Assembly: GCA_031761405.1 (NCBI GenBank)
Contig: JASEVX010000003.1
Span: 146,831,527 to 146,895,526 of the forward strand
DNA from: Serripes groenlandicus
Lineage: Eukaryota > Mollusca > Bivalvia > Cardiida > Cardiidae
Direction: 5' to 3'
Length of the DNA: 64,000 nt
Part shown: in pieces, positions 1 to 64,000 of the stretch
Layout: each line of letters starts with the position of its first letter
Position numbering within the stretch: position 1 is the stretch's first letter
The notes under the pieces: model-generated
Database searches by the model: none
The model's input: only the letters and a program-made list of their open reading frames with translations
Told to the model about the DNA's origin: nothing
Program-made: the position numbers and the translations under genes

Positions 1-1197
1 AACAACATACATACCTATCAAAATGTATCATCAATATGTTCGTATTAATTCATCTTAACATATGTTACCTCAATCTATAAATTTAAAACAAATCAAGATT
101 AATAAACAACCCAGTTACGCTAGTAATGGTCAAACGAGGGGTGTTCAAAAAGTTCGGAAAAGTGCTCCCTTTTCTTTATCTGTCGTAGCACTTCCGTACA
201 AATGCGCTATTATGTAGATCACGATATTCCCTGTTCGATAGGTTATTTACAGATCTGTTTTCTTCGTTGAGAATGAGAACGTTTTTCTATAGCAACGTCA
301 TCAACCTTATCCCGGCCCAATCTTCAGTATTTCTTTTTGTACATGTTTTCGAAACAATACGCCCATTATCTATTATTTTAAAGGTAAGATTACTAAACGA
401 CAGGTAATTATTCCCGCCATCTTCTGACATGATGTTGATGAATTAATTTTGATTTCTGTCGTCAGAAACTTAAACATCCGGTATTTTTTTCTGATAGCAG
501 GTGAAGAATAGAAACCTCCTTTTTAGGTTGACAAATAGAAAAGCCATGAACATATTTGAAAAAGAAAATACACATCATGTAACAAGGAACTTTCTGTAAT
601 ATATTGGAAACGACATTTACAAATTAAGAAGCATAAGGTTAAGGAATATGAATACTTAAAGAAAACTGGTAAACCATTTTCATATCGGTTTGGATAACTT
701 TAAGATTTGATATTAAATATAAAACACATTTCCAAGAGATTTACAAATATAGAAAAAGCAGCTTCAACTTGTAGTGTTGAGTCTCAAGATCATATATAAA
801 TGAGGATTCTTATTATCATTTTTAATTTATGAGTAAACAAGTAAGAAAGTGCCCTTTACATCATGATACAGTGAACCATGAATGTAAACATTTTAAAACA
901 AGTTGACGATCTTAACAAAAACTGTGCAATGGATACTAACCGATTCATTTATTTCAACATTGTTTGATGAAGATACAGTTGTACTTTCACCTTTAACACA
1001 ATTCAGAGACAGCGGATACTTTTGAGAACCCACACGAACCCATTTATTCACGGTGTGTAGGGGATGTCATTTCAACTCCCACAGAAGCAGCCTATTTTGC
1101 TTCATTTAAACATGATAATTAATGGAAGAAGAAAATACAAAAATCGTTGATAGCCTTTCGTGTTCTTAGGACATGATCGTTACACCAGAGGAAAGTT

Positions 1198-1427
1198 TTA
1201 ACCCTTTCCCTCATATAGACGCTTTATGACGCCTCTGCAGCAGACAGCTTTTTGAAAACATAGTGACAAAAGAAGAAATTGCACAAAACGTGCAATTTCT
1301 CCTTTTGCCACAATGTTTTCTACTTTTTGTCATAGGTTATCCATTCAATTATGGAGATTTTCTATGTTTTGACAAAATACGTTCAAAGTCGTCTGCTGCA
1401 GAATTGTCGTATGAGGGAAAGGGTTAA
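1198..1427. mobile_element. TTAA/CCCTTTCCC snapback MITE (family A)
   Basis: TTAA at both ends, then CCCTTTCCC and its complement GGGAAAGGG. The element is a foldback almost along its whole length: 'TCTGCAGCAGAC' on the left mirrors 'GTCTGCTGCAGA' on the right. A central short hairpin (GAAATTGCAC / GTGCAATTTC) sits in the middle. Non-coding and non-autonomous. Best-preserved member of the family in this window. Confidence 0.88.
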
Positions 1428-1793
1428 TTTTGTTTGGTAATGTGGAGAAGAACATAATAATCATATTGGTTATCTACAGTGTTCTATCTGTAATCCCCAT
1501 GATTATCAGCAGTGTAAAGTGTAAAAATACATGTAAATAAAAAATTAAACATTTACCTTTTACTCACAGAAGTGTTAACATGGATAAATACAACAGTTTA
1601 GTGGACAGAACTAAGGAGGACTTTAAATTACTATAATTATGATATGAGGTTAAACTCGTATCCAAGTTGGCCAAAATAAATTCAGTCCAGCTGAAAGTGG
1701 ATTCTTATACACAGGACAAAGTGATCATGTTCAATGTTTTAGTTTTTAGGAAATGTACCTTTCTAAGAGCACTCAATCATGACCAGCGCCAGC

Positions 1794-1868
1794 GGGGATT
1801 GAACCAGGGAAGCTGGTTCAAAATCTTCATCGCTAACTATTGGGTCAGGACGGATTCCTACTAAGCCA
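1794..1868 (-). mobile_element. tRNA-derived SINE head
   Basis: Read on the minus strand, TGGCTTAGTAGG at 1857-1868 matches the Pol III A-box consensus, and GGTTCAATCCCC at 1794-1805 is a B box, at tRNA-like spacing. No cloverleaf was established, so this is a SINE head or tRNA relic, not a tRNA gene. In the duplicate copy near 47.7 kb the A box is deleted while the B-box region remains. Confidence 0.55.
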
Positions 1869-2044
1869 TATGACCCGCATCAGATAGTTTTAACTCATGC
1901 ATAATGTGAAGACTCGGGTCAGACTGTGCATCTGCACAGTGCTAACAGCGTCTTCACTTATAATATATACTTTTCTGACAAAAAACAACAAACAATATTG
2001 CCCCACTAGTTGCACGCCTTTGTAACTATGTATTTTCACGGCAA

Positions 2045-2208
2045 AGTGTGGCACAAGGAGAAATTGCTGATAATCCTTGTGCCTTATTTTTTTAAACTAT
2101 TATATTGAAAAATTAAACATTCAATTTTTAGAGATTTTCCCATCGCTTCCCTAGATTTTTTTGATGTCGTCTGATGTAAATGTGATATTGTATGTGTGAA
2201 AGGGTTAA
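2045..2208. mobile_element. degenerate family A MITE relic
   Basis: The right end 'GTGTGAAAGGGTTAA', the body word 'GTCGTCTGATG' and a hairpin 'GGCACAAGGA ... TCCTTGTGCC' identify a decayed relative of the TTAA snapback family. The left terminus is not recognisable. Confidence 0.5.
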
Positions 2209-2436
2209 GTGGTGACAATTGTCAGGTGCGGCTCAAATGTTGCTACTTCTGATGATAAAGCTTTGTTACCTTTTATTAAATCAGCTGACGTTTTACCCCC
2301 GGAGTCAGGTTGTTGACGGCATCGCCCACTAACAGTACTTTGATTCCTTCTTGTATACGTCAAGGAATCTTGACAAATGTGTTAATCTTCATTTTTCAAG
2401 TAATTTGTTTATGGATTTTGTAAGAAAAACATAAAT

Positions 2437-2580
2437 AGAACCAAACTTAGAATAGGATTAAGTAGACATTTAAATTTTGAAATGAAACATCGTGTGTGTT
2501 CCTATTGTTTGCTCTGTAAAGCTTGTGTGATAGTTGAAAATGAATACCATGTCTTACTTCAGTGTGATATGTTTGAAAAC
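2437..2580 (+). pseudogene. LINE reverse transcriptase C-terminal remnant
   Basis: A 48-codon open frame on the plus strand has the look of the extreme C-terminus of an invertebrate LINE polyprotein: a basic stretch with LRIGLSRH, then Cys pairs (CSYC, followed by further Cys) and 'VENEYHVLLQC', resembling the final cysteine-rich segment of such proteins. No upstream RT domain is attached, so it is a 3' fragment. The matching stretch in the duplicate (about 48300-48430) has an internal deletion. Family identity is inferred from motif style only. Confidence 0.5.
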
Positions 2581-3357
2581 ATTATAGTTATGAGAAAAAC
2601 CTCTAACTTTATCTCTGTTTTAATGATTGACACTTACAGATAATGCTATTTGAAACAAAAGTCATTGGCTTACATAACCGTTGATTGTAGCTTGAACAAA
2701 AGTCATTCATAATAGCTTTTTCCCCAAATACACACTTCTCTGTATTTTGTGCCGGTGGCCTTTATTTACAAAGAATTATTATGATTAGTACTACTTGTAT
2801 AATTATTGACGTCAGTATGGGATAGGTTTTAATTTTGTACCATGGGGTGACGTAATCGAAAAGGGAGAAACCTATGTTATTATTGTTAAAAAAAAAACTC
2901 TATTGTTTGTTTGAAAAAAAACCTTTATGAATCAATAAATTGTATAAAATGATTTAAGACACAAAACGATACAAATTAGGCATGTCTTCTACCGTTATTA
3001 CAAAATTTTAGACACATCTAATGGGTATGTAATAACTTTCCCCTAACTTCCTAGGCTACGCTTGTTTTATAGTTTGGTTTACGACATGATTCATCAAAGC
3101 TCAGAAAAAGGTTTCTGGCGATGTTTTTGCCTATTTACAATATTGAGATTTTTAAATAAATGGGTAATCTTTCAAAAATCAAGGATGATTCATTTTAATT
3201 ACTACATATTACAGTATAATTCTAGAAACTGTAAAAACAACGTTAACCCAACTTTGCAATAGGCATGGCCGTAACGTGACCCATTCTATTTGTAAATGCA
3301 GCATGTCATCGCTTGGCGATTTTGGTCATTCTTATTGAATAGACGACAAGGTGTCAT

Positions 3358-4124
3358 CGGTTCCCATAGAGTAATTAAGTTGTCACTGCTTCCTTCCGTT
3401 ATGAATACTTCGCTGTTTTTACGATTTCATCCGATTTCTAAAATTCATTGGATTCGTACCCGGTTGTTCATGTTGAACGATTCGTACCAACTTGTTTTCG
3501 CTCTTTGCTCTTTGGGAACTGACTTGACCATTTTCTTTTGTTTTTTTTCAATTTTCTACTGGCATGTTCAAAACGATTAAAGTGACATTACTAACAAACA
3601 AAACAGACTTAATAATTCTTGCTATATGTTGACTATTCATGGGAACTTTCATAATGCTCAATATTGATCATAAATATCTTCTTTTTGTTTTTTTAATTAC
3701 TTCGTATGTCCCGTTTTTGCAATCATACTTCTGCTAAACTGGAAGGAGAATATACCCCCCCCCCCCCCCCCCCCCCCCCCAACACTCTTCTTCCAATGTC
3801 ACACTTAACTTATTACTAGAGGCAATAAACCTTAATCTATGTTAATATTTAAGCACGTATGTTTGTTTTTTATCTAATGGATCTAGTTAGAGGATTTAAA
3901 AAAGTTTATTGGTAAAAAAACCACTTGAGAAACTTCAGCTTGTATGACACATTATAGTTGCAGTGAATGTTAAGCAAACCGTAAACCAAATGGTTTCAGG
4001 ACTAAACTTGTACTTTCACGACTAAACTTCACATGCTGAATATCACATATATCGTAGCATATAAAACGTTTAATCCCTACGTCAATATTGATCCTTTCTG
4101 CTCTTGGTAACCTTTTTATATAGG
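3358..4124. other. unique-looking AT-rich DNA with poly-C run
   Basis: No gene or repeat family recognised. A C homopolymer of about 26 bases lies at 3755-3780. The only open frames are short and have no recognisable motif. Confidence 0.6.
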
Positions 4125-4445
4125 CTATGGTTGCCAGGTGAGCAATATAGGCACATCTTGGCCTTCTTGTTTAAAATAACGGGACATTTGGCAGCGAAAA
4201 TGAAAATCGGCCAAACAGTTCTGGAGGAGATGAATTTCAAAGTTGTTCTTTCGGGGGTTGCCATAAAATTTGTGTATGGATCCAAAAACTTTGAAGAAAT
4301 TTAGGAGAGGATATTGAGAGGAAGGTTCCTTTGAAGTTTCATCCCAATTGGCTAAGTGGTTACGGATGAGAATTAGTTTGAAGCAAAAAGTTGACGCACG
4401 GACGCACGACAGACAATTCGCCATGACATAAGCTCGGCTTCCAGC
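4125..4445 (+). repeat. bivalve-type interspersed repeat
   Basis: The segment opens with 'CAGGTGAGCAATATAGG' and ends with 'GTTGACGCACGGACGCACGA' followed by 'CATGACATAAGCTCGG'. Ends of this kind (GTGAGC head, GACGCACGGACG tail, AAGCTC end) recur in the 8.1-9.6 kb element of this window. The open frames across it show no conserved domain and I treat them as chance. Confidence 0.5.
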
Positions 4446-6710
4446 TAAATATTGCTTAACTAACATACCGGCACACTCCGTATGATAATCCATGCTTATT
4501 GATTAAGCATTATAATCGTATGTGTACGTCAATTTTCTAGGAAAACAGCACATTATCTGATACGACGTTATCATGACGTCACCATGCTGAATTTCAAACA
4601 GTTGCTGTTATTCTTAACGACGATATGCACTAAATTAGTACATCACCACAACTTGTGTAAAACAGAAAATGGCGACGTCAGACGAAGAACAGCTATACAA
4701 TTATATGTACAATAAAAAATTACGCATATCAAAAAACTTTGCCAGATGAAATAGGCAGAACGATACAAGAATATTTCAAGAGCACATGCGTTTAAACTTT
4801 AAATGGCACCGTACATTTGGTGACGGTTGTAAGGAGAATTTCGGCGGCCGTTGTACAAGGAAGGCAGAACAGTGAGAAATATAGCGTTACACCAGGACTG
4901 CTAGGAGAACCCTTCTCGACATCGATGTGTTAGCTTTCTATCGATTTATTCATTAACCGCGTTTACCGGATCTGGCGCCGCTCGATTTTGCGAACTTACC
5001 GAAGTTGAAGGCATATTAATCAGGAACATAATTCAGAGACATAATTAAGATCAGCCATGCGATACAACGATTCAATCGCACATTATACAGTGACTGGTTC
5101 ATGAACGTTTACCAGAAGTGGGCAAAATACAACCATGAAATGTATTGTACGTTAAGGTGAGAAAAATAGAATCGGATGATAATAAATATCAAATATTTTG
5201 TTTTCTCATTTCGTGACTATTTGCACAAGAATGTATGTGGAAACTAAACAAGACACAAGTATATGTAGTTTTCACACCCTCTTAGTTTCAGAACCTCCGA
5301 CGGTCGGTTGTCGTGTGGCGTGATTGATAGCTATCGTCTAAGGGTTTTAACAGATGGATGGCGTCTGAAAATGGAACTTTTTATAAGTCAAATTAGCTTT
5401 CGGATAAGTCGATGACATACCCATGTATGACAAAGTGTGACTTTGCAAAGAAGTCATTGTCTACTCATGTAAAACATACTCTCATGCTTGTTTTCGTTGA
5501 GTACTACTATTTAGTGTTGCTACCATACACCTACAAATTGTATATTATGTGCGATATCTGATTTCGACATGATATTCTCATAGTTAATTTTATTCAGAGT
5601 ATAATTATTATAATTTTAGTAACTTATTCCATGTGAATATCATGGTGACTTATTGGGGCAACGGGTCGGTCGTGGTAGCATTGTATAAACCGTGTTATCC
5701 ATGTATGTAAATTCACACAAATCAAGTTAATAAATATTTTATCTTTTCTTACCACATATCATTACGACGATTCAACAAGACACATATTCTTTAGAAGGAA
5801 GTTTCAAATAGTGTACACTTACTGTCGTCACGAAGGATATTAGCCTATACACGCGACATATGTTTTCCTTTGTGGTTAAGCTCATCTATTATTTGTATTT
5901 AATGGATTTTCGAGTATCTCTTAGATAGTTTTGTACATAGTCCAAACTCTTCAACTTGCATTTTTTGAACCTACATAAAATAAATATAAAAATAGTCGGA
6001 TTCAATTTCGAAGCAATTTAAGCGGACTATTACGGTCGAACAGATTGTAACGGGTGTTGACCGTACAGTCGCCAAATAACCAATGCGCACTTTAAGATAG
6101 TTCACCAATTCTTATTGAAATGCTCAAAATAAGCAAATGCCATGTGTGAATAATTTCGTATAACAGTTACTGTTTAAATTATACCGCTGGAAACACACAT
6201 ATGTATTGGTTTGATTGTGTAAATAGGTTCGCAGGTTAATGTTTGGGGTTTTCTTGTGACCCGAATTTCAGTACTACTCTGTACTTTGATAAATACATGC
6301 TTAAGAAATGAGTTCACCAGGTTAGGAATAAATGACGTTTTTTAAACCTACCTAATATTTCGATTGATAAGAAAACGGTATGTCTATTGAAATATAAATG
6401 CTTTTCAAAGAAAAATACATATATGTAAATATCTATCTGTATTCTGTCGGTTTATTATGCTAAATGTAGGGTATGAAAGGATGAGTTTATGATCTATTTA
6501 CAAAAGAACGTAAACAAATATTAATAAGCATACTTTGGTCATAAACAAAAATGATTTTAAAGTAATTGACTAGTCGATGATAATGTTTATGTCTTGTGTT
6601 TTGCATGATCATAAAATGTTTGGAATTCGTATTACTATCGTCTATTATTACGAACAGAAAATAATAAAGTAAATACTTTCAGAAATATTTATAATAAATT
6701 GATAATGGAC
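4446..6710. other. unassigned AT-rich DNA
   Basis: About 2.3 kb with no recognised repeat family or long frame. The only coding-like piece is the short candidate at 4669-4794, listed separately. The GC-richer patch at 4830-5000 shows no convincing open frame. Confidence 0.5.
4669..4794 (+). other. possible broken coding start (unknown)
   Basis: An ATG in good context (aaaATGG) opens a 26-codon frame, MATSDEEQLYNYMYNKK onward, which stops at 4749. A frame shifted by one base near an A run (about 4730) continues with KTLPDEIGRTIQEYFKS to a stop near 4794. Both pieces have protein-like composition (acidic start, then a basic and amphipathic stretch). It could be the start of a frameshifted transposon ORF or a first exon. 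I do not recognise the family, and chance is possible. Confidence 0.25.
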
Positions 6711-6916
6711 TTAACTCTTTCAGCGCCAAAGGCAATATTGAGCTTTTTGCAAACAATGCAGATTCATGTGAGTTAGCTCATAACAAGCTGTCTCACCTGA
6801 AATCAGCATTGTTTGCCTTGTAGTTATCCAAAATAATCCAAAACTCTTATAACATGTGAAATAGAATTTGAACATGAAAGAGTTTACTTTAAACAATTCG
6901 GCGCTGAAAGAGTTAA
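6711..6916. mobile_element. TTAA/CTCTTTCAGCGC foldback MITE (family B)
   Basis: TTAA flanks both ends. The terminal inverted repeats are CTCTTTCAGCGCC and GGCGCTGAAAGAG. Inner inverted segments pair as well: 'GCAAACAATGCAGATT' on the left against 'AATCAGCATTGTTTGC' on the right. Non-coding. A second copy lies at 58738-58942. Confidence 0.85.
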
Positions 6917-6944
6917 TAAAAGGATCAAGATGACACTTAATTGA

Positions 6945-8076
6945 TCATCTGCATGATGGTATAGAAGCAAATGTAAAACTGATAATATCGGGCGGGATAT
7001 TTTTCATTTCAGCCCTTTTCTGATGCCACCTGACTACCTTTTGCAACCAGTCAACATGGCTGAAACAAATGCTTAACCCTTCCCCTAATACAGTCGGTAT
7101 TTTACGCCTCTGCAGCAGACGAAGTAGGACAAGTTTGCCACTAAAGGGAAAATTGCTCAATTTATCCTTTTGCCATGTCTGATCAATAATAATAATGATC
7201 ATTTATAGATAATTAATCTCCTTGCCAAGTTGTTTTCAAAGTCGTCTGCAGCGAATGTGTTGTATGTGGGTAAGGGTTAATCATCTTGATATCAGACACG
7301 CACATTCATACTGTAACTGAAATACATGTACCTTAAAGGAGAAGGACATTTGTCATAAGGCATTGAGTCTTCGAATATTTGGAAAAGGAATTTTCAAAGG
7401 AACATTCTTGTGAAGCTTGGTTGATATCGATAAAAGTGAATTAGGTAGAGATGTCGTTTGAAGCTTAAAGTTTATTTTACCCCTTTTCTGACTTTGTTTT
7501 TCAGCAAATCAATGCGGCTTTAATGATTTATTTAAACAATTCCGCTAAATTATCAAAACATTGAGACAAGAACTTTCAGAAGAAAGGAATTATAAAGTTT
7601 TGTAATATTGCCCCTTTTCTAATCCCGCCTGGTCGCAATGTTTTTCAACAAATCAATATGGTTTCAACAGTTTTTGTAACGGGTCACCTATGAGACACTT
7701 CTAAAACATATCTTGGAATTTAACAAGCGGATTAAGAGGAAAATATTTTTAAACGTTTAGGCATTTGAAAGAGGACCACCAAAGAAGTATTCCTGTGACG
7801 TTTGGTTGTAATTGGTTAGTTGGATGAGGAGAAGATGACATTTGAAGTTCTTTTGACCTATTTTCTGATGCCGCCAGATTGTCATGTCTTTCGGCCAATC
7901 AATGCGGCTTCTACCATCACTGCAATGGCTTTCAACATATCAATATGGCTTGAACATTTGAGTGGATTAGGAGTAAATGTCATTTGAAGCTTAAAGTTCA
8001 TCTTATCTCATATCTGATGCTGAAAATTTGCCAAGTCTTTCAGACAATCAATATCGCTTTTACCAATTGTGAACAG
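6945..8076 (+). repeat. degenerate tandem repeat with 'CCCCTTTTCTGATGCCGCC' phrase
   Basis: The phrase recurs in variants near 7012, 7475, 7605 and 7858, each followed by a 'CAATCAATGCGGCTT'-like phrase and preceded by 'GAAGCTTAAAGTT'-like text. Spacing is irregular, about 130-250 bp. A family A MITE is inserted at 7073-7280. Non-coding. Confidence 0.6.
7073..7280. mobile_element. TTAA snapback MITE (family A)
   Basis: TTAACCCTTCCCC at the left and GGGTAAGGGTTAA at the right, with the family's paired 'CTCTGCAGCAGACG' and 'GTCGTCTGCAG' segments. It interrupts the tandem repeat array around it, so it is younger than that array. Confidence 0.82.
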
Positions 8077-8146
8077 CCTTGGTGGTGTAGTGGTAGAGCG
8101 TCCGTCTCGCGGGTTCGTCCCCGGTCGTGTCATACTAAAGACGTTA
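8077..8146 (+). mobile_element. tRNA-derived SINE head
   Basis: A-box-like TGGTGTAGTGG (about 8083-8093) and B-box-like GGTTCGTCCCC (8112-8122) at short tRNA spacing, followed by 'GGTCGTGTCATACTAAAGAC'. The same tail phrase ends the SINE fragment at 63966-64000. The body is shortened, so it is not a functional tRNA gene. Confidence 0.7.
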
Positions 8147-9600
8147 ACAAGAGGGCCATGATGGCCCTATATCGCTCACCTGAATTATGCAATGTGATTT
8201 CTAATGCAAAACACTTAAAGACAATTATTCTGACAAAGATTCAAAATGTTACCGATTTTCCTTCATTTTGCCTAGAGACCTATTTGTTTTACCATGTTCG
8301 AACATGGCCAAGTTATCATTAAGGCAAACATTCTGACAAAATCTGAAGCAAAATATGCGGCTTCTTCAGTATTAACAAGATTTTCCTTCAATTTAATTTT
8401 AAACATATTTAATTCTCATATATCTTTGCATATTAGGTAACATCAAAAAATATACAATGGAGAAATGGATTGGACTGAAAGTGTATTGAAGGTCCTCTCC
8501 AATAAAGATTGATTTACAGGAAGCACGGTGAATATTTAACATGTGCAGAAAATATCAGCTTACTTTAGCTTTGTAATTTATAATACAAGAAACAGATACA
8601 TAAAAGAGAGTGGAGAGAGAGAGATAGCAAGGAGGGAGAAAGAGGAAGAAAGTGATAGATGTAAAGAGAGCAGAAATAGACAAAGGAGGGTGGTGCGCGT
8701 ATGGGAGGCTAGTTAATGTATATATGTCGATTATCCATACCAAATAAAATATAACATAAAAAGATACTTAAAAATGCTGTAAAAATACAGCATCCAGATT
8801 GTTAACAAGATTTCCCTTCAATTTGGCCTAGTGACCCGGCATGACCCATATTCGAACTTGGCCTCATTAAAATAAACATTCTGACAAAGTTTCAATATTT
8901 TCAAGTTAAAAATGCAGACTCCAGAGTGTTATCTTCAATTTCACCTAGTGACCGTAATGACCCATGTTCAAACTTGACCTAGATATCATTAAGACAAACA
9001 TTCTGACAACATTTCAAACTGCTGAAGCAAATATTGCGGCCTCTAGAGTGTTAACAAAATGTTCCATCAATTTGACCTAGTGACCTACCTCTTGACCCAA
9101 CATGACCCATATTCGAACTTGACCTACATATCATCAAGAAAAACATTCTGATAACGTTTCAGCATGCTCAAATTAAAAATGCAGCCACCAGTGTTTACAA
9201 GATTTCCCTTCAATTTGACCTAGTGACCTATGTGTTGACCTCATATGGCCAAGTTTCGAACTAGTCCAATATTTAATGGAGATGAATGTTCTGATAAATG
9301 TTAATGAAAATCAGATGCAAAATGTAGCCTGTAGAGTGTTAACAAGGCAATTGTTGACGACGCACGCCGGACGGACGCCGGACAAAATGTGACCACAATA
9401 GCTCACCTTGAGCACTTCATGCCAAGTTTCGAACTAGTCCAATATTTAAGGGAGATGAATGTTCTGATAAATGTTAATGAAAATCAGATGCAAAATGTAG
9501 CCTGTAGAGTGTTAACAAGGCAATTGTTGACGACGCACGCCGGACGGACGCCGGACAAAATGTGACCACAATAGCTCAACTTGAGCAATTCATGCAAATG
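8147..9600 (+). repeat. bivalve-type tandem-repeat element ('GACCTAGTGACC')
   Basis: The element begins 'GAGGGCCATGATGGCCCTA', then 'CGCTCACCTG', and ends 'CACAATAGCTCA'. Inside, units of about 140 bp recur: 'CTTCAATTTGACCTAGTGACC', 'CCCATATTCGAACTTGACC', 'ACAAACATTCTGAC', 'AAAATGCAG', 'GTGTTAACAAGATTT'. Related arrays lie at 38605-39190, 55661-56080 (reverse) and 59580-60420. A purine-rich GA microsatellite occupies about 8605-8690. Non-coding. Confidence 0.75.
9251..9596 (+). repeat. recent 173-bp tandem duplication
   Basis: The segment starting AAGTTTCGAACTAGTCC at 9251 repeats at 9424 with only a few differences (for example TAATGG versus TAAGGG). Both copies end in 'ACGCACGCCGGACGGACGCC' plus the TAGCTCA end word. 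This duplicates the 3' terminus of the larger element. Confidence 0.85.
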
Positions 9601-9826
9601 TGAGCTACAAATGGTATCAATGGCTGCTCTCCTTGGCGCTTAGGGTTGCGGGGTAAGCACATAATGATCGACTAATGTCAGGTTAAATGGACCAGTATTA
9701 CTTGTAAAGTATTCAGGAAACATGGGTATAGCTGAAACAAGAGACCATAGTGGTCATGGATTGCTCACCTGATCAGGTTAAGATAACCACATAGTCAATG
9801 ACAATAACCTAGGTTGTTTGCGTGAA

Positions 9827-10160
9827 CAGAACAGAACAGACCAGATTTGAATTACACGTAAACTTTACAGTTTGTTGTGTTACAATAAACATATTTCATA
9901 AGCATATCTACATTTATAATGTAATTCGGATGCATCGTGGACACTAGCCCCTCTGGACATTATCTACTTCGTAAAAAACTGCATAGGCTGATATTAGCCC
10001 CTTCACATGCGGAGATTGTTCCCTTTTTAAGCGAACATTAGCCCCTTCATAGGATTACTGAAAGCTGACATTATCCACTTCGTAGACGGACAATATCTCC
10101 CTCAACAGGCATTAGCCCCTTCGAACATCTATGTTATCTGCATTGGAGTAATCCTTTCCA
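9827..10160. repeat. degenerate 'CATTAGCCCCTTC' repeats
   Basis: From about 9940 to 10130 the words 'CACTAGCCCCTC', 'GATATTAGCCCCTTC', 'ACATTAGCCCCTTC' and 'GGCATTAGCCCCTTC' recur, with 'CATTATCTACTTCGTA' and 'CATTATCCACTTCGTAGAC' interspersed. The same vocabulary forms the foldback at 10923-11172. A 'CAGAACAGAACAGACCAG' run lies at about 9827-9845. Confidence 0.6.
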
Positions 10161-10922
10161 ACATACTAGACGACATTGACTACATGAAGGCATTTGTCTG
10201 GAAAGTTACTAACATGAGTACTGAAAACATTGTGACAAAAAAAGAAATTGTTTTGAGCTTTTTATTGAGTGCACAGAACATTATCGAATGGAAATGAAAA
10301 AACATGAGAGAGAACGACAATTAAATTTTAAAAATATACTTTTTCTCGTCTTTGGGTACGTTCCTATCTCTGGCTCACATTTGATTTGAATGTGTAAGCA
10401 TGGCCTGCATAACACAGTTTCCTACTTTTTATAGTGCTTGCTATGTACTCAATAGTTGCAATTAAAGTACTAGATGGCGTGATGATGAGTATATCGAGTC
10501 TATTTAGCGAGCAGATTGCAGGGCATATGATACATGGCCATGTTATTATATGATTGTTCATATACAGTTTGCATTTTTTATTATTATCGGATAATCATAC
10601 ATGTAGGGAAACTGTTAAACACGCTTTAATATTACGGCCAATTAGATTCTGATCTTGACGATGCTTCCTTTATAATGTATAAAACAGACCAGAACAGAAC
10701 ATACATTTTATTCACCCAGATATTTACATACAACAAGGATTTTTAACAAATATAAATTACATAAGAACAGTTATGACAGAATAATATTGCTACTTTTCAA
10801 ACAGTTCAATAACGTCGGTACAAGAAAGGGGCAATGGTTTGCTTTGTATTTTGTAGTTTTGGTAAGAGCTTCATCTTCATATGATTAAGGAAACGCACAA
10901 TTCATATAGGTGACCAAGCTCG
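10161..10922. other. unassigned DNA with a retroposon-tail-like patch
   Basis: Mostly AT-rich and unrecognised. 'CAGACCAGAACAGAACATAC' at about 10684 followed by 'TTTTATTCACCCAG' resembles a reversed retroposon 3' end and echoes the CAGAACAGAAC run near 9827. Confidence 0.4.
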
Positions 10923-11172
10923 CTGATGATGGGGCTAATATCCGCCTATGAGGGGTTAATGTCCGCCATGCACATATTCACGAAGAGGCTAATGTCCGCA
11001 TATGCAGTTTTTAACGCAGCAGATATATATATATATATATATTTAGATATCTGAATGGGTAGCCATTATCTACTTCGGATATTATCTACTGCGTTAAAAA
11101 CTGCATATGCGGACATTAGCCTGAATGGCGGACATTAATCCCTCATTGGCGGATATTAGCCCCATCATCAGT
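10923..11172. repeat. large foldback, arms ~85-100 bp, (TA)n loop
   Basis: The left arm (10923-11024) reads GCTGATGATGGGGCTAATAT, then CCGCCTATGAGGGGTTAATG, and the right arm (11088-11172) is its imperfect reverse complement. A (TA)n tract at about 11021-11041 lies in the loop. The left arm carries an extra ~14 bases. Only the right arm is present in the duplicate at 50047-50155. Confidence 0.85.
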
Positions 11173-11666
11173 CATTGAAAACCGGGAAACAAAGTTATTT
11201 TCAATGGTATCAATGCAGTCCAGATATATAGCCCAATTCGTAAATCTCCTCGGACGAAATGAAACTCAGAGAAGACATATATGGACAGGAGTATGAGACA
11301 CGTTTAGGAATAAAAATCAATGTTTCAGTAAACATTTGCATGTAATGAATACAATGATCAGCCTGTGAATTCGGACATTCTAATCATGGTCAACATTGTT
11401 ATCCATGAAACAGTATTTATATCAAAAGCAAGTCCCTACCAATGTGGTAATTTGATAGAATCAATCATGATGATACAAATAGCTGAATACCAGGGGATTG
11501 AGGCTTAAAATGTAAATCAATACCACGGAAAGTGTAAAAAGTTTCGGGTCCTCAAACTGTTCCGTAATACGCTTTGAACGTAGCATACATGTTAATAAAT
11601 GATGGCTGATAAAATACGCATTTAGAATAAATGGTGGTTCGAATAACAGCTTAATTGTTCTACTAT
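11073..11666 (+). repeat. segmental duplication, copy A, block 2
   Basis: Collinear with 50047-50638, from 'CTTCGGATATTATCT' to 'TTAATTGTTCTACTA'. High identity, with one exchanged segment around 11530-11610. It lies in the same order and orientation as block 1, so one ancestral duplication with a ~7.7 kb insertion here or a deletion in copy B is the simplest account. Confidence 0.9.
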
Positions 11667-11839
11667 CTCGGCTGTTATTTGTAGGGACGGGTAACCTGAT
11701 ATTATGTATATAGTCTGATGTTCAGGCATTAACTGACATAAGGCGTTATACGACTTGTTACCTAAGGCAGTATGCAATTTGCACCAGAGGCGATCTTGGT
11801 GGTGATTGTCATTTATACAAACTAATACTAAGTATCATC

Positions 11840-13387
11840 TATAACTATATGGCATTTGGGGCATGAAGTCAAATATTTGCGAGAAAGTAAGCGTCCAATA
11901 AGTAAAGTTAATGTTTTACAGTACTGGAGATAATCTCGATATAACTGTGCAAATCACCATGCATTACTAGGCATGTACTCGCTGTGGAATAAAAGGTGTT
12001 TAGTTAGATTATCGTCTCCCATAAATCTGTTCTAATATTCTTCATTTGTATGATCAGTTATTGTTCGATTTATTTAGGAAATGTCACGCTTTCCGTAAAA
12101 TCTAACAGATATATAGTAAGCTTGTATTTCCCAAATATGCGATATATGTCTGGCATGAAGCCGAGGGCGTTTCGAGGTGAGTTTAAGAATTTTACAAACA
12201 TTTGAATGAACATAATTTTCAACATTTTAATTTCTGGAACATAGCAAAGCTTGCCGAAGTAAAAAGGTTTCATTTTGTCAATTTCGTATTCTAATGGACG
12301 CATTGCGATGGAGCAAAGAGCGACAATTGTTCTAGTTGAATATGGGAGTGATTGCATATGTTTGATGTACTGAATACGCGCTTGTTCGAGTAAATGAATG
12401 TGTTATTTTGTCAAGTCCTTCCATAATTCACAGCCGTATATTGCCGTAGGTAGAACTATCGAATCATATAAGCGTTTGCAGGTTAAAGGAAGAAGTTGTT
12501 CGTTATAAACATGAATATCGGCTAGACTAAAGTAGTTTTCCTAATCTTTCCACAAGCTTGCGACATAACTTCATCGAGACTCAGATATGTATTACATTAT
12601 ATACCTAGATGCGTGTATTTATCAGTATCCGTAACTTTATTAGAGCCTACATGTAGGTACCAAGTTTGATTACGAGTTTGGAATTCATTTTTCGATTCGT
12701 TGAAAACTAGAACATTACTTTTATTTGCGTTTTAAAAATAGTTGTCCAAAATAGAATTTTGGTAACACTGATCCAATAGTCGCTCAAGTTCATTTTTAAT
12801 CAATGATACTAATACCATATCATCTGCTGTCGTAGGACAACCGACACTGTAGTCGTTTATTCTTAGACAATAGTTAGAATTGGACAATTCCTCCGTTAAA
12901 TCATTAATAAATACAAGATACAACCGATTACTGAGGACTAGGCCCTGTCTGGTTCCCTGTAGTATTGGGAACCAATCGGAGGTACACCCTTGTGTTTTTA
13001 CACAGCTGTAAGCGTCTTGGAAGAGACTAGATTATTTTAAATAAACTTTTGTTCATGCCTGTTTTATATAATTGTGTCAATATGATATTGTGAGAAACTC
13101 AGTCGAAAGCTTGTCTGACATAAAACAAAACCTATGAGTAGACTTTCGAATTATTTTCCTTAGCAAAGTAAATACTCTCACGGAATAAAAAATGACGTCA
13201 TCAAACAGCTTATATTCTTCTGGAATCCTCCTTGTAGGGGATGTATCGAAACTGTAAGGTCTTTTTCTATGAAGTCGAGTATAATTCTTTCATACAATTT
13301 TAACATAGTCGAACATAAAGAAATTGCTCTATAGCTATTTGGATTGGATTTGTTTTTATTGCCTCCTTTATATGAAACTGTAATCAT
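11840..13387 (-). pseudogene. LINE reverse transcriptase, broken
   Basis: This would copy LINE RNA into DNA at the target site. On the minus strand 13178-13387 encodes YKGGNKNKSNPNSYRAISL, the typical entry to the RT domain; 13060-13160 carries a VRQAFD-like palm motif in another frame; 12732-12923 contains FINDLTEEL and TADDMVLVSL, where the catalytic Y/FADD box reads TADD. 12400-12530 decodes as an RT-thumb-like stretch ending YGCELW, and 12070-12357 as the post-RT segment with SPRNALGFMPDIYRIFGKY. A possible Cys-rich end (CPKCH) lies near 11840. At least four frame changes make it inactive. Assignment as RT is firm; the clade is not. Confidence 0.82.
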
Positions 13388-13670
13388 ACTACTAATGTAA
13401 GTGCCTTAAGAATGACGGATCCACCGTGCAATAGATGTTCATAATATACATTATCAGAACCACATGCTTTATTTTTTTATAAGATTTTAAATTTGTTTCA
13501 ACTTTCTTTTCGCCGATATTGATATCGTCGATTATATGTCCATCTAAAGAATTAAATATGGAAGTAAGCCCCATTTCTGCGCCAGTGTTAATTTCAGTTA
13601 TATTAAACTTTCATGTTGAGACGGGATATACAGATCAGAAAAATAGCTTTTCCAACCAACATTTATATCT

Positions 13671-15165
13671 TCAGGATCTCTGTATAATACGGCCATTGAA
13701 ATTCATCTCTGATGTTAATACATCATCTTTTCCTTTTTTGCGTTTATTAATAATCTTCCAAAAGTGATTATTATCAACTTCTGCTGCCGTATCTAATTCT
13801 TTTTCTAGAGAGTTGATGTAAATTTGAACTGTTTTTCTATGAAAATGTCTAAAGGTGTTTTTAGAATTTTTGTAATTATTGCACGATGGAGAGTCGCGAC
13901 CTCGTGGCCTATTTTCACTTAACCACAGCTTAAGTTTCATGTTAATATCTTTGTGTAATTTAGTTAAGTTGGAGTTCCAATATGGTTAAATAAAATAATT
14001 ATATCTTGGTTTTTAGATTGGTTTCTCTGTTGCCCTATGTATATATTGTAGGATATTGTGATAAAGTCATCAATTTCGGAGTGGGAGGAATTAGTTTCCC
14101 CTGAAATAAGTATTGATTTTAAAATAATTGCTCATCATTTTCTAAAGATTGTTTATAATTCAAAATGGAGCGTTGTTTCAAAGTACTCCAGCTTATTGCG
14201 TACAAATTAGAAACTTTTATCGGCTGGTTATGACTAGTGTTTGTCTGACCAATTATCTCACACAATAAAGGGCAGTGCGTGGAGAAGTCAATAGCAGTGT
14301 CCTCCACAGTACTATATTTCCATACTGAGGGGAGATCATGTTTTGCGATCACCATATGATCTATCAATGTTTCTCTTGCAGAATTATAAGGAATATAACT
14401 ATATTCAGATCCGGAGCATATTTGAAAATTATCTAGGGCCATTAAGTTATGCCTGAGTATTAATTCAATTAACATCGTGCCCCTATTGTCAAGTGTAAAG
14501 GAAATATTGGAACGCACGGGAAGTTCGGTGTTAAAATCCCCCATTATGAGTATTGTTAATTTCTGAAAATACTAACATATAGCCAATTATAATTAACACA
14601 AGCTATCTTTAAATGTTTGACTAGAATGATTTTGCAAGGTAAGTACACTTGCAGAAGATAGATCGTTTGACCTGATAAAGCCGTTATCTCAATCCAAACT
14701 ATGTGCTGACTATTACTATGCAACGGTGATATCAAACCGTTCCACGCGGTCTTCTATAATAATGCTAGACGTCTTTTCCCCACGTCTGATCTGAAATTGA
14801 GCAACTTAAATACTTGCTATTTATTAGATTAAGGATTGATTGATTGATAAGGGTTTAACCCCGTTTCAAACAATTGTTCAGTCATAGCACGGCGACCAGT
14901 TCACCTACTCATGCGTTTCTTGATTATCCAACACCAATACACCACACAACATACTTTCCAAGTAACTGGCTGCTTTTCCACATAGACTGTTAAGCAGCCC
15001 ATTGGTGAAAGACTTATATTAAGGAAGGTGTTCATAAAGCCAATGTTCGGAAATGCCAATTATGTCGATATCATTTTTATCTAGAAGGTCGCATAGATAG
15101 CTCGAACTGGACATGATGCCTGTTGCATTCCAGCTTGCAACTTTCAATAAACCTTGAGCCATTTT
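13671..15165 (-). pseudogene. LINE APE-type endonuclease and linker, broken
   Basis: This would nick target DNA to prime reverse transcription. The N-terminus is at 15030-15165: a Met followed by LLKVASWNATGI and IDIIGISEHWLY, the usual start of the endonuclease. After an insertion the domain resumes near 14590 with ILIMGDFNTE and runs through 'ETLIDHMV' to 'FSTHCPLL'. The last motif is normally SDH; here it reads STH, so a catalytic Asp is lost. 13671-13940 is a basic linker (HFWKIINKRKKGKDD) normally placed between endonuclease and RT. Confidence 0.8.
14600..15015 (+). repeat. SINE-like insert splitting the LINE endonuclease
   Basis: The segment 'GCGACCAGTTCACCTACTCA' (about 14892) onward, including 'GGCTGCTTTTCCACATAGAC' (about 14968), recurs at 62750-62850 with the same order of phrases. 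It separates two parts of the LINE endonuclease, so it inserted after the LINE. The left boundary is uncertain. Confidence 0.6.
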
Positions 15166-15206
15166 AATCTACGCCTGCACACGTATGAAGGACGGTGTAC
15201 CTATTG

Positions 15207-15516
15207 TAACGGGAACGGGGTAGAGATATAACTATCACTTCTATAGCCTTGCTGTGAAAGCCGGCTTTTATAGCAACGTTGGTAGAGTGGTTGACCCTTT
15301 CTTAAAGTTAAGCAACATTCATCGCGGTTAGTGACTGGATGGGTGACCCGCGCTGGCTTAACTCCGGTACACGTTACAAATGTTGGCAGCTGTGAGATTT
15401 TGGGTTTGATATCACCATCATCCCTTGACCTCGGCGGTTCCCATTGATATTACATAGACTCCGCTCTGGTGTACTGCTTGTGTACAGTTGTGTGACTTCG
15501 GGTTGAAGTTAGAAAT
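15207..15516 (+). repeat. 5S-rRNA-like repeat unit 1
   Basis: Starts GTAACGGGAACGGGG. At 15304-15373 it contains AAGTTAAGCAAC and GGTTAGTGACTGGATGGGTG followed by ACC, closely matching the internal promoter region (A box to C box) of metazoan 5S rRNA. The 5' third of 5S rRNA is not recognisable. It is therefore a 5S-derived repeat or 5S pseudogene, not a working rRNA gene. Confidence 0.7.
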
Positions 15517-15690
15517 GTAACGGGAACGGGGTTAAGGTATAACTATCACTTATACAGCCCTGCTGTGGAAGCCGGCTTTTATAGCGATGTTGGTAAAGTG
15601 GTTGTCATTTTCTTAAATTTAAGCAACGTCCATCGCGGTTAGTTCCTGGATGGGTGACCCGCGATGGCTTAACGTCGGGACACGTTACAC
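15517..15690 (+). repeat. 5S-rRNA-like repeat unit 2 (truncated)
   Basis: Repeats unit 1 with a 310-bp period: the same GTAACGGGAACGGGG start, 'GGAAGCCGGCTTTTATAGC', TTAAGCAACGTCCATCGCGG and GTTCCTGGATGGGTGACC. It breaks off after 'GGGACACGTTACACT', where the LINE ORF1-like tail begins. Confidence 0.7.
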
Positions 15691-15729
15691 TATCTTCATG
15701 TTCGAAGTCATATTAATTTTCATACTGAT

Positions 15730-15954
15730 TTTAGTAGTGTTGACTGGCGTATTGGTTTTCTCGCGCGGAATTGTGGCGATCTTGTCTATGACCCGCCCAA
15801 AGAACTTGTTTGCTTTACATGGTATCCATGGACGATAGTTTATCCCCCGCGGCCAGAGGCTGGGATCGTCCGTCAATTTAATTGTGTTTTCATCGTCTTC
15901 AATGGTCACGCGAACAGTTACATTTCCGTAACGACGGTTTCTCGGAATTAACAC
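15730..15954 (-). pseudogene. LINE ORF1 C-terminal-like fragment
   Basis: A minus-strand frame contains VTIEDDENTIKLTDDPSLWP followed by RGINYRPWIP. A 'DPSLWP.G' ending of this style is typical of ORF1 proteins in invertebrate LINEs, and it lies directly upstream of the endonuclease remnant in LINE order. The fragment ends where the 5S-like repeat begins. Identification is by motif resemblance only. Confidence 0.45.
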
Positions 15955-15960
15955 CTTCGT

Positions 15961-16452
15961 TACTTTCGGCCTCGACGTTCAATGTCTTTCGATACTATGA
16001 TTTCCGTAACGTTTGATTTAACACCACCGATAGAGAAGCTTTTGGTGCGCTAATAGACGTATTGATTCATTGGTAAGGTAATTACCAGGGTCACGACGAG
16101 TGGAGGTAAGTTATTCGAGGAAGTGGGTATTTTCAATCGATGTGACAGTCTTTTAATAAGGGTCAAATTAATTACCATATTGGTACTTATTGATCGGGCA
16201 ATTGATGAAGGTAGGCGAAGATTAATGAGCGACAGGTAAAACCTGTTTACTTATACCACAGAACTCTCGTCTGTTATCCGGAAATCTGCCCGTTTTTATT
16301 AGCTTGTATCGATCGCTATATAGGTCAAATAAAACTAAGTAAATTTCTTCTTTGTTACAGCCCTCATTTCATTGTCAATTTTTCTTCACCCGATATCACT
16401 GAAAAGAGTATCAACCCACCTATAATACAATCCAATGAAATGGATTGGGGTC
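15961..16452. other. unassigned sequence upstream of the LINE
   Basis: No repeat or gene recognised. The words GAAAACCTGTTTAC and similar do not recur. It may include the LINE 5' region. Confidence 0.4.
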
Positions 16453-16640
16453 CAGGGGCCCGTTTTATCAACGGTCGTAACTCGGTCTTAACTAAGATTG
16501 TCGTAAGTTTGGACGTAAGTCCGGAGTTACGTCCGATTACCGTTTTATCAAACAATCGTAGCTAAGATATTCGTAAGTTTCGGGTGAAAAGTTACGACTG
16601 CTCGGAGGCAGTCTTAAGTCGGTGAAAAGTCGCAAATATG
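16453..16640 (+). mobile_element. transposon end with CAGGGGCCCG terminus
   Basis: CAGGGGCCCGTTTTATCAA (16453-16471) is followed by subterminal repeats: TCGTAACT, TAACTAAGAT, TCGTAAGTTT, 'TTTTATCAAACAATCGTAGC'. The exact inverted 19-mer lies at 31733-31751 beside a related TCGTAGCTAAGAT. No transposase lies nearby. This is one end of a DNA transposon or MITE. Confidence 0.6.
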
Positions 16641-17971
16641 GCGGCGATCAGAACAAAATCCGTCGACTCAAAACTATTTTCGTCTTAATTGCCAGAGACA
16701 ATCATGGTGTTTTTATGTCGTGCCGTAGTGTTCTCTCGACATACACATCCGAGTCGGAGTATTTCAAGGATCGAAAACACACTGATTAGTCAAAAGACGA
16801 CGACATTCGACACCAGCTCCCAGCAGCCACATCTGAGAATTGTTTTTAAATGTACGTATGTGTTGAAATACAATACCAAATTTAATAACTTGCGTTAAGA
16901 ACATATCTAGGTCAAATTATCTAAGGGACGATACTCTCAGTTTACAGACTACAGTTGTCGTTTCCACAGTTGTTGGCCGGTCAAATATCGAGTTTTAAAA
17001 ACGCTAATGCTGCGACAAGATCATTATTAACTACAGATAAGTTTAATTGATTTCTGTAGGATTCTTTAATAGTATGAAATCATCAATTAGTGTTTGTTCA
17101 TTTTAACATGCTCAATTTGTTTAAACACCACGGGTACCGTATGTTTTGTTTAGGAAACTATACGATCCGTACCCAAGATTGAACGTACCAAATGTCTCAT
17201 GAGTAAGACTGTTCATCAACTCTGTCAGTCATCTTAATTCAATTATTCATGGCATACTACAAATGTCACGAATAAAGACATATACATGTATATACTTTAT
17301 TAATTCTTTCAATAGCTCTAGTTGCATTGAAAATTTTGGTCAATTTAGATAAACAAATTTAGAGGTTGTTGTTTATTATGATTATGAAGTTCTAGTTGGC
17401 ATGCTTAAGTGTGTTACAAGGCAAAAAGTTAGCACAGAATACAGAAAAACCAGGGACACTATATTACATGCAATATAGTGTCCCTGGACAAACTAAACAA
17501 ATTGTAAACATGTTTCATCGTGTGAATTTCATAGACTTTCAACTTTCAATTTGACAACTACTTGATCACACACACATGAATACGTCATTCTAACCATTAC
17601 CCTTGAAAATGAGTGGAAATACATACAGAATCTCAGATGTTATCAGTGAACCCGTCTCACACAAGTCTGATATTATATCTGTTATGAACATCGCAAATCT
17701 ATGTAGAGTATCCGCCTTGAAAACTAGAGATCCCAGGTTTGAGCTCCAGACTGGCTGCATGATGTTTTTCTCTCTCTGTGTCATATTAGTAAAGCAATGG
17801 TCCTGTTACCAATTTAATATCTCGCAATTATTTTACTTACAGACTGACAAGTTAATTGGTCTATTCTACCATAACTACCATAACAAAGAGACGTGTTAGC
17901 TATTTGACAGATCTTATTCCAGACTCCCAGAGGCAGTTGCAGACTTGCAAGGTATGACTTTTTGTGGCTGT
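16641..17971. other. unassigned DNA with a SINE-like patch
   Basis: No gene found. 'ATATGGCGGCGATCAGA' near 16636 starts only a 16-codon frame. At about 17700-17752, 'CTATGTAGAGTATCC' and 'CCCAGGTTTGAGCTCC' resemble weak A and B boxes. A perfect hairpin (17450-17487) is listed separately. Confidence 0.4.
17450..17487. repeat. perfect 16-bp-arm hairpin
   Basis: CCAGGGACACTATATT, a 6-base loop ACATGC, then AATATAGTGTCCCTGG. The arms pair without a mismatch. It could be a minimal foldback or MITE remnant ('CCAGGGAC' ends). No promoter or T run marks it as a transcribed RNA. Confidence 0.9.
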
Positions 17972-18203
17972 TTAAAGTCTTCCCCACATGTATACACATG
18001 TATACAAACACTTTATTACACCTCTGTAGCAAACAACTTTTGAAATCATTGTGGCAAAAGGAGAAATTGCTCATTTCTCAATTTGCCACATTGTTTTAAA
18101 CTTTATTCAATAAGTGTTCTATCATTTCTTGAGAGTTTCCATATTTTTTAGATGATTTCAAAGTCGTCTGGTACAGATTTTTTGTATATGGGAAAGGGTT
18201 GAA
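17972..18203. mobile_element. TTAA snapback MITE (family A), decayed left end
   Basis: Right end ATGGGAAAGGGTT; interior 'GTGGCAAAAGGAGAAATTGC' with the central hairpin and 'AAAGTCGTCTGG'. The left terminus is degenerate (TTTAAAGTCTTCCCCACATG). Confidence 0.7.
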
Positions 18204-18319
18204 CTTTATGAAGTTGTATATATATCTTCAAATTCCATGACTGTCATGCCTATGATTATTGAATTAAATTGACTAGTTGTTTGATCTTTAGTTGACAAAC
18301 ATATACAGGGATTATACAT

Positions 18320-18975
18320 CATATTTTACCTCCTTCCCACCTATAGACTATTCAATTTGCTGTTTGTCACAATCAGGGTGAGTGTATTAATATGATGCAC
18401 TGCATTGAATTTTTATTCAACTCTTACCAACGACCACATCTCTTCAAATTATTAAGTAAGATAACTCTATTCTGCATTTAATGCAAGTTATGGCTCTTCT
18501 TTTATATACAATTTATGGGTAAACTTTTGCGTGCATCTACATTAAGAGTCCATATCTCAGTAATTGCTTTAATAATGCATTGCATTGAAACTTTATACAA
18601 CCCTTCCCAACCATCACACCTATTTAACTAATCAAAAAGTATAACACACTCCTGCATTTAATGCAAATTATGGCCCTTTTTTTACTTAGAAATTCTGGTT
18701 AAAGTTTTGGTTACAACTACATTAACAGTCAATATCTTAGTAACTAGTTAATGCATTGTATTGAAACTACAGCCCTTCGCAACTATCATACGTTGTTTGA
18801 AAATAATTAAATTATATAAATCTATTCTGCATATAATGAAATTTATCACAGTTTAAGAAATTCTGGTTAATGTTTTGCACGCAACTGCATATCTCAGTAG
18901 CTAAAACTGCATATCTCAGTAGCTAATAAGCATTGGAAATAGTCGAGCGAGCTGTCTTATGGACAGCTTTTGTTG
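18320..18975 (+). repeat. ~180-bp tandem repeat, three units, 'GCTGTC..GGACAGC' end
   Basis: 'TGCACTGCATTGAA' (18394), 'TGCATTGCATTGAAAC' (18576) and 'TGCATTGTATTGAAAC' (18752) mark three units, each with 'TGCATTTAATGCAA'-like and 'CTCAGTAA'-like phrases. The element closes with AGTCGAGCGAGCTGTCTTAT then GGACAGCTTTTGTT. Non-coding, of the same general style as other bivalve tandem-repeat elements. Confidence 0.65.
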
Positions 18976-19732
18976 TGTGTCTTGTTATAAGAGTTAAGAC
19001 TCAATTATACTGATGTTTGTTTTTAAGCAGATAAATCTCAGAATACTAATTCAAACACATACTAGAATGAAATTTGATCTGAATTTTCAAATAATTCTCA
19101 TTAACTTTTGCAGCTACCAACTTCTGAAAACATTATGAGAAAGGAGGGGATTTTATAACATGAGCAGGCTATCCTTTGCCTACAATAATTTCAGCAGTTT
19201 TACTTTTCCTTTTCATATGCTGATAACTGTTCATGCCTTTTGCAATCATTGTGGCAATTATTGTGTGCAAATTTCTCCTAAAAAAGGGTTAAGATGCCTA
19301 CAGTGTACAATTGTAAAACACCAACATATTTTATTTTTCTACTTTTATTTTTTTCAGCCTGTAAAATTTCCCAAGATGTATGATCACTGTGCTTTCTACT
19401 TTTGGTTCCATTGTTCATTTATTGAGGGAAATAAGTAAGTATTAGGAAAACATAGTTATATTCCATCTATTTGAACTTTTTCAAATATTTAGACAAATTT
19501 CAATGCATTTGCAGCAGACAATGTTTGAAAATATTGTGTCGACAAGAGAAATTGCTCAATGTGTGTCAATTCTGATTTGAGCAGAAATCAGACAGATTTG
19601 AACCAATACTGTTCAGAAATGCTATAAAGTCATTCATTTTCTCATAAACAAAATAGATGACTCTATGATGAGGTTTATTATCAATGGTTTCTTATGAGAA
19701 GTAATATTTTGATTCATTTAATTGATGTTATA
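18976..19732. other. AT-rich DNA with family A MITE scraps
   Basis: Scraps with family A vocabulary lie near 19240-19290 ('CAATCATTGTGGCAATTATT', AAAAAAGGGTTAAG) and 19500-19570 ('GCAGCAGACAATGTTTGAAA'). No intact termini pair up. No gene recognised. Confidence 0.5.
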
Positions 19733-20041
19733 TAACCCTTTCCCACATATAGAAGCTTTCTGATGCCTCTGCAGCAGACGTCTTTTGAAAACATAGTGAC
19801 AAAAGAAGAAGTTGCTTAAAACGATCAATTTCTCCTTTTGCCACAATGTTTTCAACACTCTTATATATTTATACTTTCTTATATTAGGGGTAATTTCACT
19901 CTCATTGAAACAAGACCTACTCTTCACAATGTTCTCAACTATTTTCAGTTATTATACCTTCATATAGAGATTTTCAATTTTATTTTACTAATTGTCTTCA
20001 AAGTGGTCTACTGCAGATTTTCTGTATGTGGGAAAGGTTAA
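19733..20041. mobile_element. TTAA-type snapback MITE (family A), enlarged
   Basis: TAACCCTTTCCCACATA at the left, GTATGTGGGAAAGGTTAA at the right, and the central 'GAAGTTGCTTAAAACGATC' hairpin region. It is longer than other copies because of extra sequence in the right half. Confidence 0.78.
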
Positions 20042-22183
20042 ACTCAGATGCCTTTGAGGTGTTGACTGATCTGCTGCAGATATACTGTACTTAAATTGGA
20101 CAAGGTTAATTATAATATATATTTTAAATTTGTCATAAATTATTGAAGAAAAAGTAATCTGATATTTTAGAATTCAGCTTATGCAAAGATTTCTTTGGTA
20201 GATTTGAATTTTGATGTATTTATTCAATATGCAATTACAAATTTCCTTTGATAAATGAATTGTTGAATTTCACAACTTAAATTTTCAGGTGAATACTGAT
20301 TAACAATACAACATACATGGTCGTTGGTTATGTCACCTATACAGAAATAGCCTGACAATGCGTTGTCACTAGGAATTCAAGTTTATGTTACCATTTGATT
20401 CAAGTGACTGTGAAACATCCTAGTGTAAAGAGCTTCCAATTAAACAGAGAAGAAAATCAAGCAAATAATGTTGACTACAGACAGTTGATATGATTTGGAC
20501 CTATAAAGTATTCTAAGTAGTATAGAGAGAACACAGACATGTTAATGTTGCCAAAAAAAAAATTGGGACAAATAAAGAAAAGCATAAATTGCTCATTACA
20601 GGCAATTTCTATTCGTTTCACAATGTTCTGTACTTTGTCCACGATTTGATGCCAAGGTCATACCAACAAACTTGTAGTTGTGTATTCTCTAGCTGAGAAA
20701 GCATTATGAGTGATGCATCAATGTCAGGATGACTTTCTGTTAGCAATAGTTAATTACCTAACATATGCTATGACACATAATATAACTTAATGCGAATTAA
20801 AACGAAAGTTTCGCAAAAAATAATTTAACAGTTACAAGATTATTTTTAGTTCATTTAATATTCGATCGAGAGATCTTTATCGAAAAGATATATAGTTTAG
20901 ACTCCCGTTTGTCTACCATTTGCAAACATTTCAAGACTATCTATTGAGCAGATCTTAAATCACAATGTCGTTAAATGTAGATTTATATATTAATACGCAT
21001 CCAGGGTAATAACATGAACATTTATATTTTCATTATCATCAATTTCAATCTTTTAAGTAATCTACTCCCTTACACATAATGGTAGGTTGTATTAATGTGC
21101 TTCGCTTTAAAGATTTAAAGTAGTTTTAAAATACATTAAAACTACAATAAAATGTATTTAGATTTTCATAGTATATTAACTGTCTTGTTTACTTCAATGT
21201 TTTACTGAATGTTATTCTAAATTTAGATTTTTTCATCACAATACATTTAAATTCCGTCTATCCTTAAAATCAAATAAATTGATTTATATTTATAGTTCTA
21301 TACCCCTTTAGGTACCCCCTAATCCCGGATTAGTGATAGGTGTTAATCTGTACGAGTCGACGAACACACCGTTTTTACAACGTAGACTATGTCAAACCTT
21401 AAGTATCAATTATAAAATCGATAATTGTCACGCATACGTTTACCCGAGTTCTTATCGTATGTATATAACCAGACATTACATTGACGACCGGTTTGTTCGA
21501 TATTTTTTAATCAACACACATGTATAAAGTGTATAAACGGTGACAGTCTGCATATCATTACGAAAGTAATAGTTGAGTTCCGTTAAGCCCTCCCAGCTTA
21601 ACCAAAACATAGTCGACGTTTACATCATAGACAGCTATTGCAACACTTAAAAAATCATATTTGTTTAACATTGCATTACGTCTCAAAAGTATGCAGCTTT
21701 CCTCTGTATTACATCTTTAAAATCAAATTCACATCAGCAAACAAATTGAATTGTCCGCCATGTCTTCTAACACGCGGTTAAATTGACTAGACGAAATCGG
21801 TAAAAAAAACGTAAACGAAATATCACCCAATTCCCTATGCTTTCTGTATGAATAAGATCTATAATTATTTCTTTAATTATTTTATTCGGTTAAATATCAA
21901 ATTCGGTAAACAAGCGACACCTGAATAAATATACTGCTCAGAAAATGTTGCGATTAGGTTTATCGTTTTGAAGGGATTTTCTTTCTTGATTTACATCAAC
22001 TTGAAATTCAAATATATCTGTTGAGAAAGAAAGAGAGTATAAGTACAGTTGAAAACATGTAATATATACGTAAACAATAGCTTATACTTTTACTTGTAAA
22101 ATCGCCTTTATTTGAAAAAGGAAATGGAAAATACCAGTAGTCGGATAAACCTGAAATCGTATACCGATTTTTGATTCAAAAAA
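20042..22183. other. unassigned AT-rich DNA
   Basis: No recognised gene or repeat apart from a family A scrap near 20555-20640 (central hairpin 'AAATTGCTCATTACAGGCAA'). The open frames here are short and of unremarkable composition. Confidence 0.5.
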
Positions 22184-22310
22184 CGAGTATTCGAATATAT
22201 TCGAATAAGTAAAACGAATATTCGAATATATTCGAATAAGTAAAACGAATATTCGAATATATTCGAATAAGTAAAACGAATATTCGAATATCGTTTTCAG
22301 TATTCGTTCC
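22184..22310 (+). repeat. 31-bp minisatellite, 'CGAATATTCGAATA'
   Basis: GTAAAACGAAT recurs at 22209, 22240 and 22271, an exact 31-bp period. Units consist of overlapping TTCGAA palindromes. It ends in 'TATTCGTTCCCATCCCTA', the same phrase that ends the related repeat at 28410-28492. Confidence 0.9.
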
Positions 22311-22542
22311 CATCCCTAGTATATTGTCATATATTTGTAAATAGTTGACACAAAAACATGAATGAGGAGTCTTTTTGTATGTTTTCAGGCATAAGGAATC
22401 CAATGGAACTATTATTTAGTTGATAAAATGCATATAAAGCAACAAATTGGCCAAATTCATGTTAAAATTCAAAATGGCCGCCATACGAATTGTGAATATA
22501 TACGAGCGGTCGTATTGTACCGAGTAATGTAACTAGCGTTTG

Positions 22543-22770
22543 TTACGAAACTTCTTTGATCCGAAAGTGTAAGTATTCGTACCGAGTTATCGTCCTTTTA
22601 TGTTCTTTACGCCATTTGTTTACGGTCGAGCTTCGTCCCTTATCTCTTCGTGTCATATGAGAATTATTAGGGTGTGTCCCTAACATTTTTGTACTAAAAA
22701 AATCGGATTCGTCCAGAGCAACTTCGTCATCGCTTTGGAATGTGTTTACGGGTTTACTATTACCTTGCAT
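22543..22770 (-). CDS. hypothetical 75-aa ORF
   Basis: A Met-initiated minus-strand ORF of 75 codons. The first half is acidic (FQSDDEVALDESDFF), the second strongly basic (TRRDKGRSSTVNKWRKEHKR). The charge layout and codon mixture look more protein-like than most short frames in this window, and the flanks carry 'AAAATGGCCGCCAT'. I do not recognise a domain. It could be an exon, a transposon ORF fragment, or chance. Confidence 0.22.
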   Translation of the reverse strand: MQGNSKPVNTFQSDDEVALDESDFFSTKMLGTHPNNSHMTRRDKGRSSTVNKWRKEHKRTITRYEYLHFRIKEVS

Positions 22771-22836
22771 AGTCAGTCTTACTAGTCATAGTATTGTTGA
22801 TGTTAGTTCAGATGTGTCTGTTAATGTGATAGATCT

Positions 22837-24455
22837 ATTATTTCTCTTAATTCTTATAAAATAGATCAAGTAATTATGTCTCCCCCATTACATGGGGGTG
22901 ACTAATTTGTTTTTGCCCGTTCCGTCCGTCCTTCCGTCCGTCCGTCCTTCCGTCCTTCCGTCTGTCACACTTGTTTCCGCTCAATAACTGAAGAACGCTT
23001 AGGCGTAGGAACTTCATACTTGGTATGCAGGTTGTTCATGACCAGTAGCTGACCCCTATTGATTTTAATAACAGAAGGTCAAAGGTCAAGGTCATGGTGA
23101 CCTTGTGAGGTAAAAAATGGTTTCCGCTCAATAACTGAATAACGCTTTGGCTGAGGAACTCCATACTTGGTATGCAGGTTGGCCATGCCTAGTAGAAGAC
23201 CCCTATTGATTTTGAGGTCAGTACGTCTAAAGTCAAGGTCACAGTGACCATGAGCTTGAAAGGTCACAGTGACAATGAGCTGATAAATAGTTTTTGCTTG
23301 GGCCCAGGAACTTCATACTTGATGTGCAGGTTGGTCACCACCAGCAAATGACCCCTATTAATTTTAAGGTCACTAGGTCAAAGGTCAAGGTCACAGTGGT
23401 CAAGGTCACATTTGTCACACTTGTTTCTGCTCAATAACTGAAGAACGCTTGGGCATAGGATCTTCATACTTGGTATGCAGGTTGGTCATGACCAGTAGAT
23501 GACTCCTATTGATTTTGATGTCAGAATGTCAAAGGTCAAGGTCATGGTGACCTTGTGAGGTAAAAAATGGTTTCCGCTCAATAACTGAAGAACGCTTAGG
23601 CAGAAGAACTCAATACTTGGTATGCAGGTTGGCCATGCCCAGTAGAAGACCCTATTAATTTTGAGGTCAAAGTCAAGGTCATAGTGACCTTGAGCTGAAA
23701 GGTCACAGTGACAATGAGCTGAAACATTGTTTTTGCTTAATAACTGTAGAATGCTTTGGCCATGGAAGTTAATACTTGGTGTGCAGGTTGGTCACCACCA
23801 GTAAATGACCCCTATTGATTTTGAGGTCACTAGCTTAAAGGTCAAGGTCATGGTTACCTTCAGCTGAAAAATGGTTTCCTCTCAATAACTAAAGAATGCT
23901 TATGTTGAGGAACTTCATACCTGGTGTGCAGGTTGGACCTAACCAGTAAATGACCTTTATTGAATTTGTTTGATTTTGAGGTCTCAAGGTCAAATGTCGA
24001 AGGTCACGGTAACCTTCAGCTGAAAAATGTGTTTTACTCAATAACTCGAGAACGCTTATACCCAGGAACTTCATACTTGGTGTGCAGCTTGGTCCTAACC
24101 TGTAGTGACCCCTATTGATTTTGATGTCAGTAGGTCAAAGGTTGGGCTTGGGCCCAGGAACTTCATACTTGGTGTGCAGGTTGGTCACCAGCAGCAAATG
24201 ACCCCTATTGATTTTGAGGTCACTAGGTCAAAGACCAAGGTCATGGTAACCCTCAGCTGAAAAATGGTTTCCGCTCAATAACTGAGGATTGTCACTTCAT
24301 CTCCAGTCCAAAACTAAAAAATTCATCTCCATCAATTCTTTTCCTCTCCTACGACCACACAAATGGGGAGACAAGCGCTTTTTCAAAAAAGCAATCTCTA
24401 GTTAAGATTATTTCTCTGAATTCTTATAAGATAGATCTAGTCATTACGTTTTCTT
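22837..24455 (+). mobile_element. 1.5 kb satellite-bearing element with TIRs
   Basis: The ends are TGTCTCCCCCATT (22877) and its inverse AAATGGGGAGACA (ending 24373). Inside is a CCGTCCGTCCTTCCG-type run, then about eight units near 150 bp long with 'AATAACTGAAGAACGCTT', 'CTTCATACTTGGTATGCAGG', 'GACCCCTATTGATTTTGA' and 'GGTCAAAGGTCAAGGTCA'. The sequence outside the TIRs is a ~39-bp direct repeat (22837-22875 and 24417-24455). Non-coding. Confidence 0.78.
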
Positions 24456-24762
24456 ATTTTAATATTACGGATCTGTACACCTATCTATCTGCCTTACACA
24501 AGTCTGTGTCATTTATTCAGTTTACAGTTATATGCTCTAACCTTATGCAGGTTATGGAACACGAGAAGAAAGCTTGCATTTGTTAAAAGTCACTGGGCTC
24601 CTTCTTCGTTCTGACCCCCAAACTACTACAGTGTTGTTTGTACGTCCATATTGATCTGTACACTCATACAATAATTAAACCAAACAAATTCAAATAATAG
24701 TTCATTGTTATAATTAAATTTGTCTTCTGTTTGTAAGTAACGGACCAGATGTGACCACAATC

Positions 24763-25308
24763 ATGTCCATGCGGAAAAAGTGCAAACTTGTTCATGCCGA
24801 TACCTTAATATCACCAGATTCTACAGCCACGCGTGACCCTATTGACTGGAGTCTTTGTGCTTTGTGCCAGGAACCCTCGAGCAAACCTCTACACTGTCCA
24901 GCCAATTCAAAGCGCACCGACATCGGTGCTGGACATGGTACTCATGGTGATAATTTGAAAAGCTTTCTACAGTTGGGCAACCGGCCATTACCCCGACGGC
25001 ATTGGAAGCACTCTAGCTCGTAATCATGCCACTTGAAATATTCAGCCAGTCGTCTTGCCAGAGCCGAAGTAGTAACTGCCCCTCCTACTACATGTAGCGA
25101 TGCATCTGGAGGACTCCCGTATGCTACGCCAGGCTGAATTCAGAAACCCTCCAAAAGAGAACAACTGTTTCTTTTGTGGTGAAGTTGTAGCTGAAGCGAC
25201 GCCTCTGCATGAAGCAATGACACCACGCATCACACACAGAGTTAGGCAATGTGCATTGAAGCTACAGGACCAAAAGTTAATCTCGCAACTCAGCCATAGT
25301 GATCTTGT
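24763..25308 (+). pseudogene. cysteine-rich protein family relic, frameshifted
   Basis: Two plus-strand pieces appear to be one decayed gene. The first holds DWSLCALCQEPSSKPLHCPA (Cys pair plus a further Cys), then GAGHGTHGDNLKSF; a nearby frame continues DGIGSTLARNHAT before a stop. The second holds NNCFFCGEVV and HEAMTPRITHRVRQCALKLQ. Both resemble a multicopy cysteine-rich protein family I recall from cnidarians and molluscs, but I cannot name it. Stops and frame changes near 25015-25060 make it a pseudogene. At about 25308 it ends abruptly against the DIRS-type element. Confidence 0.5.
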
Positions 25309-25313
25309 AAATC

Positions 25314-27098
25314 CTAAAAATCAATCTCATCTAATGCCTGCGAACTTACCATAACCGGTGCCGTCCAACTAGCCCTGCTAGTGACACAACTATACAGAGA
25401 CCTTGTTCTGAAACGAGCTACTTTTCCTACTGCACTTTGCATTGAAATCAACTGACCAACTAAACATGCAATTTTTCTGACAGGAAATAGCAATTGCCCT
25501 GAAATTATTTCCATTAACAAATCTTCTATCAACAGCATTGATCGCTCTATACGATCTTCAGTTACTGATAGTGTACCTTTAAGTGTATCCCAATTATAAC
25601 CCAGCCAGGTAATAAGTTGACAAGGAGTCCAAATGCATTTATCCTCTGCAACTATGAATCCAAACTCGGATAAATCTTTGTGCATATAATCTGACAGTTG
25701 TAATGCTGTTTCAAAAGTACGAGCGTCCCCTAAGCCATCGTCAAGAAACATGACTATTCTTGAACCATTCGTTCTCCATTTAGTAACCACTACTCTCAGT
25801 AGTTTTGTAAATATGTAACCAGCCGTAGAAATTCCGAATGGAAGCGTTCTGAAGACAAAATAACGCGTCTCATTTTCCGATGGCCAGGAAAATCCTAAGT
25901 ATGTGGTATGTTCAGGATAAATCATAATATGGTGGTAAGCACTTCTTATATCAAACGAAAAGAGAAAATCACCGGCTCCAAACATTTGCCGAGCCACAGA
26001 CTGGTCTTCAAAACAACATCTATATTTGAATAACTCCGGATTAATATGACGACAATCTAAAACCAGTCTCGGTTTCCCGGATTTACCATAAGCCACTGTT
26101 AAAGGGTTGACTACTTTAAGTACATGCTCCACTTCTGAAATACACCCTTTACCCAAAAGACTCTCAATTTCGCTAAGTACAAAAACGGGATTATCCCGGG
26201 CAGACTTGTTATTTTTTAATATAACTGACTCTGGAATATTTCTGAAAGGTAGCTTATAACCTTTATTTACCACTTCTAAAACATATTCGTTAGCACCCGC
26301 CTTTTCCCAATGTTTTAAACAATGTTTTAACCTATTTACTGGTGTAGCAGACGCCTCTTTTAAAGTTGCACTCTCATTTACCCTCTCCAAAGGTTTAAGA
26401 CAAATAGTACTTATCTGTTTCTCGTTATTTAGAGCACCATAACCCTCAGTACCAGCCTTGCATTCCTGCCTCCAGTGTCCCGGTCTGCCACACCGGAAAC
26501 ATAGCCCAGGTCTTCTTCCAATCGCATGTGTCGTTGGTAGTTGGTTCCGCCCGCTTGGTGTTGAAGACGTCGAAGGCGACGTGCTGCCTGGTGTGTAGGG
26601 AGCAAAACGACGTGTTCTGACCCTCTTCTCCTGTTTGAGCTTACGCTCGGTCTTTATCTGAGCTCTGTTGATCTTTTTCTCATCATCGGAGTCGTCCGCT
26701 AAGGGGTGAGCCTCGTATTCATGGACTACGCGCCATCCGCCTTCGGATGAGTCGGCCAATTTAATAAGTTTCTGACGGTGAGAAATAAGATCAATACCTT
26801 CTGCGAGCTTCTTCTGAGCCGTAAGCACAGCTTCCTGGGAACCGGTATCTATCGCCTCCGCAAGGTATCCGTGGGACTCTTGCATTTTTCCCAAGACGTT
26901 TTTGTTTAATCTGTGCTGTTCTTCATTCCCTTTCTTACGAAAGCTAAAAGTCTCGTTAGTATTGAAACCGTGCTGAAGTTTAGATAACTCCGTCTGCGTT
27001 ATCTGCCTCTGGGAGTTAGCGACACGGTGTTCAAATGCGTCCAGTTTAGCAGACATGAGTTCCTCTAGACGCGTCAGCATTGCGTTTTCGGTGGCCAT
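25314..27098 (-). CDS. DIRS-type retrotransposon Gag-reverse transcriptase
   Basis: A single 594-codon frame from the Met at 27098 (sequence AAGATGGCC, a good start; the frame is open 24 codons further upstream). Numbering from 27170, an N-terminal coiled/basic Gag-like part precedes a zinc knuckle C224-C227-H232-C237 (CFRCGRPGHWRQEC). The RT follows, with GKPRLVLDCRHINPELF, SFDIRSAYHH (D407), RTLPFGISTAGYIF and the catalytic MFLDDGLGD (D477, D478). This RT style, with FLDDG and a VLDCRHIN entry, is typical of DIRS/Ngaro tyrosine-recombinase retroelements. The frame stops directly after DEIDF, where RNase H should begin, at the junction with foreign DNA. No recombinase is present, so this is a 3'-truncated copy with an intact N-terminal half. 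Confidence 0.85.
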   Translation of the reverse strand: MATENAMLTRLEELMSAKLDAFEHRVANSQRQITQTELSKLQHGFNTNETFSFRKKGNEEQHRLNKNVLGKMQESHGYLAEAIDTGSQEAVLTAQKKLAEGIDLISHRQKLIKLADSSEGGWRVVHEYEAHPLADDSDDEKKINRAQIKTERKLKQEKRVRTRRFAPYTPGSTSPSTSSTPSGRNQLPTTHAIGRRPGLCFRCGRPGHWRQECKAGTEGYGALNNEKQISTICLKPLERVNESATLKEASATPVNRLKHCLKHWEKAGANEYVLEVVNKGYKLPFRNIPESVILKNNKSARDNPVFVLSEIESLLGKGCISEVEHVLKVVNPLTVAYGKSGKPRLVLDCRHINPELFKYRCCFEDQSVARQMFGAGDFLFSFDIRSAYHHIMIYPEHTTYLGFSWPSENETRYFVFRTLPFGISTAGYIFTKLLRVVVTKWRTNGSRIVMFLDDGLGDARTFETALQLSDYMHKDLSEFGFIVAEDKCIWTPCQLITWLGYNWDTLKGTLSVTEDRIERSMLLIEDLLMEIISGQLLFPVRKIACLVGQLISMQSAVGKVARFRTRSLYSCVTSRASWTAPVMVSSQALDEIDF

Positions 27099-27664
27099 CT
27101 TGTACACGGAACGATTTAACTTGCTCGGTGTCGTCTGGTAGAATGACCAAAACCTGGACTGAATATACACACATGTACATGTGTCTGCACGAGATACCCC
27201 ATACAGGGAATATCCATTATTTCACTACTGTGAACCATGTACGCGTTATTTCTTACACGTAACGCTTAAGACAAATATTTCACTCTATACTAGCGAAACG
27301 CGTGAAATAGATAATAATGTTTGGTCATTTTTAACGAATTATTTTTTCTCAAAAAATAATACAGTTAATGCGATCGTGTTTGTTTGCGGAAGTCACGGTT
27401 AAACTACACTTCCGCTTAGAATACACATTCGCTGCACCTAAATAGTCCTAGTATTTTTTCGATATTAAAATGACTTCTACGTGTTATTTCAATACAGTGA
27501 AGTCATAATTATACTATCGAATCATCATAGATAATCAATTTTCTAGAAAATATCAAATTAACAGTACGCGCATATATATTTCATTTGTCGGCAGGTACGT
27601 ATAAGGCACGGGTATGAATTTTAGTCGTATGCCCATTCACTAGAAGTCGACCCCACGCTGTATA
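27099..27664. other. 5' region upstream of the DIRS-type ORF
   Basis: No paired terminal repeat for the element could be matched by eye. It contains 'GAAACGCGTGAAATAGA' and AT-rich DNA. It may hold the element's 5' untranslated region. Confidence 0.4.
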
Positions 27665-28208
27665 GAACAATGTTAATCTCACAAATATGCCACCACGCAG
27701 AGCTCAGTGAAATAGTCAGTGTGCATTTTAAACGCTCGCATCGCCGTTGTTTCTCCTTTTTCCAACATGATAATGATGATCAAAGGGGCTTTCTAATTAT
27801 AGATCATGGTTTACATACGCGCGCATTCAGTTAGCTATATATACACGAAAGTAACGCTCTAACGTTGTATCAAAGTACCGTGGTGTAATGGAGAGCATGT
27901 AGAACTACTAATCATGGACTACCTATGGACGCGAGTTCGAGTCCCAATAGGAACTGTTCATTTTTTATTTTTTTTAATTCTTATTTTATGCGATTTGTTA
28001 AACATTATAGATTTATAATAATTAATTCACTCACATGAAACATAGTTATAATATAAGCCGAAATCCTGGATCCGCCCCTGGTGACGAAAACAAATCGAAC
28101 TAACAATGTAAATCTCACAAATATGCCATGGGTGTTTTGACAGACTTTACGCAGAGCTCAGTGAAAGAGTTAGTGTGCATGTTAAACGCTCGCATCGCCG
28201 TTGAAATG
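27665..28208 (+). repeat. direct repeat pair around a tRNA-like sequence
   Basis: About 27665-27755 and 28102-28208 share 'CTCACAAATATGCCA', 'CGCAGAGCTCAGTGAAA' and 'AAACGCTCGCATCGCCGTTG'. The second copy has ~17 extra bases. The ~350 bp between them contains the tRNA-like sequence at 27874-27954. Confidence 0.75.
27874..27954 (+). other. tRNA-like (Pol III promoter-like) sequence
   Basis: TGGTGTAATGG (27881-27891, A-box-like) and GAGTTCGAGTCCC (27933-27945, B-box-like) lie at tRNA spacing, with T runs from about 27960 that could terminate Pol III. I could not fold a good anticodon arm or T stem, so it is probably a pseudo-tRNA or SINE head. Confidence 0.4.
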
Positions 28209-28409
28209 CTACATTTACTAAAACTGTCAACTGATAAAAAAAATCTCTGGACAAAAATATTAATAATAATAAAATAGACTAAATTGTGCAATAGCATGAT
28301 CAATTGCATTCATAAATTAGATTTTACAATACATGTTCAAAATAATTCGTTACCAGTACTTTCAGTACTTTGATTTGTTTATATCTTTAAAAAATCGTAA
28401 ACTGAAAAC

Positions 28410-28492
28410 GAATATTCTTATTCGAAAACAGTATTCGAATATTCGTCCGTTTTTCGAATATTCGAATATTCGAATATTCGTTCCCATCCCTA
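28410..28492 (+). repeat. TTCGAATA repeat with 'TTCCCATCCCTA' end
   Basis: Repeated ATATTCGAATATTCG words ending 'TATTCGTTCCCATCCCTA', matching the right end of the 31-bp minisatellite at 22184-22310 in the same orientation. Probably two members of one dispersed element. Confidence 0.7.
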
Positions 28493-28701
28493 CAATTTAC
28501 ACATATTTCATTTCGGATGGCGGCCATCTTGGATTTTTGCACTTTATGGGCTTATCAGCAAAAATCCAGCTTGGCACTATATCTTAAATATTTTAGTATG
28601 TCCTTAACGTCATTTGTGCAAATTTTGGTGCTTTTACCACAAAACCCACAATTATTTCACATATCTGCCTCGCTACTAGGAAATGTGATTTGAATAAAAA
28701 T

Positions 28702-28921
28702 TTAACCCTTTCCCTCATACAACAATTCTGCAGCAGACGACTTTGAACATATTTTGTCAAAAATTAGAAAATCTCTATAATTGAATGGATAACCTATGAC
28801 TAAAAGTGGAAAACATTGTGGCAAAAGGAGAGATTTCTCGTTTTGAGCAATTTCTTCTTTTGTCACTATGTTTTCAAAACGCTGTCTGATGCAGAGGCGT
28901 CTTTATTAGAGAAAGGGTTAA
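28702..28921. mobile_element. TTAA snapback MITE (family A)
   Basis: TTAACCCTTTCCCTCATAC at the left and GAGAAAGGGTTAA at the right. Central hairpin 'GATTTCTCG / GAGCAATTTC'. Foldback along most of its length. Confidence 0.87.
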
Positions 28922-28955
28922 GCAAAATCAAACACTTGCCATCTTAATTGATAAC

Positions 28956-29169
28956 AAACCTCCCCTCATACAGACATATTTTGAATCCTCCTGTAGCAGA
29001 CAATTTTTGAAAACAGTGTGCAAAAGACAAAATTGCCCATAATGAGCAATTTCTTCTTCTGTCCCAATGATTTAAACTTTATTCAATAATTATACTTCGA
29101 CTTATACAGATATTTGTCCAGATATTTTCAATGTCATCTGTTGTGGATATGCTGTATGTGGGAAAGGGA
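28956..29169. mobile_element. TTAA-type snapback MITE (family A), decayed ends
   Basis: Left 'AACCTCCCCTCATACAGAC', right 'GTATGTGGGAAAGGGACAA'. The hairpin 'AAATTGCCCATAATGAGCAA' is intact. It sits 35 bp from the preceding copy, in near tandem. Confidence 0.75.
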
Positions 29170-29707
29170 CAATGTCACATGTTAGAGCCAATGACCTGAG
29201 GACTTTTGTCCGTCGGTAAATGTTTGTTCAAATAACATATCCTAAACCACTGGACCAATTTCAACCAATTTTAACGGGAATGTACCTCCAATGTTGTTGA
29301 GTTTAAATTCAATGTAAGAACATTGATTGCTGCAGCATCAGAAAGGGAGAAAAGTGCATGGATAAGAAGCAAGTTGTTAAGAAGGACTGTACAGTTGAGT
29401 ATTGGTGTGAGAAAGCCAGAATGGCCACTATGATACGACTTGATTTTTTTTTGAAAAACAGCATTAAAACTCAATAAATGAATTAATCCTTTGGTAAACC
29501 TCTGAAAAAAATAATAAAGCCAGCTCGATAGATTGGCTTTCCAATACTTGTTAAGGATTGCCTTATTTAAATGTCATTTTTCAAATGCTGTTTAATTTTC
29601 GGATTTTACTATTTGAAAATCATAAATTAATATGAAATTTAATTTAAATATGGTTCATCCTATTTTATGGATATCCTTATTTCTCAAGATATAAAACATG
29701 TATTTGG
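29170..29707. other. unassigned DNA
   Basis: No gene recognised. The open frame on the minus strand at 29271-29474 has no familiar motif. Confidence 0.4.
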
Positions 29708-30081
29708 TTAACCCTTTCCCCCATACAGCTGACCAATTTGAATACATCTAGTCAAAAACATTGAATATCTTTTTATAGGAAAGAAAGTTGAAAACATTGT
29801 GGCAAAACGTGAAATTGCTCATTTCGGGCAATTTGTTTTTGTCAAAATATTTTCAAATTTTTAAATTTCTTTTACTTCAGAGGTGTCAAAGTGTGTCTGT
29901 ATGACAGTATAAAACACCCTTGGAAAAACATGCAATACATTTAAAGCAGAGTGGTTTGAAAACATATGCAAAACTGGAAAATATCTATAAATGAAAGATT
30001 ACAGGTTATTTGGTATGTAGTTTAAAGCAAATATGAGAAATTGCTCCTTTTCAAAATGTATTTGTATGAGGAAAGGGCTAA
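29708..30081. mobile_element. TTAA-type snapback MITE (family A), long or composite
   Basis: Left end TTAACCCTTTCCCCCATAC, right end 'GTATGAGGAAAGGGCTAA', hairpin 'GAAATTGCTCATTTCGGGCA'. At 374 bp it is longer than the norm and may be two fused or nested copies: an inner 'GAGGTGTCAAAGTGTGTCTG' at about 29880 looks like another element's right half. Confidence 0.68.
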
Positions 30082-30442
30082 TGAAGACAAAGATATACAC
30101 ATTGATATTCGCACTGGATGCATGTACTGTACTTTTATTTTGACAAATTTTGAATAAAATTAATTAAACCATATTAATGAAATTTCAGTATGCATATCTC
30201 TCCAAATATCTTACATTGATGCTCAATTATGAGTTTACAAGTTGAAGTCACCTGAATATTGCAATGAATGTATGTCACATTTTGTCATTAACTTTTTATC
30301 ATGTAATTTTGAATATTTTAACAATGAAGCACATGTATATAGTTACTTTATCATGCTATATCCTGTCCTAAAGCAATTGAAGTTTTGTGAAACAGGGTGA
30401 AAAGTGACTGCTATGTCTCACTCCACATTCATTGGCGACACA

Positions 30443-30623
30443 ACTTACCCATTCCTTCATACATCATATCTTCGTATGACATTGAAAATGTCTCGGCAAA
30501 AAATTACACAAATGAAAGTACATTTAATGAATACATTTCATTAATTTCTCCTTTTGCCACAATTCAAATGTTGTCGTCTGCTGCAGATACTTCAATATGC
30601 GCCTTATTTTCGAAAGGGTTAAA
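30443..30623. mobile_element. family A MITE relic
   Basis: 'TTACCCATTCCTTCATAC' at the left and 'TTCGAAAGGGTTAA' at the right with TTTGCCACAATTCAAATG and GTCGTCTGCTGCAGATAC between them. The arms are decayed. Confidence 0.62.
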
Positions 30624-31241
30624 AACGGTTTTAGTAATAGTAGCATTAAACATTGAAAGAAAAAGACAAATTGTCCAACAAGTCCCTCTTTTTCAATAAT
30701 ATTATCTGTTGCAGAGGTGTCAAATTGGGAAAAGAGTTAGTCTCAAATACAATGTATTCCATCAGACCAAGAAAGAAAATATGTTTTGTGTTCAAGAGAA
30801 ATTTCTTTATTAACATATTTACAGCAAAATTTCATATGTGTTGTACAAATGGAATATATCAACTGAGAAGCCTGTTAATATGACTGTTTCAAGATATCAT
30901 CTCCTTGGGAAAAAAAGAGAATGTTAATTGTTTTAGATGGTTAAATATGGGTATTTGTTAAAATAATGTCTTTACCTTCTCCACCGTGCAGACGATATTT
31001 TGAAATATTTGCAGCTGATAACATTTTAAAACATTGTAGGAAAAGGATTGTTTCTTTCAATGGTGTTTTATGCCACTTTCAAAATTGTTCATGCACATCA
31101 CAGCGTTTCCTGGATATATTACCAGTACAGCTGGTAAGCTTTTCCTGACAATAGTGCATCAGTTGTAATGTTATCTCCTCAAACATGATCACCAAAGAGG
31201 GAAGCGAATTCTATCATTTTTAAAGTTTTTTGTATGAACAA
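30624..31241. other. unassigned AT-rich DNA
   Basis: No gene or clear repeat, apart from scattered MITE-like words ('TTGCAGCTGATAACATTTTA' near 31009). Nothing else seen. Confidence 0.4.
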
Positions 31242-31302
31242 ATCGGTGATTGAACCGTGGTCTCCCATTCATGAGTCTGACACGCTAACCACTGTGGTGT
31301 AG
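31242..31302 (-). mobile_element. tRNA-derived SINE head
   Basis: On the minus strand TGGTTAGCGTG (31281-31291) and GGTTCAATCACC (31245-31256) form A and B boxes with 'CAGACTCATGAATGGGAGAC' between, tRNA-like in layout. A family A MITE follows within ~20 bp. Confidence 0.6.
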
Positions 31303-31322
31303 TAAAAGAAGAAATTGCTCAT

Positions 31323-31549
31323 TATCCTTTTCCCACATACAGGAAATCTACAGCAGATGACTTTGAAAACAAATCGGCAAAAGTATGAAAAATATATACA
31401 AATGATGATGTCATTATTGAATAGAGTTGAAAATATTGTGGCAAATGGAGAAATTGTTCATTATGAGCAATTTTTCCATTTTCCACATTGTTTTCAAAAG
31501 TCATTTGCTGCAGATGCATCGAAATGCGTCTGTAAGTGGGAAAGGGTTA
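31323..31549. mobile_element. TTAA-type snapback MITE (family A)
   Basis: 'CCTTTTCCCACATACAGG' at the left, 'TGTAAGTGGGAAAGGGTTA' at the right. Central hairpin 'GAAATTGTTCATTATGAGCA'; paired 'CAGCAGATGACTTTGAAAAC' and 'TTTTCAAAAGTCATTTGCTG'. Confidence 0.82.
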
Positions 31550-31679
31550 TGAGACAGACAGAGCAATTTCTCTTTTTCAAACAATGTTTCCGAATTTATT
31601 CTAAAAATGCACTGTTATTAAGAGAGATTTCCTATATTTACCTACTAGAAGATGTCTGTTTCAGAATCAATATATATAT

Positions 31680-31751
31680 TACCGATCGTAACTTCAAAAC
31701 TTACGTCAGGTCGTAGCTAAGATCCGACTTTTTTGATAAAACGGGCCCCTG
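31680..31751 (-). mobile_element. transposon end with CAGGGGCCCG terminus (inverse)
   Basis: TTGATAAAACGGGCCCCTG (31733-31751) is the exact reverse complement of the 19-mer at 16453. The subterminal 'GGTCGTAGCTAAGATCCGAC' resembles the left end's 'AATCGTAGCTAAGATATTCG'. Whether it pairs with the end 15.3 kb away or is an independent MITE end is unresolved. Confidence 0.6.
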
Positions 31752-32777
31752 TATTATGCCAGACAGAAATCACTCCGCGACGATAGTTACCGTCATTTTG
31801 ACACATCTGGGCTGTGGAAATATTTCGAAATACTCTTTTTTCACTATTAGACAAGATCAAAATTCTAAAGATGATCAAATCAAACAGTTTACACATTTAC
31901 AAACAAAGGCTTTTTAAGGACTAAATCACCCTGGCCTCAGATGTTTTTGGCGTTATTTGACGTTAACGTGATATCAGGGGAGGTAACCAATCAAATGTCA
32001 TTTATGTAAACAATGCCGTGTACGAAGGAATGTATTCAAAAGAAGGTGTAGCACTAAATTATTATATATTAACAAAAGAAAAACAAAAGCGCTTAAACTA
32101 CCGTGTCAGTGTTTATTGCCTAGAGAAAACATGTTTGTTAACATTTGAAAAAAAAAGATATTTGAGCATATTTGGTGCGGAAGAAATTATTTCTATCCTT
32201 CACGTTTTATGGTCTTGTCGGACCGAATGTCAGACGCTTCTTTTTAACTTTCGTGACGGCTGAAAAAGCAGGGCCTTCAAATCCTAAATTGAAATAAATA
32301 ATCCGATGTTTTAAGTATTTTCAGTTTCTTTATTTTGACTCGCATTTATGTTTCTTTGTCTTATTAACGAAGACAAAAGAGTCCCTGCTAGACTTGCTGC
32401 AGACTGTTATGTGTCAATTTCGAGATAAAAATCACGTCGAATTCTCCTTTTAGTAGCAATTTTAACTTACTGAATGTTATTTTCATGTCCAAAGAGATGT
32501 CTTGTTTCTTAGTTAAATATGTTGATCAAGTGACTACCGAATACCGATTGCGTAGATAAATCTCCTTTGCAGAGAGCCGTTCTTTACAATCACTAATACA
32601 TAGCTAATTATAGGTGATTTAAAATGTTTATTTGGTTCGAAACAAATGACGAAAAGAACAAACTGAGATAAAACTGGTTTTAATATAAAAATTACTTTGA
32701 ATGAAGAATCTCTGCCTATAGACGTATCCCAAAACTAGGTTACGTATCGTAGTAAATCATCGGTTATGAATAATCCA
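31752..32777. other. unassigned DNA
   Basis: No domain recognised. A plus-strand frame at 32018-32263 is open for 81 codons (LNYYILTKEKQKRLNYRVSV and similar) but has no motif I know. Confidence 0.4.
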
Positions 32778-32904
32778 CTTCCGGGGACCACAAAAAAATA
32801 AAACAATGGCGGGTGAGAATAGAATTATTGATGCGTGTAAGGATCATAAGAAAGAAATTGTCTTAAACGGGTCTTTATTAATAGTCAAATCGTCGGAGGT
32901 ATAA
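32778..32904 (+). promoter_or_regulatory. possible promoter and first exon (ETS site, ATGGCGG)
   Basis: CACTTCCGG at 32778-32786 is the reverse complement of the ETS-factor site CCGGAAGTG, common at animal housekeeping promoters. Twenty bases on, acaATGGCGGG (ATG 32806) opens a 32-codon frame, MAGENRIIDACKDHKKEIVL onward, ending 32904. GTAAGG and GTATAA inside could act as splice donors. No downstream exon was found. The 3' half overlaps the duplicated TIR element, so this may be repeat-borne. Confidence 0.28.
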
Positions 32905-34255
32905 ATCGTCAAATTGATTCAATTCAATTCAATTTTATTCGGCAAATTCAGCATTACACGCCTTTGTCCAATATAAAATTAAACAGTGAACACATATGGT
33001 AAAAAAAAAGAAAACATACAAAACATAAAAACAATACGTACAAATATTACGATAAAACTGATAATTCGATTTTATGATCATATATTACAACCTGGTATAA
33101 TATTAACTGGCAGTATATCATGTTGTAATAGCATTCTGTTATTGTTCATTAAAGAGATTAAATGCATCTCGTAATTACTTGGCAATTTTATATATAATTT
33201 TGTTCTGATAAGAAGATATTGACAAAAAGTTGAACATTCGTCCATGGTAATTTTCCAAAATAATTAGTTCAATTAGAGAAGAATAAAAAGGTCAGCAAAG
33301 TAAAAAAATATATTCCGATTCCACTTGGTTACTATTACATACATTACAAATACAATTACATCTGTCAATACTAGAATATCTCCCCATTTCAATATTTAAT
33401 AAATGCGAACATAATCTAAAAGAACTAAATTGTTTTCTTAAAGTATCATTTTGAATAAGATCACTGTATTTTTTAAAAACCAAATATTGTTTTAAATTTC
33501 CTATAGTTATCCAATTTCGAAGAAGAGTATGCAAGGAAGTATTCCAACTTTGAATAAATTAGTCTTTAAATCGCTGTTAAAATAAATGTAGATAATTTAC
33601 ATTTTTGTCAAACTAATTCCAAACATTACCAAAACCAAGATCATCTAATAGGGATTTTACTCTCATAGCCCAGCATTTGTCATTGTTACTATTGCATTGT
33701 TCATTAAATATATAAAACATAATAGAGTTGTCATTGTTCATAATCTTAAACCAGCATTTAGTTCTCTTTAACAGAACAAATCAGGGGTAAATTTTGTTTT
33801 AAGAATGAGTGTGCCGTCAATTAACCAGACTTCACACATTGCTATTCAATTAAGAAGGTGTTAAAAATACAGTGTATTATATGATAAAGGCAATCCCTGT
33901 TCTGTTTTATCAATTCGACGATAAATATATGATAACTTTTATTGTTCAGGTGTTAAAGATCTATTTCGAGAAGAAAGAACACCACGATATTTAAAATATA
34001 AATTCAATTTATTATTTTCATAAGAATCAAATTGTCATGAACGGGTCTTAGTCAAATCGTCGGAGGTATAAATCGTCAAACTGATAACAGAACAAAGCAG
34101 GGGTCAATTATAGTTGTTTAAAGAATGTTGTGCCGTCAATTAACCACACTTCACACATTGCTATGCAATTAAGAATGTGTTAAAAATACATTGTGTTATA
34201 TGATAAAGGCAATCGCTGTTCTGTTTTATCAATTCGACGATATATACGATTTGAC
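32850..34255 (+). repeat. tandem duplicate of a GTCAAATCGT-ended element
   Basis: Copy 2 (34051-34255) has inverted ends GTCAAATCGTCGGAGG and ATATATACGATTTGAC. Copy 1 starts at 32884 and ends near 33935 because an 850-bp LINE fragment is inserted in it. Shared interior: 'GTGCCGTCAATTAACCA', 'TTCACACATTGCTAT', 'GATAAAGGCAATC'. The flanking 'AACGGGTCT' is also shared, so the duplication included flank. Confidence 0.85.
32919..33768 (-). pseudogene. 5'-truncated LINE, 3' end only
   Basis: The minus-strand 3' tail is a short (TTGAA)n repeat at about 32919-32940. 33292-33534 encodes LRKQFSSFRLCSHLLNIEMG and CNCICNVCNSNQVESEYIF, the Cys-rich C-terminus of an invertebrate LINE RT protein. Further upstream another frame decodes KCWAMRVKSLLDDLGFGNVW, the segment that normally precedes it. 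A frame change separates them. The insertion point is visible because the neighbouring tandem copy lacks it: GAT-AACAGAAC at 34083-34092 is the empty site. Confidence 0.82.
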
Positions 34256-34455
34256 TGTTATTCGTCTTAAGTTAAAATGGTAAATAATACATAACATTTT
34301 GACTTGCAATTATGTAGCTGAAAAAAATAGTTGTCGGGCGTTTTTCAACTCTAAATTTACTAGAAACATTCAAAGAAACAAACAATTTATACAAACATAT
34401 ACACACAACACGTTTAACATATCTACAATAACAGAACAGAACAAAAAATAACTCG

Positions 34456-34660
34456 GTATTTAATGTACTGATGTATTTTTGTATAGATTGACTATGGATA
34501 CTCTAACTCCATAGTCATGAATATCCATAGTCAATCTATATAGGAATACAACACCTTAGTATGTAATGTACTCATGTATTATTGTATAGATAATGATTGA
34601 CTATGGATACTTTAACTCCATAGTCATGAATATCCATAGTCAATCTATACAGGAATACAA
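34456..34660. repeat. twin hairpins in a ~103-bp tandem repeat
   Basis: TATAGATTGACTATGGATA (34482-34500) pairs perfectly with TATCCATAGTCAATCTATA (34522-34540). A second copy (about 34585-34649) repeats the design with a 6-base insertion in the left arm. The loops carry 'ACTCCATAGTCATGAA', which can pair alternatively with the arms. Confidence 0.88.
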
Positions 34661-35011
34661 ACATTATGGCCAAACACCTCATTGAGAAGTCATGGAAATT
34701 CAGGGAGACATCTATATTGGATAGTTGTTGTTCGTGATTAACTGTTCTGATGATCTTCCAAATATGTTGCTAGTGTGAATTAATGTTCACGAACATCCAA
34801 CCGTTTAACGTTGAATGGTTTATCTGGGAAATCAGTGTCATCTTAGTATGTGTCTGCTTCTTGTTCATTGTCATCCAGATCAAGTAGTCAATCGAGTGTG
34901 AAGATTTTAAAAGATAGTCCTCGGAAGTTAACAATATTTTTGCGCATGCGCATTAACAGCAAATAACGATAACTCGTCAAGGGAAATAACCTAGTTTTGG
35001 GAAAGGTCTAT

Positions 35012-35393
35012 AAAGAGAGTGTAAAAAACGACAATTATGCGAAGAAGAAACGAATCGGGGCTTTTGTACAAAATTATTTCGTCCTTGACAATTTTAAATT
35101 TGTCATTAGATTCCCTACAGGCATTTTGCTTGCGATCTACATATTGTTATGCATCATTAACACAAGGGCGCTCGTCATTATATAATTCTAAAACACACTC
35201 TCTACATATAAAGAGAGTGTAAAGAATGACAACTATGCGAAGAAGAAACGAATCGGGTCTTTCTTACACAATTATTTCGTCCTTGACAATTTTAAATGTG
35301 TTAGAAGATTCCCTACACGCATTTTGCTTGCGATCTGCATATTGTTATACATCATTGACACAAGGGCGCTCATCATTATATAATTTTAAAACA
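35012..35393. repeat. 198-bp tandem pair with AGAGAGTGT ends
   Basis: 'AAAGAGAGTGTAAA' at 35012 and 35210 starts two units that match over ~185 bp ('GAAGAAGAAACGAATCGGG', 'ACAAGGGCGCTC'). Unit 1 ends in ACACACTCTCT, an inverted match to its own start. The short open frames here follow the repeat and have no conserved motif. Confidence 0.85.
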
Positions 35394-35689
35394 GGAGTAG
35401 ACTAATGATGGCAAGATTACTCATTTCCTGTTTATGATAATAATTAGTTGGCTGTGTATATGGTCAACCTACCTTAGAATGGAGATTGATCTTAAACAAT
35501 GAAAGGCTTTAATTATATTTCAATGAAGGACATTCACTTCGTTGATTAAACAACGCAAATGATACATTTACACTTGACCCCACCTCTGGTGTTCCAATAT
35601 GCTCTTTAGTTGGTAACTGTTTCTTTCAACTACTATAATGTAAGTGTTATGCATAACTGCAGTATGGATTTCCGGCGACATTGATGCGT

Positions 35690-36640
35690 TGCATCAACTT
35701 TCTCTAGTATGTATACTTTAATCACATCTGCAGTGGATGACGTTTCGGGAAAACAAGCCCCACCTCCTGACAGCCATAATTATGAACGGATCGGAATAGT
35801 TTGAATCATATTGACAGAGGGTCACCCAAGGAACATTTGTGCCAAACAATTATCTTATCTGACCAGTGCTTTTATACAATATTTTTTTTAGATTTTCACC
35901 ATAATATATTCATATAAGGAAAACAAACCCCGCCCCTATGCGGCCACGATTTTCAACAGATCGGAATAATTTGAAAAATCTCGAAAGAGGGTCACCAATG
36001 AACATTTAATCAATTTTCAATGTGCCTTTTCTTTTGGACAAGTATATTTCCTAAGTTGTTTTCACTGTATGACTAAGGAAACCAAGCATGCTCCCTGGCT
36101 GCCTTGTTTTTCAATGGTTAGGAATAATATGAACAATCTTTGTAGAGGGTCACACAAGGATTGTTTTTACAAATTACTTTTAAATTGGGCAGAAAACTTT
36201 TGGACAAGAAATTTATTTCAGTTTTTACAATAAATATATAAGGAAAGAAATAAGCTTCCCCTCTGGCGGCCGTGTTTTTAAACCGATCGGAGGGCCAGTC
36301 CTTTTGGACAAGAATATATATTTATTTAAGTTTCACTATAGACATATAAATTAGGAAAAAAGGTTCGCCCCGACGTCCACGCTTATCAACGGAACGGAAT
36401 GATTTTAACAATCTTGGTAAAGAGTCTCACTAGGAACACGTGTGCTAAATGATTTTCTGTACTTTTGGACGAGACGATTTTTAAAGTTTTGGCATTTCCC
36501 CCTTTTCTGATTCCGCAGCAACCAACGTTTTGCATGGTATTAAATTATTTGAAATACTTTGAAAAGGGACCACCTTAGTAAAATTCCTGTGAAATTATTT
36601 TGAATACGGTTCATTGGTTTAGAATAATTTGTTTGTAGAA
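35690..36640 (+). repeat. degenerate tandem repeat, 'AAGGAAAACAARCCCCRCC'
   Basis: Units near 35738, 35915, 36073, 36238 and 36351 begin with 'AAGGAAAACAA' variants, followed by a CGGCC-type word, 'GATCGGAATAATTTGAA' and 'AGAGGGTCACC'. Period about 110-180 bp. Non-coding. Confidence 0.65.
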
Positions 36641-38054
36641 AAAATAGTAAATATATTATGTATCAAAACCAGTCATAACTTCTGATGCAATTTAAACCAT
36701 TTACATTATGATAAAGTACTGTTTTAATAAATGGAAATTAAATTGATTGGACAATACCTTGACAAATGGCACATCCAAAATGAGGATGATTCAATTAGTG
36801 ATTGAGTAGAACATGCAAATCCGAGTTAATACTACAGAGTACTACATATACTACAGGTCAATGGGCATCTGTTGTCGGAACAGTGCTATACAGGCGATCA
36901 TATATATAAAGTCAAAGAATCTGTATGATTTTAAGAAACTTTTCAATAAAATACAAATTTTATTCTGATAAGGAAACGAACAACTGAAATTCAATTAAAA
37001 ACTTGAAATTGATGTCATCATCACCTGCTCATTTTAGTTATCAGACTAACTATGACGGTTAAGTTTTTACAGTAGATCTTTTGCATAGGTAACGCCCTGC
37101 AAGCCGTGAAAAAAACAATTAAATCCATTGAGAGAGCAGTTTGTATCGATACCAAAAGTAGCATATAGATTTGTTGAATTTGGATAGAATTAATACATTC
37201 CAAAAGCACACCATTTTCCTTCATCTTCTTCCATAATAAAAGGTTGTTTGATGATTTTTAAAATTGTTTTGTTGTTTTTTAAAAAATACATGTTATATAA
37301 TTTGTAGTTTTATGGCATCAGTATTAGACTGTACATGTAGTTAGTCAATCAGAAATCACACTTAAGAAGAAACACATTTACCACCACTTGAAAATCTACC
37401 TTAAGTAATTGGTGACCCAATCAGCCTATGCCTCCGTGGAGACTAATCAGGCTTTCACTGTTTGCCAATACGTCACTCTGCGGAGTAATTATAATCACAA
37501 TGGTGTATTCCGATCTGATTTTTCATTAATTTTAAATCGTTGAAGGCTGGTCTTCATGTAGTGTTGTGTCTAACTTTTTTGTATTCAGAAAGTTAAGATT
37601 ATGTTGCATTTTTTCTCAGACAGTTAAAATTTAATTAATAAAAACCGTTGACAAATCATGATTTTAGTGTATTTTTCTGTTTCTGCTATGATGTAAATGT
37701 ATAAATAGTTTACCATTTCACATGTATGATAATAAAATCAAACTTGGAAAAATTTAAATAAAAAAACAATTATGTGAACAGATGTACCATTAAAAAACAG
37801 TTGAGAAAACACTGTTAGAAAATGAATATTGCAGAATTTGATTACCAAATTCCATGTTTGACTCAATACGTTCATACTTCTTACTTCTTCAGTTTGAATG
37901 GCTTAAAAAATAACAATGAGATAACCATTGTTATCGATACAACTGTAGAATCATTAAACAAAAAATATACATTAGTGTATGTGATTTTCTGCAAGGTCTA
38001 GCTGAAAATTTGAAAATAGTGCGCTCAAAGGAGGAGTTGATATATATGAAAACG
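36641..38054. other. unassigned AT-rich DNA
   Basis: No gene or repeat family recognised in ~1.4 kb; only short frames without motifs. Confidence 0.45.
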
Positions 38055-38520
38055 TTAACCATTTCCTTCGATAGGTTTTGATTGTATTTTATAAAGGTTT
38101 CGTGTTAATCTGGGGTGCATATTCTTTCCTCGGATAGTTTCAAAATCAAAGACTACAATATATGTCTTTGAGAACATCCGAGAAAGATATTAGTTATACG
38201 CAAAAGTATGATGAATTATAAAAATAGTTACAAACATTGTGACAAATAGAAAATAGTCGTCTGGTGCAGCGGAACTCCTGTGATTTGTTTGCTTTATTAG
38301 TGTTTTACGCCTCTTCCAACATTATCTAAGTTTTATCACAGACGACATTATTCATGATACATTGGTAAAACAACCAGTTCTAGGCTAGGAAATATGCCTT
38401 GCCCATGGGCACCCAACCATGACGGCCTCAAGCGGTAATCGATCCATAAACGATGCCCTGCTCCAAATTCCTTCGTTATCCACGGCTGATTCTTAAAACG
38501 CATGTGAAGGAAAGGGTATA
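38055..38520. mobile_element. possible expanded family A MITE relic
   Basis: 'GTTAACCATTTCCTTCGATA' at the left and 'ATGTGAAGGAAAGGGTATAA' at the right resemble family A ends, with 'AATAGTCGTCTGGTGCAGCG' inside. The interior carries unrelated sequence, including a SINE-like patch (38400-38480, 'CGGTAATCGATCC'). Confidence 0.4.
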
Positions 38521-38604
38521 AGTGTCACAACATATATCAATCAATTGTTAGTAGTGTTTTGAGCTGATTTAAGTTATCTAAATAAATGTGTTTTCTAACT
38601 GTCA

Positions 38605-39190
38605 ACAAGATGGCCATGAACACTCAGAATGCCGAACCTGAGTAAAGAGCTAATGACTGAGATTTCTACAACCCATTTCCAAATTTGACCCAATATTTTT
38701 ATAGAGACAAATGATCCTACTACTAAACAAGGAGTTCGGATACATGGTGAATACTTCAGAACGTTTACAAGGTTTCTCTAGGATTTCACCTGGTGATCTT
38801 GCTTTTGATCCGACGTGATTCCATTACAATACGTGAGGGAGAGATGATATCAACAAATGGTTAAAATTTCACGACAATTCAAAAGGCCGTCCAAATATAC
38901 TTTGTTATAAACCGAAATGGAAGAAAATAACAATGTGTTGTAAATGTTTGACATTTTGAACTCAAGTTCTAGGGTCACAGGTTTATTTCCCTAAATTTGA
39001 CCTATCGACTAAGCGTTTGACCCTTTGTGACCCTTCTTTAAACTTGACCGCTGTGTGAAGGAGCTGTATCGATTGGATATATAGATTCTTGAGTGGTCAC
39101 ATAATATATTTAGACGACATAGGATGGACACAGCGCATTTCAAATAGCCTACTCTAATTAAGCACTTCGTGCTCAGCTGATGCTTTATAT
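38605..39190 (+). repeat. 'GACC'-rich tandem-repeat element
   Basis: Starts 'AACAAGATGGCCATGAACAC' and ends 'AGCACTTCGTGCTCAGCTGA'. The interior has 'CACCTGGTGATCTTGC', 'TTTGACCTATCGACTAAGC' and 'TTTGACCCTTTGTGACCC', the vocabulary of the 8.1-9.6 kb element. Strongly decayed. Confidence 0.6.
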
Positions 39191-39378
39191 GTGATTCACA
39201 TTGTCGCATACATTAAGAAGATTTGTGGTGGATAAAATTATTGTACGAGAACATATCTCTGCTGTTTTATCATGTGAATGACATGGATGTATATTCATGC
39301 GTGGTGCATTCAGATTTACATATCACACAAGTCGTAAGGTTGTTGGTAATCCGAACATTTATCTGATAGATCTCTTAG

Positions 39379-39575
39379 CGCCAGTAAAAGGATACAGAAT
39401 ATCTCTGACAAGATAACACAGTCAATGAACTCTGAAATAATGTTTAATCGTAATCAATTGCTACAATTAGCGAACATAAAACATTGTCATTTCGAAAGCC
39501 GGAAATAGGAACAAGGGAGACTACTCCCGTAACATTATAACAATAGTACAAACCAGCAGTTACTGCATACTGGCG
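39379..39575 (-). repeat. 3' LTR (left on plus strand)
   Basis: 197 bp, from CGCCAGTA to TACTGGCG, an 8-bp inverted terminal pair in place of the usual TG..CA. On the minus strand it carries ATTAAA, a possible polyadenylation signal variant. Nearly identical to 45050-45245. Confidence 0.92.
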
Positions 39576-39611
39576 TGATTTCTTCTTCTTTTTGCCTTCC
39601 TTTTTTTTTTT
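39576..39611 (-). other. polypurine tract
   Basis: Reads AAAAAGAAGAAGAAATCA on the minus strand directly before the 3' LTR, preceded by an A-rich run with GGAAGG. This is the expected place for second-strand priming. Confidence 0.75.
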
Positions 39612-39992
39612 TGAAAACACTTAGGTAACTGATTATTTTTCCTATTGAAAACAATACAAGATAATAGTACAACTGTTAATTATAACTGAAATTAAAATAC
39701 AGTCTTATACAAGTTATGAATCAGATATTATACTGCAGTATAGCAAAGACTAACAATGTAAAACTTATGTTCAGCAAGAAAGCACATTAGACAAATAATT
39801 GAAACAATTCAAAACTTGCAATTTAGTGTATAACTATATACGTGTAAACAGAGTTTGACAAAACAATAATTGTTAATTGTTAATTTAACAAGTTGTAAGT
39901 TACTGTAAGAACATCCTTAAAATTGTCTTTTTCATTAAACTACAACAACAGTCTGTATTGGCAACCTATATTATAAATCTTTCACGTTTAAG

Positions 39993-40946
39993 CTATGTCT
40001 CATAGTCTTGTAAGTACTTTGGAGGTTTACGATTACGTTTTGGTCTATCACATTGCATTAAATCACTGCTGTTAGGTAGCTGTTCTGAATCACTGGCAAT
40101 GTTGCGATCAAATTGAACTGAACTATTAGTGCTGTCATTGTCACTTATAAACTCTCCCAGGAGAATCGGATAGTCGTCTTGGTTTGAATGTAAAACATGC
40201 GTATCAATAGTTTCAGCGGGTAGAGATAATTTGACTGGTATATCAACTGGAGCAGGTGGATGATAATCAGTTGGGGCGCGGATGTCATTATCATCGTCAC
40301 TATCGTTTAAGTCGATGTTTTGAGTTTGTAAAGAAGGCATGTCACATGGGACTCGAAAACATTCAGAAGTTTTTATTTTATATGACGTAGCGCGTAGCTG
40401 GTTGCCCGAGAACTTTTTTATGAAACACCATTCCCCATCAACTGAGACTACTAAATAGCGGCTACGAGCCTTGGATTTGTCGCGATCAGAATATACATAC
40501 ACTAAGTCACCAACCGTAATCTGAGATTGTTTAAGGGTCATGTCATTTTTGGCTTTAGAGAGCTCACTCTTTGGGTGATTCTTTATTCTCTGTCTATGTT
40601 GGTTAATGATTATGTCTCTATCTGACACTGGTAGCTGATCATGGGTGAATTGACTTCGTTGTGTCCACGATTCTCTGGCGGACAATCCCCTTTTACGGAT
40701 ACGCGAGTTTAAGCGCGCGATAGCAATTGCCAATTGAAAGTCTGAGACTGGTCCTCCTCCGGGTTCTTGGCGGAGAATCTCTTCTCCAAGTTCTCCAATG
40801 GCTCTTTCAGCAACAGGATTTTTGTTAATGTTTTTTACACGGCCAATCTCAATAGAAATACGAAGTTTTTTTAGCAAGTCATCATCTCTTAAGCTCACAA
40901 ATCCCGGTGCTGGGTCGACTCTGATTACTGCATGAGGGCCGTCCAA
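39993..40946 (-). CDS. retrotransposon integrase, C-terminal part
   Basis: Continues the integrase catalytic core in a different frame from the preceding ORF, with a 22-bp overlap. There is no true start: the first codon is TTG. D11 (IRVDPAPGF) and E47 ([14 protein letters not shown]) are separated by 35 residues, the D-35-E spacing of retroviral-type integrases. The first catalytic Asp lies in the upstream ORF. The C-terminal domain (about residues 150-215) has [20 protein letters not shown] and a GPY/F-like segment, usually involved in DNA binding or targeting. The tail is acidic and ends basic ([12 protein letters not shown]). The frame break lies inside the catalytic core and looks like a mutation, not programmed frameshifting. 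Confidence 0.88.
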
Positions 40947-42994
40947 CGGATGTAGGTCAATAACGCGATGCCATCTCGGAGTGTGTCACGTTTTTCATCT
41001 TTTATGATGCACGCGGTAGTAAACGAGGTTACAGTTTCACGAAGAACTAGTGTCAGTTGTCGATTGCGTTTAATAACGTCCGCAGCAAAGGAAACGCCGA
41101 CCATTTCGGGAGGATCTTCTGATGACTGTTTGATTAGGGTTTTCGGAAACTTTTGTAAGGAGGCACAAATGTGACACGATTCGCTTACTCGACTTATTAC
41201 TTTATTCATATCTAGTCCATAAAAGTGTCGTTTCATTACCAGCTGAAGTTGATGATTGGTTGGGTGGTCTAATTTAATATGAAGTGCTGTTGCAAGACCA
41301 TCGAGCACGGGTCGCGGAACCACAATAGCCTCTGTAGATGGTAAAAGCGGATCATTACGGCGCACAATTAAAACACCGTCTTTGGCAATGGAAACAACGT
41401 TTAGATATCTCTTTATATATTTGATGTTGGTAAGTTTCTTTGAAGGCCGAGTGCCTTGTTTAAGGTGGGCATGTGTGCGACGAAGATCTGGGCAATCTGA
41501 CTGAATGTCAGTCCATGCAGATCTAGTAGTAAATGGTAGACGTGTCATATTATCAACGACATCTTGGACATTTATTGACCTTACAACTGAGTCTTCGGTT
41601 TGTATAATAAAACAGCAGATCTGACATCGTGGTTCATTGCAGTCTGGTTCATTTCGACTAGAGAAATCTGACGGAACATTTGCAGAGCCTGCAAGATGTC
41701 TAACATTTACTTGATATCTACTGACAGTGGATAAGAATGACGTGACACGTGGACTGGCTGAGAACTCTCCGCGACACAGCTTTTCTATGGATTGAACACA
41801 TGGCTGGCTGTCAGTTAAAACACATGCTTGGAGTTTTGATTGAATGATGAATGGACTAAAATGCTTTACTGCGGCTGCGATACACAATGCCTCTATCTCG
41901 CAAGGTAGCCAAGTCACCTGATGTTTTCTCAATTTTGCACTGAAAAACCCAGCTAGCTGTAATTTATCTTTCCGCGTTACATATAATGTCGCCCCGATTC
42001 CATGTTTGGTGACAGAGCCATCAGTGACTATCCACAATTGGTCTGAAGGTCTAGGAAGAACAATATATTTGTGAGTAGCCAGGGCCATTTGTGCATCGGA
42101 GAAATGTTTGTACAAGTTATCAGTCCAAACTACTTTGTCATTTGACTGCTGGCCAGCTATCGCGTTGTCTAATGGAGATAATAACTGTGAACATCTCTGT
42201 AAAACACGGCCAAGTACTTTGTAAGCGCCTATAAAGGACCTCAAGCCACGTACAGTATCTGGAGGTGGACAGTTTGATAAAACCGCAATCCTGTGAGGGC
42301 TGGCAGTTAGACTTCCTTGTGACCAAATCCATCCAAGGATGGTTGTCGATTTTGGACAGATAATAGTCTTGGTAGGTGACAATCGTAGATTAGCTTGCTT
42401 TAATGCTCGAAGTACGCGTTTCCAATTTGCTAGCAGCTGTTCAGGTGAGTCAGCACCACAGTATAAATCATCTGCTAGCTTTGCTACGATACCGTCTTGA
42501 AGGCAATCACCAAGCACCCGGCACATGAGTTCTTCAAGGGCGGTTTCTGATCCCGGCATTCCCATAGCACATCTCGAATAAACTCTTACTCCGCGAAACG
42601 GTGTTGCTACCCCACAATACTTCATTGAGGACTTCGCTAGCGGTATTTGGTAAAATGCGCTGGTAAGATCTGATACAATGATGTATTTCCATTGTGCGAT
42701 GCTGCGCAGTGTCGAGTCCACATCGGGCATCAATGAAGGCTGAGGTTTGCTATACCGCCCAACATCCGCAAATGCAGTCACAAGTCGAAAACCGCCTTTA
42801 GGTTTCTTCACAAGGAAGGATGGGTTAAGGTATTCTGCTGTAATACCGATATCCTCTGGTCGTTGAAACACGCCTTGACTTTCAAGCTCATCAAATTTTT
42901 GTTGTAACTCGACAAGCTTGTCTCTAGCATATTGAGGTACCCTGCCCTTTCTTTGGGGGGGGGGGGGGGGGTTGCATTGAGCCCATGTTGACAT
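40925..42994 (-). CDS. retrotransposon reverse transcriptase-RNase H-integrase N-part
   Basis: Converts element RNA to DNA and begins the integrase. [15 protein letters not shown] (about 69-81), [12 protein letters not shown] with D109, and the active site [10 protein letters not shown] with D175-D176; the usual Y-x-DD reads L-A-D-D. RNase H: TDGS (D325), CEIEAL (E368), LTDSQP (D395) and SDFSSR (D443), all four acidic positions present. Integrase zinc-binding: H572-x4-H577 and C607-x2-C610. First integrase Asp: D639 (FAADVI). The frame then ends at residue 689 within the core. The N-terminus is read through a proline run encoded by a 17-base C tract. The Met at 42994 is simply the first in frame; the natural protein probably continues from Gag-protease. 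Confidence 0.93.
42955..42971 (-). repeat. 17-base C/G homopolymer inside pol
   Basis: On the coding (minus) strand a run of 17 C encodes PPPPP and part of the flanking codons. Any length change of one or two bases shifts the frame of the downstream RT. Confidence 0.95.
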
Positions 42995-43030
42995 TTGCTT
43001 CGAAGGGGCCCATAGCGCCGTTATAACCCA

Positions 43031-44881
43031 TTATGGTTGCATCAAAAACTTGCGCAATGTGTTATTAAATTCTTTTCTTACATTATCCGTTAATACATTG
43101 TCTGGGTCGAGTACTACAGTGTCTGAGTTCAACGTGAACTTGTCTGATTTAGTGACCTTTTCGGAGATGGGGATCTGCAAATCTATGTTCAAATCTGGCT
43201 GAACGGTGTAGCGCACCTGGCAAAAATGTTCATTTTTCTTGAGAACCTGAGGTTCTTGAGTGTCATTTACTAACCTAACTTTACCACCAATTACTTCGGT
43301 GATGTGTGGAAGTGGCCAGTTTTGGGATAGTTTTGTACAATCTTTACGTGGCTCTATGGCGAGAGTAGTTTCTGGGTCAATTTCATTATCAACATCAATT
43401 TCTATGTAGTTCCCAGGCCAAACCGTGGAAGAAGTTCCTGATCTTAAGACATAAGCCTGAGTACGCCGAACTCGATTACCTGTAGAATCGGATACGGTTG
43501 GGCCATTGTAAATATGCACAGATTCGCCGATGATGATTTGATGTTTAGCAGGTCTAACAGATATGTCATTAGTCATCATAAATGGGATTCCAGCGAGAAT
43601 GTCAACATCCATCTCGTTGACAACGAGTGCTTCTAGCTGCAGCTCCATGTTGTCTCTCGATAAGGTAAGACGCGTCTCTCCAACTATATTAAGTGGCGTT
43701 AACCCATCTGCTTGGAGCGCACTTTGGTCACTTTTCTTAATTATAGCTCCAATATATTCTGCTACAGAAGTTCTGATCATGCTTATTTCAGCTCCTGTGT
43801 CCAATGTTACTTGTAAAGGAAAATGTTTATAAAATACTTTCATCTGAGGTGACTTTTTTGTACTAACGCGGCGAGAAGTAACGATAGGGTATTCATTGTC
43901 AGTTTTGTCATTTCCTAAATGGTGGTGTTGGTTCATGGAGTTGTTATATTCATGTTCATCATCGTTTTCAACATTTCCATCAAAGGTTTGACGTACTCGA
44001 GTCATAAACATTCTGTCTTCCTCTGGTAGGAATTTGCATGCACTGAGAAAGTGTTGAACATTTGGACGCCCAGCTTGTTTGCACAAGGCACATATTTTGG
44101 ATTGACGTTTTGAGTTGGGGAAACGTGTTGATCGTTGAGGGGTTTTGTAAGCAGTTCGTAATATTTTGGCATCTGCTGACGAATGTATCTCATCCAGGAG
44201 ACTGTCCAATGCCTGGGATATTTCAGGTTTTAATGAGGAGAGAGTTTGCGATCTTAGTTCTGTTCCGTACCTTTGTTTAACCAAATTCGGAAGATCATTA
44301 TGTATTAAGCGAAGCCATGTTAAGACTATGAAATTTTCAAGTGACGGAGACATTTCTTCATCGGCTTCTGGTATCTCGCCATGGTGGCGTATGTTGCCGT
44401 CTGATTTTAGGAGGTTGTCTTCAATAAAGCTGTTCAGTCTTTGGTAAAGATCCTCATGTCGCTCTCCCTGTTCGATGCGTATGTTGTTGAAGTCTATGAA
44501 GTGAGCGCCAGTGGATTGGAACCCAAAATGTAATCTAACGGATTGCCATATACCGGATAGAGATGTTGAATTTTTGACAATAGTATTTCTAGAGATGATT
44601 GGGCAATAGTTGGCAATCTGCCCAAGCATCAACTCTAGGTGAGTAACTTTCTGGTCTGCAGTTCGTCGTTGAGCCTCTGGAACTGTCTCATCATCGTCCA
44701 CTAAACCGCGTCGAGGGTTGGCGTGAGATTTTCTTTGCCAAACAAAACCGTCAACGAGAAATGGAGCGAAATTCCGGTCCAGAGATAAAGTATACTGGAG
44801 ATTTTGTCTCCAAGCTTCGAAAGACGTTATATTTTCGTTTTTGGTTAAGGACCATTGTTTCGGTGCCCGAATGTTCGCCAT
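43031..44881 (-). CDS. retrotransposon Gag-like protein and protease
   Basis: 616 residues from a clear Met (MANIRAPKQWSL) 152 bp inside the primer-binding site. Residues ~1-250 are a Gag-like helical region with SFEAWRQNLQYTLSL near the start. A variant zinc knuckle follows: C264-x2-C267-x9-H277-x4-C282. The aspartic protease has LDTGAEISMI (catalytic D361) and later MDVDILAGIPFM in place of the usual ILG flap-side motif. It ends KFLMQP then TAA. The next ORF resumes in the same frame 12 codons later, but the intervening DNA reads sensibly only in another frame, so a shift in the T run at about 43044-43048 is likely. Confidence 0.9.
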   Translation of the reverse strand: MANIRAPKQWSLTKNENITSFEAWRQNLQYTLSLDRNFAPFLVDGFVWQRKSHANPRRGLVDDDETVPEAQRRTADQKVTHLELMLGQIANYCPIISRNTIVKNSTSLSGIWQSVRLHFGFQSTGAHFIDFNNIRIEQGERHEDLYQRLNSFIEDNLLKSDGNIRHHGEIPEADEEMSPSLENFIVLTWLRLIHNDLPNLVKQRYGTELRSQTLSSLKPEISQALDSLLDEIHSSADAKILRTAYKTPQRSTRFPNSKRQSKICALCKQAGRPNVQHFLSACKFLPEEDRMFMTRVRQTFDGNVENDDEHEYNNSMNQHHHLGNDKTDNEYPIVTSRRVSTKKSPQMKVFYKHFPLQVTLDTGAEISMIRTSVAEYIGAIIKKSDQSALQADGLTPLNIVGETRLTLSRDNMELQLEALVVNEMDVDILAGIPFMMTNDISVRPAKHQIIIGESVHIYNGPTVSDSTGNRVRRTQAYVLRSGTSSTVWPGNYIEIDVDNEIDPETTLAIEPRKDCTKLSQNWPLPHITEVIGGKVRLVNDTQEPQVLKKNEHFCQVRYTVQPDLNIDLQIPISEKVTKSDKFTLNSDTVVLDPDNVLTDNVRKEFNNTLRKFLMQP

Positions 44882-45033
44882 TATACAAAAGAAATGTCCT
44901 TTCCACGCCTGTGTCGTTTAACAGTTACTGTAAAAACTGCCTTGTCCGAATACCGTTCCTGGTCGAAAACGTATCCACTTTACACTGAAGTTTTAAAGTA
45001 CGAATGTTTATGCACTTGATTTAGTCCGTAAGA

Positions 45034-45049
45034 CCAACCGCTGCCACCA
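45034..45049 (-). other. primer-binding site, tRNA-Leu type
   Basis: TGGTGGCAGCGGTTGG on the minus strand begins immediately after the 5' LTR. It complements the 3' end of animal tRNA-Leu of the GGTAGCG... acceptor type (CCA end plus CGCTGCCA) with about one mismatch, as far as I recall that tRNA. Confidence 0.75.
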
Positions 45050-45245
45050 CGCCAGTAAAAGGATACAGAATATCTCTGACAAGATAACACAGTCAATGAA
45101 CTCTGGAATAATGTTTAATCGTAATCAATTGCTACAATTAGCGAACATAAAACATTGTCATTTCGAAAGCCGGAAATAGGAACAAGGGAGACTACTCCCG
45201 TAACATTATAACAATAGTACAACCAGCAGTTACTGCATACTGGCG
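45050..45245 (-). repeat. 5' LTR (right on plus strand)
   Basis: 196 bp, CGCCAGTA to TACTGGCG. Against the 3' LTR it shows CTCTGGAATAA versus CTCTGAAATAA and GTACAACC versus GTACAAACC. Followed seven bases later by the assembly gap. Confidence 0.92.
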
Positions 45246-45252
45246 TAGCACA

Positions 45253-45452
45253 NNNNNNNNNNNNNNNNNNNNNNNNNNNNNNNNNNNNNNNNNNNNNNNN
45301 NNNNNNNNNNNNNNNNNNNNNNNNNNNNNNNNNNNNNNNNNNNNNNNNNNNNNNNNNNNNNNNNNNNNNNNNNNNNNNNNNNNNNNNNNNNNNNNNNNNN
45401 NNNNNNNNNNNNNNNNNNNNNNNNNNNNNNNNNNNNNNNNNNNNNNNNNNNN
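45253..45452. other. assembly gap (200 N)
   Basis: Exactly 200 N, so a placeholder, not a measured length. It lies between the LTR element's right flank and the region leading into duplication copy B. The minus-strand frame running through it is meaningless. Confidence 1.
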
Positions 45453-45832
45453 GTAGCGAATTATTGAAAGACTGAAAGGTGAAAAGGTTACCTGTTTCGA
45501 TCTATCCACGTGTACATATGTACACTAATTATGTGAAAGGGACCGTGCATTTAGTTCGAGAGTTCGGGGAAAGGTGATCGAGCTATCCGTAGTAGAACAA
45601 CTTGAATTATATAGGGTTTTGGTCGGGAGACCGGGAACACGTGTTCGAGCTTTCCCATGTTCGAGCCACAGAGGTTTGACTGTATATGCAAATATTACAT
45701 GCTATGATATATATATAACGTAAGAATGTGAATTACATGTACACTGACAGTTACTTTAAGAGTATACATCTCTCTTACATATATTATGTTTATAATATTT
45801 CGAATAAATGTTTAAAAAAAAAGAAAAAAAAA
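45453..45832. other. unassigned sequence between gap and duplication
   Basis: Contains 'GTTCGAGAGTTCGGGG' and 'GAGGTTTGACTGTATA', resembling a degenerate dispersed repeat end, and a poly-A stretch at about 45815-45836. It does not match copy A of the duplication. Confidence 0.45.
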
Positions 45833-48800
45833 AAAACATAGCATACCTTCGATCTATGAAGAATGTATCATCAATATGTTCGTATTAATTCATCTTAACA
45901 TACGTATTTACCTCAATCTATAAATTTAAATCAAATCAAGATCTAATAAACGACCAGTTACGCTAGTAATGGTCAAACGAGGGGTGTTCAAAAAGTCGGA
46001 AAAGTGCTCCTTTTCTTTATCTTACGTAGCACTGTCCATACAAATGCGCTATTATGTAGATCACGATATTCCCTGGGTCAAAAGGTTATTTACAGATCTG
46101 TTTTCTTCGTTGAGAATGAGAACGCTTTTCTATAGCAACGTCATCAACATTATCCCGGCCCAATCTTCAGTATTTCTTTATGTACATTACAATGTTTTTG
46201 AAACAGTACCGCCCATTATCTATAATTTTAAAGGTAAGATTACTAAACGACAGGTAATTATTCACCGCCATCTTCCTGACATGACTGTTGATGAATTAAT
46301 TTTGATTTCTGTCGTCAGAAACTTAAACATCCGGTATTTTTTCTGATAGCAGGTGAAGAATAGAACCTCCTTTTTTAGGTTGACAAATAGAAAAAGTCAT
46401 GAACATATTTGAAAAAGAAAATGCACATCATGTAACAAGGAACTTTCTGTAATATATTGGAAACGACATTTACAAATTAAGAAGCATAAGGTTAAGGAAT
46501 ATGAATACTTAAAGAAAACTGGCTAACCATTTTCATATCGGTTTGGATAACTTTTAAGATTTGATATTAAATATAAAACACATTTCCAAGAGATTTTCAA
46601 ATATAGAAGAAGCAGCTTCAACTTGTAGTGTTGAGTCTCAAGATCATATATAATGAGGATTCTTATTATCATTTTTTAATTTATGAGTAAACAAGTAAGA
46701 AAGTGCCCTTTACATCATGATACAGTGAACCATGAATGTAAACATTTAAAACAAGTTGACGATCTAAACAAACAACTGTGCAATGGTTACTAACCGATTC
46801 TCATTTATTTTAACATTGTTGATGAAGATACAGTTGTACTTTCACCTTTAACATAATTCAGAGACAACGGATACTTTGAGACTCCACACACGAACCCATT
46901 TATTCACGGTGTGCAGGGGATGCCATTTCAACTGCCCACAGAAGCAGCCTATTTTGCTTCATTTAAACATGATAATTAATGGAAGAAGAAAATACAAAAA
47001 TCGTTGATTAGCCTATCGTTGTTCTTAGGACATGATCGTTACACCAGAGGAAAGGACCCTTTCCCTCATATAGACGCTTTCTGACGCCTCTGCAGCAGAC
47101 AGCTTTTTGAAAACATAGTGACAAAAGAAGAAATTGCACAAAACGTGCAATTCTCCTTTTGCCACAATGTTTTCCACTTTCTGTCATAGGTTATCCATTC
47201 AATTATGGAGATTTTCTATGTTTTGACAAAATACGTTCAAAGTCGTCTGCTGCAGAATTGTCGTATGAGGGAAAGGGTTAATTTTGTTTGGTAATGTGGA
47301 GAAGAACATAATAATCAGATTGGTTATGTAGCAGTGTTCTATCTGTAATCCCCATGATTATCAGCAGTGTAAAGTGTAAGATTACATGTAAATAAAACAA
47401 TTAAACATTTACCTTTTACTCACAGAAGTGTTAACATGGATAAATACAACAGTTTAGTGGACAGAACTAAGGAGAACTTTAAATTCAGGTTTCCAAATTA
47501 CTATAATTATGATATGAGGTTAAACTCGTATCAAGTGTGGGCCAAAATAAATTCAGTCTCGAGCTGAAAGTGGAATTCTTATACACAGGACAAAGTGATC
47601 ATGTTCAATGTTTTAGTTGTTAGGAAATGTACCTTTCTAAGAGCACTCAATCATGACCAGCGCCAGCGGGGATTTTAACCAGGGAAACTGGTTCAAAATC
47701 TTCATCGCTAACTATTGGGTCAGGACGGATTCCTAACCATGCGTAAAGTGGAGACTCGGGCCAGACTGTGCATCTGCCTGCAGTGCTAACAGCGTCTTCA
47801 CTTACCAGCTAAAATGTAATATATACTTTTCTGACAAAATAAACCAACAAACAATATTGCCCTCACTAGTTGCACGCCTTTGTAACTATGTATTTTCACG
47901 GCAAAGTGTGAGTACAAGGAGAAATTGCTGATAATCCTTGTGCCTTATTTTTTTAAACTATTATATTGAAAAATTAAACATTCATTTTTTAGAGATTTCC
48001 ATCACTTCCCTAGATTTTTTTCGCTGTCGTCTGATGTAAAATGTGATATTGTATGTGTGAAAGGTTAAGTGGTGACAATTGCCAGGTGCGGGCTCACAAT
48101 GTTGCTTCTTCTGATGATAAAGCTTTGTTACCTTTTATTTAATCAGTTGACGTTTTATCCCCGGAGTCAGGTTGTTGACGGCATCGCCCACTAACAGTAC
48201 TTTGATTCCTTCTTGTATACGCCAAGGAATTTTGACAAATATGTTAATCTTCATTTTTCAAGTAATGTGTTTATGGATTTTGTAATAAAAACAGAAATAT
48301 AACCAAACTTAGAATAGGATTAAGTAGACATTTAAATTTTGAAATGAAACATCGTGTATGTTCCTATTGTTTGCTCTGTAAAGCTAGTGTGATAGTTGAA
48401 AATGTCTTCTTAGTTGTGGATATGTTTGAAACAGTATAGTTATGAGAAAACCTCTAACTTATCTCTGTTTTAATGATTGACACTTACAGATAATGCTATT
48501 TGAAACAAAAGTCATTGGCTTACATACACCGTTGATTGTACCTTTAACAAAAGTCATTTCATAAGTAGCTGTTTCCCCAGATACACACTTCTCCTGCTGT
48601 GTCGTAAACATTCCGTGAATTACTTTCTTAATCATATATAACCATGTATTTTGTGCCGGTGGCCTTTATTTACAAATAAAGAATTATTTTTATATAGTAC
48701 TACCTTGTATAATTATTGACGCCGCGTGGAAGCGCGGCGTCAGTATGGGATAGGTTTTAATTTTGTACCATGGGGTGACGTAATCGAAAAGGGAGAAACC

Positions 48801-49284
48801 AATGTTATTATTGTTAAAAAAACCTCTGTTGTTTGTTTGAAAAAAACAACCTTTATGAATCAATAAATTGTATAAAATGATTTAAGACTCAAGAAAGATA
48901 CAAATTTAGGTCATGTCTTCTACCGTTATTACAAAACTTTAGACACATCTAATGGGTATTAAATAACTTTCCCTAACTTCCTAGCTACGCTTTCTTATAT
49001 AGTTTGGTTTACGACCCGATTCATCAAAGCTCAGAAGCTCTGGCGATGTTTTTGCCCTATTTACAATATTGAGATTTTTAAATAAATGGGTAATCTTTAA
49101 AAAATCAAAGATGATTCATTTTAATTACTACATATTACAGTATGATTCTAGAAACTGTAAAAACAAACGTTGACCCAACTATGCAATAGGCAATGGCCGT
49201 AACGTGACCCATTCTATTTGAAAAATGCAGCATGTCATCGCATGGCGATTTTGGTCATTCTTATTGAATAGACGACAGGTGTCA
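45833..49284 (+). repeat. segmental duplication, copy B, block 1
   Basis: Collinear with 1-3357. Copy B has segments missing from copy A: 'CAGGTTTCCAAATT' near 47488, about 65 bp near 48592-48656 and the hairpin 'GCCGCGTGGAAGCGCGGC' near 48722. It lacks ~35 bp near 47738 that includes the SINE A box. The LINE tail relic (about 48300-48430) is partly deleted. Confidence 0.93.
47056..47281. mobile_element. TTAA snapback MITE (family A), duplicate of 1198-1427
   Basis: Carried inside the segmental duplication. The right TTAA is kept; the left TTAA is lost (GGACCCTTTCCC). The central hairpin has lost one T relative to the other copy. Confidence 0.85.
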
Positions 49285-49405
49285 ATAACTTATGTAGTAC
49301 TCTGGCCAGCTACATCAAATTGTCCACGAGAAAAACACAGGTAAATAAACGAGATCGTATAGTGATACATTTATTTATTTAAATAGGTAAATTAGAGTCT
49401 CACGA

Positions 49406-49410
49406 CTCTC

Positions 49411-49492
<82 letters not shown>

Positions 49493-49615
49493 TCCTCTCT
49501 TCTCTCTCTCTCTCTCTCTCTCTCCCCCCCCCCCTCCGAACCGAATGGTTAAAAGCACGGCGTTGATATCGGATGTAGGAAGGATTTCTTAAATGTCGTA
49601 GTAACTTTCTTTCTC

Positions 49616-49671
<56 letters not shown>

Positions 49672-49760
49672 TCCACCCCCCCCCCCCCCCCCCTCCGAAC
49701 CGGATGGTTAAAAGCACGGCGTTGATATCGGATGTAGGAAGGATTTCTCTAAATGTCATA
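49406..49760 (+). repeat. TCTG/TC microsatellites with repeated 60-bp spacer
   Basis: (TCTG)n then (TC)n to 49524, a C run, then 'CTCCGAACCGAATGGTTAAA' onward to 'GGAAGGATTTCT'; then a second (TC)n (49609-49673), a C run to 49693 and the same spacer again. So a compound (TC)n-(C)n-spacer unit is duplicated with a ~158-bp period. It fills the place where copy B of the duplication lacks copy A's 3358-11072. Confidence 0.9.
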
Positions 49761-50046
49761 GTAACTTCTCCAGGAATTTCATTCAAGAATCATTAACAGG
49801 TGGTCATTATAAATGCGTCTTCTCCAGGAATTCAATTCACGAGTCGAACAGGTGGTCATTATAAACGTGATCTCTGTTTCATTGATAACCTGTCTGTAAA
49901 GATTAGGTCTCAGTTCCTACTACGTTAATGGGATCTTGTAGAAAAACAATATCTCACTGCATTTTCACAAAACAACCAAACACCCATTTTGCATTGTGCG
50001 ACCCATATAGAAATACAAAGTTTGAGAGTTGCGATTCCAATATCCC
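49761..50046 (+). repeat. short tandem repeat and spacer
   Basis: 'TTCTCCAGGAATTTCATTCA' plus 'AACAGGTGGTCATTATAAA' occurs twice (from about 49767 and 49818). The rest is unassigned. Confidence 0.7.
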
Positions 50047-50638
50047 CTTCGGATATTATCTGCTGCGTTAAAAACTGCATATGCGGACATTGAGCCTGCA
50101 TGGCGGACATTAATCCCTCATAGGCGGATATTAGCCCCATCACCAGTCATTGAAAACCGGGACACAAATAAGTTATTTTCAATGGTATCAATGCAGTCTA
50201 GATATATAGCCCAATTCGTAAATCTCCTCGGACGAAACGAAACTCAGAGAAGACATATATGGACAGGAGTATGAGACACGTTTAGGAATTAAAATCAGTG
50301 TTTCAATTTGCATGTAATGAATACAATGATCAGCCTGTGAATTCGGGCATTCTAATTATGGTCAACATTGTTATCCATGAAACAGTATTTATATCAAAAG
50401 CAAGTCCCTACCAATGTGGTAATTTGATAGAATCATTCATGATGATACAACTAGCTGGACACCAGGGGAATAAGGCTTAACATGTAAATCAATACCACGG
50501 ATGTTATATATCCAATACTCATAAATATTTCGCTAAAATGTAAAGAGTTTCGGGTCCTCAAACTGTCAAATGATGGCTGAAAAAATACGCATTTAGAATA
50601 AATGGCGGTTCGAATAACAGCTTAATTGTTCTACTAAC
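50047..50638 (+). repeat. segmental duplication, copy B, block 2
   Basis: Matches 11073-11666. It has an extra 'TATATATCCAATACTCATAA' segment near 50508 and lacks 'TTCCGTAATACGCTTTGAAC' onward near 11560. The left arm of the 10.9-11.2 kb foldback is absent here. Confidence 0.9.
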
Positions 50639-52000
50639 CAGGATTTAAAAACCTCAACAGGCTTGACATCTTGTGTAGTTGTATTAAAGTAACCTTGAAG
50701 TAAAGCACCTGATACACACGGAGGAAGAAAACATGAAACATGTGTTATTGTACTTACTTTTCATGTACGCGGTATTTTTTTTTCTTGCTTTATTTTATAT
50801 TGTAATAACTAATTGTATTAACTGTTCCAAAAATTAATAGACTGACATTATTCATAAGGATAAAAGATTATCAAAAAGGTAATGTATTTCGAATATTTGT
50901 ATCTATTGCAATAAAAGCATGTTTAAATTTCCAGAATATATCTTTGCTATTATCATATCTTCACTAGCTTTTGAGTTTACTTGCTACTTGGGATGGGTGA
51001 TATTTTAGTAATCAATTTACTGTTACTTATACCTCTTATCTACGTCCCTGTCTATATGTATGTTTATCTACCATCATGTCAAATAATTCCGTATTCCATG
51101 ATACTCTGTTCAGAATTGTTTAAGGTTTAATAAATTGATTTAAACTTTTGTAGCATGTGACTTCTATAAGTGTTTGTAACTGTGAGTAAAGCAATTATTC
51201 TCACCCTCATCTACATCAAAACACCTCACATACTCCACAAATGATACAACACAACTACATATATAGGATAGAGTATGGAACGCCTTTGCTGCCTTATTAT
51301 ACAATATTTGTTTGTATTCTGTGTAGTCTTTACACTTTTGTGCAATACTCCTTTATGATATGTACAATGATTAATGTGTCAGGTGCATACTCCTTTTCGT
51401 TATGTGTTGCACACTTCATTATACTTTGTATACTGATGGTTGTGTCTTGTGAATTATCCATTTCGTTATTAGTATACCTCAGTATGTGATCAGTACCGAT
51501 CGTTGTGTCGTGTGCCTTCCCCATTCGTTATGTGCATACATTCAATAGAAAAGAGTACCCAACTCTGTCAAGATTTCTTTTAAGAAGTATGGACTTTCGA
51601 CTTAGAAACTACATTGAATTATGGTAACATCTTTAAAGACTTAACCCTTTAGGATATTGCTGTGAAACTTGGAATACTTGTTTACCATCATGACCCCATC
51701 TGTAGACAAGAGAAAGTAACTCTGTCAAGGATTTTTGTTTTGCCTCTTACTGCAAAAGAAAATGTTTTATTGTCAAGCACTAAAAACGTCGAGCGCGCTG
51801 TCTTTTCTGTGGAAAAGCATAACAAATGTCTCCATCAGCACACATCACATGTATTGTACTTTACATAGGGTTCCTATATAGAAATGTTATTTTAAAATTA
51901 CTGCGTTTCCCTACAAATCCATTCAAGGTCAGTTAACTGTGGTTATTATTATTACCCTCTTGAGACGAGGTCGCCGATGGGATATTGGGATCCGCCCGTA
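50639..52000. other. unassigned DNA with a degenerate 62-68 bp minisatellite
   Basis: No gene recognised. 51330-51540 has about three degenerate units with 'GTGTCNNGTG', 'CCNTTTCGTTAT' and 'GTATAC' words; the hydrophobic 82-codon frame there comes from this repeat. At 50731 an ATG opens MKHVLLYLLFMYAVFFFLAL, signal-peptide-like but short and AT-driven. 'AACGTCGAGCGCGCTGTC' near 51785 is a repeat-end scrap like that at 18945. Confidence 0.45.
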
Positions 52001-52015
52001 CGTGTATGGCAAGCC

Positions 52016-52817
52016 AATTGTCCAATAATTACGTGAACCCAGGTTCACGTTCGAAAAACTAGGATTAACGATCGATAAACTAGGTTTTTCGAACGTAAAA
52101 CCAGGTTTATCGAATACTAACTTATATTTTCGAGCGAAAACATAGGATAACGGGCGTAAACCATAGTTTACGCTCGTGAACCCATGTTCACGCTCGATAA
52201 ACTAGGTTTCTCGATTGAACTAAGAATTTCGGTCGTTATCCTAAGTTCACGAGCGTGAACCTATGTTTACGGGCGTGAATCTGGATTCATGAGCGTGAAC
52301 CATAGTTTACGAACGTGAACCTAGGTTCACGGTCGTAAAGATAGGTTCACGTTCGTAAACTATGGTTCTCGCTCGTAAACATAGGTTCACGGTCGTAAAC
52401 CTAGGTTCACGCCCGAAATTCATAGTTGATTTGATAATCCTAGTTTATCGACCGTAAACCATGGTTTACGTTTGATAAACTAGGTTTCTCGATTGAACTA
52501 CGAATTTCGGTCGTTATCCTATGTTTACGTGCGTGAACCGTGGTTCACGAGCGTGAACCTATGTTTACGAGCGTGAACCATAGTTTACGAACGTGAACTT
52601 ATGTTTACGACCGTGAACTTGGGTTTACGAGCGTGAACCTACGTTTACGAGCGTGAACTATGGTTTACGAGCGTGAACTATGGTTTACGACGTTATCCTA
52701 TGTTTTCGCTCGAAAGTATAGGTTAACATGCTTTTACGTTCGAAAAACCTAGTTTATCGATCGTTAATCCTAGTTTCTCGACCGTAAACCTAGGTTCACG
52801 TAATTATTGGACAATTG
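52016..52817. repeat. dyad array copy 1
   Basis: CAATTGTCCAATAATTACGT, then ~38 units of 20 bp, closing with the inverse ACGTAATTATTGGACAATTG. Arm variants are GTGAAC, GTAAAC, GATAAAC, GAAAAAC and GTTATCC. The variable pair between the two CGs takes many values (TT, AT, AA, AG, GG, CT, GT, CC, AC, TG). Roughly two CpG per 20 bp, against a CpG-poor background. Confidence 0.92.
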
Positions 52818-53594
52818 TCCAATAATTACGTGAACCCAGGTTCACGTTCGAAAAACTAGGATTAACGATCGATAAACTAGGTTTTTCGAACGTAAAACCA
52901 GGTTTATCGAATACTAACTTATATTTTCGAGCGAAAACATAGGATAACGGGCGTAAACCATAGTTTACGCTCGTGAACCCATGTTCACGCTCGATAAACT
53001 AGGTTTCTCGATTGAACTAAGAATTTCGGTCGTTATCCTAAGTTCACGAGCGTGAACCTATGTTTACGGGCGTGAATCTGGGTTCATGAGCGTGAACCAT
53101 AGTTTACGAACGTGAACCTAGGTTCACGGTCGTAAAGATAGGTTCACGTTCGTAAACTATGGTTCTCGCTCGTAAACATAGGTTCACGGTCGTAAACCTA
53201 GGTTCACGCCCGAAATTCATAGTTGATTTGATAATCCTAGTTTATCGACCGTAAACCATGGTTTACGTTTGATAAACTAGGTTTCTCGATTGAACTACGA
53301 ATTTCGGTCGTTATCCTATGTTTACGTGCGTGAACCGGGGTTCACGAGCGTGAACCTATGTTTACGAGCGTGAACCATAGTTTACGAACGTGAACTTATG
53401 TTTACGACCGTGAACTTGGGTTTACGAGCGTGAACCTACGTTTACGAGCGTGAACTATGGTTTACGACGTTATCCTATGTTTTCGCTCGAAAGTATAGGT
53501 TAACATGGTTTTACGTTCGAAAAACCTAGTTTATCGATCGTTAATCCTAGTTTTTCGACCGTAAACCTAGGTTCACGTAATTATTGGACAATTG
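52812..53594. repeat. dyad array copy 2
   Basis: Repeats copy 1 almost base for base with a 796-bp offset. It shares the palindromic CAATTG at 52812-52817 as the junction. It has one unit fewer in the AGCGTGAACTATGGTTTACG region (near 53450) and a few substitutions, for example CCGTGG to CCGGGG near 53337. Confidence 0.92.
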
Positions 53595-53761
53595 GCTTGC
53601 CATATACGTGCATGTCGAAATGTTTATACCGGGAAAAGGATGCACTGTTGTATTTCTAATTCCTTCGACGTGTTTTGCAATGGAATCACACAAAATATTC
53701 ACTTTTCTTTTAATGACTGCAATTAATATGCCTAACAAAAAGGCGTTTTCGCTCTAGCACT

Positions 53762-54390
53762 TTTATTTGTGGGTGGACATCTTCCATACAGCATACTGTT
53801 TTACAGGTTCAGTGTCAGGAGAGCTTGGACGGGTTTAACTGACTTAGATCAAAGGTTAAGGCCACAGTGTATACTAATACACCTGTATGCAATGACATCG
53901 TTGCTCTCGCACTTTGATTTGTGGACGAAATCACGTCATACTTCATACACAGGTCCAGTATCAAAATAGTTTGGATGCGTTTGTGTTTCTCCGATTTATT
54001 TCAAAGATCAAGGTCAATGTGACTAGTATACGTCTGTAATGAATGGGTCATTACTCTCTAGCCCTGTCATTTAAGGATGGAATTCTGGACTACTTCATAC
54101 ATAGGTTTAGTGTAAAGAGATCTTGGACATGTTCGAGTTTTACTTACCTAATACAAAGGTCAAGGTCACAGTGACTTTAATACATGTCTGAAACAACGTA
54201 TAAAACAACGGCATCGCTCTAGCACTTACATTCCCGATGGAATTCTTTCATACTTCATACATTGGTTCGGCGTAAAGAGAGCTTGGATGGGTTCATGCTT
54301 CACTGAAGTAGGTCAAAGGTCAAGGTCATAATGAATATAATACTTCTGTACAAGAATACCTGGCAAGGTCATTTGTATCGTCAGCGACGC
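53762..54390 (+). repeat. ~155-bp tandem repeat, four units
   Basis: 'TTTGTGGRYGGAAAT'-like starts near 53766, 53915, 54070 and 54235, each followed by 'CATACTTCATACAYAGGTT', 'GAGCTTGGAYGGGTT' and 'AAAGGTCAAGGTCA'. It ends 'CGTCAGCGACGCCCTTGTTT'. Non-coding. Confidence 0.72.
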
Positions 54391-55283
54391 CCTTGTTTTA
54401 TAAAAGGTTTCTAGATATATATAGGAATACCATTTCAGAATTCATGCCTATAAAATATTCCAGTCAATATAAGTAAATGTCGTTATGTTCCTTATATACA
54501 GGGTTTACATTGTATATACAGTTCTAAATATTACTTTGTAATTCCTTATTTTCGATACAAGTCCATTCAATGTCAGTTACCTGTGTTTTGTTCTGTTTAT
54601 AAAGGATTTATATATAGAAATAATAACTTAAAAATTCCTCATTTTACATACAAGTCTATTCAAGGTAACCCTTTCCCACATACATCAAATATGTAGCAGA
54701 CACATTTGAAAACATACAGCCAAAACATAAATGATCTCTATAAATAAATGAATACAATGTGGAAAAAGGTAAAAATTTCTCCCTTTGCCACAATGTTGTC
54801 AAAAGTCGTCTGCTGCAGAGACGTCTGAAAGTGTTTATATGTGGGAAAGGGTTAATCTGTGTTCTGTGTTCTGTTCCTCATTTCAAGGGTTTCAATATAT
54901 GAATATTGTTAACTCCTACTTTTACATACACGTCCATTTAATGTCAGTTAGCGGTGTTTTGTTCTGGGTGTCTGCGTCCTTGATGAATGCAAACAGTACT
55001 TGCATCAAGTGAGGGAACGTTTCGCTCTCATAGGAATCAAGAGCTAAGCACATATGGATCAAGTGGCTGGCACTCTAGCTCTCAGGAACTGCTTCCCAAT
55101 ACCACTGTCCACCATTTGATTGTTCATTAGCACTATTTATATATTACATTTTTAGGGTCGTCCCTTTGAAGATATCTGAGAGAGAAAAAAATCTTGAAAT
55201 TGTATGAATAAATCTGGTACAGATATGAAAACATTGTCAATAATTAATCCACAATTACAATCATACTACGAAGAATTGCTTTT
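54391..55283. other. unassigned DNA around a MITE
   Basis: Three loosely repeated 'ACATACAAGTCYATTCAAKGT' phrases (about 51912, 54563, 54651 and 54926) suggest a decayed dispersed repeat. No gene recognised. Confidence 0.4.
54666..54855. mobile_element. TTAA-type snapback MITE (family A)
   Basis: TAACCCTTTCCCACATACAT at the left, TATGTGGGAAAGGGTTAA at the right, with TGTAGCAGACACATTTGAAA and GTCAAAAGTCGTCTGCTGCA pairing. Confidence 0.85.
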
Positions 55284-55365
55284 GACCCTTTCCCACCTTT
55301 TTTGTTTTCAATACATGATTTTCAAAGTTGTCTGCTGCAGGTTTGGTGTATGCTGGATAGGGTAA
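55284..55365. mobile_element. family A MITE, internally deleted
   Basis: GACCCTTTCCCACC and, 60 bp later, 'CAAAGTTGTCTGCTGCAG' and 'GGATAGGGTAA'. Most of the left arm and the central hairpin are gone. Confidence 0.65.
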
Positions 55366-55439
55366 AAGTGTTTGTCGTACCAGACCTTGTGACAATGCAG
55401 TTTTTAGCAAGGGCCTTGTAGAGTCAAAAAGCGTGACAA

Positions 55440-55660
55440 ATGTAGTGGCGGATTTAGCGGGGGCCCATAGGGCCCGTGCCCGACTCCCCCACCCCACGAA
55501 AGAAGTCACGTTAAATATACAGTGGCAGATTAACCGGGAGCCGTAGGGCCCGTGCGTCGAAAAATTAATGGTAAACAAAGAAAGAGCGTGGCAAATGTAG
55601 TGACGGATTTAGCGGGGGCATAGGGCCCATGCCCGACTCCCCCACCCCACGACACCCCGA
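55440..55660 (+). repeat. 'GGATTTAGCGGGGGCC' repeats
   Basis: 'GTAGTGGCGGATTTAGCGGG' at about 55441 and 'GTAGTGACGGATTTAGCGGG' at about 55596, both followed by 'GGGCCC', 'GTGCCCGACTCCCCCACCCC' or close variants; a third, poorer copy lies near 55521. Probable MITE or retroposon ends in a ~155-bp tandem. Confidence 0.7.
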
Positions 55661-56080
55661 CCCGGTCGGGCATCATACATATTGAAAGTTTATCTTATCA
55701 TTAATGATATCTGGTCCATGTTCGAATAAGGGTCATATCGGGTAAACAAAAATAGTTCACTAGGCAAAATGATGGAGAATCCTGATAACACACTGGATGT
55801 TGCATTTTGAATCTTTGTCAGAATAATTGTCTTGATGAGTTTTGCATATTTCAAACACTTTCTCCCAGTCTAGTACATGGTTTAGAGAACTATTTCAACT
55901 TGATGGAATGTGATTTAACATTGACATATTTCTCAATATAATAATGCAGAAACTTTAAAATATTCTGCCTAAACCTGCTGTCAAATTTCCCGTTGATTCT
56001 TCATGTCTTAAATGTGTATACTTGTGAGCTCTTGCACTCATGTGAGCGATATAGTGCCAACAAGGTCCTTATGTGTTTAA
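55661..56080 (-). repeat. 'GACCTAGTGACC'-type element, reverse orientation
   Basis: On the minus strand it opens 'TTGGCACTATATCGCTCACA', matching the 8147 element's start, and carries 'GAATAATTGTCTTGATGA' inverse phrases and 'GACCCTTATTCGAACATGG'. Decayed. Confidence 0.65.
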
Positions 56081-56744
56081 ATTGGCAGTTTAATAAAATT
56101 TACTATTTGTGGCATGCTCTTTCAACTTCTTGACAATAAATACATAAACATAAACTGCAATTGTTATTTCCTTTCACATTTTCCCTACTTCTCCAATCTT
56201 CCAGCAGCCCCAAGGCCTTTAGCACTGAAGTGCTTTGATTCCAATATCGGCATTGAATTACTTCACATCTGTCTTTCTATATCAGCTCTCTGTTTCTAAA
56301 CACCATCTCGGGTTCAGAGAGATGTCTTGGTAGATGCAGATTGTATATTATGTCAATGAAAGTGGATGATATGTGGAATATTTTTGAAAATGAATGGACA
56401 GTTTACCAGCTAAATATCAAAATGAGGTAACTTGTTTGCATATCAGCCGGAACATGGATTTGATTTGACATCACTTACCCAAAAGAAAGAACTCGAAATA
56501 AATTTTATGTTAAAATATATGAATTACATGATTAAAAATTAAAATGTATTTCTACGCTGTAAACATGACTTGATCACGCGCGACGTGCATGTGATCACAC
56601 AGTTATCACACAGTTATCGCTAATAATATAATTTTAAGTCTATATTGCTAAATAAGAATATATCATAAAATAGATTGTTTTATACATGCTTGAATAATCT
56701 TTTTTACAAGAAATTAATATTTGGATACCCGGTAGGCCAATGTG
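56081..56744. other. unassigned AT-rich DNA
   Basis: No gene or repeat recognised. The short frame at 56114-56299 has no motif. Confidence 0.45.
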
Positions 56745-57258
56745 ATTACCATTCTCCACTTTCAGACATATTGAAATTATTGCGACAAAAGGAAAAACTG
56801 CTCATAATGAGCCATTTCTTCTTTAGCCACCATAGAGTTTCTTTTTTCTAGACTAGATATTTGCAAAGCCATCTGCTTAAGAATGTTTGACCCGTCCCGC
56901 GAGAAAACCAACATTATGGCTTCGTAATGTATCGACCCAGATCAGCCTGCGCAGTCCGATAGAGGTATAGAGTAATGATTCCTGAAACAGAAAATCCACG
57001 GGAGGCGAAAAGTGTCTTTCCGCGTAAGCCTGCGCGACATGATTATGTTGATCTGGGCCGACACATTCCGTCTCCGAGGAATAGAGGTATAGAGTAATGA
57101 TTCCTAAAACAGAAAATCCACAGGAGGTAAAAAGTGTATATCCAGGTAAGCTTGCGCGGCTTGCTTAGGTTGATCCGGGTCGATACTTTACGCAGAGTTC
57201 ACAATGTTGGTTTTTCTCGCGGGACGGCTCATTTGTATGTGGGAAAGAGTTTAACACA
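56745..57258. mobile_element. family A MITE split by another foldback
   Basis: The left part has 'GACAAAAGGAAAAACTGCTC' and the central hairpin 'CTGCTCATAATGAGC', running to 'GCCATCTGCTTAAGAATGTT' at 56887; the right end 'TTTGTATGTGGGAAAGAGTT' resumes at 57232. Between them sits the GAGCCGTCCCGCGAG element. Confidence 0.68.
56888..57231. mobile_element. GAGCCGTCCCGCGAG foldback element
   Basis: Ends 'TGACCCGTCCCGCGAGAAAA' and 'TTTTCTCGCGGGACGGCTCA'. The interior 'AGGTATAGAGTAATGATTCC' segment occurs twice with a ~119-bp period. A second copy lies at 58204-58459. Elements with this end sequence are, to my knowledge, widespread in heterodont bivalves. Confidence 0.78.
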
Positions 57259-57514
57259 CCTCGTATCTGCCAACCTGATTCTAGGTAGTATATGTTTGGT
57301 TGTATGGCGTTTAACCCTGCTTTCTACAGTATTTAAGTCACGTCTCGGCGCCTACCAGTACTGATATACTGACACCAGCGTTAACATCAGTCGTTGTAAT
57401 GCTATCCCAGCAACCTTGAGCGTCAAGGAAGCCGAGGTCCCGATAAGGAGGAGTATATGTAGCTCTTTTACCAACGATATCTCACTTAGTATCCAACCAA
57501 ACCCTATGGTGTGG

Positions 57515-57557
57515 GTACTCAAAAGAATTGTCTCAATGAGACAATTCTTTTGAGTAC
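57515..57557. repeat. perfect 43-bp palindrome
   Basis: A 21-bp arm beginning GTACTCAAAAGAATTG, one central base, then its exact complement ending CAATTCTTTTGAGTAC. Weaker pairing extends outward ('CCTATGGTGTGG' with 'ACACAACATAGG'). Confidence 0.95.
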
Positions 57558-57599
57558 ACACAACATAGGATTAGAGGGGAAAATAACGATTTTAGAACG

Positions 57600-57742
57600 T
57601 ACAAAACTCCCCTTACCTAGAGCTCTGAATGAGAGAACCCACCAGTACCGATTTGGAAATATTCGGTATGACCCAATCAGGGATCGAACCATGGTCTCAC
57701 GTTCGTTTGCCGGCTGCTCTAACCAATAACCACCGAGGCGGT
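57600..57742 (-). mobile_element. tRNA-derived SINE
   Basis: On the minus strand, A box TTGGTTAGAGC (57716-57726) and B box GGTTCGATCC (57681-57690), followed by TGATTGGGTCATACC, the same post-B-box phrase as the SINEs at 8077 and 63966. It continues into 'GGTACTGGTGGGTTCTCTCA'. Confidence 0.75.
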
Positions 57743-58203
57743 TAATATATTCTTGACTTTGACCTAAAAGATAAAAAAAATCCTACTTTGCTTTTTGTTG
57801 AGTTAAACTAAAGATGCATCAACATGTGTCTGGAGAAAGGAAATGTATAATACAGATTGAAAGCAACATTATTGGGTAGATATGATAAATATATCAAGCA
57901 TAACTAGCTATAATATTCTGCTACATCAATTGCGTACGTGCATATGGTAATATAACAGCCTCGTCTATCGATTTGAGGTCTCGTTCATTCTCCGTAAAGG
58001 GATCACAAAAAAGGATATTGACTTATAAATACATGATTGGGATTGCATGTGAGTGAAGGCTCTGGTACGCAGATGCACTAGGACCCCAAATCGCCAGACG
58101 CGGTTCATTTGTTCCCAAGTAGGCATTGCAAAGGTGCAGACCGATCTGGAACATCGCTTGTCAGAAGGTCCTGAAGGCCAATTATCGTATGGCGAAGCCA
58201 ATA

Positions 58204-58459
58204 TGAGCCGTCCCGCGAGAAAAACCAACAGTGTAGCCTTTGCGTACAGTATCGACCCGGATCAGCATAAGCCTGCCGCGCAGGCTTACGCGGGTAGACT
58301 CTTTTCGCCTCCTGTGTATTTTCTGTTTCAGGAATCATTACTCTATACCTCTATCCCCCTGAGACGGAATGTGTCGGCCTGGATCAGTATGCGCAGGCTG
58401 ATCTGGTTCGATACATTACGTAGAGGCCATAATGTTGGTTTTCTCGCGTGGCGGCTCAT
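58204..58459. mobile_element. GAGCCGTCCCGCGAG foldback element, copy 2
   Basis: 'TGAGCCGTCCCGCGAGAAAA' to 'TTTTCTCGCGTGGCGGCTCA'. The interior 'GAATCATTACTCTATACCTC' lies in the opposite orientation to that in copy 1, and 'GCCTGCCGCGCAGGC' forms an inner hairpin. Confidence 0.8.
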
Positions 58460-58737
58460 ATATATATAAGACATCCTAAAGTGTGTAAATGTAATAAATA
58501 ATACCTGTATGGGTGAAATATGATTAAAGATCGCAGTAACCATGGAAATAAAATCGAATACATATCAAGATTATTTTTTTTTGTCCGTGTGCCTCGTATT
58601 CGACATATTTGGAGGAATCTGCTTTGAAAACATGAACCGTTTGAAAATCCATGTAGAGAGCTGAATGTTCGGAACCATTTAAAAATGAACAGTAAAGGTA
58701 TTATGTCACGTTCGGTTTAGTTAGGGTTTAACTCTTT

Positions 58738-58942
58738 CAGCGCAGAATTGTTTAAAGTAGACTCTTCCATGTTCAAACTCGGACGAAACTATTTTCATGT
58801 TATAGGATTTTTGAAATATCTTTATAACTTACAGCCAAACAATGCAGATTTTAGGTGAGACAGCTCGTTACGAGCTACCTCACCTGAATATGTAGTGTTT
58901 GCAAAAAGCTCAATATTGCCTTTGGCGCAGAAAAAGAGTTAA
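58738..58942. mobile_element. TTAA/CTCTTTCAGCGC foldback MITE (family B), copy 2
   Basis: TTAACTCTTTCAGCGCAG to 'TTTGGCGCAGAAAAAGAGTT' plus AA. Inner arms: 'CAAACAATGCAGATTTTAGG' against 'AATATGTAGTGTTTGCAAAA'. It lies in reverse orientation to the copy at 6711. Its right TTAA is also the left TTAA of the next element. Confidence 0.82.
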
Positions 58943-59175
58943 CCCTTTCTCACATACGAGAATTCTGCAGCAGACGACTTTAAAAAAATCTAGACAACAA
59001 ATTCTAAAATATCTTTAAATGAAAGGATACATTTTTTTTAGAGCTCAAAACATTGTGACATAAGAGAAAAATTGCTCGTTTTGAGCAATTTCCCCTTATG
59101 TCATAACTCATAATGTTTTCAAAAGTCGTCTGCTGCAGAGGTGTCAGAAAGCGTCTATATGTGGGAAAAGGTTAA
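58939..59175. mobile_element. TTAA snapback MITE (family A)
   Basis: TTAACCCTTTCTCACATACG to TGTGGGAAAAGGTTAA. Central hairpin 'AAATTGCTCGTTTTGAGCAA'. It directly abuts the family B element, with a single TTAA between them. Confidence 0.87.
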
Positions 59176-59579
59176 TAGAAACACATCACACACACGATAC
59201 CTTTAATTGACGGAAAACGGAAAGATCTTTATTTATTTTCCATTTGCAACTGCATTCCAAATCGTGAAACCATTTGCAAGTTTCTGTATCCGTCAAATTC
59301 GCTCACTACATCAAATAACCCCATAACCCGCCCGCTGAATTAATATGAAAAAGGAAAAGCGTCGTCACGAGCACAGCGTCTATAATGGGTCTAAGCTGTA
59401 GGTATATGACTACCATGATTAAGGAATATGTTACAAGCTGTCGGAACTGGGACCGTTATTGTACACTATCTTTATCTTTTGGTGCAAAGTAAAATCATCA
59501 AACATTTAAACATTCACTTCATCACATGAGCATACACATATATCATATATAATACAGCAAGGTCAAACATAATAATAGT
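59176..59579. other. unassigned DNA
   Basis: No gene or recognised repeat; 'GGAAAAGCGTCGTCACGAGC' near 59350 is the only GC-richer patch. Confidence 0.4.
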
Positions 59580-60420
59580 GTTAACTAGATATCCTTCAAT
59601 TTGGCCTTGTGACATAGTTTCAGACTGGTTTATAGCAATGTTCAAAACATCCATTCTGCCACAGTTTCAACATGCTAACATTAAAAGAAAAGCTTTCCGA
59701 GTGTTAAAAACATTTTCCTTAAATATGGTCTAGTGACCTTATCTTTGATCCGACATGACACATAATTGAAATTGGCCTAGATATTTTCGGGACAAACATT
59801 CTGACAAAGTTTCAAAATACTGAAGCAAACATTGAGGTTAAGAGTGTTTACAAGATTGTTCTCAAATGTTTCCTAGTGACCTTGTTCTTTTTTATCCAAC
59901 ATGATCTTTAATTGAATCTAGACTATATTTGACCATAACACCAATTCTGACAAAATGTTAACATGCTAAAATTAAAAATGCAGCATTCAAAATGTCTGAT
60001 TGTTTACAAAATGTGCCTTCAATTTGCTCTAGTGACCTAGTTTTTGATCCACCATGACCCTTATTTTTACTAGGCCTATATATTGTCAAGACAAACATTC
60101 TGACAAAGTTTCAAGTTTCTGAAGTAAAAGTGTGGTTTCTAGACTGTAAACAAGATTTTCCTTCAGATTGGTGAATTGACCTAGTTTATGACCCGACATG
60201 ACCTAAATTTGAACTTAGCCTTTCTCCAAAATAACATCAATGCCATTATTCTTACAAAGTTTCATCATGCTAAATATAAATATGCAGCCTCCAGTGTTAA
60301 CAAGATTTTCCTTCAATTTGAACTTGTGACCCAGTTTTTGACTTTGTCCTCATATGACCAAGTTTCAATCTTGGTCTAGATATCATCAGGACAAACATTC
60401 TGACAAAATTTGTCCAAGTG
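59580..60420 (+). repeat. ~145-bp tandem repeat ('GACCTAGTGACC' family)
   Basis: Six units begin with 'CCTTCAATTTG'-like words near 59590, 59714, 59861, 60017, 60160 and 60311, each followed by 'TAGTGACCTAGTTTTTGA', 'ACAAACATTCTGACAAAGTT' and 'TTAACAAGATTTTC'. Same family as 8147-9600. Confidence 0.78.
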
Positions 60421-60652
60421 ACGGGGACTACTTTTTGCCGGGTCCTAGTAGTGAATAGTTAAGCACGTACGCGGTCTGTCATACTTGCCGGGATCGCCTA
60501 ATGTAGTAGTGGTCGGTTTCCACTATTATTGGAAATTATCTCGTCATTTGGTTACTTATATAAACTGAAACTTCTTATGTCGCCCTTTTATTTTGTCACT
60601 GAGTCCATGAAATTGAAAAAGGTATTTTTTTTTTTTAAATTTGTAATATGCG

Positions 60653-60753
60653 CAGGGCCTTTTTACCTTATATAAGTGACACCGTTTTAAACGGTGTCTT
60701 CCCAATTGGAAAACGTTGTTTTTTTCCCAATTGGAAAAAAATATTTCCCAAAA

Positions 60754-60785
<32 letters not shown>

Positions 60786-61020
60786 CAATTAAGTGAAGTG
60801 AAGTGGAATACACTATTAACATATATATTTGTCTTGTTTAAGGTAATATGATTGTTTAATTGCATTATATAAACCAAAAGTCTTAAGTTATTGTAAAAAG
60901 GACTATTTATATAGCCACATGTTATATGTCTAATTTTTCCCAATTTGGCAAACAATCGCGCTAAAATTTCCCAAAATGAAAAGCTAAGGCCTCTTCCCAA
61001 TTTCTGGAAAAAAGGCCCTG
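60653..61020. mobile_element. MITE with CAGGGCCTTTTT termini
   Basis: CAGGGCCTTTTT at 60653 and AAAAAGGCCCTG ending at 61020 are exact inverses. The interior repeats 'TTCCCAATTGGAAAA' words and contains an A run at about 60759-60785. CAGGG ends suggest a hAT-type element, but no 8-bp target duplication was found. Confidence 0.72.
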
Positions 61021-61644
61021 ATCCGACATAAAGACAAGGAAATTCATTTCGTAGATGTATGGTGAATTATCAAAAATATTTAAATACATCTACAGTTAAA
61101 GTAAAAGAGAAAATTGTCTGATAGACTCACAGCTTTAACCTTTAGATGGATTGCATGTCAAACCCTCGTTGAATGAAAATACAGGGCTTGATTCTCTAAT
61201 TGGTATCGTGTCTGATAAGATAAGAAATTGTTTATTAAGTGACATGGTGAAACAGTTTCGACTTCAATTGAAAAGGGGGGAGGTAAATAAAAAGAACTTA
61301 ATTAAAATAATTATTTTAAGTTGCGTGTTCCTGTATGATAACTAAATATTTATATCCCTGTTTTCAATTACGAAGACATCTGATCGTACACTATCTAGCT
61401 GAAATAACAATCAAGATGATATCAGTGATACCGACTATCTAAACTAATTCACCATAGAAGCACGTCCCGGCAGATCCCGGCAGATCCCGGCAAATAGCAA
61501 TTGTTGATGGCGTGTGAACGAAGGACATCAGACAAAATGTGATCATGAAAAACACAAACTGTGCAATCAAAGAACAGGACTTTATTTGATTTTGATATAC
61601 TTATCCGTTTATAAACATTACCTTGTATTAATCCATTAGTATTA
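61021..61644. other. unassigned DNA
   Basis: Contains a short 'CCCGGCAGAT' triple repeat at about 61467-61495. The 64-codon frame at 61151-61345 has no motif I know. Confidence 0.4.
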
Positions 61645-62110
61645 TATGTAATTAGCTGAATTTCCTCTCCAGTCATCCTCATAACAACTGTAAGTCCATC
61701 ATTGTATGAGTTGCTCTCAATGTATTCCCTTGTTTAATGTTGATGCAGGAAGTTATATTATCCCACAGTCAAAGATGCATGCAATTTTCATTGTTTTGAC
61801 AGGCATGAATGACCAAAGGGTATATCACTAACTGCCTATTATATATGAACTTCCTCTCCCATTTTCGCCATAACAGCTGTGATTCCATTATTGTACAGGT
61901 TGCTCTCAATCAATGTACTGTTTTGATGTGTATGCAGGAAAGATTATTACCCCACAGTCAAAGATGCATGCATTTTTCGTTGTATTGACAGGTACCAATG
62001 ACCAAAGGGTATATCACTATCTGCCTATATAGATATGAATTTCCTCTCCTGTAATCGCCATAAGAACTGTTATTCCATGATTATATGGGATGTTCTTAAT
62101 CCATTTTCTG
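61645..62110 (+). repeat. ~190-bp tandem repeat, three units
   Basis: 'TTTCCTCTCC' starts near 61661, 61850 and 62039, each followed by 'CGCCATAANARCTGT' and 'GATTCCATTATTGTA'-like words; the first two also share 'CCCACAGTCAAAGATGCATG' and 'GACCAAAGGGTATATCACTA'. Confidence 0.82.
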
Positions 62111-62699
62111 TTTTAAAATAAAACTTGATGCTAATATCAATAATTATTGACTGCTGTTTTAATACATGACAATAACTGCAAATAAGAGTGACTTTTAATA
62201 AAATAAGATGATAATTTAAATGTCTTTAAATAAAATAGGATGATAAATTAATTAAAAAATAGATCTAATAGAATATACATGTATATTAGTTATGTTAGAA
62301 AGCCAAGCTTTGGGCTCTGAGAATAGTTTTTCAGTTTTGATTTAAATCAGTTTGTACCTCTGTGTAGTCTTATCCGAATTATTCCTTTAAACCAATTACT
62401 TTAAACTGATCTATTTTACATCCATTGTAAAACAAGCTTAAATCTTATTTTAATCACACTCCATGTCCTTGAGATACAACCAGTTCTTACGCCATTTGTA
62501 CAGAAAATCCCAATCTTCACCGATACGGATTCAGTAGATATTTGGGGTATTTCTTTAGAATTTGGTAGATTATGAGGATTCCAGGGAATTTATGTAAATC
62601 TTTCTATGCACCGCATTTGTCATTTGCTAGGCCAATATTTGGGCAGTTGCTTCTATGATTTTTTTTCAAAGGGGCCAACTCCCCCACTTATGTTCTGAA
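62111..62699. other. unassigned AT-rich DNA
   Basis: No gene or repeat recognised; 'AAATAAAATAGGATGATAAT' occurs twice near 62200-62245. Confidence 0.4.
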
Positions 62700-63065
62700 A
62701 AAAGTAGCCATAAAGGCCGTTTTCAACAATTTTTCAGTCATATCTCGGCGACCAGTTCACCTACTCATGCGTTTCCATTGTTTTCCACTGCAGTACACCG
62801 TACAACAGGCTGCTTTTCCACTTAGACTGTTAAACAGACCATTCGTGAAAGTCGAATGACGCAGGTCACAATGACTTTTGTCAAACGTCGGAATGAATGT
62901 TGGCCGAGCTTGGATTCAAACTCACAACCCCTGGATTGACAGCCTGCGTCGCTACCGGAGCTTGACCATTATGATAAAAGGTCACATTGTTGAAAATGTG
63001 TATGATACTTTATCTCACAATGTTACCTACATGAATCATGTTTTGCCGCAGAGTGGGTTCCTTTA
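62700..63065 (+). mobile_element. SINE-like dispersed repeat
   Basis: 'GCCGTTTTCAACAATTTTTC' then 'GGCGACCAGTTCACCTACTC' and 'GGCTGCTTTTCCACTTAGAC' match the insert at about 14865-15003. Downstream, 'GGATTCAAACTCACAACCCC' read on the minus strand is B-box-like (GAGTTTGAATCC). The boundaries are uncertain. Confidence 0.6.
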
Positions 63066-63656
63066 GAGCATCGCAGTGATCCTGACCTGGAATTTTTCTG
63101 TTAAGATTCAATTTCGATAATTGTCACATCCTTTTTCACTAGAAAAAACAATTTTTAATTTTGTTTAGAGCACACAGAAAAAGTCATGCCAATATAAATC
63201 CGTTTCGGCTCTTGTTGAATTCACTGGGGACGTTTCATCTTGGGTTCGCTTAGTGAGAAAAGATGTTAGTTTTAACTGAATAGCCATTATTTAGAAATAT
63301 TCCGTCCACATTGCAATGTGAAATGGAGTGGATGTCATGCAGCAGAAACGTAATATATTGCGTCATAAAATGTGTAAACAATCTGCATCTAAAAATAGAT
63401 TTACTTTTTCTTCTTATAAATGTGCGGTTTTATTGGTTGCATTTAATTTTGAATGGGGTATGGTGGTAACGATTCCGAAATTTTAACCATTTGCATTTTC
63501 AGAAAAAAAAAACCAAAGCGAGTCCACAGGGAGGTGCTTCTGTGTGATCTAGAACAGAACATGACGCATTGCATAAATTTAGACATAGGCTACAGGAACA
63601 CGTCCCTGTGATTCAACTCTGTGTTGGTGTACTTGGGTAGAGACATAAATAAACAT
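63066..63656. other. unassigned DNA
   Basis: No gene or repeat recognised. Confidence 0.4.
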
Positions 63657-63795
63657 GTCTCTGATTTGGGTCACATGGTGTTTCGTGTAACCGCTATGTT
63701 CAGCCACTTATTGCATTGATCTTTTGTCTCTGATTTGGGTCACATGGTGTTTCGTGTAACCGCTATATTAAGCCAATTATTGCATTGATCTTTGA
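63657..63795 (+). repeat. 69-bp tandem duplication
   Basis: 'GTCTCTGATTTGGGTCACAT' at 63657 and 63726, then 'GGTGTTTCGTGTAACCGCTA' and 'TTATTGCATTGATCTTT' in both; only a few differences. Confidence 0.92.
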
Positions 63796-63965
63796 CAGTC
63801 CGAATGAGTTTTTGTCAGAAGGACATATAACTTCAGCGAAGTCTGTGTAGCATTGATGGTGAAACAAATTTACCATAAAGGGCATCTTAGATCAGACACT
63901 GAAACCAAATTATTCCATCGACAGAACATACGTCAATGAATTCAACCCATTGCCGAGATGTTGTT

Positions 63966-64000
63966 GGTTAGATCCCCGGTCGGGTCATACAAAAGACTTT
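63966..64000 (+). mobile_element. SINE fragment at window edge
   Basis: GGTTAGATCCCCGGTCGGG then TCATACAAAAGACTTT: B box plus the conserved post-B-box phrase. The A box is missing on the left, and the element runs off the window. Confidence 0.65.

Follow-up and report, generated by a model that had tools for sequence, protein, structure and literature searches.

A single copy of a 1600-bp element (52005–53604) lies in the window, the whole 64-kb stretch of DNA analysed here. It starts with TATGGCAAGCC and finishes with GGCTTGCCATA, its ends reading TATGG...CCATA, and its body is an array of short, dyad-symmetric units. The hexamer TACGTG occurs on both sides as a 6-bp direct flank or target-site duplication (TSD), seen at one insertion only. 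An earlier note on this DNA had described two arrays spanning 52001–53608, with matching 39-bp termini. The array is real and there are indeed two, but they are near-identical tandem copies; the limits had to be corrected to those given above, and the termini, although present, are in fact the tips of longer inverted repeats (Table 1). No frame of at least 150 aa lies inside the element, and the only stop-to-stop frame of at least 90 aa overlapping it (51929–52201, minus strand) had no Pfam match.

Table 1. Parts of the 1600-bp element and of its flanks, in window coordinates.
Feature	Position	Strand	Evidence
Left target-site duplication, TACGTG	51999..52004	.	Same as 53605–53610
Whole element, 1600 bp, TATGG...CCATA, probably a non-autonomous foldback-type TIR element	52005..53604	.	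TIR and TSD; 2/113 in end-pair scan
Left terminal tip, TATGGCAAGCCAATTGTCCAATAATTA, 27 bp, not built of units	52005..52031	+	Perfect inverted match to 53578–53604
Left terminal inverted repeat (TIR), about 8 units included, inner limit approximate	52005..52202	+	96/99 ungapped; blocks of 93–97 %; 0/500 random-unit arms
Array 1, 39 profile-defined units with consensus CGTRAACNNNNGTTYACGNN and dyads both in mid-unit and at the linker	52032..52800	.	Profile, motif, autocorrelation
Monomer 1 of head-to-tail dimer, aligned part	52019..52814	+	Four substitutions and one 20-bp gap against monomer 2
20 bp in monomer 1, missing from monomer 2	52643..52662	+	Alignment
Dimer junction, TAATTATTGGACAATTGTCCAATAATTA, perfect palindrome	52801..52828	.	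Read directly; tip occurrences
Monomer 2, aligned part	52816..53591	+	Alignment to monomer 1
Array 2	52829..53577	.	Sequence reading, motif matches
Right terminal inverted repeat, inner limit approximate	53420..53604	-	Inverted-repeat alignment, block identities
Right target-site duplication, TACGTG	53605..53610	.	Same as 51999–52004

The periodicity of the array was measured in monomer 1 (52032–52802), with 300 dinucleotide shuffles as a control. Autocorrelation reached 0.567 at lag 20 (0.256 ± 0.016 in the shuffles), 0.505 at lag 40, 0.468 at lag 60 and 0.389 at lag 10; the shuffle means were 0.255–0.257 (sd 0.015–0.017) and the largest shuffled value was 0.316. The 20-bp period and the 10-bp peak predicted for this array thus exceed all 300 shuffles. 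Dyad axes with at least six of seven complementary flanking bases numbered 13 in monomer 1 against 1.9 in 300 shuffles (sd 1.4, largest 7). With at least five of seven, there were 44 axes, separated by exactly 10 bp in 28 of the 43 steps, in agreement with the two-fold axes proposed to recur about every 10 bp. Sequence CGTRAACNNNNGTTYACG, allowing at most one mismatch, was found 39 times in the 64-kb window, always within the element, where 0.02 matches were expected. Profile segmentation divided monomer 1 into 39 units, 14 of which had an insertion or a gap with respect to the 20-column profile; the period is therefore real, but the spacing is not strict, although it had been thought to hold almost throughout. 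Positions 52020–53593 contain 142 CpG, or one per 11 bp (about one per 10 bp had been claimed), with an observed/expected ratio of 2.12; this ratio is 0.86 to the left of 51900 and 0.76 to the right of 53700. A CRISPR array, which the earlier note had also discarded, was ruled out because the units are variable, the linkers are 2 bp long and there is no invariant repeat with unique spacers.

As inverted repeats, the left and right ends are identical at 96 of their first 99 positions without gaps, followed by an 11-bp gap and by several more matching units. Over paired blocks of 40 positions, the arms were 93–97 % identical as far as about 52176; the following block had 85 % identity and those further in 78–95 %, and among these the blocks with 90–95 % correspond to the inner copies of the ends, located at the dimer junction. 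The outer arms of monomer 1 (52032–52202 versus reversed 52643–52802) aligned with a score of 109 and 146 identities in 157 aligned positions, a score reached by none of 500 random-unit arms (best, 88.5). Conversely, the score of the inner arms (38.5) was reached by 38 of 500 random-unit arms, which indicates no ordered symmetry beyond that of random units. We therefore claim ordered terminal inverted repeats only for about 170–200 bp, and the centre of the monomer is an array without proven long-range order. For the whole arm, the score of 150.1 was above the best of 300 unit-shuffled arms (120.5); the identity, 288/328 (0.878), was not above the best of 300 unit-shuffled arms (0.884). We also considered the whole monomer as one ordered palindrome, with 89 % arm identity (311/351), and rejected it because the inner part shows no order beyond that of random units and the identity falls within that of the shuffles.

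The interior of the element is a head-to-tail dimer of a unit of ca. 0.8 kb. The alignment of both monomers spans 796 columns, with 772 of the 776 ungapped columns identical, four substitutions and one 20-bp gap. At the junction, a 28-bp perfect palindrome, the two tips are fused at their common CAATTG (52812–52817), with the outer 10 bp of each tip gone. The simplest reading would be that an exchange or a switch of template took place recently at the CAATTG common to both tips; without these outer 10 bp, the inner tips should be unusable, leaving just the two ends of the element. It is improbable that the dimer is an assembly artefact, arising from two haplotypes or from an error in the repeat graph. 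The near identity of the monomers (772/776) would fit such an origin, as would the presence of a 200-N gap elsewhere in the window (45253–45452), but the junction falls within the tips, without any duplicated flank, and the monomers differ by 20 bp and four substitutions. Separately, a variant unit pair, CGATAAACTAGGTTTCTCGATTGAACTA.GAATTTCG, occurs three times in monomer 1 (52195–52233, 52412–52451 and 52473–52511), twice direct and once inverted and degenerate; this recurrence apparently records some higher-order rearrangement.

Three features absent from the earlier note, namely TACGTG as a target-site duplication, inverted repeats of this length and a recent doubling head to tail, together point to a non-autonomous TIR transposon, and we are highly confident that the element is a transposon. 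Its inverted repeats (96/99 ungapped) are accompanied by TACGTG on both sides, at one insertion only, and they are long and contain tandem repeats, as in foldback elements, with symmetry beyond that of random units in the outer ca. 170 bp only. It is probably a non-autonomous, foldback-type cut-and-paste DNA transposon, likely of the IS3EU/GingerRoot type, whose transposase would be encoded elsewhere. Among the options put forward earlier, that of a transposase array holds in so far as this is a transposon, whereas a binding role for the array stays conjectural.

The assignment to IS3EU/GingerRoot, which we favour slightly, derives from the combination of TA..TA termini and a 6-bp TSD, the latter from one insertion only. 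According to section 3.3 of PMC10045372, all complete IS3EU families have TA..TA termini and their TSD is usually 6 bp long, while GingerRoot has a 6-bp TSD and mostly TA..TA termini; the same source counts 45 IS3EU families in Repbase in May 2022, 17 of them autonomous. The Repbase rule for non-autonomous elements, as given in PMC4455052, requires that the TSD be equally long and that the first 11 positions can be aligned; the comparison made here covered the TSD length. A lone 6-bp direct flank could be a coincidence. Exact 11-bp inverted ends starting with TA and lying 60–4000 bp apart form 113 pairs in the window, and two of these have a 6-bp direct flank, the second of them, at 22196, being situated within a palindromic tandem repeat. 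This place (22180–22291), a 31-bp tandem repeat rich in TATTCGAATA palindromes, is the only other one in the window with such ends and flank.

The same architecture could belong to another superfamily, such as Mutator, hAT, P or a relative of Polinton, or Tc1/mariner if TA was duplicated and TACGTG flanks it by chance, although we consider this rather unlikely. The ends can also be read as TA/TGGC...GCCA/TA, and PMC4079207 regards most foldback elements as belonging to Mutator. Additionally, the TSD is 4–10 bp in IS256 and MuDR and 6 bp in Polinton, so that its length alone does not decide the superfamily (PMC10045372). Nevertheless, TA..TA termini plus 6 bp is the combination reported for IS3EU/GingerRoot in this last source. 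Under Tc1/mariner, the 6-bp direct flank, with a chance of about 1 in 4096 for one fixed end pair, would go unexplained. Polinton ends start with AG. The TSD of Mutator is usually 8–10 bp, yet the 6 bp of the element fall within the 4–10 bp given above for IS256 and MuDR together.

The units were then compared column by column in the monomer 1 profile. The best-kept columns were the CG pairs, A5, T13 and T14, and the least kept were the two linker bases and positions 4 and 15; information was lower in the linker and the central four bases than in CG and A5/T14. This pattern resembles what half-sites would give, as far as a profile segmentation anchored on the CG columns, and thus leaning on them, can suggest. 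Among 26 units, position 4 is split between G and A (14 and 10) and position 15 between C and T (10 and 13). Half-sites for nuclear receptors or forkhead proteins (motifs GGTTCA and GTAAAC) were discarded because of these splits, each motif fitting only part of the units. Along the foldback, arm-versus-arm mismatches affected 4 of 67 CpG positions and 36 of 261 other positions, which is the direction expected under constraint but misses the 0.05 level (one-sided p = 0.055).

Coordinated changes between the arms were weak or absent. Within units of monomer 1, the complementary fraction by profile was 0.698 versus 0.688 after permutation (p = 0.26). When the sequence was cut more crudely, into 33 units partly out of register, the signal was weak (p = 0.017), with no excess of perfect units (6 versus 5.5 expected), and there was no covariation across the linker dyad by either the profile (p = 0.81) or the cruder cut (p = 0.40). 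The symmetry of the units is hence clear, whereas selective upkeep of the palindromes is not convincing.

These data bear on the role of the array. There is an even chance that it plays no part in binding and is a passive minisatellite, produced when slippage or unequal exchange amplified a 20-bp palindrome; this reading concerns the role of the array only and is compatible with its being part of a transposon. The unconvincing covariation within units agrees with this, as do inner arms that are no more symmetric than by chance and a 20-bp length difference between the monomers that fits ordinary array slippage. On the contrary, the lesser conservation of the linker and the central four bases with respect to CG and A5/T14 is more in line with half-sites, with the caveat that the segmentation is anchored there.

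A binding role, which we consider less likely than not and for which extra transposase binding is our favoured though tentative candidate, would operate as follows. The transposase would recognize the 27-bp tip, and the alternating CGTRAAC/GTTYACG half-sites beside it would have multiplied through slippage in replication or through unequal exchange. Of these half-sites, the outer ones at least may act as extra transposase-binding sites, with one dimer per dyad and successive dimers one helical turn apart; a dimeric protein might thus occupy one face of the DNA. Secondary transposase-binding sites have been reported or proposed in the tandem repeats of foldback TIRs (PMC3573991, PMC4079207). 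It is more doubtful that the interior is a functional nucleoprotein scaffold, with almost strictly alternating half-sites, one per helical turn, loading many dimers of transposase or of a host protein on one face. Loading of such dimers would possibly be sensitive to CpG methylation. If true, this would be an IS3EU-type foldback element whose body is one continuous binding lattice and not a gene remnant. To our knowledge, there is little biochemistry on IS3EU. The element offers a compact natural case of a transposon body made almost entirely of phased symmetric half-sites, caught soon after a head-to-tail doubling, and, possibly within IS3EU, a case in which it can be tested how subterminal binding sites and foldback structure are linked to the origin of satellite arrays.

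The earlier note had also proposed a ladder of hairpins. Folded end to end as DNA, the monomer reached –312.5 kcal/mol (z = –39.8, 20 shuffles), and limiting the pairing span to at most 24 nt reduced this to –103 kcal/mol. A ladder of independent local hairpins is thus not the favoured single-strand fold, and we rejected it also because of the unconvincing arm covariation; the comparison has no bearing on cruciforms in duplex DNA. The ordered inverted repeats and the array centre together account for the strong fold of the monomer. As RNA, it reached –511.1 kcal/mol (z = –36.6, 20 shuffles), as would suit a source of hairpin RNA in which each monomer, if transcribed, formed one long hairpin feeding small-RNA pathways. 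We find this very improbable: an array of alternating half-sites would presumably fold in this way anyhow, and there was no Rfam match at gathering score anywhere in the window.

The element is of a known kind, a non-autonomous TIR element with internal tandem repeats, and has an unusually fine symmetric layout. It resembles IS3EU/GingerRoot, as described in PMC10045372, in its TA..TA termini and 6-bp TSD, but has no transposase, and the parts of that source dealing with the superfamily do not mention an interior of palindromic 20-mers. Two satellites of Crassostrea gigas, CgiSat35 (690 bp) and CgiSat47 (129 bp), are labeled IS3EU in Table 1 of PMC8268682, so a bivalve is already known to have tandem forms with this label. 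Galileo (PMC3573991, PMC4168063) and Tetris (PMC4079207) share with the element long inverted repeats able to hold tandem repeats, and they also have non-autonomous copies and proposed secondary transposase sites. Their repeats, however, are direct and of about 140–220 bp, in contrast to the 20-bp dyad-symmetric units found here, and the TSD is 7–8 bp in Galileo (PMC3573991, PMC4168063) and 8–10 bp in Tetris (PMC4079207), versus 6 bp in the element. Tetris repeats are a source of satellite arrays (PMC4079207), and dimers of transposable elements are discussed as satellite seeds in PMC12628747. The Pearl-family MITE-like elements of bivalves (PMC5139131) are likewise non-autonomous, modular and molluscan, with internal tandem repeats; DTC84 of this family has a conserved palindrome near a repeat junction, and the CvA repeats are related to the satellites BIV160 and Cg170, the likeness to our element being one of description alone. 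A narrow search of the open literature, in the portions of the sources that it returned, found no description of an IS3EU foldback element made of palindromic 20-mers.

In sequence collections, the array patterns had no exact match in viral contigs or in prokaryote genome contigs (records of the same genome possibly being left out). Similarly, the whole element had no match in phages (distant mode) or in plasmids (near mode), and a 32-base TIR pattern had none in viral contigs. A 16-base tip pattern matched 25 viral loci and a 19-base tip pattern two bacterial loci; these were taken as chance matches because none of the 27 had, in the stretch examined, either the array motif or the two ends. 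On these collections, a phage or prokaryote relative was discarded. The inverted repeats of Drosophila FB, sea-urchin TU and Tetrahymena Tlr also consist of short tandem repeats, as in the element, but they would differ from it in sequence and TSD length.

The window is eukaryotic in character, with animal-like traits. A Pfam scan of 24 of the 43 stop-to-stop frames of at least 90 aa in the window, or of parts of them, identified reverse-transcriptase domains above the cut-off at 25314–27170 and 40925–42994, other fragments being sub-threshold. Two 198-bp direct repeats (39379–39576 and 45050–45246), 99 % identical, flank retrotransposon-like ORFs (39993–44881) and are perhaps the LTRs of a young element; the 200-N gap follows the second of these repeats. 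A 99-aa frame at 19139–19438 had weak, sub-threshold matches to C1 and PTEN-C2, which we take to be perhaps exons of an animal tensin-like gene. The window also contains two copies (15–3356 and 45854–49284), 90 % identical, of a dispersed repeat of ca. 3.4 kb, repeats of ca. 145 bp with AAGGTCAAGGT motifs, reminiscent of bivalves, and, adjoining the element on its right, degenerate tandem repeats of ca. 150 bp (53750–54350).
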